Source: Halosegnis marinus (GTDB lineage: Archaea > Halobacteriota > Halobacteria > Halobacteriales > Haloarculaceae). From it: 64,000 bases of DNA. Of this stretch, positions 1 to 64,000 are shown piece after piece; position 1 is the stretch's first letter, and the number at the start of each line of letters is the position of its first letter. The stretch lies in the NCBI RefSeq assembly GCF_029338355.1, contig NZ_CP119802.1, positions 620,001 to 684,000 of the forward strand, given 5' to 3'. Both the position numbers and the translations under genes were made by a program. The notes under the pieces were generated by a model. The model did no database searches. It was not told where the DNA came from and was given only the letters and a program-made list of their open reading frames with translations.

Positions 1-239
1 TTCCCATCTGGCTTCTGACCATCGGCTACGCCGCGCTGTCGGTCTTCGGCGCGTTCGGCCCGACGAACGCGCTCGACAACACCGCCCACTTCGCACACCT
101 CACCGGGCTGGTGCTCGGCCTCGCGTACGGCGCCTACCTCAAGGACCGCGTGAGCGTCCCGGGCCAGCTCCGGTTCGGCGGCGGTGGCGGCGGCGGGATG
201 GGCGGCGGCGGCGGTCCCGGCGGCCGCCGGCGCTTCTGA
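1..239 (+). CDS. Rhomboid-family intramembrane serine protease, C-terminal fragment
   Basis: The window opens inside this gene. The readable frame begins at base 3 and ends in TGA at 237-239, giving about 78 residues. The fragment contains the motif NTAHFAHLTGLVLG in a hydrophobic segment. It matches the last catalytic helix of rhomboid proteases, where a His pairs with a Ser that would lie upstream of the window. A Gly-rich, Arg-ended tail follows and is probably cytoplasmic. The stop overlaps the start of the next gene (TGATG), so the two are likely co-translated. The catalytic Ser cannot be checked here. Confidence 0.8.
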   Translation, partial: PIWLLTIGYAALSVFGAFGPTNALDNTAHFAHLTGLVLGLAYGAYLKDRVSVPGQLRFGGGGGGGMGGGGGPGGRRRF

Positions 240-982
240 TGGCGTTCCGGCCCGACCCCGCGCTCTCGCGGGCCGAGATGGAGGCGCTCCAGCGCGACAT
301 CGCCGACGCCGCGCGGTTCACGGACGACGACTGTCCGACCCCGGCCGACGTCGCGTCGGGCGAGGCGCTCGTCGCGGGCGTGGACCAGGCGTTCCTCTCC
401 GACCCGGACCGCGCCGTCTCGGCCGTCGTCCTCGTCCGCGGCGGCGAGGTGGTCGAGCGCACCTACGCGGTGACGGACCTCTCGATACCGTACGTGCCCG
501 GACTGCTCGCGTTCCGCGAGGGCGGGCCGATACTCGCCGCGCTCGACACGCTCGACGCGGAGCCGGACCTCTACGTGTTGGACGGGTCGGGCCGCATCCA
601 CTACCGGGAGGCGGGACTGGCCACACACGTCGGCGTGATACTCGACGCGCCGAGCGTCGGCGTCGCGAAGAGCCTGCTGTGCGGCGAGCCCCGCCGGCCC
701 GTGGACGCGCTGGCCGAGGGGGAGCGCGTCGCCGTCGAGGCCGACGCCTCGATGACCGCGCCCGCGGGAACCGTGGTGGGCTACGCCTACCAGAGCCGAC
801 AGTACCCGAACTCGACGCGCGTCAACCCCCTCTACGTCTCGCCGGGTCACCGCGTCTCGGCCGGGACGGCCGTGGACCTCGTGGCCGCGTGCGGCGGCGA
901 CTACAAGCTCCCCGAGCCGACGCGGCTGGCGGACGCGTACGCCGACGAGGCGAAGCGCGCCGTTCGCGACGGGAACGCATAA
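239..982 (+). CDS. nfi: Endonuclease V (deoxyinosine 3' endonuclease)
   Basis: This 247-residue protein has the length and motif order of endonuclease V. That enzyme nicks DNA (and RNA in some lineages) one base 3' of hypoxanthine and so starts repair of deaminated adenine. The conserved acidic residues are visible: Asp49 in GVDQAFL, Glu94 in YVPGLLAFREGG and Asp115 in LDGSGRIHYREAG, followed by the GVAKSLLCG segment. The usual HPR-type motif reads HYREAG here, which is a common archaeal variant. The ATG overlaps the rhomboid stop (TGATG), pointing to translational coupling with no evident functional link. Confidence 0.92.
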   Translation: MAFRPDPALSRAEMEALQRDIADAARFTDDDCPTPADVASGEALVAGVDQAFLSDPDRAVSAVVLVRGGEVVERTYAVTDLSIPYVPGLLAFREGGPILAALDTLDAEPDLYVLDGSGRIHYREAGLATHVGVILDAPSVGVAKSLLCGEPRRPVDALAEGERVAVEADASMTAPAGTVVGYAYQSRQYPNSTRVNPLYVSPGHRVSAGTAVDLVAACGGDYKLPEPTRLADAYADEAKRAVRDGNA

Positions 983-1007
983 CTCCGGGGCGGGCGACGC
1001 ACCCCGT

Positions 1008-1829
1008 ATGGAACGTACGATCCTCGTCACCGGCGCGTCGTCCGGCATCGGCCGGGCGACGGCGCGGGCCTTCAACGAGGAGGAGTGGACCGTCTACGCC
1101 ACCGCGCGCGACACCGACGACGTGGGCGACCTCGCCGAGGCGGGCTGTGAGACGGCCGAACTCGACGTGACCGACGGCGAGCAGGTCGAGGCCGTCGTCG
1201 ACCGCATCGTCGAGGAGCACGGCCGCGTGGACTGTCTCGTCAACAACGCGGGCTACGGCCAGCACGGCCCCGCCGAGGACGTGCCCGCGGACCTGTTCGA
1301 GCGGCAACTCGACGTGAACGTCGTCGGGCCACACCGCCTCGTCCGGGCCGTTCTCCCGCACATGCGCGCCCGCGAGGAGGGGACTATCGTGAACGTCTCC
1401 TCCGTGGCCGGCCGGCTCGCGCCGCCGGGGATGAGCGCCTACTCCGCCTCGAAGTTCGCGCTGGAGGGGTACTCCGACGCGCTCAGGAACGAGGTGGCGC
1501 GCTTCGGTATCGACGTGGCGCTCGTCGAGCCGGGGCCGGTGGAGACGAACTTCCGCGAGCGCGCGGAGTCCGAAATGAAGGGCCTGCGCCGGACCGACGC
1601 GTACGACTGGCTCTACGAGGCACAGGAGGACGCCTCCCTCGTCTCCGGGGACTCGTCGCCGTTCGCCTCGACGCCCGAGGAGGTGGCGAACACGATACTG
1701 GAGGCGGGCGTCTCGACGGACCCGGACCCGCGCTACGTCGTCGGCGGGTTCGCCAAGGCCGTGCTGTACGGCCGGTTCGTCCCCGACCGCCTGCGCGACC
1801 GCCTGCTCGGGCTGGCGGGCCGGCTCTGA
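1008..1829 (+). CDS. Short-chain dehydrogenase/reductase (SDR)
   Basis: This 273-residue protein is a classical SDR with a Rossmann fold that binds NAD(P). The cofactor motif TGASSGIG starts at about residue 8, NNAG sits near residue 80, and the catalytic YSASK lies near residue 147. The segment EPGPVETNF after the active site is typical of the ketoreductase/retinol-dehydrogenase-like branch. The substrate cannot be deduced. A weak A/T-rich box (GCATAACT) about 30 bases upstream fits a leaderless start. A small membrane protein follows one base after the stop. Confidence 0.85.
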   Translation: MERTILVTGASSGIGRATARAFNEEEWTVYATARDTDDVGDLAEAGCETAELDVTDGEQVEAVVDRIVEEHGRVDCLVNNAGYGQHGPAEDVPADLFERQLDVNVVGPHRLVRAVLPHMRAREEGTIVNVSSVAGRLAPPGMSAYSASKFALEGYSDALRNEVARFGIDVALVEPGPVETNFRERAESEMKGLRRTDAYDWLYEAQEDASLVSGDSSPFASTPEEVANTILEAGVSTDPDPRYVVGGFAKAVLYGRFVPDRLRDRLLGLAGRL

Positions 1830-1830
1830 G

Positions 1831-2016
1831 ATGGACCGGGTTCAGGGCCTCGTCCTCGGCGCACACCTGCTGATAGCCGTCGTGCTGGTCGGGTTCGCCG
1901 TCGGGAACTTCGTCGGCACGGGCGACCCGGTGGCCGCGCTCCCGCCGCTGGTCGTCGCCGTCCTCGTGGTCGGCCTCGGCCGCTCCGTGGCGCGCGTCGT
2001 CGGCCGGCGCGACTAG
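1831..2016 (+). CDS. Small membrane protein, two predicted helices
   Basis: This 61-residue protein consists almost entirely of two hydrophobic segments (about residues 7-27 and 35-53) with an Arg-rich cytoplasmic end. It begins one base after the SDR stop, so it is probably co-transcribed with it. Its TAG stop lies in a CTAG palindrome that is also the stop of the convergent ATPase gene. I do not recognise the family and assign no function. Confidence 0.6.
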   Translation: MDRVQGLVLGAHLLIAVVLVGFAVGNFVGTGDPVAALPPLVVAVLVVGLGRSVARVVGRRD

Positions 2017-3041
2017 TCCAGACAGGCCGCGACGACGCGCAGCGCCTCCTCGCCGCGCACCTCGTCGGCGAACAGCGGCACGCGCTTGACGGCGTGTCCC
2101 CGGAAGAGCTCCTGGGCGTCCGCGAGCGCGCCGCGCTGGACCTCCCACCGGCGCGCACAGAACTCGCAGTCCGCGAGGTCCGGCGCGACGAACCAGTCGG
2201 GGTCGACGTCGGCCACCTCCGCGAGCGGCTGCATCACCCGGTTCACGACGACGGTGCCGACCGGAATCGAGAACTCGTCCAGCCGCGCGACCAGCCGCTT
2301 CGACTCGCTCACGCTCATCGCCTCGGGGACGAGCACGACCCGGAAGTCGGTGCGGGCCGGGTCGGTGAGCACCGCCCGGAGGCGCTCGACGCGCGCCGAC
2401 AGCTCGCGCAGGTCCTCGACGCCCTGCTCCATCTGCTCCTCGTCTGGGCCGTTCCCGCCGAACAGGCCGCCGATGGAGCCCATCATCCCCGACATCCGCT
2501 CGCGCAGCGAGAGCAGTTTCCCGACCATCGAGTCCATCACGTCGGGGAGTTCGAGCAGCCGCAGGGTGTGGCCCGTCGGCGCGGTGTCCACGACGACGCG
2601 GTCGAACCGCTCGTCGTCCATGTAGCGGAGGAGCAACTGCATCGCCGCCGCCTCGTCCGCGCCGGGCATCGACCCCGCGCCCATCCCGTCGCCGCCGAGC
2701 AGGCCCCCGAGGCCGCCCATCGCGCCGGCACCCGCGCCGTCGGCCGCGCCGAACGGCCCGCCGTCGAGGTTCTCGGGGTCTATCTCCGCGCCGTACAGCG
2801 GCACCTCGTCGTCGATGCGCGCGGGCGTCGCGGGCACCTCGCGGCCGAGCGCGTCCGACAGCGAGTGGGCCGGGTCCGTCGAGACGGCGAGGGTCGCGGT
2901 GCCGTCGCGGGCGGAGGCCAGCGCCGTCGCGGCCGCCATCGTCGTCTTGCCGACGCCGCCCTTCCCGCCGTACAGCACGTACTCCGGGGCGTCCACGGCG
3001 GGCGAGAGGTCCTCGACCACCTCCACGTCGATGTCGCTCAT
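2013..3041 (-). CDS. ArsA/Get3-family P-loop ATPase
   Basis: This 342-residue, single-domain ATPase carries the deviant Walker A GGKGGVGKTT near residue 25 and the downstream STDPAHSLSDAL switch region of the ArsA/Get3 family. A CEFC motif near the C-terminal end matches the CxxC that binds zinc at the dimer interface in Get3. A Met/Gly-rich stretch around residues 105-130 could be the hydrophobic client-binding region. Known relatives deliver tail-anchored membrane proteins or energise arsenite efflux. No ars genes are nearby, so I favour a Get3/TRC40-like role. The stop is shared, in CTAG, with the convergent gene at 1831. Confidence 0.85.
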   Translation of the reverse strand: MSDIDVEVVEDLSPAVDAPEYVLYGGKGGVGKTTMAAATALASARDGTATLAVSTDPAHSLSDALGREVPATPARIDDEVPLYGAEIDPENLDGGPFGAADGAGAGAMGGLGGLLGGDGMGAGSMPGADEAAAMQLLLRYMDDERFDRVVVDTAPTGHTLRLLELPDVMDSMVGKLLSLRERMSGMMGSIGGLFGGNGPDEEQMEQGVEDLRELSARVERLRAVLTDPARTDFRVVLVPEAMSVSESKRLVARLDEFSIPVGTVVVNRVMQPLAEVADVDPDWFVAPDLADCEFCARRWEVQRGALADAQELFRGHAVKRVPLFADEVRGEEALRVVAACLD

Positions 3042-3092
3042 ACCGGCGGTCGGTCGCGCGGACGGGTAGGCCTCCCGGTTCCCGGTCCCCGG

Positions 3093-3296
3093 TCAGCGGA
3101 GCGACGCGACGGCGGCGCGCCACTGCGGGTCGCCGCGGACGACGTGGGCCCCCACCTCGCCGACGAGCGCGAGCGCGCCCGCGAGCAGGGCGACGGCGAC
3201 CGGGCCGAGCCCCGCCGCGAGGCCCGCGCCGCCCGCGAGGAGGCCGGCGACGAGCATCACGACGAGCGACTGGCCGGGCGTGTCACAGCCGAGCAT
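3093..3296 (-). CDS. Small hydrophobic protein
   Basis: This is a 67-residue open frame with two hydrophobic segments separated by Gly/Ala-rich turns and a short basic end. It lies 51 bases upstream of the ArsA/Get3 gene on the same strand and could be its operon partner. I do not recognise a family. The evidence is the composition, the ATG start and the position in an otherwise empty gap, so the call is tentative. Confidence 0.45.
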   Translation of the reverse strand: MLGCDTPGQSLVVMLVAGLLAGGAGLAAGLGPVAVALLAGALALVGEVGAHVVRGDPQWRAAVASLR

Positions 3297-3359
3297 AGCG
3301 GTACGAGGGGCCGGGACGGCTTGAGCGTTGGCCGGGCCGCGTCTCCGCTACCCGGCACG

Positions 3360-3368
3360 TTCATATTC
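3360..3368 (+). promoter_or_regulatory. TATA box of cofH
   Basis: The sequence TTCATATTC is centred about 26 bases upstream of the GTG at 3390. That spacing places the transcript start at the start codon itself, implying a leaderless mRNA and supporting the GTG as the true start. Confidence 0.55.
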
Positions 3369-3389
3369 GCGGAACGTTCAGCCGGAAGC

Positions 3390-4766
3390 GTGCAAGGCGA
3401 CGACGAGTTCGGCTTCGAACACGTCCCCGTCACGGGGCAGTCGTTCGAGAACGCGCTGGCGACGGCGCGCGACGGCGACCGCCTGACGGTCGACGACGCC
3501 GTCGAACTGTTCACCACGGGCACGGCGACCGAGGGCATCGACGAGCGCCGCAAGGAACTCGTCCTCGAAGCCGCGGACCGCCGACGCGCCGAGGTCGTCG
3601 GCGAGGAGGTTACGTTCGTCGCCAACCTCAACAACAACGTCACGACGGCCTGCAACACCGGCTGTCTGTTCTGCAACTTCAAGGACACCGCCGCGAACTT
3701 CGAGCGCGACTCGGGGGTCGACCACCCCGGCTTCACCAAGACGCCAGCGGAGTCGCGCGCTATCGTCCGCGACGCGCTCGACCGGGGTATCTACGAGGTC
3801 ACGTCGGTGTCGGGCCTCCACCCGGCGTTCGCGCTGGACGACGAGCACCACGAGATACTCCGCGGCTACGACGACGCCGCGAGCGCGGTGAACTACAAGC
3901 CGCCCGAGCGGTACGACACCGACCCCGGCACCTACGTCGAGCAGATGCGGGCGATGAGCCGCGACGGCGCGCACCTCCACTCGATGACGCCGGAGGAGGC
4001 GTACCACGCCGTCCGCGGCACGGACTGGGACTACGACGAGGCGTACGGGCGGCTGAAGGACGCCGGCCTCGCCTCCGTCCCCGGCACCGCCGCGGAGATA
4101 CTGGTGGACGAGGTGCGCGAGGTCATCTGTCCGGGGAAGATGGACACGCGGGCGTGGCTCGACGCGATGGAGGCCGCCGCGGGCGTCGGCCTGCCGATGA
4201 CGGCGACGATGATGTACGGCCACGTCGAGAACGAGGCGCACCGGGCGCTCCACCTGAAGCGCGTGCGCGACCTGCAGGACCGCACGGGGAACATCACCGA
4301 GTTCGTCCCGCTCTCCTTCGTCCACGAGACGACGCCGCTGTACGAGCGGGGTATCGTGGACGGGGGCGCGTCCCCCGCCGAGGACGAACTGATGATCGCC
4401 GTCTCCAGGCTGTTCCTCGACAACGTCGAGCACGTCCAGTCGTCGTGGGTGAAGTACGGCGACGCGGGCGGCCTGAAGATGCTCTCCTGCGGCGCGGACG
4501 ACTTCATGGGCACCATCCTCTCCGAGGAGATAACGAAGCGCGCGGGCGGCGGCCACGGCGAGTTCCGCTCGTTCGACGACTACGCCGAGATGATACGCGC
4601 CGTCGGGCGCGTCCCCGTCGAGCGCTCGACGGACTACGAGCGGCGGCGCGTCCTCCGGGGCGACGGCCCGCACGGCCCGACGCTCGGCCCGCGCGCCGAC
4701 GGCACCCCGCTCCTGTCGCCGGGCGAGCGCGCCGGCCGCGCGGACGCCGCCAGCGCGGACGACTGA
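3390..4766 (+). CDS. cofH: F0 synthase subunit CofH (coenzyme F420 biosynthesis)
   Basis: CofH and CofG together make F0 (7,8-didemethyl-8-hydroxy-5-deazariboflavin), the chromophore of coenzyme F420. CofH is the radical-SAM subunit that works on tyrosine. The 458-residue product has the 4Fe-4S motif CNTGCLFC (Cys88, Cys92, Cys95) after the NNNVTTA segment. It also has the CofH-specific blocks GTAAEILVDEVR and MTATMMYGHVE. I chose the GTG at 3390 because a TATA box lies at the leaderless distance; the long upstream open frame is antisense to other genes. CofG lies 2 kb downstream on the opposite strand, with an ABC transporter between them. Confidence 0.95.
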   Translation: MQGDDEFGFEHVPVTGQSFENALATARDGDRLTVDDAVELFTTGTATEGIDERRKELVLEAADRRRAEVVGEEVTFVANLNNNVTTACNTGCLFCNFKDTAANFERDSGVDHPGFTKTPAESRAIVRDALDRGIYEVTSVSGLHPAFALDDEHHEILRGYDDAASAVNYKPPERYDTDPGTYVEQMRAMSRDGAHLHSMTPEEAYHAVRGTDWDYDEAYGRLKDAGLASVPGTAAEILVDEVREVICPGKMDTRAWLDAMEAAAGVGLPMTATMMYGHVENEAHRALHLKRVRDLQDRTGNITEFVPLSFVHETTPLYERGIVDGGASPAEDELMIAVSRLFLDNVEHVQSSWVKYGDAGGLKMLSCGADDFMGTILSEEITKRAGGGHGEFRSFDDYAEMIRAVGRVPVERSTDYERRRVLRGDGPHGPTLGPRADGTPLLSPGERAGRADAASADD

Positions 4767-4800
4767 GCCGCCCGGAGCGGCCCCAGCGCGCCCGGCAACG

Positions 4801-4808
4801 TCATATAC
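4801..4808 (+). promoter_or_regulatory. TATA box of the ABC transporter gene
   Basis: TCATATAC lies in the gap between cofH and the transporter. It would place a transcript start near 4831, giving a leader of about 20 bases before the ATG at 4852. Confidence 0.45.
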
Positions 4809-4851
4809 GCCGTCGCGCTTACCTCCGGTTATCGTCCTGCTCCACATCGGC

Positions 4852-6789
4852 ATGTCCCGCGGCTCCGACGACGAATCGGGGCTGATGGCCGCGGAGCGGG
4901 CCGCGGTCCGCCGACCGATGCGTCGCCTCCTCGTCGCGTACGGCCGCCGCTACCCGTTCCCCGTAGCCGTCGCGCTGGCGGCGAACACGCTGTCGCCGCT
5001 GTTCGCGCTCGTCCCCGCGTTCGTCCTCGGCGTCACCATCGACGCGCTCTTCCTCGGGTCGCGCCCCTACGCGCTCCCGCTCGTCCCCGACGGGGTCGTT
5101 CCGGCGACGGACGCGGACAGGCTCGTCTTCTCCGTCGCGCTCGTCGCGGGCGCGGCCCTCGTCGGCGCGGTGCTGACGTGGGCGGGCAGTTGGGGGTGGA
5201 CCGCGTTCGCCGAGCGCGTCCAACACGACGTTCGTACCGACGCGTACGACCGCCTCCAGCGGCTCGGGATGGACTTCTTCACCGAGCGCCAGACGGGGGA
5301 GCTGTCGAGCGTCGTCGGGAGCGACGTGAACCAGCTCAACCGCTTCCTCGACGGCTGGCTCGGGCGGACGCTCTCCATCGTCGTCCAGCTGGTCGGGACG
5401 GGCCTCGTCATGTGGTCGCTCGACCCCGGCCTCGCGCTCGTCGCGCTGGTGCCCGCGCCCGTCCTCGTCGTCGTGAGCTACCTGTTCGTGCGGGAGATAC
5501 GCCCGCTGTACCGCGAGTCGCGGGGGAGCTTCGGCCGGCTCTCGGGCCGCATCGAGAACAACCTCTCGGGCATCGAGGTGGTGAAGTCGTTCACGACGGA
5601 GCCGTTCGAGGCCGAGCGCGTCGCCGACGCCTCCCGGGAACACGCGGCCGCGCGCTACGCCGCCGCCGCGCTCAACGTCCGGTTCGGGCCGAGCCTCTCG
5701 CTCGTCACGGGGCTGGGGTTCGCGCTCGTCCTGCTCGTCGGGGGGCTGTGGGTCGTGACGGGGCGGGTCGGCCCCTTCGCGGGCGCGCTCACCGTCGGGA
5801 CGCTCGTCGTCTTCCTCGACTACACCCGGCAGTTCACCGCGCCGATGACGCAGGCCGGCGTCCTGCTCAACAACTACGAGGACGTCAAGGCCTCCGCCGT
5901 GCGCGTGTTCGCGCTCGTCGACTACCCCGTCAGCGTCGGGGAGCGGGCCGACGCGGTGGCGCTCGCGGCCCCCGCGGGCCGCGTCGAGTTCGACGGCGTC
6001 TCGTTCGCCTACCCGCGCCCCGAGGGCGAGGGGGACGACGAGCCGCACCCGGTCGTCCGGGACGTGTCGTTCGTCGCGGAGCCGGGCGAGACGGTCGGCC
6101 TCGTCGGGCCGACCGGCTCCGGGAAGTCGACGCTTGCGAAGCTCCTGCTCCGGCTCTACGACCCCGACGAGGGGGTCGTGCGCGTGGACGGCCGCGACGC
6201 CCGCGAGTACACGCTCGCGAGCCTCCGCGGGGCGGTCGGCTACGTCTCGCAGGAACCGTTCCTCTTCTCGGGCACCGTCCGCGAGAACATCGCCTACGGC
6301 GCGGCGGCCACGGACGCGGAGGTGGAGGCCGCGGCGCGCGCCGCCGCCGCCCACGAGTTCATCGAGCGGCTCCCCGACGGCTACGACACCGAGGTCGGCC
6401 AGCGGGGCGTCAAGCTCTCCGGCGGCCAGCGCCAGCGGCTCGCCATCGCCCGCGTCGTGCTGAAGGACCCCCCGATACTCGTCCTCGACGAGGCGACGAG
6501 CCACGTCGACAACGAGACGGAGCTACTGATACAGCGGTCGCTCGCCGGGCTCATCGAGGGGCGCACCACGTTCGTCATCGCCCACCGGCTCTCGACGGTG
6601 CGGCGGGCCGACCGCGTGCTCGTGCTGGACGACGGGGAGATAGTCGAGCGCGGCGGCCACGAGGAACTGCTCGCGGCCGGGGGGCTGTACGCGAACCTCT
6701 GGGCGGTGCAGGTCGGGGACGTGGAGTCCCTCCCGCCGGAGTTCGTCGCGCGCATCGCCGCGCACGAGGCCGAGGCCGGCGGCGACTAG
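4852..6789 (+). CDS. ABC transporter, fused permease and ATPase (exporter type)
   Basis: This 645-residue half-transporter has an N-terminal six-helix membrane domain (about residues 30-350) and a C-terminal nucleotide-binding domain. Walker A GPTGSGKST lies near residue 422, the signature LSGGQRQR near 523, and Walker B ILVLDEATSHVD just after it. The order and length fit lipid/multidrug exporters of the MsbA/McjD kind, which act as homodimers; the substrate is unknown. It sits between cofH and cofG, though nothing shows that it moves F420 or its precursors. Its stop overlaps that of cofG in a shared CTAG. Confidence 0.9.
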   Translation: MSRGSDDESGLMAAERAAVRRPMRRLLVAYGRRYPFPVAVALAANTLSPLFALVPAFVLGVTIDALFLGSRPYALPLVPDGVVPATDADRLVFSVALVAGAALVGAVLTWAGSWGWTAFAERVQHDVRTDAYDRLQRLGMDFFTERQTGELSSVVGSDVNQLNRFLDGWLGRTLSIVVQLVGTGLVMWSLDPGLALVALVPAPVLVVVSYLFVREIRPLYRESRGSFGRLSGRIENNLSGIEVVKSFTTEPFEAERVADASREHAAARYAAAALNVRFGPSLSLVTGLGFALVLLVGGLWVVTGRVGPFAGALTVGTLVVFLDYTRQFTAPMTQAGVLLNNYEDVKASAVRVFALVDYPVSVGERADAVALAAPAGRVEFDGVSFAYPRPEGEGDDEPHPVVRDVSFVAEPGETVGLVGPTGSGKSTLAKLLLRLYDPDEGVVRVDGRDAREYTLASLRGAVGYVSQEPFLFSGTVRENIAYGAAATDAEVEAAARAAAAHEFIERLPDGYDTEVGQRGVKLSGGQRQRLAIARVVLKDPPILVLDEATSHVDNETELLIQRSLAGLIEGRTTFVIAHRLSTVRRADRVLVLDDGEIVERGGHEELLAAGGLYANLWAVQVGDVESLPPEFVARIAAHEAEAGGD

Positions 6790-7871
6790 TCGAGGACGGC
6801 CCGGTAGCGCGCCCCGGCAGCGGTGTCGGCCGCGAGTTCGGCGCGGACGCGCTCGGAGACCCACCCCGGCTCGTCGAGGAAGCGCTGGTAGACGGGGAGC
6901 CGCTCGTGCAAGGGGACCCCGGCGTCCGCGGCGATGGCCTCCAGTTCGCGGAGCTCGGGCCACGCGTAGTCGGGGTTGACGTGGTCGTCCGTCACGGGCG
7001 AGACGCCGCCGAGGTCGTCCACGCCGCAGTCGAGCAGGTCGCGCACGGGCGCGAGGTTCGGGGGCGACTGGACGCTCACCTCCTCGGGGAGCGCGTGCCG
7101 CGCCATCGCGGTGGTCTCGCGCATGATGTCGAGCGCCGGACCGGGGTCCGTCCACCGCTCGTTCGGGCTGACCGGCTGGACGATGACCTCCTGGACGTGG
7201 CCGTGTCGCTCGTGGAGGTCGGCGATGGCGAGCAGGCTCTCGGCGCGGTCCCGCCGGTCCTCCCCGATGCCGACGAGGATGCCGGTCGTGAACGGGACGG
7301 AGAGTTCCCCAGCCGTCTCGATGGTCCGCAGCCGCTGGCCCGGCGACTTCGCGCGCGGGCCGCCGTGGGCCCGCACCTCGGCGGTCGTCTCCAGCATCGT
7401 CCCCATCGAGGCGTTCAGGTCGGCGACGAGTTCCATCTGGTCGCGCGTCTGGTCGCCGGGGTTGGCGTGGGGAAGGAGGCCGGCGTCGAGGGCTATCTCG
7501 CAGGCGCGTCGGAGATAGGCGTGTATCGAGTCGTACCCCCACTCGTCCAGCTGTGCGTGTATCTCCGTGTAGCGGTCGTCGGGGTCGTCGCCGAAGGTGA
7601 ACAGCGCCTCCGTACAGCCGGCGTCGGCGCCCCGCTCGCACACCTCGCGGACCTCCTCGGGGGACATGAGCGAGGCCGCGCCCGGCGGGTCGTAGTAGGT
7701 GCAGTAGGTGCAGGTGTAGCGGCACGCCGTCGTCAGGGGGACGAAGACGTTGCGCGCGAACGTGAGCGCGTCGGCCGCCTCGACGTCGTCGGGACCGACC
7801 GCGAGCAGGGCATCGACGTCGGCGTCGCCGACGGCGACCTCGACTCCGTACTCGTCCGTCCCGGGAATCAC
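6786..7871 (-). CDS. cofG: F0 synthase subunit CofG (coenzyme F420 biosynthesis)
   Basis: This 361-residue radical-SAM protein is the second F0 synthase subunit. The cluster motif is CRYTCTYC (Cys50, Cys54, Cys57). The blocks LLPHANPGDQTRDQM, GILVGIGED and VIVQPVSPNERW are typical of CofG. An ATG at 7976 would add 35 residues, but I prefer the GTG at 7871. Homologues begin at the IPGTDEYG block, and a T-rich box (GGTTTTTGC on the minus strand, near 7897) lies at the leaderless spacing. cofC lies 182 bases upstream on the same strand. Confidence 0.93.
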   Translation of the reverse strand: MIPGTDEYGVEVAVGDADVDALLAVGPDDVEAADALTFARNVFVPLTTACRYTCTYCTYYDPPGAASLMSPEEVREVCERGADAGCTEALFTFGDDPDDRYTEIHAQLDEWGYDSIHAYLRRACEIALDAGLLPHANPGDQTRDQMELVADLNASMGTMLETTAEVRAHGGPRAKSPGQRLRTIETAGELSVPFTTGILVGIGEDRRDRAESLLAIADLHERHGHVQEVIVQPVSPNERWTDPGPALDIMRETTAMARHALPEEVSVQSPPNLAPVRDLLDCGVDDLGGVSPVTDDHVNPDYAWPELRELEAIAADAGVPLHERLPVYQRFLDEPGWVSERVRAELAADTAAGARYRAVLD

Positions 7872-8053
7872 GGCGTCAGGTTCGTCCGGGCGCGCAAAAA
7901 CCCACGGGTAACGGTTCGGCGTGGTGAGGAAGGGACGCGCCGGGCCAGTGACAGTCAGGGTGCCCTCGACCGGCAATTCCGGACCGGCGCGTCCCGCGCG
8001 AGCGGGACTCGCGCAGTCTACAGTACGCGGGGGAGTAACTAAACGATTACTCC

Positions 8054-8674
8054 CTATGTACCTGTGGCCGGTTCCTCCCGCGCGAACCGCACCCGGCCGT
8101 CGGTCGTCTCGACGCGGCCACCGTGGTCGCGGAGCCAGTCGGCCGCCGCGCCCTCCCCGTGAAGCAGGACCTCGGCGAGGTCGCTCGGCTCGTCGGCGTC
8201 CACGGCGAGCCGGAAGGAATCGACCGTCGCGACCGAGGCGCCGAGCGCCCGGGCGGCCCGCCGGTGGTCGCGGACCGAGGCGCCGTGGTAGTCCGTCCGG
8301 AAGTCGGGGTCGCGGGCGACGAGGGCGTTCGTCCCGCCGCCGAGGCCGGGCGCGAGCGTCACGTCGGCATCGGGCGCGAACAGCCGCTCGACGGCCCTAC
8401 GAGTGAGCAGCGGCAGGTCCGCCATGACCACCGCGGTCGGGGCGGACGCCGCGAGTTCGGCGTTGACGGCCTCGCCGAGCGGCCGCTCGTCGACGACGAC
8501 CGGGGCGTCGGCCTCGACGGACGCGTCCGCGAGCACGACCGGGTCGTGGTCGGCGAGCGCGTCGAGCACGTCCGCGAGCATCGCGTCGGCGAACGCGCGC
8601 CGCTCGTCGGCGTCGAGAACGGGTGCGAGACGGCGCTTCGGGTCGCGCGCCCCGAACGGGACGAGGACGCGCAT
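8054..8674 (-). CDS. cofC: 2-phospho-L-lactate guanylyltransferase CofC
   Basis: CofC activates 2-phospholactate with GTP to give the lactyl-diphospho-guanosine that is attached to F0 in coenzyme F420 synthesis. The 206-residue product begins [18 protein letters not shown], the nucleotide-binding start of the family, and has VVMADLPLL and the GGGTNAL block around residues 80-115. The ATG directly abuts the stop of the exported protein gene upstream. It is therefore the third gene of a unit with cetZ1 and that gene, with cofG next downstream. Confidence 0.93.
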
Positions 8675-9445
8675 CTACCCGAGCTTGTCGTAGCTGTCGC
8701 CGCGCGAGCGCCAGTAGAGGACGGCGCCGACGAGGACGGCGACGACGAGCAGCGCCGCGACGCCGTACAGTATCAGCTGGTTCCGGCTCTGCGTGCTCTC
8801 GGCCTGCTGGGCCTGCTGTTCGGCGTTCTCGGCGAACGTCGTCGCGGAGCCGAACTCCTCGTTGTTGTACGCCTCGACGGCGTCCTCCAGGGTCGCCTCG
8901 GCCTCGTCGTCGCCGCCGGCGTTATCGATGGCGGCCTGCGCGGACTCTATCGCGGTACGGGCCTCGTTCGAGGCCTCGGTGTAGTGGTGGACGCGCGAGG
9001 TCGTGATGGACTGCTGGGTGCCGCCGTCACGGACGAGCGAGAAGTCCGCGAGGACGAACTCCTCGGCGGGGTCGTACGTGAAGTTCTCCACCTCGGGGGC
9101 GGAGCCGCGCACCTCGACGACGACGCGGGCGGTGTCGTCGGAGAGGGCGACTGACTCGTTGAACGAGCCGCCGTCGTACGACTGCTGGGACACCTGGTTG
9201 CCCGCCTGGTCGAGTTCGCGAACGGTCCACGTGACGCCGGTGAGGTTCGTCTCGCCGCGCAGGGTCCACGATTCGTAGTCGGTGTACAGGTCGGTGAACG
9301 TGTAGGTCGCCGAGACCTCGTCGCCGACCTGCGCCTCCTGCGGGACGCCCTCGCTGGACGTGGACACCGCCGCCACGGGGGCGACGGCCGCGGTGAGAAC
9401 GAGCAGGGCAGCGACGACGGCCTTAGAACAGCGGCTCCAACTCAT
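8675..9445 (-). CDS. Exported membrane-anchored protein encoded with CetZ1
   Basis: This 256-residue protein has a signal-peptide-like N terminus (residues 1-27), then a beta-rich extracytoplasmic region (30-150). An Ala/Glu/Gln-rich stretch likely to be helical or coiled follows (155-220), then one membrane helix (223-244) and a short basic cytoplasmic tail ending RSRGDSYDKLG. Three N-glycosylation sequons (Asn67, Asn96, Asn121) lie in the outside part. The start overlaps the last 23 bases of cetZ1, and its stop abuts the cofC start, so the three are almost certainly co-transcribed. I do not recognise a named family. Its topology would let it link the cell surface to the cytoskeleton, which is inference only. 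Confidence 0.85.
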   Translation of the reverse strand: MSWSRCSKAVVAALLVLTAAVAPVAAVSTSSEGVPQEAQVGDEVSATYTFTDLYTDYESWTLRGETNLTGVTWTVRELDQAGNQVSQQSYDGGSFNESVALSDDTARVVVEVRGSAPEVENFTYDPAEEFVLADFSLVRDGGTQQSITTSRVHHYTEASNEARTAIESAQAAIDNAGGDDEAEATLEDAVEAYNNEEFGSATTFAENAEQQAQQAESTQSRNQLILYGVAALLVVAVLVGAVLYWRSRGDSYDKLG

Positions 9446-10604
9446 CTTCGTCGTCTTCGACCAACCGATGTAAGTTCTCTTCGCTCTGTTGGCGGATGTC
9501 GTCGATGTTGTCCTGCGCCTCGATGGCGACCTGCTGGAGCTCCTTGATGCGCGGGACGTTCGTCACCCCGGACAGGAGGATGACGCTCGCCACGAACCCG
9601 GACTCCGAGACGGGGTAGTCCCCGCCCCGCACCTCCATCGAGCCGGTCTGCTCTTCGAGCCACTTCCGCCCGCGCTCTATGCCCTTCCGGTTCAGGTACT
9701 TCGGCGGGCCGCTCATCACGAGCAGCGCCCGCTCCGCGCCGTCGATCTCGCAGGGCAGGGTCAGCCGGCCGAGCGCCGCCTTGCGCACCAGCGACGTGAT
9801 GCGGTTCGTCGTGTTCGCGGCGTCCATCCCGTCGTCGGCGCCGTCGTCGTCGCCGGTGAAGCGCGACAACAGCCCCTTCTTCTCGCGGGAGACCTCCTCG
9901 GCGGCGTAGCCGACCGTCGAGACGCCGCCGCCCGACAGCGTGTTGATTATCTCCGAGGAGTCGACGACGGACTCGCCGACCTCCCCGCCCGGCTCTATCT
10001 CGCCGGCCCCGAACAGGATGCCGAACCGCTTGACGATCTCCTCGTTTATCTCGGAGTAGCCCCCCTCCATGGACTCGCCCGTCTTCCGCCAGGCGTCGTT
10101 GTCGAACACCATGAGGTTGTCCACCTCGCGGACGAACGTCTGGAACGAGCGGGCCGCGTTGAGCGTATAGATGCCGCCCTCGTCCTGGCTCGGCAGGACG
10201 CCGAGGCCGTAGACGGGTTCGGTGTAGATGCGCTTGAGGTGCTTCGAGAGGACCGGCGCGCCGCCCGAGCCGGTGCCGCCGCCGAGGCCGGCGATGACGA
10301 GGAACGCGTCGACCTCGTGGACCGGAATCGAGTCGATGGCGCCCTGCACCTCGTCGATGTCCTCCTCGGCGATCTCCGCGCCGAGTTCGTTGTCGGCGCC
10401 GACGCCGTGGCCCTTCACCCGCGCCTGTCCGATGAGGACGCGGTTCTCCTCCGGGATGTTCTTCAAGCCCATCAGGTCGGCCTTCGCGCTGTTGACGGCG
10501 ACGGCCGCGCGGACGATTTCGCTCCCGGTTCGCTGGTCGTACTCCAGGAACCTGTCGAGGATTTTCCCGCCGGCCTGCCCGAAGCCGATCATTGCGAGCT
10601 TCAT
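9423..10604 (-). CDS. cetZ1: Tubulin-like cell-shape protein CetZ1
   Basis: CetZ proteins form archaeal cytoskeletal filaments of the tubulin/FtsZ superfamily; CetZ1 governs rod formation and motility in Haloferax. The 393-residue product starts MKLAMIGFGQAGGK and carries the GTP-binding tubulin signature GGGTGSGG near residue 110. The T7-loop region and the acidic C-terminal tail EDDEDELEPLF are also present. It resembles CetZ1 along its whole length as I recall that sequence, including the NTTNRITSLVRKAALGRLTL block. A TATA-like box lies at the expected distance upstream. The 3' end overlaps the next gene by 23 bases. Confidence 0.96.
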   Translation of the reverse strand: MKLAMIGFGQAGGKILDRFLEYDQRTGSEIVRAAVAVNSAKADLMGLKNIPEENRVLIGQARVKGHGVGADNELGAEIAEEDIDEVQGAIDSIPVHEVDAFLVIAGLGGGTGSGGAPVLSKHLKRIYTEPVYGLGVLPSQDEGGIYTLNAARSFQTFVREVDNLMVFDNDAWRKTGESMEGGYSEINEEIVKRFGILFGAGEIEPGGEVGESVVDSSEIINTLSGGGVSTVGYAAEEVSREKKGLLSRFTGDDDGADDGMDAANTTNRITSLVRKAALGRLTLPCEIDGAERALLVMSGPPKYLNRKGIERGRKWLEEQTGSMEVRGGDYPVSESGFVASVILLSGVTNVPRIKELQQVAIEAQDNIDDIRQQSEENLHRLVEDDEDELEPLF

Positions 10605-10632
10605 TCTCTTGGGTGGTACGCGCGCTCGCTCG

Positions 10633-10643
10633 CTTGATAAGCT
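10633..10643 (-). promoter_or_regulatory. TATA box of the cetZ1 unit
   Basis: On the minus strand the sequence reads AGCTTATCAAG, centred about 34 bases from the cetZ1 ATG at 10604. This predicts a transcript start a few bases before the start codon. It is the only good promoter seen before the downstream genes of the unit. Confidence 0.5.
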
Positions 10644-10696
10644 TTCGGCCCGCGTCCGACGGCCGTCAGCCGGAGGCGGCCGGATTTAACGGGTCG

Positions 10697-11782
10697 TTAC
10701 GACCGTTCGAGCCGCTCGTCCGGGACGCCGAGGTACGACTGGAGCGTCGTGAGGTCGCTCTCCTCCCAGCCGAACGCGCCGATGCCGTTGTTCGACGTGG
10801 TGTTGTCGAACTTCAGCGAGCGGTACTGGTCCGACCCCATCGGGGCGCCCGGCACCGCGTCGAGCAGCGACAGCCCGATACCGGCGAGCGGCATCGGCAC
10901 CGGGAGGACGGAGACGGGCTTGCGCTTCGCGGCCCACGCGAGTTCGGCCACCTGCGCGAGCGTCAGAACCTCGGGGCCGCCGATGTCGTAGGTGCGGCCG
11001 ACGTGGGGGTCCTCGTCGACCGCGTCGTCGGGGGCTTCGTCGTCCGCGGTTTCCGCTTCCTCGCCCGCGGCCTCGTTCCCGTCGTCCGCGGCCTCGCTTT
11101 CCGCCTCGTTCCCGTCGTCGGCCTCGTCCTCGCCGCCGTCGGTCGCGACCGCTTCGGCCTCGCCGTCGGCGTGCGGGCCGGTTCGGGTCCCCTCCACGCC
11201 GTCGGCGAGCATCCGCACGAGTTCCTTCACGAAGACCGGCTGGAACCGCGTCTTCCCGCTCCCGGGGAGCGGCGTCAGGTACGGCGTCGCGAGCTTCCGC
11301 GTGAACGGGACGAACTCGCCGCCGTCGCCGAAGACGACGGACGGCCGGAATATCACCCAGTCCATCGTGGACGCCTTGACCGCGTCCTCGGCCTGCCCCT
11401 TCGAACGGATGTACGCCGTCGGGCCGTCCGGGTCCGCGCCGAGCGCCGACATCTGGACGAACCGTTCGACGCCGTGGGCCTCGGCGGCCTCGACGGCGTT
11501 CTCGGTGCCGCCGAGGTGGACGTCGAAGTGGACGTCGTCGCCCCCGTCGGGCTTGAACAGCGGCGACAGCGCGACGAGCTGGACGACGGCGTCCTGCCCC
11601 TCGAAGTGGGGCTCGATGGCGTCGTAGTCGGTCACGTCGCCCCGGACCGTCTCGACGTCGCGGTCGAAGTCGGCCTCGCGGGGGTTGCGCGCCAGCGCGG
11701 TCACCTCGTGGCCCCGCCGGGCGAGTTCGTCACACAGGTACGACCCCACGAATCCCGTCCCGCCGGTTACGAGCACCTTCAT
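10697..11782 (-). CDS. NAD(P)-binding epimerase-like protein (NDUFA9-like SDR) with acidic insert
   Basis: This 361-residue extended SDR starts MKVLVTGGTGFVGSYL, a dinucleotide-binding motif. YIRSKGQAE near residue 124 holds the Tyr-x3-Lys pair and FRPSVVFG follows. The order matches the NDUFA9/complex-I-associated group of atypical SDRs, many of which lack enzyme activity. Between about residues 201 and 260, just before the conserved YDIGGPEVLT block, sits a roughly 60-residue insert made of Glu, Asp, Ala and Gly with near repeats of ADDGNEA. The ATG at 11782 is the first Met before the nucleotide-binding motif. Neighbours give no pathway clue. Confidence 0.85.
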   Translation of the reverse strand: MKVLVTGGTGFVGSYLCDELARRGHEVTALARNPREADFDRDVETVRGDVTDYDAIEPHFEGQDAVVQLVALSPLFKPDGGDDVHFDVHLGGTENAVEAAEAHGVERFVQMSALGADPDGPTAYIRSKGQAEDAVKASTMDWVIFRPSVVFGDGGEFVPFTRKLATPYLTPLPGSGKTRFQPVFVKELVRMLADGVEGTRTGPHADGEAEAVATDGGEDEADDGNEAESEAADDGNEAAGEEAETADDEAPDDAVDEDPHVGRTYDIGGPEVLTLAQVAELAWAAKRKPVSVLPVPMPLAGIGLSLLDAVPGAPMGSDQYRSLKFDNTTSNNGIGAFGWEESDLTTLQSYLGVPDERLERS

Positions 11783-11850
11783 GCGTCGTACGAGGCGCGG
11801 GCCACACATCAATATACCGCGGCAGGCTTTTCCCGCCGCGGGCGACGCCG

Positions 11851-13632
11851 TCAGAGCCGCCGGTCGAGGAAGTCCGCGAGGATGCGGTACTGCCGGAGCC
11901 GCTGGTCGGTGTCCGTCGAGCCGTGGCCCTCCTCGCCGAGTTCGTGGTACTCGAAGTCCCCGTCCTCCCCCTCGCGCAGGCCGCGCTCCGCGAGCGCGTC
12001 GCGGAACCGCCGCGCCTGCGAGACGGGACACCGCGGGTCGTTCACGCCGTGGACCATACACAGCGGGTCCGCGACGCCGTCGGCGTGGGTTATCGGCGAC
12101 CGCTCGCGGTAGAGGTCGGCGTTCGCCTCTGGGTCGCCGAGCTGCTGTTCGAGGACGGACTTGAAGTGGGGCATCGACTCCTCGTACAGCGCCGGCAGGT
12201 CCGTGATGCCGACGATGGCGACGCCCGCGGCCCACAGGTCGTAGTTCGTCAGCTGCCAGTACGCGGAGTAACCGCCGTAGGAGCCGCCCGTGACGGCCAC
12301 GCGGTCGGCGTCGACCCAGTCGCGGTCGGCGAGCCACCGCCCGGCCTCGGCCACGTCCCCCTGTTCGGCGCCGCCCCAGTCGCCGTGGATGGCGTTCTTG
12401 AACTCGCGGCCACGGCCCGTCGAGCCGCGGTAGTTCGGCGCGAACACGCTGTACCCCTGCGAGACGAGGTACTGCGTGAACGGCGCGAACCGCCGGAGCG
12501 TCTGGGCGTGTGGGCCGCCGTGGACGCTGACGATGCCGGGCGAGGGACGCTCGCCGGAGTCGTACAGCAGGCCGTCTATCTCCGTGCCGTCGTGCGACTC
12601 GAAGGTGACGTACTCGGCGTCCGCGAGGCGGTCGGGGTCGACGTCCCCGTACTCGGCCGCGACGACGGCCTCGCTGTCGCCGGTCGCGGCGTCGTAGGCG
12701 ACGACCGCGCGCCGGTCGGTGTCCGTCCCGAACGCGACGAGCAGGCGGCCGTCCGCGGTCGTCACGCGCGAGGTGCCGTGGCCGGCCGGCGAGGCCACTC
12801 CCTCGGGCAGGGCGAACTCGGTGCCCGCGCCGTCGGGGTCGTCGTAGCGGACGGGGACGACCGCACACTCCCGGTTGCGGAGCGCGAGGACGCCGTCGTC
12901 GGTCAGCCGGACGGCCTGTTCCTCGGCCTCGCCCGGCCCGTACCACGTCGTCTCCCCGCTTCCGAGGTCGTAGACGCCGGCGCGGCCGAGCCCGGCGCTG
13001 TTGTCGTCCACGAGCAGGCGGTCGCCCGTCCAGTCGGCGGGGTGGGCCTCCCCGCCCGTCTCGCCGACGTCGAGCTTCCGGGCGTCGGACCCGTCCCGCT
13101 CGCAGACGTACACGTCGCGGTTCGTGCGGTCCTCGGCCTCGTTGGTGACGTACGCGACGCGGCCGTCCGGCCCGGATATCGCGCCCCACACCGGGCGGTC
13201 GTAGTCCGTGAGCCGCGTCCGCTCGCCGTCCTCGTAGCGGAAGAGGTTCTTCTGTCCCTCGGCGGTCGTCGTGAACAGGAGCGAGCCGTCGGGCGCGACG
13301 TCCTCAAGCACGGCCTGTCCGTCGTCGACGACCACGGGCTCCCGCTCGCCGTCGAGCGTCATCGCGTGGATGTCGTTCTGCTCGTCGCCGCCCTCGTCCT
13401 CGTGGAAGTATATCCGCTCGCCGTCGCGGCTCCACGCCAGCGGGTAGCGGGCGTTCCGCGGCACGTTCCCCTCGCTCAGGCGCTCGCGCTCGTCGCCGAG
13501 TTCCTGCACGTACAGTTCGACGCGGCCCGTCTCGTCGTAGTAGAAGGCCACCCGCTCGCCGGCGGGGTCGAGCACGGGGTTGTACACGTCGGGCAGTTCC
13601 ACGAGGTCCGCGAGGTCCAGCGGCTCCGGCAT
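11851..13632 (-). CDS. S9-family serine peptidase (acylaminoacyl peptidase/prolyl oligopeptidase type)
   Basis: This 593-residue protein has an N-terminal beta-propeller-like region of about 330 residues and a C-terminal alpha/beta hydrolase domain. The nucleophile elbow [11 protein letters not shown] contains the catalytic Ser, GVNDPRCPV supplies the Asp and GEEGHGST the His. There is no signal peptide, so the enzyme should act on peptides in the cytoplasm. I chose the second ATG (13632) over the one at 13659 because the extra nine residues are not conserved-looking and a T-rich box sits about 27 bases upstream. It diverges from tmk. Confidence 0.9.
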
Positions 13633-13721
13633 GGGCGGGCGGTGGGACGCCCGGCCCAAAGACGCTCGGGTGCGGCGGCGCGGTTCCGTGCGTTTACGTG
13701 CCGTCGCGGCGACCCGCGAGT

Positions 13722-14306
13722 ATGCTCGTCACGCTCGAAGGTATCGACGGCGCCGGCAAGAGCACGGTGCTCTCGGCGCTCGGCCACGCCTACCCCGACG
13801 CCGTGACCACCTGCGAGCCGACGGACTCGTGGTACGGCGACGCCGTGAACCGCTCCATCGGCGACGACGACTCCGACCCGCTCGCGGAGCTGTTCCTCTT
13901 CGTCGCTGACCACGCCGACCACCTCTCGCGGGTCGTCCGCCCCGCGCTCGACGAGGGGAAACTCGTCGTCTCCGACCGCTACGTGGACTCCCGTATCGCC
14001 TACCAGGGCGAGTCGCTGCGCGGCGAGGTGAAGCGCCCGATGGAGTACGTCCGCGGCGTCCACGCCCCGTTCACCCGGATGCCCGACGCCACGCTCTACT
14101 TCGACGTGGACCCGGAGACGGGCGCCGAGCGGGCGGGCGCGACCAACAAGATGGAACACGCCGACTTCCTCGCCGGCGTGCGGGCGAACTACGAACGGCT
14201 CGTCGAGTCGGAGCCGGAGCGGTTCGTCCGCATCGACGCGGAGCGCTCGCCCGAGGAGGTGCTCGACGCGACGGAGGACGCGCTCGAGCGCGTGCTGGCG
14301 CGCTGA
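13722..14306 (+). CDS. tmk: Thymidylate kinase
   Basis: The 194-residue product phosphorylates dTMP to dTDP for DNA synthesis. It starts [15 protein letters not shown], the P-loop of the family, has [13 protein letters not shown] (DRY-type dTMP-binding motif) near residue 88, and ends at the usual length. The ATG at 13722 is chosen because the P-loop must start within a few residues of the N terminus. A GCGTTTACG box also lies at the leaderless distance. Confidence 0.94.
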
Positions 14307-14310
14307 GTGC

Positions 14311-14793
14311 TCACCGACACAGGTACGGCGCGAGCAGGTCGCGCTCGTGGAAGTCGGCGGGCAGGCCGTCGTACCACCCGGCGGCGCGTATCTCGTCGTC
14401 CGTGACGCCGAGCGCCGGGGCGGGCGGTATCTCTCCCGCCGCCGTCGCGGCGAAGACGACGAACGCCGCGGCGAACCGCTCCTCGTCGGCCGGGGTCCGG
14501 TACGACTGGTCGAGCACGACGAGCGGGTCGCCCACCTCGGCGTCGAGTCCCGTCTCCTCGCGCACCTCGCGGCGGGCGGCCTCGCGGGGCCGTTCGCCCG
14601 GTTCGACCCCGCCGCCGGGGAGGAAGGGGCCGTCCGTCCACGCGTTCTCGATGAGCGCCAGCCGCCCGTCGGGGTCGCGGACGCGGGCCGCCGCGGCGAG
14701 GCCCGTGCCCCCGACGGCCCACGCTTCGAGCGCGTCGAGGCGCTCGGGCGGGAGTCGGAGGACGTGCGGTTCGTGCGGGGCGTCGGGGAACAC
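14311..14793 (-). CDS. Nudix hydrolase
   Basis: This 160-residue protein has a perfect Nudix box: the stretch from GGVEPGE through REVREETGL fits Gx5Ex7REUxEExGU. The acidic residues that hold Mg2+ are intact. The family cleaves nucleoside diphosphates linked to another group; the substrate is unknown. The start is a GTG at 14793, supported by a TTCATAGC box about 29 bases upstream. It converges on tmk with a four-base gap between stops. Confidence 0.9.
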   Translation of the reverse strand: MFPDAPHEPHVLRLPPERLDALEAWAVGGTGLAAAARVRDPDGRLALIENAWTDGPFLPGGGVEPGERPREAARREVREETGLDAEVGDPLVVLDQSYRTPADEERFAAAFVVFAATAAGEIPPAPALGVTDDEIRAAGWYDGLPADFHERDLLAPYLCR

Positions 14794-14851
14794 GCCGGAG
14801 CCTTGCCGACCGCCGGCTATGAACCGTTCGGGACGGCCGGGGCGCGGGCGG

Positions 14852-15244
14852 TCACTCGGAACGGAGCCGACGGGCCCCGAGCCCGACGGCGTGCGAGAAC
14901 CCCCCGACGACGATGCCGACGAGGACGGTCGCGCCGACGGCTTTCACGAGCAGGTCGACGGCCGTCGGGCGAACCGCGGGCGGGCCGCTCGGGGCGAACG
15001 CGAGCGCCATCGGGAGGACCCCGATGCCGGCGGCGAGACAGCTCGCGGCGACACCGCCGTCACGGTAGCCGTTCGCCGTCGCGCCGCCGAACGTCCCGAC
15101 CCAGAGCAACAGGAAGTACACCCACTCCGGGAGCCGGAAGCCAGTCGTCCCGGAGGCGACGATGAGGACTCCGAGGGCGAGCGCGACGAGGCTCACGCCG
15201 CCGATGACCCGTCCGCTGCCGGGACCCCAGACGAGCGTGACCAC
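14852..15244 (-). CDS. Membrane protein, four predicted helices
   Basis: This 130-residue protein has hydrophobic segments at about residues 12-32, 40-56, 64-84 and 97-117. Its C terminus, GLGARRLRSE, is basic and probably cytoplasmic. I do not recognise the family. It is the last of three small membrane-protein genes in a row on this strand (with those at 15349 and 15708). The spacings of 104 and 38 bases allow an operon but do not prove one. Confidence 0.65.
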   Translation of the reverse strand: MVTLVWGPGSGRVIGGVSLVALALGVLIVASGTTGFRLPEWVYFLLLWVGTFGGATANGYRDGGVAASCLAAGIGVLPMALAFAPSGPPAVRPTAVDLLVKAVGATVLVGIVVGGFSHAVGLGARRLRSE

Positions 15245-15348
15245 GGGTGGCTACCGTTCCGTACTGCTCCCGGGCGTATGAGTGTTCGCGCGGACCCGAC
15301 GGGTCCGGGGCGTGTCGGCGTCTCGTCCCGCGAGGGTCGGGACGCGCG

Positions 15349-15669
15349 TCAGGTCCCGCGTCGGTCCGGCAGTTCGACCTCTTCGGGCGCCGGCTGCCAG
15401 AAGTAGTCGAACGCCATCCCCATCGCGAGCGGCAGGAGGATGGTGATGCCGATGACCGCCGCGGCCCCGCCGAGGTCCGGGCCCAGCCCCGCGCCGCCGA
15501 GCACGAGCACGAGGACGAGCAACACGAGCGGCGTGAGGAGGACGGAGTAGAGGACGGCCCCCCACTGGGTGTTGAGGCGGACGCGGAAGAGGCGCGTGAG
15601 GAGCGCCGCGGCGAGGCTGTTCACCCCGAGGATGACGAGGAGTCCGACGGCGTCGACGACCGAAACCAT
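15349..15669 (-). CDS. Membrane protein, three predicted helices
   Basis: This 106-residue protein has hydrophobic segments at roughly residues 4-24, 37-60 and 70-90 and ends in a polar, acidic tail (APEEVELPDRRGT). The ATG at 15669 is chosen because the upstream extension of the open frame is Arg-rich shadow coding. I do not recognise a characterised family. It lies between two other small membrane-protein genes on the same strand. Confidence 0.65.
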   Translation of the reverse strand: MVSVVDAVGLLVILGVNSLAAALLTRLFRVRLNTQWGAVLYSVLLTPLVLLVLVLVLGGAGLGPDLGGAAAVIGITILLPLAMGMAFDYFWQPAPEEVELPDRRGT

Positions 15670-15707
15670 ACCCCCCGTAGGGGACCTGGGCGTTTGGCTC
15701 CTGCGCT

Positions 15708-16193
15708 CTACGCGGCCGGCGAGTCGAGCATCCGGACGAACAGCGTCGCCACGACGGCGACGAGGGCGGAGGGAAGCCCCGCCCGGACCAGCGTCCCGAT
15801 GCTCTCCGCGAGGTCGACCGTGCCGCCGCCGTCGCCGCCGGACGAGGCCGCGCCGACCAGCAGGAGCGCGACCGTCACCATCACGAGGAAGCCGACGAAG
15901 CTCGCCGCGCCGGTCGTCGCGCCCGCGACGGACAGCGAGCGGGGCAGGGAGGGCGCGGCGCGCACGGAGGCGAGACAGGCGACCGTCGGGCCGACGAGCG
16001 CCGCGAACAGGTAGACAACCAGCGAGACGATGCCGGAGAGCAGTCCGCCCCCGCCGTCGCCGCCGAGCTCGCCGATCATGATGTAGCCGGTGAGGCCGAT
16101 GCCGATACCCACGACGGCGAACACGCCGAACACGAAGGCCGCGCCGGCCGCGACCCGCGCGCCGGTGTCGGAGGACTGTCGCTGTTGTGACAT
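15708..16193 (-). CDS. Membrane protein, four predicted helices
   Basis: This 161-residue protein has a polar N terminus (MSQQRQSSDTGAR), then hydrophobic segments at about residues 13-37, 52-72, 88-113 and 133-155. Gly/Ser/Asp-rich loops separate them. It is the first gene of a run of three small membrane proteins. The function is unknown. The start is the ATG directly before the polar leader; the next gene upstream diverges. Confidence 0.65.
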   Translation of the reverse strand: MSQQRQSSDTGARVAAGAAFVFGVFAVVGIGIGLTGYIMIGELGGDGGGGLLSGIVSLVVYLFAALVGPTVACLASVRAAPSLPRSLSVAGATTGAASFVGFLVMVTVALLLVGAASSGGDGGGTVDLAESIGTLVRAGLPSALVAVVATLFVRMLDSPAA

Positions 16194-16280
16194 ACGGGCG
16201 ACCCGAGACGCCCCGGTTACAAACCGCTTGTGTCACGCCCGAAACGCCGACGCTTTCCGCGCGCGCGCCGAAGCGCGGCC

Positions 16281-17906
16281 ATGCGAGACGACACGCTCGT
16301 GGAGTGGCGCGAGTGGGGCCCCGAGGCGTTCGCCGAGGCCGAGCGCGCGGGCAAACCCCTCCTGCTGTCGCTGTCGGCGTCGTGGTGCGTCGCCTGCGAC
16401 GAGATGGACCGGACGACCTACGCCGACCCGCGGCTGGCCGGACACCTGAAGGACGGGTTCGTCCCGGTGCGCGTCGATGTGGACCGACACCCCCGCGCCC
16501 GCGAGCGGTACAACATGGGCGGCTTCCCCTCGACGGTGTTCTGTACGCCCGGCGGCCGTATCATCACCGGGGCGGGCTACATGACGCCCGACGGCCTGCG
16601 CTCGGCCATCGACACCGTCCGCGAGACGTGGGACGCGAAGGGGGCCGAGGCGGGCCGCGTGCCCCGGGCCCTGCGCGACCCCGACCCGCCGGCCGGCCCC
16701 GTCACCGCCGACATCGAGGCGCACTTCGTCGAGCAGGTCGCCGCGGCCTTCGACGAGGAGTTCGGCGGGTGGGGGACGGACGCGAAGTTCCCGCTCCCCC
16801 GGACGGTCGAGTTCGCGGCCAAGCGCGACACCGACCGCGCGGCCCGGACCCTCGACGCGGTCCGGACCCACCTGTACGACACCTACGACGGCGGCTTCTA
16901 CCGCTACGCGACGAACCGCAACTGGGGCGGCGAACTCCACCGCGAGAAACTGCTGGACGAGAACGCCGCGCTCGTGCGCGCGTTCGCCACCGGCTACCTC
17001 CACACCGGCGAGGACGCCTACCGCGAGACCGCCGAGGGCACCGTCGAGTACCTCACGAACGACCTCTGGACGGGCGACGCCTTCGCCGGGTCGCAGGCCG
17101 GCGGCGACTACTACACGATGGCCCCCTCCGCCCGCGAGAGCGCGGAGCCGCCGGTCGTCGACGACACGGTCTACGCCGACCGGAACGGACTCGCTGCGGA
17201 CGCGCTGTTCCGCTTCGGCGCGTACACCGACGACGAACGCGCGACCCGGTACGCCGAGCGCGCGACCGACCGCGTGCTCGACACGCTCGTCGCGGACGGC
17301 GAGGTGACGCACTTCGACGGCGAGGACGCCGAATCCGGCCTCCTGCTCGACACGGCGCGGGTCCTGCTCGGCCTGACGGCGGGCGTACAGGCGACCGGCG
17401 AGGACCGCTACCTCGACGCCGCGCGCGACGTGGCCGACTCGCTGCTCGGCCTCCAGGCGGACGACGGCGCCTTCCTCGACGGGCCGGCCGAGGGCGTCGG
17501 CCTGCTCGACCGCCCGCTCCGCCCGCTCGACGCGAACGTCGAGGCGGCGGACGCCCTGCTCGACCTCGCGGCGCTCGCGGGCGAGGACCGCTATCGCGAG
17601 GCCGCGACCGACGCGCTCGGCGCGTTCGCCGGGGCGTACCCGCGGATGGGCGCGGAGGTGGCCGGCTACGGGGCCGTCTGTGCCCGTGCCGTCTACGACC
17701 CGCTCGTCGTGGAGACGCCGCCGGCCGGCACCGACCTCCACCGCGCGGCGTGGCGCGTCGCCGACCACGAGAAGGTCGTCGTCCCCGGCGACCGCGAGGA
17801 GGCCGTCGTCGTCCGGGGCGACCACCGCTCCGCGCCCGCCTCGACCCCCGACGACCTGATGGCGCGGGCCGCCGAGGCCCGCCCCGAGGACGTCATCGGC
17901 GAGTAG
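16281..17906 (+). CDS. DUF255 thioredoxin-like/glycosidase-fold protein (YyaL/SPATA20 type)
   Basis: This 541-residue protein has an N-terminal thioredoxin-like domain (about residues 1-140) with the redox-type motif WCVAC (Cys36 and Cys39) and the cis-Pro segment MGGFPSTVF. A long helical region typical of six-hairpin glycosidase folds follows. Bacterial and human relatives are poorly characterised. The domain pair suggests a redox-linked role, perhaps on sugars or nucleosides, but no reaction can be stated. The ATG at 16281 follows a T-poor leader. It is shorter than many family members (600-700 residues) because the C-terminal part is reduced. Confidence 0.85.
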   Translation: MRDDTLVEWREWGPEAFAEAERAGKPLLLSLSASWCVACDEMDRTTYADPRLAGHLKDGFVPVRVDVDRHPRARERYNMGGFPSTVFCTPGGRIITGAGYMTPDGLRSAIDTVRETWDAKGAEAGRVPRALRDPDPPAGPVTADIEAHFVEQVAAAFDEEFGGWGTDAKFPLPRTVEFAAKRDTDRAARTLDAVRTHLYDTYDGGFYRYATNRNWGGELHREKLLDENAALVRAFATGYLHTGEDAYRETAEGTVEYLTNDLWTGDAFAGSQAGGDYYTMAPSARESAEPPVVDDTVYADRNGLAADALFRFGAYTDDERATRYAERATDRVLDTLVADGEVTHFDGEDAESGLLLDTARVLLGLTAGVQATGEDRYLDAARDVADSLLGLQADDGAFLDGPAEGVGLLDRPLRPLDANVEAADALLDLAALAGEDRYREAATDALGAFAGAYPRMGAEVAGYGAVCARAVYDPLVVETPPAGTDLHRAAWRVADHEKVVVPGDREEAVVVRGDHRSAPASTPDDLMARAAEARPEDVIGE

Positions 17907-17938
17907 GAAACTCCCCCGGCGGGTAAACGTGCGACGTG

Positions 17939-17943
17939 TTTTT
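17939..17943 (+). promoter_or_regulatory. T-rich promoter box of the TrmB-type regulator
   Basis: A TTTTT run within GTGTTTTTGTACC is centred 29 bases before the ATG at 17970, the usual haloarchaeal TATA position for a leaderless transcript. Confidence 0.4.
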
Positions 17944-17969
17944 GTACCGGGCACGCGCATGGGAACGAA

Positions 17970-18776
17970 ATGGCCGACCTCCGCGACCTCGGGCTCTCCG
18001 AGTACGAGGAACGCACCTACCGCGCGCTGCTCGACAGCGGGGCGACAACGGCGAAGGAGTTGTCGCGCGACAGCGACGTGCCGATGGGGCGCATCTACGA
18101 CGTGTTGAACAGCCTCGAACAGTACGACCTCGTGCGTTCACAGACCGCCAGCCGGCCGAAGAAGTACGCGGCCGTCGAGCCGAACACCGCCCTCGACCGC
18201 CTGCTCGACGACAAGAAGCGCGAACTGGAGGCGAAGCGCACCCAGTACGAGGAGATAGTCTCGGAGCTCCAGGGGGAACTGGAGTCGGCCGACCCGCCGG
18301 AGGAGACGTTCTGGACGGCGGCCGTCGGCGGCGACGAGACGGCCGAACTGCTCGTCGAGCGGGTCGCCGCGGCCGACGACTCCGTCGTGATGTGCCTCTC
18401 CGCGTACACGCCACAGCTGTTCGACATCGACCGCTACGGGACGGAGATACTGGACGAGCTCGTCGGCGCCGTCGAGCGCGGCGCGACGGTGAAGCTGCTG
18501 ATGCGCCGGGAGCTGGTGCCGACGCTGCCCGAGGAGATCGGGCGACGCTACCGGAAGGCGCTCGCGGCCCACGACCGCTTCGAGGTGCGGACGGTCGCGG
18601 AGCTGTCGGGGACGTTCACGCTCGTGGACGGCGTCGAGACCGTGGTCGAGGTCCCGCACCCGCTCGACCGCGAGGAGACGTTCGGCGTCATCGACCTGAA
18701 GGACCGGGCGTTCGCGGCGTCGGTCCGCGAGCCGTTCGAGCCGCGGTGGGCCGAGGCGGAACCGCTGGTGCTCTAG
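17970..18776 (+). CDS. TrmB-family transcriptional regulator
   Basis: This 268-residue protein has an N-terminal winged helix (residues about 3-75: [18 protein letters not shown], then [15 protein letters not shown] as recognition helix) and a short coiled linker ([15 protein letters not shown]). A C-terminal effector-like domain is related to the phospholipase-D-like sensor of TrmB proteins. TrmB regulators in haloarchaea control sugar metabolism, but this one lacks clear sugar-binding features I can name. No sugar genes are adjacent. It converges on mptA and shares a CTAG stop with it. Confidence 0.85.
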
Positions 18777-19699
18777 CTCCCGTTCAGCTCCTCGCGGAGC
18801 CGGCCGAACTCGGCGACGCGCTCGGCGTGGGCGTTGTGCTGGTGGATGGACTCGTCGTTCGACTGCTTCATCGTGAGGACCGCCTCGTCCGGGAGGTCCA
18901 GCCGCTCGACGGACTGCTCGGCGAGCGCGCGGACGCAGTCCTCGACGAACTTCGCGTCGGCGTGCGACTGGTACGTCATGTAGTCCTCGTCGGGCCGCTT
19001 CGCGTAGTTGTAGATGCGCGCCGACATGGAGTCGCGCGCGATGTCGATGAGGTCGTGAAGCTCCACGTCCGGCGCGCCCGCCGTCTCGACGGTGAGCGTG
19101 GCGTGGCCGCGCTGGCTGTGGCCCGGCTGGGGCACCTCGTCGAGGAACTCCTCGATGACGCCCTCCTCGACGTCGAGCTGGCGGAGGGTCTCGCGGGCGC
19201 GAGCCTCGCTCATCCCCTGCGAGCAGGGACAGACCGTCATCCCGACGACGTGACAGCCGATTTCCTCGCGCGTGCCGTCCTCGTCGGCGGTGGCGGCGGC
19301 GATGATGTCCGCCGTCGCCTGCGTCTGCCGGTCGGAGGCGGGCGTGCGCTCGCGGATGACGTACTCGGCCTCCATGCGCACCTCGGCGCGGGAGGTGTAG
19401 TCGTGCTTGTCGAGCAGGCGCTCGGCCACGTCGCCGCAGACGTCCTCGACGCGGTAGGCCGGCTCGGAGACGGCCTCCTCCAGTATCTCGTCCACGACCT
19501 CCATGTTGCGCGACATGTCGATACCCTTGCGCCACTTCGGGAGGTCCACGTACGCCTCGAACTCGGCCATCAGGACGATGGGTCGGTCGTCGCGCCGCTC
19601 TATCTTCACCAGTTTCTCCACCCCTGTGACGCCGACCCGGTTGAGGCCGACGCTCACGTCCGGACGACTCGCCTGTACGTCCGGGAGTTGTTCGCTCAT
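18773..19699 (-). CDS. mptA: GTP cyclohydrolase MptA (type IB/FolE2-like)
   Basis: MptA opens GTP and forms 7,8-dihydroneopterin 2',3'-cyclic phosphate, the first step to archaeal pterins (folate or methanopterin type). The 308-residue length and the blocks [29 protein letters not shown] (metal-binding Cys region) and [14 protein letters not shown] identify the COG1469 family. Family members use Fe(II). A box GCGTAAATCG at 19721-19730 lies 27 bases before the ATG. NAD kinase is next upstream on the same strand, 54 bases away, each with its own promoter-like box. Confidence 0.95.
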
Positions 19700-19720
19700 C
19701 GCCCGAATCAGGGTCGGGCG

Positions 19721-19730
19721 GCGTAAATCG
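19721..19730 (-). promoter_or_regulatory. TATA-like box of mptA
   Basis: On the minus strand CGATTTACGC is centred 27 bases from the mptA ATG (19699), predicting a leaderless mRNA. Confidence 0.45.
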
Positions 19731-19753
19731 GTTTCTCTCCCCCGTTCGTTCGC

Positions 19754-20566
19754 CTATTCCAGTTTCGCGAGCGCCGCGACGAAATCGAGGTCCGGCCCGG
19801 CCACCCGGACCGGCCGGTCGGCGCGACCCAACCGGAACTCCGCGGGCGGGTCGACGGTCTCGCTGGTGCGGCCGTCGGCGACGACGTGGACCCGGTCGGG
19901 GCCGTCGGCGCGGACCCGTATCCCGGCGTCGGGGTCGACGACGAGCGGGGGCATCGCCCCGTCGGCGCACATCTCGGTGAGGACGAGCGCGTCGGCGTCC
20001 GGATGGACGAGCGGCCCGCCCTCCGAGAGGTTGTACGCCGACGACCCGGTCGGGGTGGCGACGATGACGCCGTCCGCACGCCCCGCCGAGTACGTGTCGC
20101 CGTCCACGAACACCTCGACGTCGAGGCCGTTGCCGTGGCCCCGCTGTGGCCCGAGCACGGCCACCTCGTTGAGCGCCGGCGGGAGGTCGACCCCCTCGCC
20201 GGCCGCCGCCACCTGCGCCATCTCGCGGTAGGCGGCCGTCCCCTCGCGGATGGCCGTCGCGGTCTCGACGACCGCCCCGACGGCGTCGTCGGGCGCCGTC
20301 GCGTTGAGGAAGCCGACCTCGCCGAGGTTGACGCCCATCACGGGCGTCGCGCCGACGCTGCGGGCGGTGTAGAGGAACGTGCCGTCGCCGCCGATGGAGA
20401 CGACGAGGTCGCAGTCGGTCATCGCCGTCGGCGCGACGCCGTCGACGCCGAGCGCGCCGGCCGTCTCGGTGTCGAACGACACGGTCGCGTCCAGCGCCGC
20501 GCCCACGTCGGCGGCCAGCGACGCCGCCCGCTCGTTGTCGCGCTGCGCGACGATACCCACGTGCAT
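19754..20566 (-). CDS. nadK: NAD kinase
   Basis: This 270-residue protein phosphorylates NAD to NADP. The invariant GGDGT motif ([14 protein letters not shown]) lies near residue 58. [10 protein letters not shown] and the NE..V motif (PALNEVAV) follow, and [15 protein letters not shown] is the conserved NAD-binding block near residue 171. Whether it uses ATP or polyphosphate cannot be told. The ATG has an AATAAG box 27 bases upstream. The gene diverges from the KaiC-like ATPase, and the 112-base gap holds a promoter for each direction. Confidence 0.94.
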
Positions 20567-20591
20567 TCGTCGCCGCTTCGACGGGCGGGCG

Positions 20592-20597
20592 AATAAG
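20592..20597 (-). promoter_or_regulatory. TATA-like box of nadK
   Basis: The minus-strand sequence CGCTTATTCG is centred about 28 bases before the nadK ATG at 20566, at the leaderless position. Confidence 0.45.
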
Positions 20598-20620
20598 CGT
20601 CACGACGCCGTCCACGGGCA

Positions 20621-20630
20621 CACTTATCTC
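20621..20630 (+). promoter_or_regulatory. TATA box upstream of the KaiC-like ATPase
   Basis: CACTTATCTC would place the transcript start near 20652. That is downstream of an in-frame ATG at 20643, so the ATG is unlikely to be used. It falls at the first base of a nine-codon out-of-frame ORF (20653-20682). Confidence 0.5.
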
Positions 20631-20652
20631 CCTTGCATCGCTATGCGGGTGC

Positions 20653-20682
20653 ATGACCGGTGCGGAGGGGTTCCCGTCGTGA
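20653..20682 (+). other. Possible leaderless nine-codon upstream ORF
   Basis: An ATG lying at the predicted transcript start opens a short frame, MTGAEGFPS. Its TGA (20680-20682) overlaps the GTG start of the KaiC-like gene at 20679. This geometry would allow termination-reinitiation coupling. It is seen in the sequence, but translation is untested. Confidence 0.3.
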
Positions 20683-21680
20683 GCGACGAGGAGGACTCGG
20701 ACGACTGGTTCGAGTCGGGCATCAGCGACGAGGACGACGGGGAGGACGCCTTCGGGGACGAGAGCGACGGCACGGACGACGAGGACCCGTTCGCGGACGA
20801 CGACGACGGGGCCTTCGACGAGGAGGCGGCGTTCGGCGACGACGGCGACGACCCCTTCGGGGGCGACGCGGACGCGGAGGACCCGTTCGCGGGCGGCGAC
20901 GACGACTCGCTGTTCGACGACGACTTCGGGGCCGCCTTCGACGCGGGCGGGGGTGGCGACGAGTTCGACGAGGAGTACGAGACGGACATCCCGCGCATCG
21001 ACACGGGCGTCGAGGGCCTCGACGAGATGATACAGGGCGGCGTGCCGGAGCGCTCGCTGATGGTCGTGATGGGGTCGGCAGGGACCGGCAAGACGACGTT
21101 CGGCCTCCAGTTCCTCCACCGCGGCATCCAGGACGGCGAGCGCGCCGTCTACATCACGCTTGAGGAGACGGAACAGGCCATCCTCGACGCCGCCTCGGAG
21201 AAGGGGTGGCCGTTCGAGGAGTACGTCGAGGAGGACCGCCTCGTCATCGTGGACCTCGACCCCATCGAGATGGCGAACTCGCTGTCCTCCATCCGGAGCG
21301 ACCTGCCGCGCCTCGTCGACGACTTCGGGGCCGAACGGCTGGTGCTCGACTCCGTCTCCCTGCTTGAGATGATGTACGACGACCAGGCCGAGCGCCGCAC
21401 CGAGGTGTTCGACTTCACGAAGGCGCTGAAGCGCGCCGGCGTCTCGACGATGCTCACCTCCGAGGCCAGCGAGGGGAACCCCTACGCCTCCAGACACGGC
21501 ATCATCGAGTACCTCACCGACGCGGTGTTCGTCCTCCAGTACGTCCGCTCGGAGTTCCAGGAGACGCGCCTCGCGGTGGAGATACAGAAGATACGCAACG
21601 CGAACCACTCCCGCGAGACGAAGCCCTACGAGATAACCGGCGAGGGCATCTCCGTCTACCAGCAGGCGAACATCTTCTAG
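20679..21680 (+). CDS. KaiC/RadA-superfamily ATPase with acidic N-terminal tail
   Basis: This 333-residue protein (from the GTG at 20679) has two parts. Residues 1-104 are a disordered-looking acidic tail rich in Asp/Glu with regularly placed Phe (DEDPFA, DDPFGG, AEDPFA, DDFGAAF). Residues 105-333 form one KaiC-type domain: IDTGVEGLDEMIQGGVPERS, Walker A GSAGTGKTT at 132-140, and YITLEETEQAILD. The domain continues with LVLDSVSLLEMMYDD as Walker B and ends in EITGEGISVYQQANIF. Such haloarchaeal proteins are often annotated as clock or signalling ATPases, but their function is unknown. An in-frame ATG at 20643 is possible but lies before the predicted transcript start. The stop is shared (CTAG) with the coiled-coil gene. 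Confidence 0.85.
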   Translation: MSDEEDSDDWFESGISDEDDGEDAFGDESDGTDDEDPFADDDDGAFDEEAAFGDDGDDPFGGDADAEDPFAGGDDDSLFDDDFGAAFDAGGGGDEFDEEYETDIPRIDTGVEGLDEMIQGGVPERSLMVVMGSAGTGKTTFGLQFLHRGIQDGERAVYITLEETEQAILDAASEKGWPFEEYVEEDRLVIVDLDPIEMANSLSSIRSDLPRLVDDFGAERLVLDSVSLLEMMYDDQAERRTEVFDFTKALKRAGVSTMLTSEASEGNPYASRHGIIEYLTDAVFVLQYVRSEFQETRLAVEIQKIRNANHSRETKPYEITGEGISVYQQANIF

Positions 21681-22675
21681 CCGTCGAACGCCGTCGCCAG
21701 CGTCTCGCGGAGTTCGCGCATCTCGGCTACCTCGTCGCCGAGCGACGACACCTCGGCGCGCATCTCCTCCGTCTCAGCGCGCAGGTCCGCCACCTCCGTC
21801 TCCATCGCGGCCACGTCCTCGCGGAGCGCGGTCGTCTCGGCCTCGAGCGTCTCGCGAAGCGTCGCCACGTCCGCCTCGGCGTCGTCGACGCGTCCCTCGA
21901 CCCGCGCCGCGAACTCCCCGGCCGTTCCCCGCTCGTCGATGAACGACTCCATCGCCTCGGCGTAGGCCGCGAACTCCTCGACGCGGGCGCTCAGTCGGTC
22001 CACCCGGACCGAGACGCTCCGAGAGGCCTCCCCGGCGGCGCCGTCGTCGGCCGTCGCGGGGTCCGTGTCGTCCGACCCGCTCTCCCCCGTCTCCGGGTCC
22101 GAGTCGTCGCCGGCCGGCAGGTCCGCGTCGATGGTCGGGCCCGTCGCGGGCGGGCCCTCGCTCCCGTCGTCGCTCGTACCCCCGCCGTCCGCGTCGGGTC
22201 CCTCGCCGCCCGTATCGTCGTCGGGCCCGGTACCTCCCTCCCCCGTCCCGTCGTCGCCGAGCGAGAGCGTCGCCGTCCCGTCCCCGTCCGTCGCGCCGCC
22301 GTCGGTGACGGGGGGTTCGACGGGTCGCGTGCGGACCACCCGCGGCGGCTCGAAGCCCGCCGTGTCGGCCGGTTCCGCGAGCATGAGCCCGTACACGACC
22401 CGCGCCGTGTCCTCCCCCACCTCGTGTTCGACCCGTATCGACTCCGTGCCGGCCGTACCGTCGTCCGGACCCGCGTCCGGGTCGAACGCCGCGGACTCGA
22501 CCGTCACGTCGTCGGGTACCGGGTCGACCAGTTCCACGACGGTCGGGCCGCCGGCCGTCGAGCGTAGCTGTACGTGTCCGATGAGCGCGCGGCCGTCCGT
22601 CTCTAGCCGGCGCGTCACCTCGACATCCCCCTGCGCGACGGTGTGCGTCCCGTCGGCGCTGTTGTCTTCCGTCAT
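21677..22675 (-). CDS. Haloarchaeal protein with acidic linker and C-terminal coiled coil
   Basis: This 332-residue protein has three zones. Residues 1-119 are beta-rich and contain VTRRLETDGRALIGHVQLRS and HEVGEDTARVVYGLML. Residues 120-217 are a low-complexity Gly/Asp/Ser/Thr linker, and 218-330 are a heptad-rich coiled coil (RVEEFAAYAEAMESFIDERG onward). There is no signal peptide or membrane helix, so it should be cytoplasmic and oligomeric. I do not recognise the family. A strong box, ATTATATGTACG on the minus strand near 22711, lies about 36 bases before the ATG. It converges on the KaiC-like gene and lies downstream of radB on the same strand. Confidence 0.8.
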   Translation of the reverse strand: MTEDNSADGTHTVAQGDVEVTRRLETDGRALIGHVQLRSTAGGPTVVELVDPVPDDVTVESAAFDPDAGPDDGTAGTESIRVEHEVGEDTARVVYGLMLAEPADTAGFEPPRVVRTRPVEPPVTDGGATDGDGTATLSLGDDGTGEGGTGPDDDTGGEGPDADGGGTSDDGSEGPPATGPTIDADLPAGDDSDPETGESGSDDTDPATADDGAAGEASRSVSVRVDRLSARVEEFAAYAEAMESFIDERGTAGEFAARVEGRVDDAEADVATLRETLEAETTALREDVAAMETEVADLRAETEEMRAEVSSLGDEVAEMRELRETLATAFDG

Positions 22676-22702
22676 CGTCTCCCCCGGAGAGTCGTGTCGG
22701 CG

Positions 22703-22717
22703 GGACGTACATATAAT
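22703..22717 (-). promoter_or_regulatory. TATA box of the coiled-coil protein gene
   Basis: The minus strand carries CATTATATGTACG between radB and the gene at 22675. It is one of the most A/T-rich promoter boxes in the window and implies transcription independent of radB. Confidence 0.55.
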
Positions 22718-22746
22718 GTCGCCAGCAGTTTCGCCGCGTGAGAAAA

Positions 22747-23445
22747 CTACTCCTCGACGCCCGCGAGTCCGTCGCCCGTGATGCGGAACCGGGCGCTGTC
22801 GCCCGCCGGCTTCGAGCGGTGCTTTTCCAGCGTGGCCCGGCGGTTGCCACCGCGGAACCGCTCGACGCGGAGCACGACCCCGCACCAGTGGTTGAGGGTG
22901 TTGCCGCCGAGCGGGCGCACGCGGTCGCTCTCGCTGTCGGGGTCCGTGAACACCTGGTTCGTCAGCACGACCGCGAGGTCGTGTTTCCGCGCGAGCGACA
23001 GCAGGTGGGTCACCTGCCGGGCGACCTTCCGCAGCGCCGCGCCCGCGTCGTCGCCGTCGCGCTCCAGCCGGTAGAACCCGGTCGCGGAGTCGAGCACCAC
23101 GAGTTCGACGTTCTCGGCGAACTCGGCGGCGTCGCGGACCGCCTCCTCCTGCTCGGCGAAGTCGAGCGCGTCCGTGACGATGACCCGGCTCGCGATGTCC
23201 TCCACCGTCCGGTCGTCGCCGGCGCGGGCCGCCGCGAGCTGCTCGAACCGGTCCACCGACAGCCCCTCCGTGTCGATGTAGAGCGCGCGGTCGCCGCGGG
23301 CCGCGACGGCGACGGCCGCCGCGAGCGCGAGGTTCGTCTTGCCCGCCGCGGGCGGCCCGTACACCTGGGTCACCGCGCCGCGCTCGAACCCCCCGCCCAG
23401 CAGCTCGTCGACCGTCGAACAGCCCGTCGGAATCGGCTCGCTCAC
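22747..23445 (-). CDS. radB: RadB recombinase-like protein
   Basis: RadB is the archaeal RadA/RAD51 paralogue that assists homologous recombination. The 232-residue product has no N-terminal DNA-binding extension. It opens GCSTVDELLGGGFERG, then Walker A GPPAAGKTN near residue 30, LVVLDSATGFYRLE as Walker B, and VVLTNQVFTDP. The C-terminal HWCGVVLRVERF block is typical of RadB. The start is GTG (23445), with GGTTTTCACC at the leaderless distance. It is divergent from a RuvC-fold gene, with 76 bases between the starts. Confidence 0.95.
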   Translation of the reverse strand: MSEPIPTGCSTVDELLGGGFERGAVTQVYGPPAAGKTNLALAAAVAVAARGDRALYIDTEGLSVDRFEQLAAARAGDDRTVEDIASRVIVTDALDFAEQEEAVRDAAEFAENVELVVLDSATGFYRLERDGDDAGAALRKVARQVTHLLSLARKHDLAVVLTNQVFTDPDSESDRVRPLGGNTLNHWCGVVLRVERFRGGNRRATLEKHRSKPAGDSARFRITGDGLAGVEE

Positions 23446-23521
23446 ACGCGGGCTTCGCCGTCGTCGGTGAAAACCCCCCGCATCCCGCGCGCTTTATGCT
23501 CGCCGGGGCGAACGGGCCGGC

Positions 23522-24244
23522 GTGTTAGTCGTCGCCACGGAGGACTTCGCGCTGTACCACGGCCTCGTCGGCGAGCTACGCGACCGCGGGGTCGCCTTCA
23601 CCACCGTCGAGCCGGGCGACGACCTCCCCGACTGCGACGCCGTCCTCGCCGGCCCGGACGACGCGGTTCCGGAGGACGTGCCCGTCGTCCGGGCCGACCC
23701 CGATGACCCCCGGGCGGCCGTCGAGGAGGCGCTCGCGCTCCTCCGCGGCGGGTCGGGCCGCACCGTCGTCGGCGTGGACCCCGGTGACCGGCCCGGCGTC
23801 GCGGTGCTCGTCGGCGACACCGTCGTCGCCGCGTTCCACGTTCCCCTCGCCGACGCCGCCGCGACCGTCCGCGAGGAGGTGGCGGACGCGCCGGACCCGC
23901 TGGTGCGCATCGGCGACGGCGCGCGCCTGCAGGGCGCGAAGGTCATCGACGCGCTCCCCGACGTGCCGGTCGAACTCGTCGACGAGACGGGGACGACGCC
24001 GTACCTCGGCACCGGCGCGCGCGGCATGGGCGACGTGCTCGCGGCGGTCAACATCGCGCGGCTGTCGGGCGAACGCGTCGACTCCCGGGATATCGAGCCG
24101 ACGCCGGGGGAACTCCAGGCCATCAAGAACCGCTCGCGCGAGCGCAGCGAGGACGGCCGCACCATCTCCGAGGCCCTCGCGCGACGGGTCGCCGCGGGCG
24201 AACTCACCGTCGAGGAGGCGCTGGCCGAACACCGCGAGGACTAG
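23522..24244 (+). CDS. RNase H-fold (RuvC/YqgF-like) protein divergent from radB
   Basis: This 240-residue protein has an N-terminal region of about 75 residues (MLVVATEDFALYHGLVGELR) and then the motif VVGVDPGDRPGVAVLVGD. That motif resembles the first strand and catalytic Asp of RuvC-type nucleases. The middle block PLVRIGDGARLQGAKVIDAL and the C-terminal TPGELQAIKNRSRE resemble RuvC/YqgF-like archaeal proteins. Only part of the catalytic Asp/Glu set can be identified, so nuclease activity is inference. The GTG start has GCTTTATGC 27 bases upstream. Its stop is shared (CTAG) with larC. Confidence 0.7.
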   Translation: MLVVATEDFALYHGLVGELRDRGVAFTTVEPGDDLPDCDAVLAGPDDAVPEDVPVVRADPDDPRAAVEEALALLRGGSGRTVVGVDPGDRPGVAVLVGDTVVAAFHVPLADAAATVREEVADAPDPLVRIGDGARLQGAKVIDALPDVPVELVDETGTTPYLGTGARGMGDVLAAVNIARLSGERVDSRDIEPTPGELQAIKNRSRERSEDGRTISEALARRVAAGELTVEEALAEHRED

Positions 24245-25623
24245 CGAACCGCGTCCTCGGCGCGGCGCATGACCTCCCTGACCGGGAGGCCCGTCTCGGC
24301 GGCCACCGCGTCCGCCTCGTCGAACTCCGCGCTCACGTCGTACACCGCGCCGTCCGCGTCGCTCGCCACCTTCACCGTCACCGCGTGCGTCTCCCCCGCG
24401 ACCTCGAGTTCGGCCGTCTCGAACGCGCGCTCGGCCACCCAGCGGTGGCCCGCGCCCGTCTCGCGCACCCCGAGCGTTCCCGTCTCCTCGGCCAGCCGGC
24501 GGGCGACGGCGGCCACGTCCTCGGGCTTCACGATGACCTTCACGAGGTGGCCGGGGCGGGACTTCTTCATCGTCGTGGGGACGACGGTCACGTCGCGGGC
24601 GCCCGCCTCGGCGAGCGACCGCTGGAGGCTCCCCAGCACCTCGGGCGCGGCGTCGTCGAGGTTCGTTTCGAGCACCCGTATCTCGTCGCGGACGAGGCCG
24701 CCCGACGCGTCGCCGAGCGTCGCGCGCACCACGTTCGGCCGGTCGCCGAGGTCCGCGCTCCCCGCGCCGTACCCCGACGCCGCGACGCGCATCGACGGGA
24801 ACTCGGGGACTCCCTCGGCGACCGCCGCGAGTATCGCCGCCCCGGTCGGGGTGAGCAGTTCGCGCTCCACGGGGCCCCCGCGGAGGTCCCAGTCCGCCCC
24901 TTCGGCGACGTTCACGACCGCGGGCGCGGGAACCGGGTACGTCCCGTGTGCCATCGACACCTCGCCGCCGCCCGCGAACACGGGCGTCGTGACGACCCGG
25001 TCGGGGTCGAGGTCACGGAGCAGCAGCATCGCGCCGACGATGTCGGCGACGGCGTCGTCCGCGCCGACCTCGTGGAACGCGGTGTCGGCGAGGTCGGTCC
25101 CGTGGACCGCGGCCTCGGCCTCGCCCAGCCGTCGGAACGCGTCCAGCGCGTTCGCCTCGACGGCGTCGGGCAGCCCCATCGACTCCACGAGCGCGACCAC
25201 CTCGGGGTAGGTGCGCGTGACCCCGTGGCCCTCCGCGTGGGTGTGGCCATCGGGGCCGTGGTCGTGCGTGTGCGAGTGGTCGTGGCCGTCGTGGGCGTGG
25301 CCGTGCGAGTGGTCATCTCCCTGCGCGTGGTCTCCCCCGTGGCCGTGGGCGTGCCCTCCGGCCTTGTCCAGCGACGGGAGGTCCTGCTCGTCGGCGTCCT
25401 CGTTCTCGCTCCCGTTCTCCTCTCCCTCCTCGTTCTCGGTCAACACCACGTCCACGCTCGTGGCCGTGATGCCGCGCTTGTCGGCCCGCGAGACGCGGTA
25501 GGCGACCGGGAGCGCGTCCTCGACGGGGGCGAGGGCGTCGCGGTCCGCGCCGGCCGCGAGGAGCGCGCCCAGGAGCATGTCGCCGGCCGCGCCGGTCCGG
25601 CCGTCGAAGGCGAGCGTTCGCAT
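24241..25623 (-). CDS. larC: LarC-type nickel insertion protein (nickel-pincer nucleotide biosynthesis)
   Basis: LarC is the CTP-dependent nickel insertase that completes the nickel-pincer cofactor of lactate racemase-type enzymes. The 460-residue product is one continuous frame covering both halves that are split by a frameshift in Lactobacillus. It starts MRTLAFDGRTGAAGDMLLGA and has FHEVGADDAVADIVGA, the ETNLDD motif (RVLETNLDDAAPEVLG) and MKKSRPGHLVKV. Residues 91-133 are a loop with 16 His in 43 residues, a likely metal store. No larA, larB or larE homologue lies in the window. AAAAAG at 25648-25653 sits 27 bases before the ATG. Confidence 0.92.
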   Translation of the reverse strand: MRTLAFDGRTGAAGDMLLGALLAAGADRDALAPVEDALPVAYRVSRADKRGITATSVDVVLTENEEGEENGSENEDADEQDLPSLDKAGGHAHGHGGDHAQGDDHSHGHAHDGHDHSHTHDHGPDGHTHAEGHGVTRTYPEVVALVESMGLPDAVEANALDAFRRLGEAEAAVHGTDLADTAFHEVGADDAVADIVGAMLLLRDLDPDRVVTTPVFAGGGEVSMAHGTYPVPAPAVVNVAEGADWDLRGGPVERELLTPTGAAILAAVAEGVPEFPSMRVAASGYGAGSADLGDRPNVVRATLGDASGGLVRDEIRVLETNLDDAAPEVLGSLQRSLAEAGARDVTVVPTTMKKSRPGHLVKVIVKPEDVAAVARRLAEETGTLGVRETGAGHRWVAERAFETAELEVAGETHAVTVKVASDADGAVYDVSAEFDEADAVAAETGLPVREVMRRAEDAVR

Positions 25624-25647
25624 ACTCGGGAGCGGACGCGAGCGGCG

Positions 25648-25653
25648 AAAAAG
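25648..25653 (-). promoter_or_regulatory. Promoter box of larC
   Basis: The minus-strand run CTTTTT is centred about 27 bases before the ATG at 25623, consistent with a leaderless transcript. Confidence 0.4.
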
Positions 25654-25667
25654 CGTTCGGGAACCGA

Positions 25668-25688
25668 GTGTGTCATGCCCTATCACAC
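25668..25688. promoter_or_regulatory. Inverted repeat in the larC-cdc48 divergent gap
   Basis: GTGTG at 25668-25672 faces CACAC at 25684-25688 across 11 bases. It lies between the larC promoter box and the cdc48 box, where a regulator could bind. The arms are short, so the call is weak. Confidence 0.25.
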
Positions 25689-25720
25689 ATAACCGTTTCG
25701 GGGCGGCTGGGGTCGTCCGA

Positions 25721-25729
25721 GCATAAAGC
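25721..25729 (+). promoter_or_regulatory. TATA box of cdc48
   Basis: GCATAAAGC predicts a transcript start near 25752 and a leader of roughly 19 bases before the ATG at 25771. Confidence 0.45.
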
Positions 25730-25770
25730 CTATCTCCGGCGCGACCCGACTGAGAACAGATACCACGCCA

Positions 25771-27996
25771 ATGAACGAGGTTCAACTTGAGGTGGCGAAG
25801 GCGTACCCGAACGACTCGGGTCGCGGCATCGCCCGCCTCGACCCGGACACGCTTCTGCACCTGAAGCTGTCGCCGGGCGACATCATCGAGATAGAGGGCG
25901 CGGACACCACCGCGGCGAAGGTGTGGCGCGCGGACCGGCAGGACTGGAACACGGACACCGTCCGCATCGACGGCTTCACGCGGCAGAACGCCGACGTCGG
26001 CATCGGCGAGCGCGTCACCATCCGCAAGGCCGAGGCGACGAAGGCCGAGAAGCTCGTGCTCGCGCCGCCGGAGGAGGCGTCCGTGCAGTTCGGCTCCGAC
26101 GCCGCCGGCATGGTGAAGCGCCAGATACTGAAGCGCCCCGTCGTCGAGCACGACATCGTCCCCGTGATGTCCTCGACGAACCACCCCTTCATGCGGTCGC
26201 CGGGACAGGCGATTCCGCTCATCGCCGTCGAAACCGAGCCCGACGGCGTCTGTCTCGTCACCGAGGACACCGAGGTGGAGCTGCGCGAGGAGCCCATCTC
26301 CGGGTTCGAGAAGACGGGCGGCGGCATCACCTACGAGGACATCGGCGGCCTCTCCGACGAGATACAGCGCGTCCGGGAGATGGTCGAACTCCCGATGAAA
26401 CACCCGCAGATATTCAAGAAGCTCGGCATCGAGCCGCCGCAGGGTGTCCTCCTCCACGGTCCGCCCGGCACGGGGAAGACGCTGCTGGCGAAGGCCGTCG
26501 CCAACGAGACGTCCGCGAGCTTCTTCTCCATCGCGGGCCCGGAAATCATCTCGAAGTACTACGGCGAGTCCGAACAGCAGCTCCGGGAGATATTCGAGGA
26601 CGCCACCGAGGAGTCGCCCTCCATCATCTTCATCGACGAACTCGACTCCATCGCGCCGAAACGCGAGGACGTCACCGGCGAGGTTGAGCGGCGCGTCGTC
26701 GCCCAGCTCCTGACGATGATGGACGGGCTCGAATCGCGCGGACAGGTCATCGTCATCGCGGCGACGAACCGCGTCGACTCGGTGGACCCCGCGCTCCGGC
26801 GGCCGGGCCGGTTCGACCGCGAGATAGAGATCGGCGTCCCGGACGAGACCGGGCGCAAGGAGATACTCCAGATACACACCCGCGGGATGCCGCTGTCGGA
26901 CGACGTGAGCCTCGACCACCTCGCCGACGAGACGCACGGCTTCGTCGGCGCGGACATCGAGTCGCTGACGAAGGAGTCCGCGATGAAGGCGCTCCGCCGG
27001 TACCTCCCCGAGATAGACCTCGACGAGGAGGACATCCCGCCGAGCCTCATCGACCGGATGATAATCAAGCGACAGGACTTCCGCGGCGCGCTCAACGAGG
27101 TCAGCCCCTCGGCGATGCGGGAGGTGCTCGTCGAGCTGCCGAAGATGTCGTGGGACGACGTGGGCGGGCTGGACGACGCGAAGGGGCAGGTGCAGGAGGC
27201 CGTCGAGTGGCCGCTCACCTCGCCCGAGAAGTTCGACCGCTTCGGTATCGAGCCGCCAAGCGGCGTTCTCCTCTACGGGCCGCCCGGCACCGGCAAGACG
27301 CTGATGGCGAAGGCCGTCGCCAACGAGACGAACGCGAACTTCATCTCCGTCCGGGGGCCGCAGCTCCTCTCGAAGTGGGTCGGCGAGTCGGAGAAGGCCA
27401 TCCGCCAGACGTTCCGCAAGGCCCGGCAGGTGGCCCCGACGGTCATCTTCTTCGACGAGCTGGACTCGCTCGCGCCCGGCCGCGGCGGCGACGTCGGCTC
27501 GAACGTGAGCGAGCGCGTCGTCAACCAACTGCTGACCGAACTCGACGGCCTGGAGGAGATGGGCGACGTGATGGTCATCGGCGCGACGAACCGCCCGGAC
27601 ATGATCGACCCGGCGCTCATCCGCTCGGGCCGGTTCGACCGGCTGGTGATGATCGGCGAACCCGGCATCGAGGGCCGCGAGCAGATACTCCACATCCACA
27701 CCGAGGGGATGCCGCTGTCGCCGGACGTGAGCCTCCGCGAACTCGCGGAGATAACCGACGGCTACGTCGGCTCCGACCTCGAGTCCATCGCGCGCGAGGC
27801 CGCCATCGAGGCGCTGCGCGAGGACGACGACGCCGACCACGTCGAGATGCGCCACTTCCGGCAGGCGCTGGAGAGCGTCCGCCCGACCATCAACGAGGAC
27901 ATCCGCGACTACTACGAGGGCATCGAGGAGCAGTTCAAGGGCGGCTCCTCCGGCATCGACCGGACCACCGGCTCCGGGAAGATCGGCTTCCAGTAA
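25771..27996 (+). CDS. CDC48/VCP-like AAA ATPase
   Basis: This 741-residue protein is an archaeal Cdc48 (VAT) homologue, a hexameric unfoldase that feeds substrates to the proteasome. It has an N domain (residues 1-190) and two AAA modules. The D1 Walker [18 protein letters not shown] is near residue 230, with [12 protein letters not shown]. The D2 Walker [18 protein letters not shown] is near residue 502, with [11 protein letters not shown]. Arg-finger regions ([26 protein letters not shown]) are intact in both. The C terminus ends [20 protein letters not shown], without the HbYX proteasome-docking motif. A T-rich stretch follows the stop. Confidence 0.96.
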
Positions 27997-28006
27997 CCGC
28001 GCGCGC

Positions 28007-28020
28007 GGTTCTCTTTCCTG
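28007..28020 (+). terminator. T-rich terminator-like stretch after cdc48
   Basis: GGTTCTCTTTCCTG lies 11 bases after the cdc48 stop. Pyrimidine-rich, T-containing runs of this kind end archaeal transcripts. It also lies just downstream of the convergent gene at 28025. Confidence 0.3.
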
Positions 28021-28024
28021 CCCG

Positions 28025-29508
28025 TCAGTACCGTACGTTCCGGTCCACGACGGCCACGTCCGCGTCGAGGTCGTCCAGTCGCTCGAACGTCGGCGGCGAG
28101 AGCAGCCGCGAGGCGGCCGAGCGGTCGCGCGACGCCCCCATGAACACGAGGTCGAAGTGGGGCGCGGCCCGCTCCAGGAACGGCTCTATCTCCAGCCGGG
28201 AGACGCGCGTCTCCACGCCCCCCCGGACACGTCTCCGCGAGGTCGGCGAGCATCGACTCGGCGCGCCGCCGGTCGCCGCTCGGCCCGATACAGGTGGCGA
28301 CCGTGACGCCCCCCCGGTTCCGCGAGGCGGACGGCGAACTCCAGCATCGCGTGGGCCACGTCGCTGGCGCGCCGCACGGGGACGAGCACGGTCGGCCACG
28401 CCTCGCGGTCGGTCGAGCGGTGCGCGAGCACGTCCGTGTCGCCGCGGAACAGTTCGGCGACGAACGGCGTCACCGCGCCGTCGGCGGACTCGTAGCGCGC
28501 GGCTATCAGGTCGCAGTTCGTCTCGCGGGCGGCCCGCAGCGCGACGCCCGCGGGCGAGTCGCCGCTGGCGACGACCACCTCGCAGGTCGCGTCGGTGCGG
28601 GCCTCGACGCGGGCGGCGACCCCCTCCATCCGGGCGGCGCTCGGCGCGGCGACCCGGCGCTCGGCCCGGTCGTCGTCCGCGTCGGGGGCGGGCGCGGCGC
28701 GGGCGCTCGACGCCTCCCCGGCGAGGAGTTCCCGCTCGGCCGTGGCCAGGGCCGCCGTCTCGACGGTGTCGAGCAGGACCACGGTGCCCGTCCCGCCCGC
28801 GGCCGCGAGCGCTCCCGCGAGCAGCGCCGTCGCCCCGTCGGCGGCGTCGCGCATCGGGACGAGGACCCGACGGCCCCCCTCCGTCGAGCGGTAGAGGATG
28901 TCCGCGCGCCGCTCGTAGACGTTGTCGCGCCACAGCACGAACGCGCTCGCCACGGCGACGCTCGCGAGCGCGGTGAACAGGACGTACAGGCCGAGCGATT
29001 CGAGGTAGCCCGACCCGGTCGTCGGGACGACCAGCGCGAGCAGGGCCGTCGAGAACGCCGCCGGCTCCTCGACGGCGAGCGCCCACGTCGCCGCACCCGT
29101 GAGCAGGACGGCGAGGCCGGCCGCGAGCGGCGAGACGCGGTCGAGCACCCCGGCGGTGGGCGCGACCAGCCCAGTCGCGACGGCAGTCATCTCCGCCGCC
29201 GCGCCGCACAGCGCGCCGGTCGTCAGCCCGCCGACGAAGGTGCGCGGGTCGGCGTACCGGCCCTCCGGGTCCGAGAACAGCGTGAACGTCCCCGACGCGA
29301 TGGGCGGGAACAGGACGAACGGGAGCAGGGCGACGGCGTTCGAGACGGCCGTCACGGCGGCGACGAGGACGGGCACCGCGACGAGGCCGGTGAGGTGGAC
29401 GAGGTTGCGCGTCGTCTCCAGCCACGCGCGGAACTCGGCGAGTTCGCGCCGCTCGACCCGCCGGACGCGGGCGAGCGCGGCGCGCCAGCGGTCGCGGAGC
29501 CCCGGCAT
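28025..29508 (-). pseudogene. HPP-family membrane protein with two UspA domains, interrupted by two +1 frameshifts
   Basis: Conceptually joined, this is a 493-residue protein. An N-terminal HPP-type membrane domain of about five helices (LLPFVLFPPIASGTFTLFSD near residue 62) leads into a first universal-stress-type domain from about residue 213 (RRVLVPMRDAADGATALL) and a second from about 375 (TVLVPVRRASDVAHAMLEF). The frame is broken at two places, 28309-28315 and 28218-28224. Each is a run of seven C on the plus strand in the identical minus-strand context CCGGGGGGGCGT. Removing one G at each restores a clean frame: first VTVATCIGPSGDRRRAESM, then VETRVSRLEIEPFLERAAPH through to VVDRNVRY. 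As written, translation stops at 28186. This may be a real lesion, a homopolymer sequencing error, or slippage. Confidence 0.8.
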
Positions 29509-29640
29509 CGGCGGGCGTACTCCGCCGCCGGGCAAAGCCCTGACGCTCGGCGGCGGGAGACGGCAAACGCGGCCGCCTCCGGCCCGCTCGCGCGCACAGC
29601 CGGGCGGGATTGATACGCGACGCGGCCCTCCTTTCACGCG

Positions 29641-29949
29641 ATGTCCGACTCCGAGTACGCGCTGTTGGCACGGTTCGAGGCGAACGAGGGGAAGGAGGAG
29701 GCCCTGGCCGGCTTCCTCACGGACGCGCTCTCGATGGCCCGCGAGGAGCCGGGGATGACGACGTGGTTCGCGCTCCGGTTCGACGAGTCGAGCTTCGGCA
29801 TCTTCGACACCTTCCCGGACCAGGCGGGCCGACAGGCCCACCTCGAAGGGGAGATAGCGGCCGCACTCATGGCCGACGAGGACGACCTCCTGGACGGCGA
29901 GCCGACCATCGAGGAGGTCGACGTGCTCGCCGCGATGCACTCAGGCTAG
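29641..29949 (+). CDS. Antibiotic-biosynthesis-monooxygenase (ABM)-like domain protein
   Basis: This 102-residue protein has the pattern of the dimeric alpha+beta ABM fold: YALLARFEANEGKEEALAGF, EEPGMTTWFALRFDESSFGIFDTF, then QAGRQAHLEGEIAAAL. Members include small cofactor-free oxygenases and proteins of unknown function, and no substrate can be given. GGGATTGATACG lies about 30 bases before the ATG. The 3' end overlaps the convergent small gene at 29941 by nine bases. Confidence 0.75.
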   Translation: MSDSEYALLARFEANEGKEEALAGFLTDALSMAREEPGMTTWFALRFDESSFGIFDTFPDQAGRQAHLEGEIAAALMADEDDLLDGEPTIEEVDVLAAMHSG

Positions 29950-30111
29950 GTAGCCGTCGAGGAAGACGAGCGCGGCGAGGACGAGCACCGCGGCGGGGAG
30001 CAGGAGGAGCGCGCCCGCACCCGAGAGGGCGTCGAGCGCCGCACCTCCGACGAGCGCGACCGTCGCCGCGAGCAGACAGTACGCGAACAGCCGGGCGTCG
30101 GGAACGTCCAT
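29941..30111 (-). CDS. 56-residue membrane protein
   Basis: A short minus-strand frame (ATG at 30111, TGA at 29941-29943) encodes 56 residues with two hydrophobic segments: YCLLAATVALVGGAAL, and LLLLPAAVLVLAALVFL. It lies 30 bases downstream of the nucleoside phosphorylase gene on the same strand, so it is probably co-transcribed with it. Codon use is the usual G/C-ending pattern. I do not recognise the family. Confidence 0.5.
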   Translation of the reverse strand: MDVPDARLFAYCLLAATVALVGGAALDALSGAGALLLLPAAVLVLAALVFLDGYLA

Positions 30112-30141
30112 GCCGCCCCGACAGCCGGCGACGGGATAACG

Positions 30142-30867
30142 CTACAGGTCGGTCGCGGCGTCGAGCGCGATGGTGATGGCGCGCTCGACGTTGTTCTTCG
30201 CCTTCTCCGGGAGTTCCTCGTCCGAGTCGGCGCCCTTCTGGGTGCCGGCGACGAGGTTCCCGTCCACCGTACAGATGGCCCCCGCGGCGAGGCCGCGCCG
30301 GCGCGCGAGCGAGAACACCGTCGCGGCCTCCATCTCGATGGCGAGCAGGCCGGCCTCGTTCCAGTCGGCGACGTACTCGTCGGACTCGTTGTAGAAGGCG
30401 TCGTCCGAGACGATGGGGCCGACGTGGACCGCCTCGTCGTTGTGTTCGGCGGCCTCGACGAGCGCCGTGAGGGTGTCGTAGTCCGGCACCGCCGGATACG
30501 TGGCCGACTCGTACCGCTTCGAGGTCCCCTCCTCCTTCGCCGCGCCGGTGGCGACGACCATGTCGCCGATCTCGACGTGCTCCTGCAGGCCGCCGATGGT
30601 GCCCACCCGGACGAACGTCTCCACGCCGACGCGCGCGAGTTCCTCGACGGCGATGGCCGCCGACGGACAGCCGATGCCCGTCGAGCAGATGGTCAGGTCG
30701 CGCCCCTCGTAGGTGGCGTTGACGACCTTGTACTCGCGGTTGGCCGCGACCTCCTCGACGTTCTCGCACTGCTTCGCGATGCGGTCCACGCGGCCGGGGT
30801 CGCCCGGCACCAGCGCGATGTCGTTCACGTCGCCCTCCTCGACCAGCAGATGCGGCTGTTTCGCCAT
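30142..30867 (-). CDS. Nucleoside phosphorylase (uridine phosphorylase-like)
   Basis: This 241-residue enzyme belongs to the PNP/UDP family that splits nucleosides with phosphate. IALVPGDPGRVDRIAK supplies the phosphate loop near residue 18, and STGIGCPSAAIAVEELARVG and VRVGTIGGLQEHVEIGD form the core. IEMEAATVFSLARRRG carries the ribose-contacting Glu. The order resembles uridine phosphorylase more than purine phosphorylase, but specificity is uncertain. Nucleoside recycling through the archaeal pentose bisphosphate route is a plausible role. Confidence 0.88.
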   Translation of the reverse strand: MAKQPHLLVEEGDVNDIALVPGDPGRVDRIAKQCENVEEVAANREYKVVNATYEGRDLTICSTGIGCPSAAIAVEELARVGVETFVRVGTIGGLQEHVEIGDMVVATGAAKEEGTSKRYESATYPAVPDYDTLTALVEAAEHNDEAVHVGPIVSDDAFYNESDEYVADWNEAGLLAIEMEAATVFSLARRRGLAAGAICTVDGNLVAGTQKGADSDEELPEKAKNNVERAITIALDAATDL

Positions 30868-30970
30868 ACTCGCGACTCCGCGCGGCGCGTAAAGAGTGGT
30901 TCGAGAACGGCCCGCGGGGGCGGGGGGAGGAGCCGACCGCGGGGAGGTACGAATCGACCCGACGACCGGC

Positions 30971-31927
30971 TCAGTACAGCTCCATCGCCTCTATCTGCTC
31001 CTGATAGCGGTTGCGGATGGTGACCTCGGTCACCTGCGCGACGTCGGCGACCTCGCGCTGGGTCTTCTTCTCGTTGCACAAAAGCGATGCCGCGTAGATG
31101 GCGGCGGCGGCGTAGCCCGTCGGCGACTTGCCCGACAGCAGGCCCTTCTCCGCCGTGACCTCGATTATCTCGTTGGCCTTCGCGCGCACCTCGCCGCCCG
31201 CGTCCAGCGACGAGCAGAACCGGGGGACGTACTTCTTGGGGTCCACCGGCTCCATCTCCAGGGAGAGTTCCTGCGAGACGTAGCGGTACGTCCGGCCGAT
31301 CTCCTTGCGCTCGACGCGCGACACGTCGGATATCTCCTCCAGCGAGCGCGGAATCCCCTCCTTCCGACAGGCGGCGTAGAGGGTCGCGGTCGCCACGCCC
31401 TCGATGGAGCGCCCCCGGATGAGGTCCTCCTTGAGCGCACGTCGGTAGATGACCGAGGCGACCTCCCGCACCGAGCGCGGCACGCCCAGCGCGGAACTCA
31501 TCCGGTCGATCTCCGAGAGCGCGAACTGCAGATTGCGTTCACCGGCGTCCTTCGTGCGGATGCGCTCCTGCCACTTCCGCAGGCGGTGCATCTGCGACCG
31601 CTTCTCCGAACTGATGGAGCGGCCGTACGCGTCCTGGTTCTTCCAGTCGATCTGCGTCGTCAGCCCCTTGTCGTGCATCGTCTTCGTCGTCGGGGCACCG
31701 ACGCGGGACTTCGACTGGCGCTCCGAGTGGTTGAACGCGCGCCACTCCGGCCCGCGGTCGATGCTCGACTCGTCGACGACGAGTCCGCAGTCGTCACACA
31801 CCGTCTCGTGGTCCCCCGACTGGACGAGCGCGTCGGCACCGCAGTCCGGACAGCCGGTCTGCCGCTCGTCCTCGCTCTCCCCTACCGTGTCGGTCTCTCG
31901 CTGGCGCTGGCGGCTAGGCCGTGTCAT
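30971..31927 (-). CDS. tfb: Transcription initiation factor TFB (TFIIB homologue)
   Basis: This 318-residue protein recruits RNA polymerase to TATA-bound TBP. The N-terminal zinc ribbon [22 protein letters not shown] sits at about residues 19-41. The B-reader region ([20 protein letters not shown]) and two cyclin repeats follow, the last ending in the BRE-recognition helix-turn-helix ([19 protein letters not shown]). Haloarchaea carry several TFBs; which paralogue this is cannot be decided here. The ATG at 31927 is preferred over upstream in-frame starts because a strong TATA box (TTTTATAC) lies 31 bases upstream. It is divergent from rnhA. Confidence 0.95.
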
Positions 31928-31954
31928 CCCGTCTCGTACGACACTAACATCGTG

Positions 31955-31961
31955 TATAAAA
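31955..31961 (-). promoter_or_regulatory. TATA box of tfb
   Basis: The minus strand reads CACTTTTATACACG. This near-consensus archaeal TATA box predicts a transcript start within a few bases of the ATG. Confidence 0.65.
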
Positions 31962-32047
31962 GTGCGGGGATACGTACGTGGAACGGGCGGCGAAACCGAC
32001 GGACGTGCCCGTGTCCGACACGTCGCGAACCGACCGAGGGCGCGGCG

Positions 32048-32056
32048 TTTATATAG
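32048..32056 (+). promoter_or_regulatory. TATA box of rnhA operon
   Basis: TTTATATAG is a near-consensus box. It places the transcript start near 32079, giving rnhA an atypically long leader of about 36 bases. The leader contains a Shine-Dalgarno-like GGGAGG seven bases before the GTG at 32116. Confidence 0.65.
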
Positions 32057-32115
32057 CACTCGGGAGGGCGAGGGCGGTCCGAAACCGTAACGGCGACGGC
32101 CGGGAAGGGAGGGAC

Positions 32116-32709
32116 GTGCCGGTCATCGACTGCGACCCCGACGAGGCCCGCGACAGGCTCGAAGCCGCCGGCGTGGCCGTCGAAGCCGGGAACACGGACC
32201 ACGAGCGGTGGCGCGCGACCCACGCGGGCGCGACGGCCGTCGCCTACGACGGGAAGGTCGTCGTCCAGGGGAGCGACCCGAACCGCCTCGTCGGCCTCCT
32301 GCGCGGGGGCGGCGGGCGCGCGCACGTCTACTTCGACGGCGCCTGTCGCGGCAATCCGGGCCCCTCGGCCGTCGGCTACGCCGTCGTCACCGGCGACGGC
32401 ATCGTCGCGGAGGGCGGCGAGCGCATCGGTCGCGCGACGAACAACCGCGCGGAGTACGAGGCGCTCGTCCGCGCGCTGGAGGTGGCCGCGGACCACGGCT
32501 TCGACGAGGTCCACGTCCGCGGCGACTCACAGCTCATCGTCAAGCAGGTGCGCGGCGAGTGGAACACGAACGACCCGGACCTCCGCGAGTGTCGGGTCCG
32601 CGTCCGGGAACTGCTCGACCGCTTCGACGCGTGGACGCTCGAACACGTTCCGCGGGAGATAAACGAGCGCGCCGACAACCTGGCGAACGACGCACTCGAT
32701 GATTCCTGA
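32116..32709 (+). CDS. rnhA: Ribonuclease HI
   Basis: This 197-residue enzyme cuts RNA in RNA-DNA hybrids. An N-terminal segment of about 70 residues (from [18 protein letters not shown]) precedes the catalytic domain, as in the characterised Halobacterium enzyme. The catalytic acids are in place: Asp in [13 protein letters not shown], Glu in [11 protein letters not shown], Asp in [14 protein letters not shown] and Asp in ERADNLAND. The GTG at 32116 is chosen from the Shine-Dalgarno-like GGGAGG and the TATA position. The stop overlaps the start of the next gene by 11 bases. Confidence 0.94.
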
Positions 32710-33229
32710 CGACGTTATCGACGACGCGGAACGGCTGACGCGGCTGGCGCGCACGGCGGTCGACCCGAACGAGGCGGCGGCCCACCGCGAGCGGCGCGAC
32801 GACCTGCTCGCGGAGCACGGCTACACGGCCCGCGTGCGGTCGGACGACCGCGACGACACGCTCGTGCTCCACCCGGCCGACTGGCTGGAGGACGGCGAGG
32901 TCGTCATAGAGCGCGTGGACGTGGAGGAGGGCGTGGAGATCGAGCTGTCGGGCACGGGCGACGCCGACGAGTGGGCCGCCGTGGACGAGCACAACCGCGC
33001 GGCCGCGGAGGCCGTCGTGGCCGAACACGGCGAGGTCCACGGCGCGAACGCCCGCTCGCTCGCGGACTTCGCCGGCAATCACTACGCGAAGCGCGTCGAG
33101 GAGCTGACGCCCGCGGAGCGCCGCGAGTTCGTCGAGGAGTACTTCCCGCGCAACGCGTGGCCCAGCGACGACCAGCGCGAGGCGGTCGAGGAATCGGTCG
33201 AACTGACGCGCGAGCACGCCGGGGAGTGA
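32699..33229 (+). CDS. rnhA operon protein (uncharacterised haloarchaeal family)
   Basis: This 176-residue soluble, acidic protein overlaps rnhA by 11 bases and is therefore translationally coupled to it. Visible features are an N-terminal helical stretch ([20 protein letters not shown]), a basic-acidic alternating middle (HPADWLEDGEVVIERVD) and a conserved-looking C-terminal block (LADFAGNHYAKRVEELTPAE, FVEEYFPRNAWPS). Haloarchaeal genomes often carry a gene of this kind directly after rnhA. No catalytic motif is apparent. A role together with RNase HI is inferred only from the overlap. Confidence 0.8.
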   Translation: MIPDDVIDDAERLTRLARTAVDPNEAAAHRERRDDLLAEHGYTARVRSDDRDDTLVLHPADWLEDGEVVIERVDVEEGVEIELSGTGDADEWAAVDEHNRAAAEAVVAEHGEVHGANARSLADFAGNHYAKRVEELTPAERREFVEEYFPRNAWPSDDQREAVEESVELTREHAGE

Positions 33230-33294
33230 CGGCGCGGCCGCTCGGGGAGTAGCTGTTCGGCGACGGTGCGGGGTGCCCAGTCCCGTCCGCCGGC

Positions 33295-33648
33295 CTACTC
33301 CGCGACGAGGTCGGCGAGCGCGCTCGCCCGGTCGCCGGTCGCGACGAACTTGGCGAACTCCCACTCGAACTGGGCGAGGAGGGCACCTTCGCCCGCCTCG
33401 GTCAGCTCGTACTGGTTCGTCCGCTTGTCGAGCTCGCTCTTCTCGACGAGCCCCAGCTCGACGAGGTCGTCGAGGTTGGGGTACAGACGGCCGTGGTTCA
33501 CCTCCGTCCCGTAGTACTCCTCCAGCTCGCGCTTGATGGCGAGCCCGTAGCGCGCCTCCTCCGCGAGGATGGTCAGGATATTCCGTTGGAAGGCGGTCAG
33601 TTCGCTGGCGATGCCCGGCGTGCCCGAAACCGATTGTGCCTCTGACAT
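33295..33648 (-). CDS. rosR: PadR-family winged-helix regulator, RosR-like
   Basis: This 117-residue protein has one PadR winged helix: LTAFQRNILTILAEEARYGLAIKRELEEYYG, then VNHGRLYPNLDDLVELGLVEK as recognition helix and wing. Its size, the leading MSEAQSVSG and its position next to the pyrophosphatase gene match, as far as I recall, RosR of Halobacterium, which governs the response to reactive oxygen. I infer orthology. The ATG at 33648 is supported by TATTTAAC exactly 27 bases upstream. It is divergent from ppa. Confidence 0.75.
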   Translation of the reverse strand: MSEAQSVSGTPGIASELTAFQRNILTILAEEARYGLAIKRELEEYYGTEVNHGRLYPNLDDLVELGLVEKSELDKRTNQYELTEAGEGALLAQFEWEFAKFVATGDRASALADLVAE

Positions 33649-33670
33649 AGTGGTACTCACGCTGTGTGCG

Positions 33671-33678
33671 TATTTAAC
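33671..33678 (-). promoter_or_regulatory. TATA box of the rosR-like gene
   Basis: The minus-strand sequence GTTAAATA is centred 27 bases before the ATG, predicting a leaderless transcript. The 198-base gap shared with ppa is unusually A/T-rich for this window and could hold operator sites. Confidence 0.55.
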
Positions 33679-33818
33679 ACTTCGCGAACATCTACTCGGC
33701 CGCGCACATCCACGAAGCGTCGTGTACTCGCGATAGCGTGGATAATACTTAGAGACTTTCGGTAGCACCCCGGAAGAAGCGCTAGAGCATATCGCCGCTC
33801 GCCGCGTACCGAAAGCGG

Positions 33819-33823
33819 TTTTT
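33819..33823 (+). promoter_or_regulatory. T-rich promoter box of ppa
   Basis: A TTTTT run in GCGGTTTTTCGG lies 26 bases before the ppa ATG at 33847. Confidence 0.4.
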
Positions 33824-33846
33824 CGGGGCCGGACCCACCGCCGGTA

Positions 33847-34380
33847 ATGGTGAACCTCTGGGAAGACCTCGAGACGGGCCCGAACGCCCCCGAGGAGATA
33901 TACGCCGTGGTGGAGTGTCTGAAGGGCGAGCGCAACAAGTACGAGTACGACAAGGACATCCCCGGCGTCGTCCTCGACCGCGTGCTCCACTCGAACGTCC
34001 ACTACCCCTCCGACTACGGCTTCATCCCGCAGTCGTACTACGACGACGAGGACCCCTTCGACGTGCTCGTGCTCGTCGAGGACGCGACGTTCCCCGGCTG
34101 TGTCATCGAGGCCCGCCCGGTCGCGCTGATGAAGATGGACGACGACGGCGAACAGGACGACAAGGTCATCGCCGTGCCGAGCGAGGACCCGCGCTTCGAC
34201 CACATCGAGGACCTCGGCGACGTCCCGCAGCAGGAGCTCGACGAGATCGCCGAGTTCTTCGAGACGTACAAGAACCTCGAGGCGGGCAAGGAGGTCGAGA
34301 CGCAGGGGTTCGAGGACCGGCAGGCCGCCTACGACGCCATCGAGCACGCACAGGAGCTGTACGCCGAGCACTTCGAGTAA
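33847..34380 (+). CDS. ppa: Inorganic pyrophosphatase (family I)
   Basis: This 177-residue soluble enzyme hydrolyses pyrophosphate. The metal-binding Asp-rich signature DDEDPFDVLVLVEDATFPG sits near residue 65. ERNKYEYDKD holds the conserved Lys/Tyr pair and HYPSDYGFIPQSYYDDED the substrate pocket. Length and motif order are standard. The product has the acidic surface typical of halophilic PPase. It is transcribed away from the RosR-like gene and ends in a T-rich stretch. Confidence 0.96.
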   Translation: MVNLWEDLETGPNAPEEIYAVVECLKGERNKYEYDKDIPGVVLDRVLHSNVHYPSDYGFIPQSYYDDEDPFDVLVLVEDATFPGCVIEARPVALMKMDDDGEQDDKVIAVPSEDPRFDHIEDLGDVPQQELDEIAEFFETYKNLEAGKEVETQGFEDRQAAYDAIEHAQELYAEHFE

Positions 34381-34390
34381 CGGTCGTCGC

Positions 34391-34407
34391 TTTTCGGCTT
34401 TCTTTCC
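34391..34407 (+). terminator. T-rich terminator-like stretch after ppa
   Basis: TTTTCGGCTTTCTTTCC begins 11 bases after the ppa stop and opens a 409-base non-coding gap. Confidence 0.4.
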
Positions 34408-34438
34408 GCGCTCGTGAGCCGCGGGTGTGTGCTTCGGT

Positions 34439-34510
34439 CGTCCCACACAGTGGCGACGAGAACACCCTGCTTTCCCTCGTTCCACACAGTGGCGACGAGA
34501 ACGCCCTGCT
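34439..34510. repeat. Two direct repeats, 33 bp, period 39 bp, each with an internal palindrome
   Basis: Bases 34439-34471 and 34478-34510 are near-identical (two differences). Each contains the palindrome CCACACAGTGG followed by CGACGAGAAC. They sit in the gap between ppa and topA (34381-34789), which otherwise holds only a hairpin and the topA promoter. The short minus-strand frame through them repeats a 13-residue unit (QGVLVATVW...), but I regard that as non-coding. Confidence 0.7.
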
Positions 34511-34610
34511 CGCGCGGTTCCATGAGCTACAGCACCGCGACCGTACCGCCCACACGCCTCCCCAACCGACTCCGTCGCTCCCTGCGGTCGCGCCGTCGTC
34601 CCTCGCACGT

Positions 34611-34639
34611 CGCTGACCGCGCACGCCGCGCGGTCAGCG
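34611..34639. repeat. Perfect 12-bp hairpin
   Basis: CGCTGACCGCGC (34611-34622) pairs perfectly with GCGCGGTCAGCG (34628-34639) across a five-base loop. It lies mid-way between ppa and topA. It could be a terminator-like or mobile REP-type structure. Confidence 0.6.
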
Positions 34640-34756
34640 CGCGCCCCCGGAAATCCTCCCAGAACGGACACCTCCGCGCGTCCGCGCGAGGGCGCGCTCA
34701 CGGTCGAGCGCGAGCGGCCGCACGGGCGCGCCTTGCGGCGGTTCCCGGCGGCGAAG

Positions 34757-34765
34757 CGTTTAATT
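34757..34765 (+). promoter_or_regulatory. TATA-like box of topA
   Basis: GCGTTTAATTCC lies about 28 bases before the ATG at 34790, the leaderless position. Confidence 0.45.
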
Positions 34766-34789
34766 CCGGGGTGGAACTAGAACCTCCCA

Positions 34790-37327
34790 ATGGAACTCAT
34801 CGTCACCGAGAAGGACAACGCCGCGAGACGCATCGCGGACATCCTCTCGGACGGCGGCGCGGGCGCGGACCGGCGCAACGGCGTCAACGTCTATCGGTGG
34901 GGCGACAAACGCTGCGTGGGCCTCTCGGGCCACGTCGTCGGCGTGGACTTCCCCCCGGAGTACAACGACTGGCGGGACGTGGAGCCGGTGGAACTCGCGG
35001 GCGCGTCGGTCGTCAAGAACGCGACGAAGGAGAACATCGTCTCGACGCTCCAGAGCCTCGCCGGGGAGGCGGACAGCGCCGTCATCGCGACCGACTACGA
35101 CCGCGAGGGCGAACTCATCGGCAAGGAGGCGTACGAACTCATCGACGCGGTCGCGGACATCCCCATCAAGCGCGTCCGCTTCTCCTCCATCACGGAGCGG
35201 GAGGTGAAGAACGCCTTCGCGGCGCCGGACGACCTCGACTTCGACCTCGCGGCCGCGGGCGAGGCCCGCCAGATAATCGACCTCGTGTGGGGCGCGGCGC
35301 TCACGCGCTACCTCTCGCTGACGGCGGGCCAGCTCGGCAACGACTTCATCTCCGTCGGCCGGGTGCAGTCCCCGACGCTGAAGCTCATCGTGGACCGCGA
35401 GCGGGAGATACGGGCGTTCGACCCCGACGACTACTGGGAGCTGTTCGCGGACCTCCAACAGGGTGACGACGAGGACGAGCGGTTCGAGGCGCAGTACTTC
35501 TACGAGGGCGACGACGGTACGGAGAACGAGCGCGTCTGGGACGAGGACGAGGCCGAGACCGCGTACGAGAAGCTCCGGGGGGCGGACGCGGCGACCGTCG
35601 AGTCCGTCCGCCGGCGCACCCGCACCGACGACCCGCCGGCGCCGTTCAACACGACCCAGTACATCCGCGCGGCCGGGTCGCTCGGCTACTCCGCCCAGCG
35701 CGCCATGTCCATCGCCGAGGAGCTGTACACGACGGGGTGGATAACGTACCCGCGGACGGACAACACCGTCTACCCCGAGGACCTCGACCCCGAGGAACTG
35801 CTCGCGACGTTCGCCGACACGGGTGCGTTCGGCGAGGACGCCGCGTCGTTGCTCGAGCAGGACGACATCGAGCCGACGGCCGGCGACAACGAGACCACCG
35901 ACCACCCGCCCATCCACCCGACCGGCGAGATACCGGGCCGACAGGACCTCTCGGAGGACGAGTGGGAGATATACGAACTCGTCGTGCGCCGCTTCCTCGC
36001 CACCTGCGCGGAGCCGGCGACGTGGGCGCACCTCCGCGTCGTCGCGGCGGCGAACGACTGCTCGCTGAAGGCGAACGGCAAGCGGCTCGTCGAGGCGGGC
36101 TACCACGCCGTCTACCCCTACGTCGGGAGCACGGAGAACTACGTCCCCGAGGTCGAGGAGGGGGAGGAACTCGGCCTGTTCGACCCGCGCATGGAGGCGA
36201 AGGAGACCCAGCCGCCCCGCCGGCGCGGCCAGTCGCGGCTCATCGAGACGATGGAGAAGATGGGCATCGGGACGAAGGCGACCCGCCACGAGACCATCCA
36301 GAAGCTCTACGACCGCGGCTACGTCGAGGAGGACCCGCCGCGCCCGACCGGGCTGGCGATGGCCGTCGTGGAGGCGGCGGAGCGGTTCGCGGACCGCATC
36401 GTCGACGAGGGGATGACCGCCCAGCTGGAGGGCGACATGGACGCCATCGCGAACGGCGAGAAGTCGCTGGAGGAGGTGACCGACGAGTCCCGCGAGATGC
36501 TCGAGGCCGTCTTCGAGGACCTCCACGAACACCGCGACGAGGTCGGCGACTTCCTGAAGGAGTCGCTGAAGGCCGACCGGACGCTCGGCCCCTGTCCCGA
36601 CTGCGGCGAGGACCTGCTCGTGCGGCGCTCGCGGCGCGGCTCCTACTTCGTCGGCTGTGACGGCTACCCCGACTGCACGTACACCCTCCCGCTCCCGAGC
36701 CAGGGCGAGCCGACCGTCATCGACGAGACGTGCGAGGAGCACGGCCTGCGCCACGTGAAGATGCTCGCCGGGCGCTCGACGTTCGTCCACGGCTGTCCGC
36801 TGTGCAAGGCCGACGAGGCCGACGCGGCCGAGGACCGCGTCATCGGCGCGTGTCCCGAGTGCGGGGACGGCGCGGCGGGGAGCGCCGCGAACGGAGACGG
36901 CGAAGCCGTCGAAGGCGGCGAACTCGCCATCAAACAGCTCCGGTCCGGCTCGCGGCTCGTCGGCTGTACGCGCTACCCGGACTGCGACTACTCGCTGCCG
37001 CTCCCCCGCCGGGGCGACATTGAGGTGACGGACGTGCGCTGCGACGAGCACGACCTGCCCGAACTCGTCGTCCGCGACGGCGAGGACGACGACGACCCGT
37101 GGGAGCTCGGCTGTCCCATCTGCAACTACGAGGAGTACCGCGAGCGGCAGGCCGCGAGCGAGATAGAGGACCTCGACGGCGTCGGCGCGAAGACCGCCGA
37201 GAAGCTCGCGCAGGCCGGCATCGAGAGCCTCGACGACCTCAGCGGCGCGGACCCCGACGGCGTCGCCGGCGAGGTACAGGGCGTCTCCGCCGACCGCGTG
37301 CGCGAGTGGCAGGCGCAGGTCGGCTGA
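34790..37327 (+). CDS. topA: DNA topoisomerase I (type IA)
   Basis: This 845-residue type IA topoisomerase relaxes negative supercoils. The Toprim domain starts at the N terminus (ELIVTEKDNAARRIADIL), with ATDYDREGELIG near residue 100. The nucleophilic Tyr is in GWITYPRTDNT near residue 318, and MGIGTKATRHETI follows. From about residue 600 there are three zinc-ribbon-like units (CPDCGEDLL, CPLCKADE...CPECGDG, C-containing YPDCDYSLPLP blocks), then a helix-hairpin-helix tail (DLDGVGAKTAEKLAQAGI). It is not a reverse gyrase. The gene converges on a Nudix-like gene with a three-base gap. Confidence 0.96.
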   Translation: MELIVTEKDNAARRIADILSDGGAGADRRNGVNVYRWGDKRCVGLSGHVVGVDFPPEYNDWRDVEPVELAGASVVKNATKENIVSTLQSLAGEADSAVIATDYDREGELIGKEAYELIDAVADIPIKRVRFSSITEREVKNAFAAPDDLDFDLAAAGEARQIIDLVWGAALTRYLSLTAGQLGNDFISVGRVQSPTLKLIVDREREIRAFDPDDYWELFADLQQGDDEDERFEAQYFYEGDDGTENERVWDEDEAETAYEKLRGADAATVESVRRRTRTDDPPAPFNTTQYIRAAGSLGYSAQRAMSIAEELYTTGWITYPRTDNTVYPEDLDPEELLATFADTGAFGEDAASLLEQDDIEPTAGDNETTDHPPIHPTGEIPGRQDLSEDEWEIYELVVRRFLATCAEPATWAHLRVVAAANDCSLKANGKRLVEAGYHAVYPYVGSTENYVPEVEEGEELGLFDPRMEAKETQPPRRRGQSRLIETMEKMGIGTKATRHETIQKLYDRGYVEEDPPRPTGLAMAVVEAAERFADRIVDEGMTAQLEGDMDAIANGEKSLEEVTDESREMLEAVFEDLHEHRDEVGDFLKESLKADRTLGPCPDCGEDLLVRRSRRGSYFVGCDGYPDCTYTLPLPSQGEPTVIDETCEEHGLRHVKMLAGRSTFVHGCPLCKADEADAAEDRVIGACPECGDGAAGSAANGDGEAVEGGELAIKQLRSGSRLVGCTRYPDCDYSLPLPRRGDIEVTDVRCDEHDLPELVVRDGEDDDDPWELGCPICNYEEYRERQAASEIEDLDGVGAKTAEKLAQAGIESLDDLSGADPDGVAGEVQGVSADRVREWQAQVG

Positions 37328-37330
37328 GGG

Positions 37331-37822
37331 TCAGAGGAAGCGTTCTACGTCCGAGACGGCGCTCCCGTGCTCGTGGTACGCCTCGTCCGGTACCTCCGCG
37401 AACCACCCCACGACGAGGTCCTCCCACGGCTCGAAGTCGGGGTTCCCGGCCGTCGGCTCCCCGGCGACGGGGGCGACGCGGACGACGGCGTCGAAGCTCG
37501 TCGTCGTCTCGCCCGTCGTCGCGTGCTCGCGGGTGAACTCCGTGACGCGCTCGAAGTCCGCGTCCTCGACCTCGACGCCGGTGAGCGTCCCCGCGATGCG
37601 GCGCGCGACGGCGAGCGGGTCCTCCCCCTCCTCGACGGGACCGTACGGGAGCCGCCAGCCGTGCGCCGACTCCATCAGCAGGACCGCGCCGTCGTCGTTC
37701 GTGACGCCGACGGCCACGAGGCCGTCGATTCCCGCGAAGTACGCCCACGTGCCGTCCTCGTCCGTCGTCGTCTCCGCGAGGTACTCCACGTCGTCGCGGT
37801 CGCGGACGCGCTCGAACTCCAT
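37331..37822 (-). CDS. Nudix-fold protein with degenerate active site
   Basis: This 163-residue protein has the outline of a Nudix domain (VAVGVTNDDGAVLLMESAHGWRLPYGPVEEGED). The box reads GPVEEGEDPLAVARRIAGTL, so the RE...EE glutamates that bind Mg2+ are replaced by RI and TL. Hydrolysis by the normal mechanism is therefore unlikely, and it may be a binding protein. The C-terminal part (VVRVAPVAGEPTAGNPDFEPWEDL) keeps the family pattern. The start has weak promoter support. It converges on topA. Confidence 0.75.
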   Translation of the reverse strand: MEFERVRDRDDVEYLAETTTDEDGTWAYFAGIDGLVAVGVTNDDGAVLLMESAHGWRLPYGPVEEGEDPLAVARRIAGTLTGVEVEDADFERVTEFTREHATTGETTTSFDAVVRVAPVAGEPTAGNPDFEPWEDLVVGWFAEVPDEAYHEHGSAVSDVERFL

Positions 37823-37924
37823 ACCGCGAGTGGGCGACGCGGGGGGAAAAGCCGCGGGGTCCGACTACCGGCAACGCCGCGGGCGACCGGCGACCATTTG
37901 CCGCGGACCCGCGTGGCACGGGTA

Positions 37925-39013
37925 ATGCCCGGACTCTTCGACGAACTCGACCTGCGCGACACGACGCTTCGCAACCGCGTCGCCGTCTCCCCGATGTGTC
38001 AGTACTCCTGTGAGGCGCGCGACGGACTGGCGACGGACTGGCACCACGTCCACCTCGGGGCGCGCGCCGCGGGCGGCGCGGGCCTCGTCGTCACGGAGGC
38101 GACGGCCGTCGAGCCGCGCGGGCGCATCTCCCCGCAGGACCTCGGCATCTGGTCGGACGAGCACGCGGACGCGCTCCGCGACACCGTCTCGTTCGTGAAC
38201 GGTCAGGGCGCCACGTCGTGTATCCAGCTGGCACACGCGGGCCGGAAGGCCTCGACGTACCGGCCGAGCGACCGCGACAAGGGGACCACGGTGCAGAACG
38301 AACACGGCTGGACGCCGGTCGGCCCGACGGCGGAGCCGTACCCGACCGACGACGCGCTCGACGTGGAGCCGCTCGACGCCGACGGCATCGAGCGGGTGAA
38401 GACCGCGTTCCGCGAGGCCGCGGAGCGCTCGCTCGACGCCGGCTTCGACGCCGCGGAGGTCCACGGCGCGCACGGCTACCTCCTCCACGAGTTCTACTCG
38501 CCGGTGACGAACACCCGCGACGACGAGTACGGCGGCGGCTTCTCCGGCCGGACGCGCCTGCTCCGCGAGGTGACCCGCGAGGTGCGCGACGTGTGGCCCG
38601 ACGACAAGCCCGTGCTCGTTCGGCTGTCGGCGACCGACTGGATGGGCGAGGACGGGTGGACGATAGACGACACGGCGCGGCTCGCGCCGCTGCTCGCGGA
38701 CGACGGCGCGGACCTGCTCGACATCTCGGCGGGCGGCATCCACCCCGACCAGGAGATACCCCACGCCGGGCCGCACTACCAGACGCCGCTCGCGGAGCGG
38801 GTGACCGAGGCGCTCGACGGGAAGGAGTGCGCCGTCGGCGCGGTCGGCGGCATCACGACCCCCGAGGGCGCGGAGGAGGTCGTCCGCAACGGCCGGGCCG
38901 ACGTGACCCTGCTCGCGCGCGAACACCTGCGCGACCCGCAGTTCGCGCTCACCGCCGCCGACGCGCTGGACGAGGAACTGCCCGTCCCGCGGCAGTACCG
39001 GCGCGGCTACTAG
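37925..39013 (+). CDS. NADH:flavin oxidoreductase, Old Yellow Enzyme family (YqjM-like)
   Basis: This 362-residue FMN-dependent TIM-barrel ene-reductase is close to the YqjM class. [14 protein letters not shown] holds the Cys that tunes [14 protein letters not shown], the substrate-binding pair in [15 protein letters not shown], and [14 protein letters not shown] are all present. The FMN phosphate site is [15 protein letters not shown]. YqjM enzymes reduce activated double bonds of enones and electrophiles; the physiological substrate is unknown. CCATTTGCC sits about 30 bases before the ATG. Confidence 0.9.
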
Positions 39014-39015
39014 CG

Positions 39016-39354
39016 CTAGAGCAGCGAGAGGTCGCCAGTCACGCGGTCCACGAGGTTCTCCTCGCCCGGCCCGACCGCGAGCGCGGTGACCGTCCCCGGT
39101 TCGAGCTGGGTGTGGCCCGCGTCGCTGATGACGGCGTTCGGCAGCCCCTCGCGGCGCGCTTTGTCCGCGAGTTCGTGTATCTCGCGCTCGCTCGACACCT
39201 TCAGGACGACCTTCTTCTGCCCGCCCTGTTTCCACTCGGACTGCGTCTTCGTGTGGGCGCTCTCGTACGCCTTCAGCGAGGCGTGGGCGGCCTGCGCGGC
39301 GAGTTTTCCCTTTCCCATCCCGATGTCCGTGCGGACGACGATGGCCTGTTTCAT
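39016..39354 (-). CDS. pth2: Peptidyl-tRNA hydrolase Pth2
   Basis: This 112-residue archaeal/eukaryal type enzyme releases peptidyl-tRNAs stalled off the ribosome. It begins [26 protein letters not shown], the diagnostic Pth2 start with the catalytic Lys and Asp region. [17 protein letters not shown] and [14 protein letters not shown] complete the fold, giving the usual length. The ATG at 39354 follows from this N-terminal motif. It is tail-to-tail with the flavin oxidoreductase, two bases between stops. Confidence 0.95.
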
Positions 39355-39409
39355 ACGGGGGCGAGGACGCGAGGGGCCAAAGGCGAACCGACCCCGCGCG
39401 ACCGCCCGA

Positions 39410-39415
39410 CTTATG
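39410..39415 (+). promoter_or_regulatory. TATA-like box of dcd
   Basis: CTTATG in GACTTATGCC is centred 27 bases before the dcd ATG at 39439, predicting a leaderless mRNA. Confidence 0.45.
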
Positions 39416-39438
39416 CCCCAGTCGGCCGCGACACCGGT

Positions 39439-40026
39439 ATGATACTCTCGGACGCGGACATCCGCCGGCGGCTGGAGGCGGGTGACCTCGGTATCGAGCC
39501 GCTCGCCGACCCGGACATCCAGATACAGCCGGCGAGCGTGGACCTCCGGCTGGGCGCGGAGTTCCTGGAGTTCCAGCACGCGAACATCCCGTGTATCCAC
39601 CCGAACGAGGAGGCCGAAACCGAGGAGTACGTCGAGGAGACGACGGTCCCGGAGGGCGACGACTACGTGCTCCACCCCGGCGACTTCGTGCTCGGCACCA
39701 CCGTCGAGCGCGTCGAGATACCCGACGACCTCATCGCCCACGTCGAGGGGCGCTCGTCGCTCGGCCGGCTGGCGGTCGTCGTCCACGCGACCGCCGGGCT
39801 CTGTGACCCCGGCTACCGCGGGCAGATAACGCTCGAACTGTCGAACCTCGGACGCGCGCCCGTCGCGCTCTCTCCCGGAATGCGCGTCTCACAGCTGACG
39901 TTCACGGAGCTGAAATCCCCCGCGGAACGCCCCTACGGGAGCGACCGCGGCTCGAAGTACCAGGACCAGGCCGGGCCGCAGGCGTCGCGGCTCGGCGGGG
40001 ACCGGGAGTTCGGTGGCGACCAATGA
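39439..40026 (+). CDS. dcd: dCTP deaminase
   Basis: This 195-residue enzyme converts dCTP to dUTP on the way to dTTP. It begins [21 protein letters not shown] and has [14 protein letters not shown]. The active-site stretch [19 protein letters not shown] contains the catalytic Glu/Ser/Arg set, and [14 protein letters not shown] follows. The fold is that of trimeric dUTPases. With tmk at 13722 it covers two steps of thymidine nucleotide supply. The stop is followed after 73 bases by thiR. Confidence 0.95.
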
Positions 40027-40099
40027 ACGGGCGACCAGAACGGCGCGGGGGTCGCCGACGCGCGCGCCGGCGCCGGACGGCCGGGGGCGGGGCCGAGCG

Positions 40100-40996
40100 G
40101 TGAAGTTCGTCGAGGAGGTCGTCGTCGAGGAGTTCCTCCCGACGTTCCGCGCGATGCTCGCCGGCGACCTCAGGGAGCGCGGCCTCACCCAGAGCGAGGT
40201 GGCCGACCTGCTCGGCATCTCACAGAGCGCGGTGTCGAAGTACGCCCACGGCGAGGTGGAGACGAACGACCGGGTCGCGGGCGACGAGCGGGTTCGCGAC
40301 CTCGTCGCGCGGCTGGGCGAGGGATTGGCCGCGGGCGACGTGGCGCCCGTGCAGGCGCTCGTCGAGGCGGAGGTCCTCGTCCGGCGGCTCGAACGCGGCG
40401 ACCTGCTGGCGAACCTCCACGAGGAGGCGTTCCCGCCGCTCTCGGCCTACGAGGGCGACTTCGCGGTCCACGACGCCGACTCCCCCGTCCGGGCGGCGGA
40501 GCGCGTCCTCGCCTCCGTGCGCCGGGGCGTCCGCACGCTGGAGAACACGAGCGGCTTCGCGGCGCTCATCCCCGCCGTCGGCTCGAACCTCGTCGAGACG
40601 CTGCCGGACGCCGCGGGCATCGACGAGGTGGCCGCGGTGCCGGGGCGCATCCTCGACGTGAAGGGGCGCGCGACGGTGCCCGGCGAGCCGGAGTTCGGCG
40701 TCTCCGAACACGTCGCCTCGGTCCTGCTCGCGGCGCGGGCGGGCGGGAGCGACGCGCGCGCGGCGCTGAACGTCCGCTGTGACGAGTCGACGCTCGCGGC
40801 GCTTCGCGGGGCGGGCCTCACGCTCGCCGAGTTCGACGCGGAGGCCGACCCCGAGGCCGCCGTGACTGCCGCCGTCGAGGCGACGCCCGACGCCGACGTG
40901 GTGTACCAGACCGGCGGGTTCGGCGTCGAGCCGGTGGCGTACCTGCTCGCGGCGGACGCGCCGACGGCCGCGGAGCGCGTGCGGACGCTGGTCTGA
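40100..40996 (+). CDS. thiR: ThiR-like thiamine regulator (HTH plus ThiN domain)
   Basis: This 298-residue protein joins an N-terminal helix-turn-helix (residues about 20-45: LRERGLTQSEVADLLGISQS) to a C-terminal ThiN-type domain (from about residue 120, with NTSGFAALIPAVGSNLVETLP and GRILDVKGRATVPGEPEFG). In archaea the HTH-ThiN architecture is that of ThiR, a repressor of thiamine genes that senses thiamine phosphate. The GTG at 40100 is preferred to an ATG at 40013 because homologues start at the KFVEEVVVEEFLPTFR block. No thiamine biosynthetic gene lies nearby. Confidence 0.87.
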   Translation: MKFVEEVVVEEFLPTFRAMLAGDLRERGLTQSEVADLLGISQSAVSKYAHGEVETNDRVAGDERVRDLVARLGEGLAAGDVAPVQALVEAEVLVRRLERGDLLANLHEEAFPPLSAYEGDFAVHDADSPVRAAERVLASVRRGVRTLENTSGFAALIPAVGSNLVETLPDAAGIDEVAAVPGRILDVKGRATVPGEPEFGVSEHVASVLLAARAGGSDARAALNVRCDESTLAALRGAGLTLAEFDAEADPEAAVTAAVEATPDADVVYQTGGFGVEPVAYLLAADAPTAAERVRTLV

Positions 40997-41038
40997 CGTC
41001 GCCACACCTATGCCCCGACGGGTACTCCGTGTGGGACG

Positions 41039-41347
41039 ATGCCGAAGGGGTGGGAGGCGGAGACGGTGTTCGACCTGTTCGGGGAGCCGACGGCCCGGGA
41101 CGTCCTCGCGCGCGCCAGCGAGAAGCCGACGGACGCCGACACGCTCGCCGACGCGCTGGGCGTGTCGCGGCCGACGGTGTACCGCCACGTCGAGGAACTG
41201 GTCGAGTACGGAATGCTCGCGGAGCGCGAACACATCGACGACGAGGGCAACCGCTACCGGACGTACGCCGCGACCCTCGAATCGGTGACGTTCACGCTCG
41301 CCGACGGCCGGATAGACGTGGACGTCGAGCGCGCGCCCGACGCGTAG
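41039..41347 (+). CDS. ArsR-like winged-helix regulator
   Basis: This 102-residue DNA-binding protein is little more than one winged helix: ARDVLARASEKPTDADTLADALGVSRPTVYRHVEELVE, then the wing EHIDDEGNRYRTYA. A C-terminal strand pair (VTFTLADGRIDVDVER) is probably for dimerisation or effector binding. No metal-binding Cys pair is present, so it is not a classical metal sensor. Its targets are unknown. It starts 43 bases after thiR, with its own CACCTATGCC box, and is followed by a T-run. Confidence 0.8.
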   Translation: MPKGWEAETVFDLFGEPTARDVLARASEKPTDADTLADALGVSRPTVYRHVEELVEYGMLAEREHIDDEGNRYRTYAATLESVTFTLADGRIDVDVERAPDA

Positions 41348-41380
41348 CGCGGCTTCACGGCGTGTAGGTTCCCGCGGCGC

Positions 41381-41390
41381 TTTTTCGCTT
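41381..41390 (+). terminator. T-run terminator-like stretch
   Basis: TTTTTCGCTT lies 34 bases after the stop of the winged-helix gene. The remainder of the gap to 41525 holds nothing I can support; a plus-strand open frame there is low-complexity Pro/Arg. Confidence 0.35.
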
Positions 41391-41525
41391 CCCGGCTCTT
41401 CACCCGATGGTGTCACGGACCGGTCGCCGCCCGGTCAGGGCCGTGCGGCCGACCGTGCCGGTGACGCACCCGCCGTCCGGTGCGGGCGGCGGCGTTCCCC
41501 GGCCACCCGTCCCCCGAGCCGCCGC

Positions 41526-42002
41526 TCAGCGCCGCGCCCCGCCGCGCCCCCCGGTCGCGTCCACGACGTGCGTCCCCGCGACGCCGTCGAAGACGCGCTG
41601 TCTGCGGTCGCCCGTCGCGATAGCCGCCAGGGCGACGGCGGTCGTCACCCAACTGAACAGCACGACGGCCGGGACGTTCCGCAGGAACGCCGCGCCGACG
41701 CCCGGGTCGCGGCCCCGCCGGTCGACGACCCGGATACCGAGCAGCCGCTTCCCGAGCGTCTGCCCGTTCCAGAACCCTTCGAGCAGACCGCCGTACAGCG
41801 GGAGCGTGAACAGCGCGAGGAAGGCGAGCCCCTCGACGCCCGTCTCGGTGCTCGGGCGCACGAGCGCCCCGAGGAGGACGGTGACGGCGACCAGCTGGAC
41901 GAACAGGGCGACGGTGTCCACGACCTGTGCGGCGATGCGCGCGCCGACAACGTCGGTCGTGTCCCGGTCGGGGACGACGCGGTCGCTGTCGTCGTCGGAC
42001 AT
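41526..42002 (-). CDS. RDD-family membrane protein
   Basis: This 158-residue protein begins with a polar acidic leader, then VVGARIAAQVVDTVALFVQL, in which the R..D pattern in the first helix gives the family its name. GLLEGFWNGQTLGKRLLGIRVVD is the diagnostic RDD block, and a last membrane segment near residue 120 precedes RQRVFDGVAGTHVVDA. RDD proteins are small membrane proteins; a few have been linked to ion transport. The gene lies 40 bases downstream of a tiny zinc-ribbon gene on the same strand. Confidence 0.88.
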   Translation of the reverse strand: MSDDDSDRVVPDRDTTDVVGARIAAQVVDTVALFVQLVAVTVLLGALVRPSTETGVEGLAFLALFTLPLYGGLLEGFWNGQTLGKRLLGIRVVDRRGRDPGVGAAFLRNVPAVVLFSWVTTAVALAAIATGDRRQRVFDGVAGTHVVDATGGRGGARR

Positions 42003-42042
42003 ACCGGCGGGGGCGGCGCCCCGGGCGTAAGTCTTGTCGCCG

Positions 42043-42186
42043 TTACCCGGCCGCTTCGACCCGGTAGCCGAGACACTCGGGGCACTGTACCCGGTCGCGC
42101 TCGGGGGCCTCGAACTCGGCCCCGCACGCGAGACACCGGTACCGCTCGCGGTCCACCGTGGAAGCGAACAGGCGCTGGAGTCCCAT
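42043..42186 (-). CDS. 47-residue zinc-ribbon protein
   Basis: A short frame (ATG at 42186, TAA at 42043-42045) encodes a protein with two Cys pairs spaced as in a zinc ribbon: YRCLACGAEFEAPERD and VQCPECLGYRVEAAG. Haloarchaea encode many such single-ribbon proteins under 60 residues. It is followed 40 bases later by the RDD gene, which suggests co-transcription. The function is unknown. Confidence 0.7.
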   Translation of the reverse strand: MGLQRLFASTVDRERYRCLACGAEFEAPERDRVQCPECLGYRVEAAG

Positions 42187-42290
42187 GCAGGGGCGGGGTA
42201 ACACACGGAGCCACATGAAAGGGACGCGCGGCTTCGCGACGTGAAGGCGCCGCGGGGAACGTTGAAGCCCCGGCCGTCGAACGTGGGGAC

Positions 42291-43427
42291 ATGCGACCCA
42301 CCGACCGCGTCCGCGCGTGCGACCGCTCCTCCATCCGCGTCCTCTTCGACCTCGCCGAGGAGGTCGGCGGCGACCTCGTCCGGCTCGAGGTCGGCGAACC
42401 GGACTTCGACACGCCGGCCCACGTCACGGAGGCCGCCTTCGCCGCCGCCGAGCGCGGGGAAACGGGCTACACCTCGAACGCCGGCCTCCCCCCGCTCAGG
42501 GCGGCCGTCGCCGACACCCTCGCCCGCGAGTACGACCACGCGTACGGGGCCGACGACGTGCTCGTCACCACCGGGGGGATGGAGGCGCTCCACCTCGCCG
42601 CACTGTGTGTCCTCTCGCCCGGCGACGAACTGCTGATTCCGACGCCCGGGTGGCCGAACTACTGGACGCAGGCGCGGCTGGCCGACGCCGTCCCGGTCGA
42701 GGTGCCGATGCCGTACCCCTACGACCTCGACCCCGACCGCCTCGTCGCGCGGATGGGGCCGGACACCGGGGCGGTGCTGCTCTGCTCGCCGTCGAACCCA
42801 ACGGGCCGCGTCTTCGACGACGACGCGGTCCGGGCCGTCGTGGCGGCCGCCCGCGAGCACGACGCCTACGTCGTCGCCGACGAGGTGTACGCCTCGCTCA
42901 CCTACGACCGCGACCCGACCGGCGTCGCCGCGCTCGTCGGCGACTCCGAGCACGTCCTCACCGTCGGCTCCTGCTCGAAGTCGTACGCGATGACCGGGTG
43001 GCGCGTCGGCTGGCTCGCCGCCGAGTCCGACGTCGTCGACGAGGCGACCAAGATACGCGAGTCCACCACGGCCTGCACGCCGACGCTCGCCCAGCACGCC
43101 GCGCTGGCGGCGCTGGAGGGGCCACAGGAGCCGGTCCGGGAGATGAAGGCCGCCTTCGCCGAGCGCCGCGACTACGTCGCCGACCGCCTCGACGCGATGG
43201 ACGGGGTCGCGGCCCCGCGGCCGCAGGGCGCGTTCTACGCCTTCCTCGACCCCGAGGGGTACACGGACAGCATGGCGCTGGCGAAGCGACTCGTCCGCGA
43301 GGCGGGCGTCGTCCTCGCGCCCGGGTCCGGGTTCGGCGAGGCCGGCGCGGGGAAGCTCCGGCTCTCCTTCGCCAACTCGATGGAACGGCTGGAGGAGGGA
43401 CTCGACCGGCTGGAGGACGCGCTCTAG
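42291..43427 (+). CDS. Pyridoxal-phosphate aminotransferase, class I
   Basis: This 378-residue fold-type I aminotransferase has the substrate segment ARGETGYTSNAGLPPLR-like block near residue 60. SNPTGRVFDDDAV carries the conserved Asn, YVVADEVYASLTY the PLP-binding Asp and Tyr, and SCSKSYAMTGWRVGW the Schiff-base Lys near residue 230. Sequence features fit the aspartate/aromatic aminotransferase subgroup, but the amino donor is unknown. GTTGAAGCC lies about 29 bases before the ATG. The stop is shared (CTAG) with the convergent SDR gene. Confidence 0.88.
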   Translation: MRPTDRVRACDRSSIRVLFDLAEEVGGDLVRLEVGEPDFDTPAHVTEAAFAAAERGETGYTSNAGLPPLRAAVADTLAREYDHAYGADDVLVTTGGMEALHLAALCVLSPGDELLIPTPGWPNYWTQARLADAVPVEVPMPYPYDLDPDRLVARMGPDTGAVLLCSPSNPTGRVFDDDAVRAVVAAAREHDAYVVADEVYASLTYDRDPTGVAALVGDSEHVLTVGSCSKSYAMTGWRVGWLAAESDVVDEATKIRESTTACTPTLAQHAALAALEGPQEPVREMKAAFAERRDYVADRLDAMDGVAAPRPQGAFYAFLDPEGYTDSMALAKRLVREAGVVLAPGSGFGEAGAGKLRLSFANSMERLEEGLDRLEDAL

Positions 43428-44176
43428 CGCATCAGTTCCCCGCCGTTCACGTTGAGCGTCTCCCCGGTGACGAAGCCGGCGTCGCGCAGGTACGCGACGG
43501 CCTCCGCGATGTCCTCGGGGCGACCGTACCGGCCGCGGGGGATGGCGGCCAGCTCCTCGCGCTTCTCCTCGGGCGAGCGGTCCGCGGTCATGTCCGTCTC
43601 GACGTGGCCGGGCGCGACGGCGTTGACGCGTATCCCGGGCGCGAAGTCGCCCGCGTGGCTCTTCGTCAGCGACAGCAGCGCCCCCTTCGAGGCCGCGTAG
43701 TGGCACTCGACGGGCGCGCCGGTGTACGCGAGGATGGAGGAGACGTTCGTGACCGACGGGCCGGCGCGGTCGGTTCCCTCCGCCGCCGCGGCCGAGTCCC
43801 GGAGGTGCGGGAGCGCGGCCTTCGTGCAGGCGAACGGGGAGTTGACGTTCGTGTCCGTCACGCGGTCGAAGTCGGCCGGCGTGAGGTCCTCGGTGAAGAC
43901 GTGCTGGTCGATACCGGCATTGTTGACGAGGTGGTCGAGGCCGTCGAACCGCTCGGCCGCCGTGTCGACGAGCCGCGCCGCCTCGTCGGGGTCCGACACG
44001 TCCGCGCCGACGGCGACGGCGTCGACGCCGTGGTCGCGGGCGCGCTCGGCGACCGCTTCCGCGGCCGCCTCGCTCGTGTGGTAGTTCACCGCCACGTCGT
44101 AGCCGTCGCGGGCGAACCGCAGGGCGACGGCGCGACCGATACCGCGCGAGGAACCGGTGACGACTGCGCTCGGCAT
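43424..44176 (-). CDS. FabG-like SDR (3-oxoacyl reductase type)
   Basis: This 250-residue SDR has VVTGSSRGIGRAVALRFARDG at the N terminus, NNAG near residue 88 and the catalytic YAASKGALLSLTKS near residue 158. The end GFVTGETLNVNGGELMR is typical of FabG/PhaB ketoreductases. The acyl carrier or CoA substrate is not known; haloarchaea use such enzymes in polyhydroxyalkanoate and other ketoacyl reductions. GTATAGG in the 30-base gap upstream is at the leaderless distance, so it need not depend on the CoA genes behind it. Confidence 0.85.
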   Translation of the reverse strand: MPSAVVTGSSRGIGRAVALRFARDGYDVAVNYHTSEAAAEAVAERARDHGVDAVAVGADVSDPDEAARLVDTAAERFDGLDHLVNNAGIDQHVFTEDLTPADFDRVTDTNVNSPFACTKAALPHLRDSAAAAEGTDRAGPSVTNVSSILAYTGAPVECHYAASKGALLSLTKSHAGDFAPGIRVNAVAPGHVETDMTADRSPEEKREELAAIPRGRYGRPEDIAEAVAYLRDAGFVTGETLNVNGGELMR

Positions 44177-44198
44177 ACCCGCCCGTCGGCGGCCCGGC

Positions 44199-44205
44199 GT
44201 ATAGG
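44199..44205 (-). promoter_or_regulatory. TATA box of the FabG-like gene
   Basis: The minus strand reads CCTATAC, centred about 26 bases before the ATG at 44176 and squeezed between that start and the stop of the next gene. Confidence 0.45.
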
Positions 44206-44206
44206 T

Positions 44207-44992
44207 CTACTCCGCCTCGCCGCCCTCGCGGATGGCGCGCTCGGCGTCGGCGAGCGCGGCCTCGGCGTCGAACGCGTCCACGATATCGCGCAGTTCCGCG
44301 GGCGCGGCGTCGGCCAGCTCGCGGGCGTGGCGGGTGATGTTCGGCACCGCGCGGATGATGTTGTCCACGACAGGGACCGCGGCGGCGCGGGCCGACCGCG
44401 AGAGCGGGTTGAGGTCGACGACTATCTCGGTCTTCCCCATCGCGGCGAGCGCCTCGGCGCGGTCGCCGTCCTCCAGCGGCACGAGAACGACGTCGGCGCT
44501 CCCGATGCCGTCGGCGTCCACCTTCGCGCGGGCGTGGTCGAGGCCGGGAATCCGTCCGTCGGCAGTGAGTCCCTTCACCTCGGTCGCGCCGTGCTCGCGG
44601 AGGTGGGCGGCGATGCGCTCCATCCGCTCGTCGGTGCGGTTGAACAGGTTCACCTCGATGTCCGCGCCCGTGGCCTCGGCGAGTTCGACCACCTCGCCCG
44701 GTACCAGCGCCGCGACGTTCCCGTTGACGGAGACGACGGGGTGGTCCGCGAGCAGGAAGTGGGCGGCGGCGGCGCGGGCCGCCGCGTCGGCGCTGTCGAG
44801 CGTGCGCTCGCCGAGCAGGTAGTCGTACGCCTCGCCCCGGCCCTGCGCGATGAGGCCCTGCCGGGAGGTGATGCCGATGTCCACGCCGTGTTCGATGCGG
44901 TGGCGCGTCAGCAGCGACTCGTAGCGGGGGTGCGACTCCGGTATCTCCGCCTCGTGGTCGGGCGAGACGGGTATCGACGGCTCGTCGCTCAT
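44207..44992 (-). CDS. 4-phosphopantoate-beta-alanine ligase (phosphopantothenate synthetase)
   Basis: This archaeal enzyme joins 4-phosphopantoate to beta-alanine with ATP, the step that replaces bacterial PanC and pantothenate kinase in CoA synthesis. The 261-residue product has the COG1701 blocks: HPRYESLLTRHRIEHGV, GLIAQGRGEAYDYLLGE, VSVNGNVAALVPGE and VVDLNPLSRSARAA near residue 200. I chose the ATG at 44992; an in-frame ATG at 45019 would add nine residues. It follows the pantoate kinase gene after 78 bases on the same strand, forming the archaeal two-gene CoA pair. Confidence 0.93.
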   Translation of the reverse strand: MSDEPSIPVSPDHEAEIPESHPRYESLLTRHRIEHGVDIGITSRQGLIAQGRGEAYDYLLGERTLDSADAAARAAAAHFLLADHPVVSVNGNVAALVPGEVVELAEATGADIEVNLFNRTDERMERIAAHLREHGATEVKGLTADGRIPGLDHARAKVDADGIGSADVVLVPLEDGDRAEALAAMGKTEIVVDLNPLSRSARAAAVPVVDNIIRAVPNITRHARELADAAPAELRDIVDAFDAEAALADAERAIREGGEAE

Positions 44993-45070
44993 GGTCGAGG
45001 ATGAGATGGGGTCGTACATAGGCGGCCGGGTTCCGCGGCGTGTCGGCCGGTTCGGCCCCGTCGGCGCGGG

Positions 45071-45889
45071 TCAGTCGGACAGGCCCGCGCCCGGCGGGTG
45101 GATGCGGCAGACGGCGGGGTCGTACCCCGCGTCGGAGAGGCCCGTCCCGAGACAGAAGGCCGTCTCGCCGAGCATCGCCATCGAGGCCGTGCCGCCCGCC
45201 TCCGCGACGGCGTCGAGCACGTCGCGCAGGTCGTCGGTGAGCAGGCCCGCGCCGTCGGCGAAGGCCCGCGAGGCGTCCATGAACGCCGGGAGCGTGGGCG
45301 TCTCGCGGACGGTCGCGAGCGCGCGTTCCCCGGCGGCGGAGAGCGCGTCGGTGTCGCCCGCGAGCACGTCCTCGGTGGAGAGTTCGCCGAGCGCGAGGTA
45401 CTCGACGCGCGAGCGGCCCGGGACGCCGTCCATCGCGCCGTGGCCCGGGGCGCCCGGTTCCAAGCGGAGGGGGACGCCGCCGCGGGCCTGCGCGACCACG
45501 TCGCCGAGGCCCGTCCCCGATTCGACCTCGGCGCGGTGGGCCAGCGCCGTCAGGTCGTTCTCCGAGCGCGCCAACCCGAACGCGGCGTTCGCGGCGAGCG
45601 CCGTCCCGAGCGCCATCGCGCCGCTCACGCCGAACCCGGAGCCGAGCGGCAGGGGCGTCTCGCAGGCGACGCGCGCCTCGACGCCCAGCGCGTCGAGGAC
45701 GCGCTCGACGGGGCCGACGGCGATAGCCTCGCCGTCGAGCGTCAGGCCGGAGCCCTCGCGGACCGTCGTCTCGACGCCGTGCGAGAGGGCGACGCCGCCG
45801 CCCCGGGAGCCGGCCCGGTTCGGGTCCTCGTGCGGGTGCGCGGAGAAGAACCCCGTGACGTGGCCGGGGACGAACGCCGTCGCTTCCAT
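45071..45889 (-). CDS. Pantoate kinase
   Basis: Pantoate kinase phosphorylates pantoate for the archaeal CoA route. The 272-residue product is a GHMP-fold kinase: it begins EATAFVPGHVTGFFSAH. The ATP-binding motif TPLPLGSGFGVSGAMALG is near residue 98, and VESGTGLGDVVAQARGG near residue 126 is characteristic of the pantoate kinase group. It leads into the phosphopantothenate synthetase gene. A clear TATA box (GCTTATACC, minus strand) lies 27 bases before the ATG. Confidence 0.93.
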   Translation of the reverse strand: MEATAFVPGHVTGFFSAHPHEDPNRAGSRGGGVALSHGVETTVREGSGLTLDGEAIAVGPVERVLDALGVEARVACETPLPLGSGFGVSGAMALGTALAANAAFGLARSENDLTALAHRAEVESGTGLGDVVAQARGGVPLRLEPGAPGHGAMDGVPGRSRVEYLALGELSTEDVLAGDTDALSAAGERALATVRETPTLPAFMDASRAFADGAGLLTDDLRDVLDAVAEAGGTASMAMLGETAFCLGTGLSDAGYDPAVCRIHPPGAGLSD

Positions 45890-45912
45890 GTCCCCGCCGT
45901 CCGTGCGTCGTC

Positions 45913-45921
45913 GGTATAAGC
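45913..45921 (-). promoter_or_regulatory. TATA box of the CoA operon
   Basis: GCTTATACC on the minus strand is centred about 28 bases from the pantoate kinase ATG, predicting a leaderless two-gene transcript. Confidence 0.5.
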
Positions 45922-45936
45922 GGCGCGTTCCGCCGG

Positions 45937-47109
45937 CTACCGCGCGGGCGGGTCCGCCACCGGCCGCTCCCACGCGAACAGCACGGCCGCGACGACCAGC
46001 AGGCCCGCCCCGAGCGCCCCGAGCGCGAGGAACAGCGAGCGGTCGGCCAGCGGCCCGGCGACGAGCTTGACGGGTATCGTGGCGAGCGAGACGGCCATCG
46101 AGAACGCCGACAGCGCCGTGGCCCGCCCGAGCGAGGGCGTCCGGTCGTTCAGGTACCCCTCCGCGACGGGCGCGGTGACGTTGAGGAGCAGGCGCGCGGT
46201 CAGGAACGCGGGCACGGCGAGCGCGGGCGCGAGGGCGACGGCGACGAACACCCCGCCGAGGAGGAACGGCGAGACGCCGAGCAGGCGACCCAACCCCGCC
46301 GCCGACGCGATGCGGTCGGCGTAGTTCACGGCGACCGCGGAGACGGCCGTGAAGCCGGCGTACAGCAGTCCGAGCCCGACCGCGTCGAGGCCGGCGCGGG
46401 TCGTCACCGGCTGGACGAACAGGTCCGCCGACCACCCGACCGCCCAGAACGCCGCGAGGTAGAGGACGAACCCGCGGAGGCCGGGCCGCGAGAGCCGTCT
46501 GACCGCCGTCGCCGCGTCCCCGACCGTGAACCGCGTCCCGTCGCGGCCGTCGAACTCGGGGAAGGTGAGGAGGACGCCGGCCGCGACCGTGTTGACCGCC
46601 GCCGTGGCGAAGAACGGGTACCGCGGGTCGAGGGTGAACAGGTAGCCGCCCGCGACGGAGGCGACGGCGCCGACGCCGAGGAAGGCCGCCAGCCCCCGAC
46701 CGCGGACCGCGGCGAACGACGCCGCGCGCCCGTGAGCGTCGAGCGCGTCGTAGAGCCACGCGCTGTCGTTGCCGGTCCGGAGCGTCGTCGCCACCGCCCA
46801 CGCGAGATAGACCCCGAGGAAGCCGACGAACGACTCCGCGAGGCCGAACGCCGCGGCGGCCCCCGCGACGCCGAGCGTGCCGAGGACCAGCGCGTTCCGG
46901 CGGCCGAGGCGGTCGCCGAGGTAGCCGGTCGGTATCTCCGAGACGACGAGCGCGGCGAAGAAGACCGAATCGAGCAGCGCGATCTCGGTGAAGGAGAAGC
47001 CCCGCGTCTCCAGCAGCAGCACCCAGACGGGCGTCAGGAAGCCGAGTGTCGAGGCCGCCATGTAGGCGTAGTAGCGGCCGACGACCTCCGTGAGCGGGGC
47101 CTCGCGCAC
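45937..47109 (-). CDS. Major facilitator superfamily transporter
   Basis: This 390-residue membrane protein has about twelve hydrophobic helices. The loop between helices 2 and 3 carries the MFS signature form GYLGDRLGRRNALVLG near residue 62. The substrate is unknown; the layout fits drug/solute proton antiporters. The start is a GTG (47109) with a CTTTTC box about 27 bases upstream. It converges on no gene and lies downstream of aspS on the same strand, 63 bases from the aspS stop. Confidence 0.88.
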   Translation of the reverse strand: MREAPLTEVVGRYYAYMAASTLGFLTPVWVLLLETRGFSFTEIALLDSVFFAALVVSEIPTGYLGDRLGRRNALVLGTLGVAGAAAAFGLAESFVGFLGVYLAWAVATTLRTGNDSAWLYDALDAHGRAASFAAVRGRGLAAFLGVGAVASVAGGYLFTLDPRYPFFATAAVNTVAAGVLLTFPEFDGRDGTRFTVGDAATAVRRLSRPGLRGFVLYLAAFWAVGWSADLFVQPVTTRAGLDAVGLGLLYAGFTAVSAVAVNYADRIASAAGLGRLLGVSPFLLGGVFVAVALAPALAVPAFLTARLLLNVTAPVAEGYLNDRTPSLGRATALSAFSMAVSLATIPVKLVAGPLADRSLFLALGALGAGLLVVAAVLFAWERPVADPPAR

Positions 47110-47172
47110 GGTCGAAGGCCGGCAGCAGACGCGAAAAGCGGTGCGGTTCGGGCGGTCGTCAGTCGGAGGGGG

Positions 47173-48477
47173 CTACGGGCTCAGACGCTGACGATCCCGC
47201 GGGAAGAGGACGGCCTCCCGGATGTTCCCCAGGCCGAGCATCGTCATCACGAGCCGTTCGCCGCCGAGGCCCCAGCCGGCGTGCGGGGGCATCCCGTACT
47301 TGAACATCTTCGTGTAGTACTCGAACTCGTGGGCCGGGAGGCCCTGCTGTTCGAACCCCTCGATGAGGCGGTCGTAGCGGTGTTCGCGCTGGCCGCCCGA
47401 GACGAGCTCCATGCGCGGGTGCATCATGTCGAACCCGGTGGAGAGCGTCTCGTCGTCGTCGTGGTCCTTGATGTAGAACGGCTTGATCTCGGAGGGCCAG
47501 TCCGTGATGAAGTAGTGCTCGCCCACGTCCTGCCCGAGCGCGTGCTCGCCCTCGGTCGGCAGGTCGTCGCCCCACACGAGCTGTTCGTCTAGCTCGCCGG
47601 TGGCGTTGATGCGCTCGATGGCCTCCTCGTAGGTGAGCCGCGGGAACTCGCCGTCGGGGACCTCGAACTCCTCTTCGAGCCCGAGCGCTTCGAGTTCGCG
47701 CTCGCAGTTCTCCGCGACGGCCTCGTAGGCGGCCTTCACGACGGCCTCGCAGACGTCCATCGCCTCCGTGTGGTCGAAGAAGGCCGACTCGAAGTCGATG
47801 GAGGTCGCCTCGTTGAGGTGGCGCGGCGTGTTGTGCTCCTCGGCGCGGAAGATGGGGCCGATCTCGAAGACGCGTTCGAGGCCGGAGCCGACCATCAGCT
47901 GCTTGAACAGCTGCGGGCTCTGGTTCATGAACGCCTCCTCGCCGAAGTAGGTGATGGGGAACAGCTCCGTGCCGCCCTCGGTGCCCGTGGCGACGATCTT
48001 CGGCGTGTTGATCTCGGTCGCGGCGAAGTCGCGGAACGCCTCGCGGACGGCGCGCAGCACCTCGGCGCGGATCTCGAAGACGGCCTTCGCCTCCTCGCGG
48101 CGGAGGTCGAGCGTGCGGTTGTCGAGCCGGGTGGGGAGTTCGGCGTCCACCTTCCCGGAGGGGTCGAGCGGCAGTTGCGTCTCGGCCTCGGCGACCACCT
48201 CTATCTCGGTCGGGACGACCTCGACGCCGGTCGGCGCGCGCGGCTCCTCCTTCACGTCGCCGACGACGCGGACGACGGACTCGCGGCTGGCCTCCAGGCC
48301 GGTCTCGACGAGCTCCTCGTCCATCTCGTCCTTCTCCAGTTTCACCTGGATGCGCCCGGACTTGTCGCGGACGATGAGGAAGGCGATGCCCCCGAGGTCG
48401 CGGATCTCGTGGACCCAGCCCGCCACCGTGGCGGTCGTGCCCGGCTCCGCGTCGGCCGTGTACGTACGGTCTTCCAT
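47173..48477 (-). CDS. aspS: Aspartyl-tRNA synthetase (archaeal type)
   Basis: This 434-residue class II synthetase has an N-terminal OB-fold that binds the anticodon (residues 15-100: [20 protein letters not shown]). The catalytic core includes motif 2, [20 protein letters not shown], and motif 3, [27 protein letters not shown], near the C terminus. It is the short archaeal form without the bacterial insertion domain. Whether it also charges tRNA-Asn cannot be read with certainty. ACTTAAGC lies 27 bases before the ATG. Confidence 0.95.
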
Positions 48478-48500
48478 ACGTCCGGGTTCTCGCGTACCGG

Positions 48501-48508
48501 ACTTAAGC
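48501..48508 (-). promoter_or_regulatory. TATA-like box of aspS
   Basis: GCTTAAGT on the minus strand is centred 27 bases before the aspS ATG at 48477. Confidence 0.4.
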
Positions 48509-48549
48509 CCGGTCTTTCCCCGGCGACGGCTCCCACACGCCCCGAACGC

Positions 48550-49197
48550 TCAAAGCCCCTCGTCGAACGCGACCTGCTCGGAGACGAGGCTCGCGTACCC
48601 CCGGCGGAGCCGCTCGCTCACCGCCTGCGTCGAGACGCCCAGCTCCGCGGCGAGGTCGGCCGCCGTCGTCCCGCGGGGGACCTCGAAGTAGCCGCGCCGG
48701 TACGCGAGCTTCAGCGTCTCGCGCTGTTCCGGGGTGAGACCCACCCCCGGCCCGGACGGCTCCTCGTCGTAGAGCCCTTCGAGCCGGAACTCCACGCCGT
48801 TGTCGAGCAGGGTGTCGCGGTACGCCGACACCGCCGACCGGTCGGGAAAGCGCACCTGCGAGCGCCACCACTCGCCCTCGTAGTGGGCCTCCAGCGCCTC
48901 GCCCCCGAGGTCGACCCACAGCGGGTACAGCACCGTCTCGACGTCGTCGGTCGTGCGGAACCGGTAGAGCCGCCGGTCGCCGTGGTCGCTCAACACCGTC
49001 ACCTCGTCGACGGTGGGGTCCTCGGCGACGGCCGCGTCGAACGCGTCGAGGTCGCCCTTCACCCACCCGAACAGCTGCGGATGGGTGGGCCGCGACGCGG
49101 TGACGCCTTCGAGGTCGAGCCGCACGTCGGTCGCGTCGAGCGCCGGCGCGAGCACGAGCCCGTCCGAGCGGAACGCGTACTCCAGGATGACGCTCAT
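48550..49197 (-). CDS. HTH_10 (bacterioopsin activator-type) regulator, copy 1
   Basis: This 215-residue protein has the haloarchaeal two-part form. The N-terminal sensor-like domain is about 150 residues (MSVILEYAFRSDGLVLAPAL, LFGWVKGDLDAFDAAVAEDP). The C-terminal HTH_10 domain carries LTPEQRETLKLAYRRGYFEVPR followed by AADLAAELGVSTQAVSERLRRG. Targets are unknown. The gene has both a TATA box (GTTATATCC at 49222-49229, minus strand) and a strong Shine-Dalgarno-like GGAGGTG seven bases before the ATG. A close paralogue lies 40 bases upstream. Confidence 0.88.
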   Translation of the reverse strand: MSVILEYAFRSDGLVLAPALDATDVRLDLEGVTASRPTHPQLFGWVKGDLDAFDAAVAEDPTVDEVTVLSDHGDRRLYRFRTTDDVETVLYPLWVDLGGEALEAHYEGEWWRSQVRFPDRSAVSAYRDTLLDNGVEFRLEGLYDEEPSGPGVGLTPEQRETLKLAYRRGYFEVPRGTTAADLAAELGVSTQAVSERLRRGYASLVSEQVAFDEGL

Positions 49198-49221
49198 ATG
49201 ACACCTCCGATGCGTTCGTCG

Positions 49222-49229
49222 GATATAAC
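49222..49229 (-). promoter_or_regulatory. TATA box of HTH_10 copy 1
   Basis: GTTATATC on the minus strand is centred 28 bases before the ATG at 49197. The last 15 bases before the ATG also contain GGAGGTG, so this gene may be translated by either mode. Confidence 0.5.
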
Positions 49230-49237
49230 CTCACGCA

Positions 49238-49876
49238 TCAGACGCCGACCGACTGCTCCACGAGCCGGGCACACCCCCGACGGAGCCGCTCGCTCACCGC
49301 CTGCGTCGAGACGCCCAGCTCCGCGGCGAGGTCGCCGGTCGTCACCGCGCGCGGCACCTCGAAGTAGCCGCGGCGGTAGGCCAACACCAGCGCCTCACGC
49401 TGGGGTTCCGTGAGGCCGTCGAACTCCCGGCCCGTGCCGTCGGCCTCGTAGCGGCGCCGCACGTCGAGGTCCGCGCCGTGGTCGGCGAGGAACTCCGTGT
49501 ACGCCTCGAAGGAGTCGGCGTCGGGAAAGCGCGTCCGCGCGTACCAGACGCCGTCCTCGAACCGACAGTCCAGCCGCGCGGCACCGAGCCGGGTGAGCTC
49601 CGGGTACGTGACCAGTTCCGTCGCCCCGGCCACCTGTATCCGGTAGAGGTGGCTGTCCTCGGCCTCGCTCAACAGCCGCGCCTCCGCGACGGTGGGGTCC
49701 TCGGCGACGGCCGCGGCGAAGCCGTCGAGGTCGCCCTCCACCCACCCGAACAGGACGGGCCGCCGGGGGTCGGTGCCGACCGTGTCCTCGATGACCATCC
49801 GCGCAGCCGTCGCGGCGAAGGTCGGCGTGAGGACGAGGTCGGGCGACCGAAGGGTGTACTCGACGATGACGCTCAT
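49238..49876 (-). CDS. HTH_10 (bacterioopsin activator-type) regulator, copy 2
   Basis: This 212-residue paralogue of the downstream gene shares the start MSVIVEYTLRSPDLVL. It also shares the LFGWVEGDLDGFAAAVAEDPTV block and an almost identical C-terminal HTH (LTEPQREALVLAYRRGYFEVPR, LAAELGVSTQAVSERLRRG). The middle of the sensor domain differs more, so the two probably sense different inputs but may bind similar DNA. It has its own TATA box, with the same GATATAA core as copy 1. Confidence 0.88.
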   Translation of the reverse strand: MSVIVEYTLRSPDLVLTPTFAATAARMVIEDTVGTDPRRPVLFGWVEGDLDGFAAAVAEDPTVAEARLLSEAEDSHLYRIQVAGATELVTYPELTRLGAARLDCRFEDGVWYARTRFPDADSFEAYTEFLADHGADLDVRRRYEADGTGREFDGLTEPQREALVLAYRRGYFEVPRAVTTGDLAAELGVSTQAVSERLRRGCARLVEQSVGV

Positions 49877-49900
49877 TCCTTCGGGTTCACGAAGCCCCGT

Positions 49901-49910
49901 GATATAATAC
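49901..49910 (-). promoter_or_regulatory. TATA box of HTH_10 copy 2
   Basis: GTATTATATC on the minus strand is centred 29 bases before the ATG at 49876. Its GATATAA core (plus strand) is shared with the promoter of copy 1, so promoter and gene were duplicated together. Confidence 0.5.
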
Positions 49911-49981
49911 CGTCCCTCGAATCGAGCGCCGAACCGTCAGGCGGCATCCGGGCGCTCGCGCCGACGACTCACTACGCTCGC

Positions 49982-50035
49982 CGCTCGTTCACTCCGAGAC
50001 GCTCGTTCACTCCGAGACGCTCGTTCACTCCGAGA
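49982..50035. repeat. Three perfect tandem copies of an 18-bp unit
   Basis: CGCTCGTTCACTCCGAGA is repeated exactly three times (49982-49999, 50000-50017, 50018-50035) in the gap 49877-50089. The unit resembles flanking degenerate copies (GCTCGCCG...). Nothing else in the gap can be supported. Confidence 0.85.
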
Positions 50036-50089
50036 CGCTCGCCGCAGCCTCGCGTCTCGCGGCGCGCGTGTCGCTCCGCTCCCGCGCCC

Positions 50090-50836
50090 TCACTCGGACG
50101 CCCTCGCGCTGACGCGCTCGCGCGTCCCGTCCCTCGCTCCCTCGACCGTCTCGCGCACCGCGTCGCTGCCCGCGTCGTGGATGAGGTCGCCGACGACGAC
50201 GGTGTCGGCGTGGCGGCCCATCTCGTAGGCCGCGTCGTAGTCGCCGACGCCGCCGCCGTAGAACAGCGTCGCCTCGTCGAGCGCCTCGCTCGCGGCCGCG
50301 ACGACCTCGCTGTCGCCGAAGGTGCCGGAGTACTCGACGTACACGATCTCCTGGCCGAACATCCGCTCGGCGACCTCGGCGTAGGCGGCCACGTCGGCCG
50401 CGTCGAGGTCGCAGTCGGCCTCGGTGTACTCCGCGACGGAGGAGTCGGGGTTCATCACGATGTACGCCTCCGTGTGCGTGCGCGCCCAGTCGATGTCGCG
50501 GTCCTCGCGCACCCAGTGCTGGTGCGCGCCGGTGAGCCAGAACGTGTCCCCGGCGTTGAGCACCACGGGGACGAGGAAGCCGTCGAGGGCCTCGTCGTGG
50601 ACCACCACGTCCGCGTGGGAGGGTTCGATGTAGCAGGGGATGCCGTGGTCCGCACACGCCTCGATGCACGGCTCGACGAAACGGGTCATCTTCTCCTCGG
50701 TCATCCCGAGCGTGCCGCCGATCTCGACGGCGTCCGTCCCGGTCGCGCAGACATCGTCGAACGTCTCGTCCCCGTACAGCGACTTGTCGGGGTCGAGCTT
50801 CACGATGTGGTCCCAGTCGTCCCACGGCGCGGTCAT
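50090..50836 (-). CDS. Geranylgeranylglyceryl-phosphate synthase (GGGPS)
   Basis: This enzyme makes the first ether bond of archaeal membrane lipids, joining geranylgeranyl diphosphate to glycerol-1-phosphate. The 248-residue TIM barrel begins with [18 protein letters not shown] and has [50 protein letters not shown] and [15 protein letters not shown]. The last is the phosphate-binding GGGI-type loop. These fit the haloarchaeal group I GGGPS. The ATG at 50836 is chosen because longer frames enter the divergent gene's leader. The C terminus is unusually rich in Arg/Ala/Ser. Confidence 0.9.
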
Positions 50837-50984
50837 ACCACCCGGAACCGGGCGCGCGGGCAAAACCCCTTCGGATGGGGCGGTCCGAATCCCGGCGTTC
50901 ACGCGGCGACGCGGGAGGTTCGGGGCGGCGGCCCCCCGTCCCCGGACGCGAGCTTTTTGCCGACCGTCGCCGAAGGCGCGGGCA

Positions 50985-51542
50985 GTGCCGGAGAAGACGC
51001 CGCAGGGCACCTCCGTGGGCGTGGACGACCCGTACGCGTTCGTCGAGCGGTGCGACCACCTGACGGGCGAGGGCCGGTGTCGCTACGCCGCGGACCACGC
51101 CCGCCACGACCCCGAGTTCGCCGCCGAGCGCAGACGCGACGACCTCCGGTGTCCGGCCGCGGACCCGCACGGCGAGTGGTCGTGGGCCGACTGCCCCCAC
51201 TTCCGGGCGCGCAACCGCGACCGCGAGTGCGTCCGCTGTGGACTCGAAGAGCACCGCCGCGCCCACGACGACGAGCGCCCGCTCCTGGAGGAACACCACC
51301 TCGAATACCGCGACGACGACCGCAAGGAGTTGAGCAGCGAGATAACGGTGTACCTCTGCCGGTGGTGCCACGCGAAGGTCCACAAATCGTGGGCACGGGT
51401 GGACGACGACGCCGCGCCGGACCCCGAGGCCATCGCGGCGCGGGAGGGCCGCCGGAGCGAGGAACTCTCGGAGGCGGCGTTCTCGACGGCGGCAGAGCGG
51501 TACGGCGACGGGAACGACGGCCCGGGAACGGACGGCGAATAG
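50985..51542 (+). CDS. HNH-like/zinc-binding haloarchaeal protein
   Basis: This 185-residue protein contains several Cys/His clusters: [14 protein letters not shown] and [30 protein letters not shown], then [10 protein letters not shown] and [17 protein letters not shown] form the most striking part. The pattern C-x2-C, then HH, then C-x2-CH-x3-H is that of an HNH-type nuclease fold. Catalysis is not certain, and flanking genes give no clue. The GTG start is 30 bases from GAGCTTTTTGCC, the leaderless position. The family is unnamed to me. Confidence 0.7.
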
Positions 51543-51588
51543 GCACGGACGTGCATATCGTTCCGTTGCTCTGCCCGTTTCCCGGGAG

Positions 51589-51593
51589 TTTTT
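51589..51593 (+). promoter_or_regulatory. T-rich promoter box of the GMP synthase glutaminase gene
   Basis: TTTTT within GGGAGTTTTTCACC is centred 27 bases before the ATG at 51618. Confidence 0.4.
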
Positions 51594-51617
51594 CACCACG
51601 TACGCGCTACCCGGACC

Positions 51618-52187
51618 ATGACTCGCATCGTCGTGGTCGACAACCACGGCCAGTTCACCCACCTCGAACACCGGACGCTGCGCGACCTCGGCGTCGACGT
51701 CGAGACGGTCGACAACGACACGCCGCTCGCGGAGACCGAGGCGGACGGCTACGTCCTCTCGGGCGGGCCGGACATGGACCGCGTCGGGCGCGCGGCGGAG
51801 TACCTGGAGGCGGATGTACCCGTGCTGGGCATCTGTCTCGGCCACCAGCTGATGGCGCTGGAACTCGGCGGGCGCGTCGAGTCCGGCGAGTACGGCGGCT
51901 ACGCCGACGTGACCGTCCGCATCGACTCGGAGGACGACCCGCTCGTCGGCTCGCTCGCGCCGGAGACGCGCGTCTGGGCGAGCCACGCCGACGAGGTGGT
52001 CGAGGTTCCCCCCGGCTTCGAGCGCACCGCGACGAGCGACGTGTGCGACATCGAGGCGATGAGCGACGTCGAGAACGACCGCTACGGCGTCCAGTGGCAC
52101 CCGGAGGTCGCCCACACCGAGCGCGGCGAGGAGCTGTTCGAGAACTTCGTGGCGCGGTGCGACCGCGTCGCGGCCGAGGCGCCGTAG
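51618..52187 (+). CDS. guaAA: GMP synthase glutamine amidotransferase subunit
   Basis: In archaea GMP synthase is split, and this 189-residue subunit releases ammonia from glutamine for the XMP to GMP step. The class I amidotransferase triad is visible: the nucleophile Cys in VLGICLGHQLMALE near residue 77, and the His and Glu in YGVQWHPEVAHTERGEELF near residue 160. It begins IVVVDNHGQFTHLEHRTLRDL as in archaeal subunits. The ATPase/pyrophosphatase partner is not in this window. Confidence 0.95.
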   Translation: MTRIVVVDNHGQFTHLEHRTLRDLGVDVETVDNDTPLAETEADGYVLSGGPDMDRVGRAAEYLEADVPVLGICLGHQLMALELGGRVESGEYGGYADVTVRIDSEDDPLVGSLAPETRVWASHADEVVEVPPGFERTATSDVCDIEAMSDVENDRYGVQWHPEVAHTERGEELFENFVARCDRVAAEAP

Positions 52188-52223
52188 CGCCGCGTCGCAG
52201 TCGGTCGGTTCGCTGTCAGTAGC

Positions 52224-52229
52224 GTTATC
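52224..52229 (+). promoter_or_regulatory. TATA-like box of the DUF2070 gene
   Basis: GTTATC is centred 27 bases before the ATG at 52254. Confidence 0.45.
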
Positions 52230-52253
52230 AGGCGGCGGCGAGAACCGGGAACA

Positions 52254-54113
52254 ATGACCGCGACTCAGGGCGACCTCGCGTCGCTTTCGCGGTTCATCTT
52301 CCGGGCGCCCAGCTGGTACTCCAGCCTGGCGTTCGCGCTGTTCATCGCGGCGCTCGCGGGCGTCGCCGCCTTCGACTCGCGGTTCGTGCTGGAGGACGCC
52401 TGGCAGGGCGTCTTCTTCATCGGCATCCCCACCGTCGTCGCCAGCGGCCTCACCCCCTACGTGGACCGGAAGCTGGGGGGCCAGCTCACCCCGAACCGGG
52501 CCTCCCTGCTCGCGCTCGTCTGCGAACTCGTCGTCGTCGGCGTGCTCGTGGTCGCGGGCGTCGTCGCCGTCCTCTCGGCGCGGCTCGGACAGGGGTTCGT
52601 CTTCGACGCGCTCATCGCCTCGCTCGCGGGCGTGTTCGCCCTCCGCCTGCTCGTCGTGATGGCCGTCTCCCACCGCTCGCCGCTGCGCGCGAGCGTCCCC
52701 GCCGGCATCCAGACCGCCGCCGCGGGCGTCCTCCTGTTCGTCTACAGCGGGACGATGCGCTTCCTGGAGATCGGCGGCCCGCTCGCCATGTCGTACCTCT
52801 CGCGCCCCCAGCGCGCCCCCGAGGAACTGCTCGTCATCGTCCCGAGCGACTTCCTCCTGCTTGCCGGGATGTGCGTGCTGTACGCGGGGGCCGTGACCGT
52901 CTTCGTCGCCGTCATCGACCGGCCGTGGAAGCAGTCGATGGGCATCTCCGTGCTCGACTTCCTGCGCGGCTTCGTCGGCCACATCGCCGAGGGGACCCGC
53001 GAACTGGAGGACTTCTTCGAGCAGATCGGCGAGGAGGCCGTCGTCCCGGTCACCGTCCTCGCCTTCCGCACCGAGGAGGGGGAGAAGGCCCGGTTCGTCC
53101 TCCCGATGATACACCCCGGCCCGATGGGCGACATCGGCGGCGGGAACCTCCCCGAGCGGGTCGCCCGGCAGGCCGACGGGCTGGCGTTCCCGCCCCACGC
53201 CACCGCCGGCCACGACTTCAACCTCGTCACGTCCCGGGAGGTCGATACCATCCTCGCGGCGGCCGACCGCGCGATGGAGCGGCTGGAGTACCACGGCGAC
53301 GCGACCGAGAGCGTCCGCGTCGAGCAGGGCGAGGCGACCCTGCTCGCGCAGGCGTTCGGCGACGACGCGTTCATGACCGCCACCTACGCGCCCGGCTTCG
53401 CCGACGACGTGGAGTACGCGGTCGGCCTCTCCGCGCAGGCGGAGGCCCGCCGCGGCGGCCTGGAGAACGTGATGCTCGCCGACGCGCACAACTGTAACAA
53501 CGGGCTGGAGGGCGAGGACCTCGGCCACGTCGTCCCCGGCTCGAAGCGCTCGTTCGACATGATAGAGGGGGCACGCGCCGCCGGCGACGGGCTGGCCGGC
53601 TCGGAGCGCCATCCCCTGAAGCTCGGCATCGCGTGGGACCGGACCCGGTGGGAGCCGCTCGACGGCATCGGCCCGCTCGGCGTCCGCGTCGCCGTCACGG
53701 AGACGAACGGCCAGCGCACCGCCTACGTGCTGGTGGACGGCAACAACATGGAGCCGGGCCTGCGCGACGACATCGTCGCGACCGTCGAGCGCCGCGTGGA
53801 CCTCGCGGAGGTGCTCACGACCGACACCCACATCGTCAACACCGTCGAGGCGTCCAATCAGGTCGGCGAGCGGATGGACGGCGACGAACTCCGGTCGCTC
53901 GTCGCCGAACTCGTGGACGACGCCGTCGCGGACCTCGAACCCGTCGAGGCCGGGATGGCGACCGAGCGCGCCGAGGTGACGGTGTTCGGCAACGACCGCA
54001 CCGAGGCGCTGGCCTCCCACGCGAACGCGATGGTCCAGATGGGCGGCGCGCTCGCGGCGGCGTTCGTGCTCGCGGTGACGGCCGTCTCCGTGGTCGTGTT
54101 CTTCCTCGCGTGA
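52254..54113 (+). CDS. DUF2070 archaeal membrane protein
   Basis: This 619-residue protein belongs to an archaeal family of unknown function. The first 240 residues hold about seven membrane helices. A large soluble domain follows (about residues 240-590), with conserved-looking blocks PVTVLAFRTEEGEKARFVLP, MIHPGPMGDIGGGNLPER, DAHNCNNGLEGEDLGHV and ETNGQRTAYVLVDGNNMEPG. One helix sits at the very C terminus (AAAFVLAVTAVSVVVFFLA). His, Asp and Asn residues in the soluble blocks could bind metal. It is preceded by the GMP synthase subunit, with 66 bases and a promoter box between. Confidence 0.9.
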   Translation: MTATQGDLASLSRFIFRAPSWYSSLAFALFIAALAGVAAFDSRFVLEDAWQGVFFIGIPTVVASGLTPYVDRKLGGQLTPNRASLLALVCELVVVGVLVVAGVVAVLSARLGQGFVFDALIASLAGVFALRLLVVMAVSHRSPLRASVPAGIQTAAAGVLLFVYSGTMRFLEIGGPLAMSYLSRPQRAPEELLVIVPSDFLLLAGMCVLYAGAVTVFVAVIDRPWKQSMGISVLDFLRGFVGHIAEGTRELEDFFEQIGEEAVVPVTVLAFRTEEGEKARFVLPMIHPGPMGDIGGGNLPERVARQADGLAFPPHATAGHDFNLVTSREVDTILAAADRAMERLEYHGDATESVRVEQGEATLLAQAFGDDAFMTATYAPGFADDVEYAVGLSAQAEARRGGLENVMLADAHNCNNGLEGEDLGHVVPGSKRSFDMIEGARAAGDGLAGSERHPLKLGIAWDRTRWEPLDGIGPLGVRVAVTETNGQRTAYVLVDGNNMEPGLRDDIVATVERRVDLAEVLTTDTHIVNTVEASNQVGERMDGDELRSLVAELVDDAVADLEPVEAGMATERAEVTVFGNDRTEALASHANAMVQMGGALAAAFVLAVTAVSVVVFFLA

Positions 54114-54143
54114 GCGGGCACGGGGGCCCGAGAAGGAACGGGG

Positions 54144-54392
54144 TTACTCGCCGAACAGCTCGTCCACCGCGGAGCGGGCCGCGAGCGCGGCCTCGTCGGC
54201 CACCCGCTCCTGTGCGTCGTCGTCGGGCACGTTCAGGTACACGTCGACTTCGAGCGTCCCGTCTTCGAAGGTGACGGTCACGTCGAGGTCGCGCACCTCG
54301 CTCTGCGCGTAGCGGGAGAAGACCAGCCCCTCCGCGGCCTCGCTGGCCGCGCGGACGACCTCCTCGTCGGTCGGCTCCTCCCGGTCGCTCAT
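54144..54392 (-). CDS. DUF3194 protein
   Basis: This 82-residue acidic protein (DEEVVRAASEAAEGLVFSRY, VRDLDVTVTFEDGTLEVDVYLNVPDD) belongs to a small archaeal family found next to prefoldin beta. The start lies one base after the prefoldin stop, so they are co-transcribed. The fold looks like helix, then beta pair, then helix. The function is unknown; the constant association hints at a role in protein folding or ribosome biogenesis. Confidence 0.85.
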   Translation of the reverse strand: MSDREEPTDEEVVRAASEAAEGLVFSRYAQSEVRDLDVTVTFEDGTLEVDVYLNVPDDDAQERVADEAALAARSAVDELFGE

Positions 54393-54393
54393 C

Positions 54394-54786
54394 TTACGCG
54401 CCGCCGGGGCCCTGCGGGCCCTGCGGGCCGCCCATGCCGCCGCCCTGCTGGAGCATCTGCTGGAGCTCCTGCTGGAGGCTCTCGAACTGCTCCTGGACGC
54501 GCTCCTCCTGCTTGCCGAGCGTCTCGGTGCGGATCTCCAGCGAGTCGACCTTCTCCTCCAGCGCCTCGTACGCCTCGTCGTACTCCGTGGCGACGAGCAG
54601 TTCGCCGACCTCGCGGTACATCTCGGTGTCCTCGTCGAGCCCCTCCAGCGCTTCGAGCGCCGTCTCGGACTCGCGCAGCGTCGTCTCGGCCTGCTGCTTC
54701 TGGGCGGCGACCTGCTGGGCCGTCTCCTGAAGGTCCTGTAGCTCCTCGATCTTCTCCTGGGCCTCCGGCGGAAGGTTACCCTGCAT
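54394..54786 (-). CDS. pfdB: Prefoldin subunit beta
   Basis: Prefoldin holds unfolded proteins for the thermosome. The 130-residue product has the beta-class form: an N-terminal coiled-coil helix ([20 protein letters not shown]), the hairpin region around residues 60-75 ([19 protein letters not shown]) and a C-terminal coiled coil. It ends in a Gly/Met/Gln-rich tail ([16 protein letters not shown]). The ATG at 54786 is supported by CAAAAAC at 54811-54817, 27 bases upstream on the minus strand. Confidence 0.95.
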
Positions 54787-54810
54787 ACCCGGCGCGACGG
54801 GCTTGCCACT

Positions 54811-54817
54811 CAAAAAC
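54811..54817 (-). promoter_or_regulatory. Promoter box of the prefoldin beta gene
   Basis: GTTTTTG on the minus strand is centred about 28 bases before the ATG at 54786. Confidence 0.45.
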
Positions 54818-54909
54818 CTCCGCTTTCCGTTCGCTCACGACGGGTGCGGCCGTCGCGGGGGGGGGCGGTCGGCCAAGACTTAACGCGGTTCGCCTCCCCG
54901 GTTCGACAG

Positions 54910-55278
54910 ATGGACGACTCCGGACTCGTCGAGGCGCTACGGGAGCGGTACGACGGCTCGCTGCTGGCCGTGGCGACGTACTCCGCCGACGGATACACCC
55001 TCCACTTCACCGCGGACCGGGTCGAGGAGAACTACTCGGCCCTCGACATCGAGGCCATCTACGACGACGTGGTGTTACAGGACATCGCCCAGCCGTTCCA
55101 GGAACAGCTGTTCGGCGACATGGGCGACATCAGGGGGAAGCTCCGGCTGTTCGAGAACGGGACCGTGGCCCACTTCTGGCCCTCGGAGGAGCGCGAGGGC
55201 GCGTTCGTCGCGTTCAGGCCGGACGCCGACCTCCGGCTCCGTGACCTGTACGGCGTCGTCGCGGAACACTACTCGTAG
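54910..55278 (+). CDS. Uncharacterised haloarchaeal protein
   Basis: This 122-residue acidic soluble protein begins MDDSGLVEALRERYDGSLLAVATYSADGYTLHF. It has EENYSALDIEAIYDDVVLQDI and ends LRLRDLYGVVAEHYS. The pattern is a mixed alpha/beta fold without Cys or obvious active site. A box (GACTTAACG) lies about 30 bases before the ATG at 54910; a longer frame from a GTG at 54844 would run through a nine-G tract and is rejected. It sits on the opposite strand inside the prefoldin-Pcc1-RpoP-L37Ae block. I do not recognise the family. Confidence 0.75.
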   Translation: MDDSGLVEALRERYDGSLLAVATYSADGYTLHFTADRVEENYSALDIEAIYDDVVLQDIAQPFQEQLFGDMGDIRGKLRLFENGTVAHFWPSEEREGAFVAFRPDADLRLRDLYGVVAEHYS

Positions 55279-55291
55279 CCGGGGCGACCGG

Positions 55292-55537
55292 TCAGGTCCC
55301 GCCGACCGACTCCGCGACCGCCACCAGCGTCGTCCACGTGTTGAGCCCCGCGCGCAGGGCGGTGAGGTCGTCGGCCGCGACCTCGACGGTCAGGTCCGCG
55401 CCGTCGCGGGCGAGCGACGCCTCGGTGCGGTCGCCCGCTATCTCGTCGAGTTCCTGCGCGACGCTGGCTTCGACCAGCGCCGCGGCTTCCGGGTCGGGAT
55501 ACTCGAAAACGAGCGTCGCGGCGTGCGGGCGCGGCAA
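55292..55537 (-). CDS. KEOPS complex subunit Pcc1
   Basis: Pcc1 is the dimerising subunit of KEOPS, which makes the t6A modification at position 37 of ANN-decoding tRNAs. The 81-residue product has the family pattern: ATLVFEYPDPEAAALVEASV, then a central beta strand (ASLARDGADLTVEVAADDL) and the final helix LTALRAGLNTWTTLVAVAESV. It starts five bases after the RpoP stop, so it belongs to the L37Ae-RpoP-Pcc1 unit. Confidence 0.88.
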   Translation of the reverse strand: MPRPHAATLVFEYPDPEAAALVEASVAQELDEIAGDRTEASLARDGADLTVEVAADDLTALRAGLNTWTTLVAVAESVGGT

Positions 55538-55542
55538 TCCGG

Positions 55543-55674
55543 CTACTCGACCTCGATGGTCTTGATGTCGCGGCTCCGCTCCTTCAGCAGGACGCGGTGG
55601 CCGCAGTACGGACAGCGAACGCCGCCGTACTCGTCGAGGCTGACGTCGCGCTTACAGCGGGAACACTTGTACAT
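55543..55674 (-). CDS. rpoP: DNA-directed RNA polymerase subunit P (Rpb12-like)
   Basis: This 43-residue zinc-binding polymerase subunit has the Rpb12 ribbon: [14 protein letters not shown], then [16 protein letters not shown]. Two C-x2-C pairs hold one zinc. Its ATG overlaps the L37Ae stop by one base (TAATG on the minus strand), giving tight coupling of a ribosomal protein, a polymerase subunit and a tRNA-modification subunit. Confidence 0.94.
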
Positions 55675-55943
55675 TATTCCTCGTCGCCGAGCGCGGCGCG
55701 CAGCGAGCGGCGCACGGTGCGGCCGGCGGGCGTCTCCGGGCGGTAGGAGCCGCCGGCGAACTTGTGGCCGCACGCGCCGCACTGCCAGATGCCGGTGCCC
55801 TTCCGGTCCACGCGGTCCTCGCCACACGAGGGGCAGGCGTGGTCCTCGTTCGTGTCCGCCTCGATCTCCGCGACGCGACGACGGGCGACGCGGCCGTAGC
55901 GCGCGCCGAACCGACCGGCGCTGCCGGTCTTGCTCTTGGCCAT
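55674..55943 (-). CDS. rpl37ae: Large ribosomal subunit protein L37Ae (eL43)
   Basis: This 89-residue zinc-finger ribosomal protein begins [21 protein letters not shown] and has the ribbon [19 protein letters not shown] and [17 protein letters not shown]. It ends in a basic/acidic tail. The ATG at 55943 follows from the MAKSKTG start shared by the family; ATCATAAAC at 55969-55977 is the promoter. It heads the unit with rpoP and pcc1. Confidence 0.95.
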
Positions 55944-55968
55944 AGTACCGAAAGGAAACCGCCTCGGA

Positions 55969-55977
55969 ATCATAAAC
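55969..55977 (-). promoter_or_regulatory. TATA box of the L37Ae-rpoP-pcc1 unit
   Basis: GTTTATGAT on the minus strand is centred about 30 bases before the ATG at 55943. Confidence 0.5.
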
Positions 55978-56006
55978 CCTGCGAGACGCGGCCGCTCGCG
56001 GCCGCC

Positions 56007-56729
56007 CTACTCCTGTAGCTCCGCGTCGCGGAGCGCGCCGTTGAGGTCGTCGCGCAGGCGCTCGCCCGTCTCGCGGTCGCCCGCCGTCGTGACCACGCGG
56101 TTCTCCTGCACCGACGAGCCGTCGCGCAGCAGCAGGCGGACGTTGCCGTTCTCGTCGGCGCGGGTCGCCTTCGCGCGCACCCCGGAGCGCGACCCGGAGC
56201 CGCCGGCGTCGATGGGGCCCGGGATTATCTTCTTGACGTTGGGGTGTTCGCCGACGGTGCTGATGGCCCGCCGGCCCGCGCGCTTCCCGATGAGGGTGGT
56301 GTGGCTCCCGCCGAGTTTCTCCGCGGGCGCTTTGTCCACGACCTCCAGCGGGGCGTCGCCCTGCCGGGCCCGAACGGCCTCGACGGGGTCCTCGTCGGCC
56401 ACGCGGTAGAGGGTGTAGTGGAGTTCGCCCCGGACGGCGGACAGCACGTCGCGGTCGCCGGCTGCGTACACCTCCTCGGGGCGCTTGCGGTGGACCTCGT
56501 CGGCGACGAGGCCGGCGAAGTTCCGCAGTTCGCGCGGTTCCTGCTCGGGGTCGTCCTCCGGGCGCGTGGTCACCGTGCGTTCGGCGACCACCTCGCCGTC
56601 GTACAGACAGGTGACCGTCGCGCGGTCGCGGTCCAGGTCCAGCACCGCGACCTCGGCGTTCGGCTCGCGACAGGTGAGACAGAAGTCGCCCGGCCGTTCG
56701 AGCGGCGTCCCACACTGTCGACACTCCAT
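56007..56729 (-). CDS. DUF2103 metal-binding protein
   Basis: This 240-residue protein starts with a zinc ribbon ([20 protein letters not shown]). A DUF2103-type region follows, with [40 protein letters not shown] and [16 protein letters not shown]. The latter blocks resemble a small nucleic-acid- or nucleotide-binding fold. The function is unknown. GATAAGC at 56753-56759 (minus-strand box) gives an exact leaderless distance to the ATG. The gene lies 63 bases upstream of L37Ae on the same strand. Confidence 0.85.
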
Positions 56730-56752
56730 ACCGAACCGAGGCCGGCCCGACC

Positions 56753-56759
56753 GATAAGC
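56753..56759 (-). promoter_or_regulatory. TATA-like box of the DUF2103 gene
   Basis: GCTTATC on the minus strand is centred 27 bases before the ATG at 56729. Confidence 0.5.
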
Positions 56760-56767
56760 GGCGCGGC

Positions 56768-57505
56768 TCAGGCCTTGCGGACGTCCGCGACGTAGCCGCC
56801 GGACCCGTCCAGCGCGTTCGGCTCGACCACCTCGTGGAGTTCCCACGCCGTCGGGGCGAGCACCTCGCGCATCTCCGCGGGCGAGACCATGAGGTAGTCG
56901 AACCACGGCGTGGCGCGCCGCCCGTACCGCGTGCGGATGCGGAGCGCACCGCCGAGCCGCCCCCGCTCGCGGTTGAAGTCGTGGTACTCGGTGTGGGCCG
57001 GTTCGTCGGTCGCGTAGGGGTCCCGCGTCGCCGCGAGGATGCGCGCGTCGTCGCTCGTCACCGCGGCGAGACCGCCGAGGATTCGCGGGGCCGTCGCGCG
57101 TGTCCCGACCAGTCCGAAGTTGTTGCCGTACATGACGACGGTGTCGAACTCGCCGTCCAGGTCGCGCGCGTCGGCGGCGTCCAGCCCCCGGGCGTCGAGG
57201 CCGCGGTCGCGGCTCACCTCGACCGCGCCCGGCGACACGTCGATGCCGACGACCTCGTGGCCCCGGTCCTGCAAGTAGAGCCCGACGCGGCCCGCGCCAC
57301 AGCCGACGTCGAGGACGCGCCCCTCGGCGCGGTCGATGCCCGCGCGCTCGTGGCCGCTCCAGTCCTCGTACTCGGCGAAGTACAACCCCGCGCCGGCGGA
57401 GACGCCGATCCAGCCGTCGTCGCGCTCGATTATCTCGACGGGCTCCTCGCCGGCGTGGTGGTCACGGACGACGGCGCCGTAGGCGTCCTCGCGCTCGTCC
57501 AGCAT
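56768..57505 (-). CDS. Class I SAM-dependent methyltransferase
   Basis: This 245-residue protein has the Rossmann-type SAM site [21 protein letters not shown] near residue 64, then [16 protein letters not shown] (motif II acid) and [14 protein letters not shown] (motif IV). A C-terminal region ([33 protein letters not shown]) probably binds the substrate, which is unknown. It lies 56 bases after the TruD stop and 39 bases before the DUF2103 start on the same strand. It is therefore possibly part of a run TruD, methyltransferase, DUF2103 of RNA-related genes. Confidence 0.87.
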
Positions 57506-57561
57506 CGCCCCGACGTTCTCGGAGGGCGGACTTGAACGCGGGGGTGGCGTGTGACGCCTTC

Positions 57562-58908
57562 TCAGGCGAGCGAGCCGGGGTCCGTCTTGAGGTACTCCCG
57601 GAGGAGCGTGGTGGCGTACGACCCCTTCGGGAGCCGGAAGGAGAAGGAGAGCGGGTCGGTGGACGCGTCGAGGTCGCTCGTCAGGAGTATCGCCCGGCGG
57701 GTCCCGCTCGACGCGAACTCGCCGGGGAGCGCGAAGTCGTCGGGCGCGAGGTCCATGTCGTCGAGGACCGCGCGCTCTATCTCGCCCTGCTCGCCGTCCG
57801 CGAGGTCTGTGTCCGTGCCGACGAGCGGCGCGGTGACGAACGCCCGCCCGCGCTCGACGTGGCGGTTCACGGTATCGACACGGCCCTCGGTGACGCGCTG
57901 GGTGCGGTCGGGGTCCGGGAGCGGCAGCCCCTCCGGCGCGTCCCGGTCGGCGAAGCACACCACGTCGCCCGCGACCGCCGCGTCGAAGGGGAGCCCCCGC
58001 TCCAGCCGCGCGGAGAGCATCCGGTTGAACGCGTACGACTGCGCGGCGTGGACGAACAGCCGCCGGAGGTTCGACGGGAGCCGTTCGAGCGCGTCGCGGA
58101 ACCGCTCCTCGCCCGCGGCGTCCGACTCCGCGAGGCCCTGCAGCAGCGACCGCTCGTATCGGAGCCGTCCGGGGAGCCGCTCGGTGAGTTCGCCCCAGTC
58201 GCTCCCCCAGCCGTCGGCGACCGCCGCGCGCGCCTCGCTCGATGCCTCGGGCTCGGTCTCGCTCGTCGCACAGACGTACTGCCACACGGCCGCCTCGGGG
58301 TCGCCGCGCAGGAGCGCGAGCCCGACCTCGTGGGTGACGGGCCGCGACGCGCCGAACCGCTGCGGGCCGAAGAAGTTCGGGACGCCGACGCCGCCCTCGC
58401 TCGGCTCGTGCCCCGCGAACCCGCGCAACTGCTCGGTTATCGCGTCGGCGTTTCCGGGCGCGTCGGGCGCCGAGACCGTTATGTCGAAGGCGTTGCCCGC
58501 GAGGTCGCCGAACAGCACCGGCCGCCCGGCGCGCCCGAGCGGCTCGATGTCCGCCTCGTCGAGTTCGGGGAGCGCGTCGGCGTCCTCGATGCCCTCCACG
58601 GAGAACAGCTGTGTCGTCACGGCGCGCTTGTCCTTCGTTCCGGCCCACGAGACGCGCTCGCGGGAGATGCCGAGCTTCGAGGCGAGCGCGCCCGCGAAGT
58701 CGTTGGTGTCCCACGCGCGCAGCGTCGCCCGGAAGACGAGGTGGGCGTACGAGCCGGGGTCGGCGTCCAGCGGCTCGTAGTCGAACGCCTCCAGTTCGCG
58801 CACCCGGAAGTCCTCCGGCGTCGCGCGGAGCCGACCGCCCGTCCCGTCCGCGTCGCTGACGTACCACTCGACGCCCGTCGCCCGCTCGCGGTCGTGTGCC
58901 TCGCGCAT
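57562..58908 (-). CDS. truD: tRNA pseudouridine synthase TruD
   Basis: TruD makes pseudouridine 13 in tRNA. The 448-residue product has the family motifs: [28 protein letters not shown] with the catalytic Asp near residue 93, [12 protein letters not shown] near residue 175, and the inserted domain ([19 protein letters not shown]). The archaeal/eukaryal form (Pus7-like) is longer than the bacterial one, as here. The ATG at 58908 follows a CGCTTAACC box. It diverges from the DUF192 gene. Confidence 0.94.
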
Positions 58909-58996
58909 TCGTTGTCGTGTCCGTTTCGCGGTCGCGGGGTTAAGCGGTCGTGTTTCGCCCTCCCTCTCGGATGGGTCGGCCGGACCACGCGAAACC

Positions 58997-59004
58997 GTCA
59001 TACC
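58997..59004 (+). promoter_or_regulatory. TATA-like box of the DUF192 gene
   Basis: GTCATACC is centred 26 bases before the GTG at 59026, supporting that start. Confidence 0.45.
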
Positions 59005-59025
59005 CTCACCGGCCGACGACCGAGC

Positions 59026-59400
59026 GTGCGCGTCGTACACGACCCCAACGGGCGCGAGCGCGTCCTCGCCGACGAGGTCGAGGTGGCGGAGACGTTCCTC
59101 TCGCGGGCGCGGGGGCTGATGTTCCGGCGGTCGATACCCGACGACTACGCGCTCCTGTTCCGGTTCGACGGACAGGCGACGCGCGACCTCCACATGGTGT
59201 TCGTGCCCTTCGATATCGACGCCGTCTGGCTCGCGGACGGCGTCGTCCAGCAGGTGAAACGACTCCCGGCGTGGACCGGGCGCGGGAGGGCCGTCGCCGA
59301 CACGATACTCGAACTGCCGGCGGGCGCGGCCGACGGCGTGGCGGCGGGGGACCGAATCGCGGTTCAGACCGCCTCGACGCGGAGCAGTCGCGCCCAGTAG
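59026..59400 (+). CDS. DUF192 protein
   Basis: This 124-residue protein has the DUF192 pattern [45 protein letters not shown], and the closing [18 protein letters not shown]. The family is small and of unknown function; many members are exported, but this one lacks a signal peptide. The last 37 bases overlap the convergent lipoprotein gene. The GTG start is set by the promoter box and the family's short N terminus. Confidence 0.88.
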
Positions 59401-60017
59401 TCGCCCACCGTGACCCGGACGCGATAGACCTCGCCCTCGTAGCGGACGTACTCGCCCGCGAGGGAACTCACGGTCGTCGGCTCCCCGAGGTCGGTGCGGT
59501 ACGTGCCGTTCTCGACGGCCGCGCGGACGGCCCGGCGGTGCTCGGCCGTGAGGTTCGCGAACGCGGTGACGTTCGCGCCGCCGGGGTCCTCGGCGACGAC
59601 GTCGACGCCGTACGAGGCGTACAGTTCGCCCGTGTCGAGGCGCACGCGGTACAGCGTCCCGTTGCGGCGCACGAAGTCGTGTTCGGCGAAGGGCTCGGCG
59701 ACCGACGGGGCGAAGGTCTCGCCGTCGATGTACGGCGACTCCGGAACGAAGACCGCGAGGCCGTTCGGCCGGTAGCTCGTCCGGAAGGCCTCGCGTGCGG
59801 CGGCCGAGAGGTCGCGCCACGCGACGGTGTTCGCCGACGAGGGCGTGACCGTCGGGGTCGGCGTGGGCGACCCGACGACCGGCGTCTCGGTCGCCGTGAC
59901 GGTGGGTGTCGGATCCTGTTCCGGCGTCTCGCTCGGGGAGGGCGTCGTCTGTCCGCCGAGGCCGGCACAGCCGGCGAGGAGCACACACAGGCCGAGCAGG
60001 AGGAGGGCGCGGCGCAT
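59364..60017 (-). CDS. Predicted lipoprotein
   Basis: This 217-residue protein starts [22 protein letters not shown], a lipoprotein signal with the lipobox LAGC and Cys17 as the lipid anchor. A Thr/Pro-rich stalk follows (residues 23-60: [21 protein letters not shown]), then an outside domain with two similar beta-rich halves. These are [20 protein letters not shown] and [20 protein letters not shown], which look like an internal repeat. The substrate or partner is unknown. The 3' end overlaps the DUF192 gene by 37 bases. Confidence 0.85.
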
Positions 60018-60102
60018 AGGGGGAGAAGCCCCGCGCGTCGGTAAGTGCCTTCGGGCGGGCCGAACCCGTAGGATTTTGACGCGAGGCGGCCCACATCGGG
60101 GT

Positions 60103-60405
60103 GTGAGCGACGCGTACGTGGTAGAGGTGAAGCGGTCGGCCCGCAAGGTGTCGCCCGCCGCGGGGCGGTGGGTCCGCGAGCACGGCACCCGCCGCCGCTT
60201 CGCCACCAAGGCGCTCGCCCGCCAGTGGGCGCGGGTCATGTCGCCGCCGGGCCGCACCGTCTGGGTGCAGGACGCCGCGCCGTGGGACGGAACCCCCGTG
60301 GACGGCTACGTCGTCGGGGGGCGGCGCGCGCGACCGCGGCGCGACCCGGAACCGGGCGAGCAGGAGTCGCTCCCGGTCGCGGCCGACGGGTCGGCGCGCG
60401 ATTGA
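60103..60405 (+). CDS. DUF2188-like small basic-acidic protein
   Basis: This 100-residue protein reads [21 protein letters not shown], then [21 protein letters not shown] and a strand [12 protein letters not shown], followed by a charged tail. The strand, strand, helix, strand order resembles DUF2188-type proteins, but the match is by eye. It is notably richer in Arg than its neighbours, which may mean RNA or DNA contact. The GTG at 60103 has GGATTTTGACG 28 bases upstream. Confidence 0.65.
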
Positions 60406-60430
60406 AGTAGCGGCGTGACGCTCCCCGGAT

Positions 60431-61219
60431 ATGGAAGCCATCGGCGGCGGACTGGCGACGCTCGACATCGACGACCACCGCGCGGACGTGACGCTCTCGC
60501 GGCCCGAGAAGCGCAACGCGATGACGACCGACCTGATGAAGGACCTCGCGCTCGCGCTCGAACGCGCCGACGCCCACGAGGACGTGCGGTCCATCGCCCT
60601 GCTCGGCGAGGGGCCGGTGTTCTGTGCGGGGATGGACCTCCACATGATGCGCAGCCGCGGTGACCCCGACTCGGGCGTCGAGCGCGACACCTTCCCCGAC
60701 CTGCTCGACACGCTCGACTCGGTGTCGGTGCCGACGGTCGCGGGCATCAAGCGTGCCGCGCCGGCCGGCGCGTTCGAACTCACCCTCCCCTGCGACTTCC
60801 GCGTGCTCGGGAGCGAGGCGACCTACGGCGTCATCGAGGTGAAACTGGGGACGTTCCCGCACGGCGGCGCGACCCAGCGGCTCCCGCGGCTCGTCGGGCT
60901 GGCGAAGGCGAAGGAACTCGTCCTCTCGGGTGAGTTCATCGACCCGGCGGAGGCCGAGGCCTGCGGGCTGGTGAACGAGGTCGTCCCCGACGAGGAGGTG
61001 GACGACGCGGCGCGCGCGCTCGCGGACTCGCTCGCCGAGAACGCCCCGCTCGGGATGGAACGGGCCAAGCGCGCGCTCAACGCCGCGCTCGACACGCCGC
61101 TCGACGAGGGGCTCCAGCTGGAGCGGGCGCTCGGCCGGGAGATAGACGACACCCACGACTACCGCGAGGGGTTCGAGGCGCGCATCGAGGACCGCGAGCC
61201 GACGTTCGAGGGCCGATAG
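60431..61219 (+). CDS. Enoyl-CoA hydratase/isomerase family protein
   Basis: This 262-residue crotonase-fold protein has [19 protein letters not shown] near residue 20 and the first oxyanion-hole segment [15 protein letters not shown] near residue 60. The second is [15 protein letters not shown] near residue 115. [21 protein letters not shown] supplies a catalytic-region Glu near residue 136. It lies alone, with no beta-oxidation partners nearby. Whether it acts as a hydratase, isomerase or decarboxylase is not decidable. The stop is followed by the structured RNA candidate. Confidence 0.88.
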
Positions 61220-61238
61220 CGACCGGAGAGACAGTGGG

Positions 61239-61304
61239 GTGGGGCTGCGGCACGAGGTACGGGGGCACCTGCGCGGGGGAAGCGCAGTCGTGCCGCGCCC
61301 TCAC
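61239..61304 (-). ncRNA. Candidate structured small RNA (three-way junction with two C-rich loops)
   Basis: In the gap 61220-61390 bases fold into a compact structure. A basal stem pairs 61239-61241 with 61302-61304, 61242-61245 with 61297-61300, and 61247-61255 with 61288-61296 (nine perfect pairs). Two hairpins branch from it: 61270-61274 with 61282-61286, and 61256-61258 with 61267-61269. Read on the minus strand, both hairpin loops are C-rich (TTCCCCC and GCCCCCGT). A TATA box, CTAATATAAT on the minus strand at 61321-61330, lies about 22-25 bases before 61304, which fits a transcript starting at the base of the stem. I know no family that matches. The plus-strand reading would also fold, so the strand is inferred from the promoter. 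Confidence 0.5.
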
Positions 61305-61320
61305 ACGGCCTTGGCAGCCC

Positions 61321-61330
61321 ATTATATTAG
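61321..61330 (-). promoter_or_regulatory. TATA box, probably of the small RNA
   Basis: ATTATATTAG (plus strand) is the most A/T-rich box near here. On the minus strand it points at the structured RNA. On the plus strand it would start a transcript near 61352 for the membrane protein at 61391. Confidence 0.45.
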
Positions 61331-61390
61331 AACTTTCCATATGAAAGGAAGTCCCGAGCGGCTTTTGCCCCGCCGCTCCCAACGGAGGGC

Positions 61391-61618
61391 ATGAGCGACG
61401 ACGGGGAGCACGAACTCAGCCGCAAGCGCGCGCTGCTGGCGACGCTCCCCTTCCTGTTTCTGGGCATCGCGGACGTGGTCCTCCTCCTGGAGTGGGGGCT
61501 CGACCCGCTGTGGGGGTTCATGATTCTGCCGCCCATCCTCTTCGTGAGCGTGCTCGCGTGGCTCGCTTTCCGCGGCGGCTTCGTCCGCGACCGCACGGGC
61601 GACCCGGACGGTCAGTAG
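61391..61618 (+). CDS. Small membrane protein, two predicted helices
   Basis: This 75-residue protein has a polar N terminus (MSDDGEHELSRKR), hydrophobic segments at about residues 14-33 and 41-60, and a charged tail. A GGAGGG stretch lies just before the ATG and may act as a ribosome binding site. The 3' end overlaps the convergent flavoprotein gene by seven bases. The family is not recognised. Confidence 0.7.
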   Translation: MSDDGEHELSRKRALLATLPFLFLGIADVVLLLEWGLDPLWGFMILPPILFVSVLAWLAFRGGFVRDRTGDPDGQ

Positions 61619-62079
61619 CCCGGCGCGGGCCGGTACGACTGGTCGCGCGCGACGACCGTTTCCGGCTCGACGCGCACCAGCGCGGCCGTCGGCGGCGGGT
61701 CGCGGATGTACGTCGAGAAGCGCGCGTCCCACCGCTCCACGTCGGGGCCGAGATACCGCGCGTAGAGCCGTTCGGCCCGCTCGCGGTCGAACGGTTCGAC
61801 CGTCGCGCGGCCCCGCACCCCGACGTGCTGGATGAGGCCCCGTTCCGGTTCCGAGTCCACGACCCCGACCGCACACCGCGGGTCCGCCTCGATGCGGTCG
61901 GTGAACGTGTTCGAGGCCGTGTCGGCGTCTATCCACAACGTCTCGTCCCCGTCGTCCCACAGATACCAGACCGGCGAGTCCCGCGGCCCCTCCGGAGAGG
62001 CCGTGGCGAGGTGCGCGAACAACGGCCGGGCGAGGAACACTCCCACCTCGACGCCCAGCGTGTTCTCGACGACGTGCAT
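61612..62079 (-). CDS. Pyridoxamine 5'-phosphate oxidase-like FMN-binding protein
   Basis: This 155-residue protein has the split-barrel pattern: PLFAHLATASPEGPRDSPVWYLWD (FMN-facing strands), DADTASNTFTDRIEADPRCAVGV, and HVGVRGRATVEPFDRERAERL. Such proteins bind FMN or F420 and act as small oxidoreductases. Haloarchaeal members are often F420- or heme-related, but the cofactor here is not decidable. F420 is made in this organism (cof genes at 3390-8674). Confidence 0.82.
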   Translation of the reverse strand: MHVVENTLGVEVGVFLARPLFAHLATASPEGPRDSPVWYLWDDGDETLWIDADTASNTFTDRIEADPRCAVGVVDSEPERGLIQHVGVRGRATVEPFDRERAERLYARYLGPDVERWDARFSTYIRDPPPTAALVRVEPETVVARDQSYRPAPGY

Positions 62080-62188
62080 GCGACGACTCGGCCGGGGCGG
62101 GACTTACGGCTGGCGAAAGTTGCGCGAATCGTAAACGAGGGGCGAGCGACACGCGGAGCGGTCGCTCGACGTGTGGCCGTCGCGAGAA

Positions 62189-62213
62189 CGCCGAGAGTGA
62201 GATGTGAACCACG
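62189..62213 (-). repeat. Decayed copy of the tRNA-Ser 3' end
   Basis: These 25 bases match 62325-62350, the acceptor 3' strand and T arm of the tRNA-Ser gene, with two substitutions and one gap. A shorter T-arm-like match (TTCGAACTCACG) lies at 62240-62251. The stretch 62080-62324 otherwise holds nothing I can support. Confidence 0.5.
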
Positions 62214-62324
62214 GTCGCTCGCCCGCGCTCGCTCCCTGCTTCGAACTCACGCGGCGTTCGTCGCCACGACGGACTCGCGGCCTCGCCGGCGCTCGGCACG
62301 CTCGGTGGGTGGTGTCGACAGAAG

Positions 62325-62409
62325 CGCCGAGGGTGAGATTTGAACTCACGTGTCCGTGAGGACAGCAGATTTCGAATCTGCCGCCTTGGCCGGGCTAGGC
62401 TACCTCGGC
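62325..62409 (-). tRNA. tRNA-Ser (anticodon CGA)
   Basis: The minus strand folds as a serine tRNA of 85 bases. The acceptor stem is GCCGAGG/CCTCGGC, with discriminator G. The anticodon stem-loop is GCAGA-TTCGAAA-TCTGC with anticodon CGA, and a long variable arm is built on TGTCC/GGACA. The T arm is GTGAG-TTCAAAT-CTCAC. No CCA is encoded and no intron is present. It reads the UCG codon, the favoured Ser codon in such G+C-rich genomes. Confidence 0.93.
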
Positions 62410-62462
62410 TCGTCTCCGACTCCGGCGGTTCGGAGTTTAGGGGTTACGGTTCAACCCGAACG

Positions 62463-62470
62463 TTCATATC
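62463..62470 (+). promoter_or_regulatory. TATA box of the 38-residue gene
   Basis: TTCATATC is centred 27 bases before the ATG at 62493. That is exactly the leaderless distance and the main support for the tiny gene. Confidence 0.55.
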
Positions 62471-62492
62471 GTGTGAGAGCACACCGCGTTAT

Positions 62493-62609
62493 ATGCTGAC
62501 ACACCTGTGGGCGTCGCTGTGGGCGGAGGTCGACGCGGCGGAGAACCCCGAGGCCGCGGCGGTCGCCGGGGAGACGGCGTCGCTCGACGCCGAGGCCCGA
62601 CAGCGATAA
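62493..62609 (+). CDS. 38-residue protein upstream of the MoxR ATPase
   Basis: This very small frame encodes MLTHLWASLWAEVDAAENPE followed by an Ala/Glu-rich end. A Trp/Leu-rich amphipathic start and an acidic tail are all that can be seen. It has its own TATA box and ends 24 bases before the MoxR ATG, so the two are probably co-transcribed. The family and function are unknown. Confidence 0.5.
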   Translation: MLTHLWASLWAEVDAAENPEAAAVAGETASLDAEARQR

Positions 62610-62633
62610 GGGACGCCCGCCCGGCCTTCGGGC

Positions 62634-63584
62634 ATGGATATCGACGCGGCCCACGAGGACTGCGCGGCGGTCCTCGACGAGGTCGCCGGCGCGGTCATCG
62701 CGGAGCGGTCGTTCCTCGAAACGGTCCTCACCGGCGCGGTCGCCGGCGGCCACGTCCTGCTGGAGGACGTGCCGGGGACGGGCAAGACGCTCACGGCCCG
62801 CTCCTTCGCCGACGCGCTCGGCCTCTCCTTCTCTCGCGTGCAGTTCACGCCCGACCTCCTCCCCGCGGACGTGACCGGCTCGTACGTGTTCGACGAGCGC
62901 GAGCGCGAGTTCGAGTTCCGGGAGGGGCCCGTCTTCGCGAACGTGGTGCTCGCCGACGAGATCAACCGCGCGCCGCCGAAGACGCAGGCGGCCCTCCTCG
63001 AAGCGATGGAGGAGGAACAGGTCACGGTGGACGGGACGACCCACGAACTGCCGACCCCCTTCTTCGTCATCGCGACACAGAACCCCGTCGAGCAGGAGGG
63101 GACCTTCTCGCTGCCGGAGGCGCAACTCGACCGCTTCGCCGTCAAGAGCGGCGTCGGCTACCCCGCCGACGAGGACGAGGAGGTCGAACTGTTGCGCCGG
63201 CGCTCCGGGCGCGCGGAGCGGTCCCCCTCCGTCGAGCGGGTGCTCTCGCCCGAGCGCGTCGAACGGCTCCGCGCCGTCCCCGAGGGCGTCCGCGTCGAGG
63301 AGGACCTGCTGCGCTACATCGCGGCCGTGGCGCGGGCGACCCGCGAGGACCGCCGCGTCGAGGTGGGCGTCTCCCCGCGCGGCACCCAGCGGCTCTTCGA
63401 GGTGGCGCGGGCCCGCGCCGTCGTGGAGGGACGCGACTTCGTCACGCCCGACGACGTCCGCACCGTCGCGCCCGCCACGCTGGCTCATCGGCTGGTCCTC
63501 ACCCCCGACGCGACCGTCGAGAACGTCGCGAAGCGGGCCGTGGTCGCGGAGACGCTGGAGGGCGTGCCCGTGCCGACGCTGTAA
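62634..63584 (+). CDS. MoxR-family AAA+ ATPase
   Basis: This 316-residue AAA+ protein has Walker A LLEDVPGTGKTLTA near residue 42, FTPDLLPADVTGSYVFDERE, and Walker B VVLADEINRAPPKTQAALLEAM near residue 105. Sensor 1 lies in FFVIATQNPVEQEGTFSLPE, and a C-terminal lid carries the sensor-2 Arg region. MoxR ATPases act as chaperones for metal-cofactor or von Willebrand-domain partners and usually sit beside DUF58 and VWA genes. Here the next gene is instead a KaiC-like ATPase, 66 bases downstream. Confidence 0.93.
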   Translation: MDIDAAHEDCAAVLDEVAGAVIAERSFLETVLTGAVAGGHVLLEDVPGTGKTLTARSFADALGLSFSRVQFTPDLLPADVTGSYVFDEREREFEFREGPVFANVVLADEINRAPPKTQAALLEAMEEEQVTVDGTTHELPTPFFVIATQNPVEQEGTFSLPEAQLDRFAVKSGVGYPADEDEEVELLRRRSGRAERSPSVERVLSPERVERLRAVPEGVRVEEDLLRYIAAVARATREDRRVEVGVSPRGTQRLFEVARARAVVEGRDFVTPDDVRTVAPATLAHRLVLTPDATVENVAKRAVVAETLEGVPVPTL

Positions 63585-63650
63585 CCCCGAAACCCGGCAA
63601 TTTGACTACCGGAAGTGTGATAATCAGGGGGAAAGTATAGCACACAGAAC

Positions 63651-64000
63651 ATGACCGCGGACGTCGAGCGGGTGTCCTCCGGAACGCCGGGGCTCGATAG
63701 GGTGTTGAACGGCGGGTTCGTCCGCGGCCAGACGACGGTCGTGAACGGCGGTCCCGGCACCGGCAAGACGGTGCTCGCGCTCCAGTTCCTCGCCGCGGGG
63801 GACAGCGGCCTCTACATCGGCTTCGAGGAGCGCGAGGAAGACCTCCGGCGCAACGCCGCGGCGCTCGGCATCGACCTCTCGGAGGTCGCGGTGCTCGACC
63901 TCAGCGCGGACGGCGACCGCTTCTTCGACGGCGAGGAGTACACGCTGTTCCCCTCGGAGGAGGTCGAGGGCGAGGACCTCATCGGCGAGATCGCCGCCGC
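63651..64000 (+). CDS. KaiC-like ATPase, N-terminal part (runs off the window)
   Basis: About 116 residues are visible. MTADVERVSSGTPGLDRVLNG and GFVRGQTTVVNGGPGTGKTVL (Walker A near residue 37) begin a RecA/KaiC domain, followed by FLAAGDSGLYIGFEEREEDL. Family members of this kind in haloarchaea often have two KaiC domains or an attached sensor; the rest is not in view. Unlike the KaiC-like protein at 20679 it has no acidic tail. The gap before it is A/T-rich, with GATAATCA near 63619. Confidence 0.85.
   Translation, partial: MTADVERVSSGTPGLDRVLNGGFVRGQTTVVNGGPGTGKTVLALQFLAAGDSGLYIGFEEREEDLRRNAAALGIDLSEVAVLDLSADGDRFFDGEEYTLFPSEEVEGEDLIGEIAA

What the first reader, a model, noticed from the sequence alone, without database searches (positions are those of the whole stretch)
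28218..28315. Two identical G7 frameshift sites in one HPP/UspA gene
The membrane stress protein gene is out of frame twice, 91 bases apart, and each time at the same 12-base context CCGGGGGGGCGT. Deleting a single G in each tract gives perfect UspA-like coding before, between and after the sites. Two independent random mutations at the same motif in one gene are unlikely. Alternatives are a systematic homopolymer sequencing error, slippage-based phase variation, or RNA polymerase slippage that makes a mix of products.
Basis: seen in the sequence. Interest (0 to 1): 0.6.

Follow-up and report, generated by a model that had tools for sequence, protein, structure and literature searches.

The report
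Probable G-run errors in stress gene
A membrane stress-protein gene of a salt-loving archaeon is written out of frame at two runs of seven G, and because several unrelated and well-conserved genes of the same assembly are broken in the same way, often in close pairs, this is most likely leftover sequencing error rather than biology.

Summary
The gene on the minus strand (29508 to 28025) leaves frame at two G7 tracts, 28309-28315 and 28218-28224. Both lie in CCGGGGGGGCGT, a 12-mer found nowhere else in the genome. Each tract is one base too long; same-genus orthologues read straight through, and the own sequence stays orthologue-like before, between and after the sites. It is not unique. Of 99 G7 tracts checked across the genome, 6 break frame, all by +1, in 4 genes: this gene twice, an HTH_10 regulator twice (235 bp apart), mutS1, and a methyltransferase. 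Two more breaks turned up: htpX, about 580 bp from the mutS tract, and ksgA, near a contig start. These genes are otherwise pristine; the breaks cluster, are nearly all single-G insertions, and none was found in a further 240 kb. Residual homopolymer consensus error fits best (0.75). Genuine recent slippage, perhaps in a strain with a broken mutS1, is the main rival (0.18). Phase variation and slippage-based decoding have no positive support: no relative read has the tracts, a product needs both to slip, and the Gly and Pro tRNAs have ordinary anticodons. Raw reads would settle it.

The parts
28025..29508 (-). HPP-like membrane stress-protein gene, written in three successive frames
   Evidence: Frames read; proximal part 100% coding and aligned to orthologues in 25 other genomes; TM_HPP 25.1 bits, below its cut-off
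28309..28315 (-). G7 tract, site 1: frame steps by one base (one G more than keeps frame)
   Evidence: L002 and L003 read through here without a G run
28225..28308 (-). stretch between the tracts, coding in the second frame (28 aa compared, 86% and 82% identical to L002 and L003)
28218..28224 (-). G7 tract, site 2: frame steps by one base again
   Evidence: orthologues
28028..28217 (-). C-terminal stretch coding in the third frame (63 aa, 78% and 75% identical to L002 and L003)
28186..28188 (-). first stop codon of the gene's starting frame as written

Best explanation
The two frame steps are most likely residual homopolymer errors of the assembled consensus: true runs of six G written as seven in a stretch that was poorly polished, in an otherwise normal HPP-like gene. 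Shown: both tracts break frame, the gene is otherwise orthologue-like, and several other genes of the assembly carry the same lesion in spatial clusters. Inferred: that the DNA itself has six G, and that local read depth or quality is the common cause.
For: (1) Six of 99 G7 tracts examined break frame, all by one base too many, in four otherwise clean genes. (2) They cluster: two of the six-tract set form pairs within 600 bp, permutation P = 1.1e-4; a further break in htpX lies about 580 bp from the mutS1 tract in a divergent neighbour gene. (3) The broken genes include conserved ones: the mutS1 orthologue has an open frame of 890-898 aa in the five same-genus genomes against 798 here, and the methyltransferase is found in 14 of 16 genomes. 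(4) A ksgA break of opposite sign lies near the start of contig 1. (5) No other convincing break in 240 kb sampled outside the window. (6) All pieces remain as conserved as the proximal part. (7) Precedents: 205 residual indels, nearly all in G or C homopolymers, in a QV > 50 long-read assembly of a 73% G+C genome (PMC4832174, passages); single-base poly-C/poly-G differences from a haloarchaeal reference judged likely sequencing errors (PMC11834397, passages).
Against: No reads were available. 69 of 99 G7 tracts lie inside continuous coding segments and 12 six-G copies of the motif stand, so the error would have to be sparse and local. All 5 G-type G7 breaks share one codon phase, P = 0.002 against in-frame G6 tracts and 0.045 against in-frame G7 tracts, which a pure sequencing error would not predict. 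Local G+C is not extreme at two of the four places.
Confidence: 0.75

Rival explanations
1. Genuine, very recent +1 slippage mutations. The strain, perhaps a mutator because its mutS1 is itself broken at a G7 tract, has gained single G's in several runs; the HPP gene is a fresh pseudogene and its second hit was free once the first had occurred.
For: mutS1 is broken at a G7 tract. The HPP gene looks dispensable: it and its neighbour are absent from 3 of 5 same-genus genomes. mutSL deletion raises the mutation rate in Haloferax (PMC9997560 and PMC7776575, passages).
Against: No other decay in any of the genes. All six G7 changes are insertions, while haloarchaeal mutation-accumulation indels are deletion-biased, and mutS/mutL loss gave no hypermutability in Halobacterium (PMC9997560, passages). 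The mutS/htpX pair crosses a gene boundary. A second mutS-like gene is open here.
Confidence: 0.18
2. Slippage-based decoding: seven G is real, and RNA polymerase or ribosome slippage over the G runs restores the frame often enough to make full-length protein.
For: All downstream parts stay orthologue-like. 5 of 5 G-type G7 breaks share one codon phase. [quoted passage not shown]
Against: No relative read has a tract of six or more at either site. Two slips in series would be needed. The Gly (ccc, tcc, gcc) and Pro (tgg, ggg) tRNAs have ordinary three-base anticodons. Efficient slippage would harm the many genes with in-frame G7 tracts.
Confidence: 0.03
3. Phase variation: the two G tracts change length reversibly and switch the C-terminal part of a membrane protein on and off.
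For: A membrane protein with G tracts at frame breaks, the general setting of slipped-strand phase variation.
Against: Tracts of only seven; not conserved in relatives; two tracts must be right at once; the other genes hit (mutS1, htpX, methyltransferase, ksgA) are not surface genes.
Confidence: 0.03

Closest known systems
Residual G/C homopolymer indels in assemblies of high-G+C genomes (Streptomyces albus SM254, PMC4832174; passages read)
   Same: Single-base indels confined mostly to G or C runs in a genome above 70% G+C, breaking otherwise intact genes
   Different: There the errors were shown and corrected with short reads; here no reads were available. All six G7 cases here are insertions and they come in close pairs
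Poly-C/poly-G differences between the Halobacterium reference and re-sequenced strains (PMC11834397; passages read)
   Same: Haloarchaeon; single bases in G or C tracts; [quoted passage not shown]
   Different: Their cases were found by re-sequencing; these are found by frame and orthologue comparison only
Singleton frame transitions in the GeneTack survey (PMC3711429; passages read)
   Same: A frame transition not shared by homologues; the authors expect one class of singletons to be sequencing errors rather than genuine indels
   Different: Here two transitions lie in one gene at the same motif, and a second gene of the genome shows the same pattern

Membership tests
Residual homopolymer consensus error | Break sits in a homopolymer while the gene is otherwise intact and conserved | tested here: met
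   6 of 6 G7 breaks in four genes, orthologues continuous for HPP, HTH_10, mutS1 and methyltransferase
Residual homopolymer consensus error | Same lesion in unrelated, conserved genes of the assembly | tested here: met
   mutS1, HTH_10, methyltransferase, htpX, ksgA
Residual homopolymer consensus error | Reads disagree with the consensus at the tract | not testable with these tools
   no reads held
Slipped-strand phase variation | Tract conserved or variable in length among strains and relatives | tested here: not met
   no run of six or more near either site in the relatives read; G runs of at most five. Strains of the same species were not available
Programmed frameshifting or transcriptional slippage | Frame transition conserved in homologues | tested here: not met
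   none of the 25 other genomes with a match shows a break; open frames continue through
+1 suppression by a four-base-anticodon tRNA | A Gly or Pro tRNA gene with an enlarged anticodon | tested here: not met
   44 Rfam tRNA matches; all Gly and Pro genes found have three-base anticodons. tRNAs missed by Rfam, such as some with introns, were not examined
Mutator strain | Loss of a mismatch-repair gene in the DNA | tested here: inconclusive
   mutS1 is out of frame as written, but by the same kind of lesion that is in doubt
HPP transmembrane family (PF04982) | Match over the Pfam cut-off | tested here: not met
   25.1 bits against 27.2; Usp 15.1 bits against 24; a distant resemblance only

The most novel reading that the evidence does not exclude
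The seven-G tracts are real, and this archaeon lives with +1 frame steps at xxG-GGG-GGG in several conserved genes (mutS1, a regulator, the HPP gene, with htpX at a shorter run) because polymerase or ribosome slippage restores the frame. That would be a GC-rich archaeal counterpart of the poly(A) slippage rescue known from insect endosymbionts (recalled).
Probability: 0.03. Interest if true: 0.75.

Novelty: not a real feature. Interest (0 to 1): 0.12.

Why it matters
If it is error, the practical point is that mutS1, htpX, ksgA and three other genes of this assembly should not be called pseudogenes, and that close pairs of +1 frame steps at G runs mark poorly polished stretches. If the tracts are real, the same list makes either a natural mutator strain or slippage-based frame rescue in a GC-rich archaeon directly testable.

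Tried and rejected
Context-specific systematic misreading of CCG6CGT: rejected, because 12 six-G copies exist; of the 8 examined, 3 are in frame and 5 were not scorable. General inflation of G7: rejected, 102 G7 against 1014 G6, and 54 of 99 scored in the same frame on both sides. Local extreme G+C as the cause: not supported across loci; the HPP and methyltransferase spots are at about the 92nd percentile, mutS/htpX and HTH_10 are near or below the middle. A suppressor tRNA: not found. A named record of the organism: none in genome contigs (only a Halapricum relative) or in plasmids.

False alarms dropped: L079 (gene boundary), L178 and L182 (low-complexity Thr/Pro stretches), L187 (a candidate; the translations show no continuous protein in two frames, so I read it as a gene boundary). 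Candidates whose upstream frame stops within about 50 bases were read as ordinary gene ends without further check. The first frame classifier was trained into the antisense shadow and was discarded; the retrained one was used. One search failed on an orientation assumption and one search repeated it. In one search both HPP tracts and one HTH_10 tract fell in 'one side not coding' because the middle frames are short; they were recognised. The control genome G004 (30 of its 41 G7 tracts examined) gave 11 in frame, 18 unclear and 1 shift; that shift was dropped by my filter as a gene boundary (stop within 25 bases) without reading it. The G5 break in htpX was found because I was reading next to mutS, so it is not an unbiased find. 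The regular expression returned nothing and was replaced. The context test (A before and C after the run, 3 of 6 against 4 of 93, P = 0.004) is post hoc.

Full report
What is there. The window comes from a haloarchaeon-like genome of 2.81 Mb in two contigs (window = G000:C1:620001-684000). On the minus strand between an AAA ATPase gene (25771-27996) and a 102-aa gene (29641-29949) lies one gene, 29508 to 28025, which as written runs in three frames. The steps fall at two G7 tracts, 28309-28315 and 28218-28224, both in CCGGGGGGGCGT. The 12-mer occurs nowhere else in the genome. Read piece by piece, the protein matches same-genus orthologues: against L002, 69% and 60% for the two halves of the proximal part, 86% for the 28 aa between the sites and 78% for the 63 aa after them; against L003, 70%, 62%, 82% and 75%. 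Of 39 genomes searched, 26 have a match, 25 besides the own one, and none has a stop inside the match.

Why the motif is the same twice. With six G both sites read Pro-Gly-Gly-Val. L002 and L003 have Pro-Gly-Gly-Val at site 1, written without a G run, and Glu-Phe-Asp-Val at site 2. The shared 12-mer therefore reflects the same four residues in the same codons; what needs explaining is the extra G in each.

Is this gene alone? I trained a coding-frame model on the window and nearby loci and examined 99 distinct G7 tracts of the 102 in the genome. In one search, 69 lie inside a continuous coding segment, 18 at a segment edge and 12 outside coding. In one search, which asks for a clear frame on both sides, 54 are in the same frame, 41 have one side not scorable and 4 shift; one of the 4 (L079) is a gene boundary. 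Together with the sites recognised, six tracts break frame, all by one base too many: the HPP gene twice; an HTH_10 regulator twice, 235 bp apart, with a continuous orthologue in L233; mutS1, open frame 798 against 890-898 in the five same-genus genomes, identified by PRK05399 and TIGR01070; and a methyltransferase with open relatives. Two further breaks were seen: htpX at a G5 run about 580 bp from the mutS tract (Pfam M48), and ksgA about 700 bases from the start of contig 1, with the opposite sign and no long run (RrnaAD on both sides). The orthologues of htpX and ksgA in relatives were not fetched; those two breaks rest on frame and Pfam evidence.

How general is it? In the window plus twelve further 20-kb stretches (304 kb) the only convincing frame break is the HPP gene (other candidates were low complexity or gene ends). 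In the own sequence given, no true break was found at 185 G6 tracts (2 shifts, one a low-complexity gene in L178, the other removed by the stop filter) and, apart from htpX, none at 890 G5 tracts (6 shifts; of the two that passed the stop filter one is htpX, and the L041 candidate, with a stop 32 bases on, was read as a gene end); 90 and 349 of these tracts were unclear. The four places with eight or more G lie between genes by the segment calls. In the control genome G004, 30 of 41 G7 tracts gave 11 in frame, 18 unclear and one shift dropped as a boundary.

Clustering. The six G7 breaks include two pairs closer than 600 bp, though only 7 such neighbour pairs exist among the 99 tract positions used; random choice of six gives two or more such pairs with P = 1.1e-4 (200,000 draws). 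The HPP pair was given to me, so a fairer figure is the HTH_10 pair alone: by hand, 6 x (4 x 3)/(97 x 96), roughly 0.008. The mutS/htpX pair spans two divergent genes, so death of one gene does not explain it. Local G+C does not explain it either.

Mechanism. A sparse set of single-base insertions in G runs, in close pairs, in otherwise pristine genes, plus a break near a contig end, is what an incompletely polished consensus looks like. A 73% G+C Streptomyces assembly polished to QV > 50 still held 205 indels, nearly all in G or C homopolymers (PMC4832174, passages). [quoted passage not shown] I give this 0.75. That the DNA has six G is an inference; no reads were available, and the sequencing platform of this genome is unknown to me.

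Main rival. The mutS1 break would fit a mutator strain whose G runs are slipping. Against it: insertions only at G7, while haloarchaeal mutation-accumulation lines are deletion-biased; and mutS/mutL loss raised mutation in Haloferax but not in Halobacterium (PMC9997560, passages). A second mutS-like gene is open here. In favour: the HPP gene looks dispensable, missing with its neighbour from 3 of 5 same-genus genomes, one of them only 67% complete.

Functional readings. Phase variation and slippage-based expression lack support: none of the relatives read has the tracts, two events in series would be needed, and the tRNA set (44 Rfam matches) has ordinary Gly and Pro anticodons. One residue stays unexplained: all 5 G-type G7 breaks sit at one codon phase (xxG GGG GGG), P = 0.002 against in-frame G6 tracts and 0.045 against in-frame G7 tracts, post hoc. 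The methyltransferase tract is C-type on the coding strand and differs in phase.

Literature coverage. Four searches; papers seen by passages only: PMC4832174, PMC9997560, PMC7776575, PMC11834397, PMC3711429, and PMC3812077 (with its abstract). I make no claim that this locus is absent from print.

Noticed in passing
G000:C1:1361194-1361200 (L175 4695-4701): mutS1 is out of frame by one base at a G7 tract after about 93 codons, while the rest of the gene is clean; the neighbouring htpX is out of frame at a G5 run about 580 bp away.
   Followed up: partly
G000:C1:1913246-1913489 (L176): An HTH_10 regulator gene shows the same double pattern as the HPP gene: two G7 tracts, 235 bp apart, each stepping the frame by one.
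   Followed up: partly
L033 about 267 (G000:C1 about 703): ksgA (RrnaAD) is out of frame close to the start of contig 1, with the opposite sign and no long homopolymer.
   Followed up: partly
window 54857-54865: A G9 run, one of only four places with eight or more G in the genome, lies between two divergent genes.
   Followed up: no
L281 2151-2224: ARAGORN calls a tRNA of unknown type with a four-base anticodon (cgcg); it is not among the 44 Rfam tRNA matches and is probably a GC-rich false positive.
   Followed up: no

Follow-up and report, generated by a model that had tools for sequence, protein, structure and literature searches.

Two plus-strand genes, encoding an enoyl-CoA hydratase and a 75-aa predicted membrane protein (here P75, for which no Pfam family was found), flank a short gap near the end of the window, that is, the whole 64-kb stretch of DNA that was analysed. 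In this gap the minus strand carries a long stem, two elements with C-runs and TATA- and BRE-like boxes, and the plus strand a separate promoter-like box, as follows:

60431..61219, plus strand: enoyl-CoA hydratase gene, the convergent neighbour; other genes lie there in most relatives that keep the RNA
61239..61304, minus strand: predicted small RNA core, an outer stem enclosing two C-run-bearing elements (from sequence, folds and synteny)
61304-61288 (5' arm) and 61255-61239 (3' arm), minus strand: arms of the outer stem (sequence and fold)
61269..61287, minus strand: inner hairpin CUGCGC-UUCCCCC-GCGCAG, with the loop C5 at 61279-61275 (fold)
61256..61269, minus strand: second C-run element GGUGCCCCCGUACC, with C5 at 61265-61261, a weak hairpin (folds)
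61321..61330, minus strand (read 61330-61321): TATA box CTAATATAAT, its centre 25 nt upstream of the GGGC of the stem (sequence)
61333..61338, minus strand: BRE-like purine stretch GGAAAG just upstream of the TATA box, a presumed TFB binding site
61360..61369, plus strand: promoter-like box GGCTTTTGCC (CTTTTGC), about 25-30 nt before the P75 start; the same box is present at the related loci L075 and L076
61391..61618, plus strand: P75 gene, divergent from the small RNA and the anchor for synteny

The outer stem pairs 61239-61255 (GTGGGGCTGCGGCACGA) with 61288-61304 (TCGTGCCGCGCCCTCAC) over 16 bp with two 1-nt bulges, so that the long and nearly perfect stem described in an earlier note on this DNA holds letter for letter. 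On the minus strand the element folds with -43.5 kcal/mol and a z-score of -4.0, none of 200 shuffles being as stable, and its 80-nt core reaches a z-score of -4.6, whereas the plus-strand fold is weaker (z of -1.85, and -2.3 for the 80-nt core). The earlier note also saw two hairpins with C5 apical loops in a three-way junction. The first loop is indeed UUCCCCC, but the second is CCCC, its fifth C being paired, and the two-hairpin junction applies to the minus strand of this copy and not to its relatives, in which the second hairpin is not kept and the corresponding C-runs (CCCCCCGUAACC, UGUUCCCCCCCACU and CACCCCAUGU) are unpaired in the folds. Counterparts of the inner hairpin were found by folding and hand alignment in four related genomes (G085, G087, G067 and G066). 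As modelled, the relatives keep an outer stem with a single hairpin, whose loop is C-rich, and a further C-run that is unpaired. Downstream of the window copy there is no clear T-run terminator in this genome.

The proposal that the TATA box is set for a start at the foot of the stem is sustained both by its 25-nt spacing and by the alignment of nine lineages on the first nucleotide of the stem, in which the A/T fraction is highest at position -25 (0.91) and rises again near -34 and near -46. Since this profile is the geometry expected of archaeal TATA and BRE elements, whose haloarchaeal motifs have been described (PMC4983044), the predicted start is placed at the stem foot. The box CTAATATAAT is identical in G085 and G087, the two closest relatives, which also keep AAAG from the BRE-like stretch, and similar purine stretches occur in most other members. 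P75 has its own box at 61360..61369, and therefore the box at 61321 is not needed for its expression. An A/T-rich patch about 46 nt upstream of the stem (approximately 61346-61350 in the window) recurs in related loci as ATTATTTC, ATAATTTC, TTAATTCG and TATTATCT, and is possibly a regulator site shared by the two divergent promoters.

A blastn search with the element across 146 genomes of the family returned chance-level matches only, and two 22-nt matches shared by G083 and G084 were discarded as lying beside and within an unrelated gene. With the longer version from G085, matches beyond chance were obtained in G085 and G087 only, and a TATA/BRE pattern scan over 392 genomes gave scattered promoters without the RNA. 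P75 occurs in each of the six genomes of the genus, in 114 of 146 in the family and in 260 of 392 sampled from the order, which made the gap upstream of it accessible in many genomes. In 12 of them, namely the window copy and eleven relatives, the stretch from P75 to the neighbouring upstream gene holds a stem with unpaired C-runs on its minus strand; the element is thus conserved at the same place by synteny, although blastn is blind to it. The members belong to this genus (G000, the window copy; G085, locus L075; G087, locus L076), to Halorarius (G067, locus L034; G066, locus L053) and to a Natronomonas-like group, in which seven genomes (G116, G117, G119, G122, G124, G127 and G131) carry a simpler form; in G133 the beginning of the element is visible and then the contig ends. 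Beside P75 it is absent from G083, G084 and G086 (three of the six genomes of the genus), from several Natronomonas-like genomes, from Haloarcula-like genera and others of the family and from 20 sampled genomes of other families; most of the family has P75 without the RNA.

Cultured carriers of the element include Natronomonas gomsonensis, Halorarius litoreus and Halorarius halobius. At L075 and L076 (1210-1405 on the minus strand in each) the predicted transcript is apparently longer (about 160-170 nt) and contains two additional hairpins, one with a GUGCCCCC loop and a T-run behind it; judged by sequence, the window copy seems shortened relative to these two.

The compensatory base changes that the earlier note proposed to look for are seen in the shared stems. 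In five genomes from two genera (G000, G085, G087, G067 and G066) the plan comprises an outer stem of 10-16 bp, a hairpin, another C-run, unpaired except for weak pairing at its edge in G000, and the closing strand, the hairpin loops holding five to six C (UUCCCCC, CCUUUGCCCCC, UCCCCCC and UCCCCC). In an N-padded, hand-made alignment of these five sequences, whose stems were misaligned by MAFFT, all 93 cells of 21 pairs are standard pairs and nine pairs show two-sided changes (16 cells), compared with 27-44% paired and zero to two two-sided pairs in slid controls. Four of the nine lie in the outer stem, the third pair for instance being G-C, A-U or U-A. The 5' arm of this stem aligns by sequence (GGxCGUUGGCC and similar), while the pairs of the hairpin are almost wholly different between lineages, which gives their covariation less weight than that of the outer stem. 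In the Natronomonas-like form there is a single stem of 8-9 bp, with C-runs in the loop (CUCCCCCACCCACCCC) or just after it (ACCCCCCACCCCCACCCCCC); the aligned stems show one two-sided change, from GGUGCCGG/CCGGCACC to GGCGCCGGG/CCCGGCGC (U-A to C-G), and one one-sided change (C-G to U-G), and the long C-runs are kept.

The same alignment bears on the strand. As minus-strand RNA, 13 of the 93 cells are G-U wobbles; read from the plus strand they would become A-C mismatches, and this favours the minus strand. A plus-strand feature of the upstream gene, such as a 3'UTR hairpin, a terminator or a G-quadruplex, of which the C-runs would be a mere complement, could draw on the fact that the plus strand also folds well and carries G-runs, and in G124 and G127 it is very G-rich downstream of the stem. 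We consider this reading very improbable, given these mismatches, the TATA spacing, which lies on the minus side of the element in all lineages, and the upstream gene, which is not the same gene across relatives. A 3'UTR or terminator of the enoyl-CoA hydratase gene was ruled out in particular, because the neighbour differs between lineages and most relatives have no enoyl-CoA hydratase there; in G085 and G087 this gene is missing at the locus and the minus strand still has the CTAATATAAT box, its spacing and the C-rich hairpin RNA.

As a separate observation, none of the other five genomes of the genus has a close homologue of the enoyl-CoA hydratase (best identity about 39%), which is about 75% identical to Halorarius copies that also lie near P75; the gene may have been lost from the sister genomes or acquired by this one through transfer. 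In G124 and G127 (loci L142 and L146) the C-rich tail immediately after the stem faces at least four plus-strand runs of G5-7 with short spacers, which by their sequence would be able to form a DNA G-quadruplex.

Tests of homology tie the copies together in steps. With the promoter left out, similarity of the RNA region exceeded that of dinucleotide shuffles for G000-G085 (p 0.005), G085-G067 (p 0.002) and G067-G066 (p 0.003), which together connect the window copy stepwise to Halorarius, and direct comparison of G000 with G067 or G066 was not significant against the same shuffles. A leave-one-out covariance model of the other four sequences (R2) did not find the window copy with default filters and scored it at 7.7 bits (E of 6.6) in a short search without filters; membership of the window copy therefore rests on place, promoter, plan and similarity to G085, and not on a blind model match. 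The five-genome form is linked to the Natronomonas-like form by place, promoter and plan only. A further covariance model (R1), run over the family with strict filters, found only its two Halorarius training copies, and as R1 is weak and these filters strict, there may be copies away from P75. Apart from a downstream tRNA-Ser, the element and the 11 related loci matched no Rfam model at its curated threshold, including the archaeal SRP, RNase P, snoRNA-like and tRNA models, in agreement with the earlier impression that the element is unlike known archaeal RNA classes.

Folding is common in the GC-rich intergenic gaps of haloarchaea, and blastn and the leave-one-out model find nothing, as might be expected if such a gap merely happened to lie beside an unrelated A/T-rich box. 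To us this coincidence is scarcely credible in view of the z-scores of -4 to -4.6, the covariation and two scans. When an A/T-rich 8-mer was required to have, 20-31 nt further on, a stem of 8 bp or more that encloses or adjoins an unpaired run of C4 or more, a criterion chosen after the members were known and thus a measure of rarity rather than of blind discovery, only this place matched among 94 boxes tested on both strands of the 64 kb. A mechanical scan of 89 regions upstream of P75, in the family and other families, recovered all 12 called members and none of the 77 others, again by a post hoc criterion. In shuffled sequences the architecture arises in 6 to 36 per 1000, depending on the sequence.

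The earlier proposal of a structured minus-strand small RNA with its own TATA box is thus supported, as a prediction with transcription deduced from the promoter, by its conserved place and compensatory changes; the outcome that the note had named as refuting, with neither conservation nor covariation in related species, did not occur. The element, conserved in eleven relatives despite letter changes, is probably functional, and it is very likely, judging from these comparisons, to be a real minus-strand RNA gene. We name this candidate non-coding RNA gene, which would run from 61304 down to about 61230 on the minus strand, the "P75-adjacent C-loop RNA". Its TATA/BRE promoter would direct transcription from the stem foot or a few nucleotides from it, and the long closing stem would display a hairpin loop rich in C and one more C-run that is unpaired. 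Sequence comparison supports place, strand, promoter spacing, fold and C-runs. Like all its relatives it lies as a minus-strand gene between P75 and the upstream neighbour, with a TATA-like box about 25 nt before a stem of 8 bp or more that has unpaired C4+ runs, two features by which we propose to recognize the family.

A local effect in cis, with transcription from this promoter or the RNA itself acting on the divergent P75 gene or the convergent neighbour by antisense or interference, would suit an element that is always divergent to P75 at a similar distance, that in the window converges on the enoyl-CoA hydratase gene and whose A/T-rich patch around -46 could serve both promoters. We nevertheless find it improbable, since most of the family has P75 without the RNA, the neighbour on the other side varies by lineage and interference needs no conserved fold with C-runs. 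Moreover, dyad symmetry ahead of the TATA box, as for a shared operator, was not significant (p 0.046 in one of nine sequences and at least 0.15 in the rest).

For the mode of action we lean slightly towards a lineage-specific trans-acting small RNA whose C-runs pair with G-tracts. In known small RNAs the usual partner of C-rich loops is G-rich mRNA, and FsrA and RoxS of Bacillus are examples of small RNAs with C-rich motifs. In IsrR of Staphylococcus, single-stranded C-rich regions in the loops of stem-loops pair with and reach Shine-Dalgarno sites (PMC9410917). The element resembles IsrR in its stable stems, in its several single-stranded C-runs (4-7 nt), placed in loops or beside stems, which the predicted folds leave unpaired, in a predicted stand-alone promoter and in its poor conservation outside the C-run plan; it differs in its archaeal promoter, in having no sequence or synteny relation and no canonical terminator hairpin, and in a host group largely without Shine-Dalgarno pairing. 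The suggestion that the loops pair with ribosome binding sites found no support, as transcripts of Haloferax volcanii are mostly leaderless and Shine-Dalgarno initiation is not used in its 5'-UTRs, while its reading frames hold many SD-like motifs (PMC3986360). If pairing occurs, G-tracts within genes or at 3' ends would therefore be likelier targets, and binding of the C-runs to G-rich tracts of several mRNAs, in coding regions or 3' ends, would lower their translation or stability.

That the RNA acts by base-pairing of its C-runs is, by analogy, a proposition for which we see the chances as even. Stem letters and loop flanks change between lineages and the C-runs persist, so far as the sequences tell, as the only conserved part of the loops, which is weak evidence for specific antisense pairing. 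The main rival, and a strong one because only the C-runs are kept, is a decoy for a protein, in which the stem would offer unpaired poly-C as a docking site or sponge without mRNA pairing. The number of C-runs and their position (loop, internal or 3' tail) vary among members, and such variation is more easily reconciled with a low-complexity protein site than with a specific antisense seed; on the other hand, no haloarchaeal poly-C-binding protein was identified in this analysis and the precedent of C-rich loops favours mRNA, and we hold the decoy to be unlikely, if a serious contender.

Compared with archaeal precedents, the predicted RNA is similar to sRNA154, sRNA41 and sRNA162 of Methanosarcina mazei in being archaeal and intergenic and in exposing loops, through which these trans-acting RNAs work (for sRNA154, reviewed in PMC5867862), and trans action is proposed here by analogy. 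Those are methanogen RNAs with known regulation and ribosome-binding-site targets, and neither sequence nor neighbourhood showed any relation. Of the hundreds of small RNAs that haloarchaea express, few, to our knowledge, have a conserved fold or known mechanism. The Haloferax intergenic small RNAs (sRNA132 and hundreds from RNA-seq) share with the element, itself predicted from sequence, a haloarchaeal origin and their own promoters; they differ in that no homology was seen and P75 homologues sampled in other families lack the element. In the Haloferax small-RNA literature we found no description of its fold together with the C-run plan.

Tentatively, then, the element may represent a new archaeal RNA family confined to the Natronomonas/Halorarius branch of the Haloarculaceae, presenting unpaired poly-C, its one strongly kept feature, on a freely rewired stem and serving as a multi-target riboregulator or a protein sponge in cells where the Shine-Dalgarno site, to which such loops normally bind, is largely unused. 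It can be traced through about a dozen species in several genera with a start predicted to within a few nucleotides, and it carries the sharp prediction that the C-runs are the working part of the RNA; if this is true, it would be a model for the action of C-rich small RNAs without Shine-Dalgarno initiation. The comparison also indicates that synteny combined with promoter geometry can find small RNAs that are missed by blastn and covariance models.
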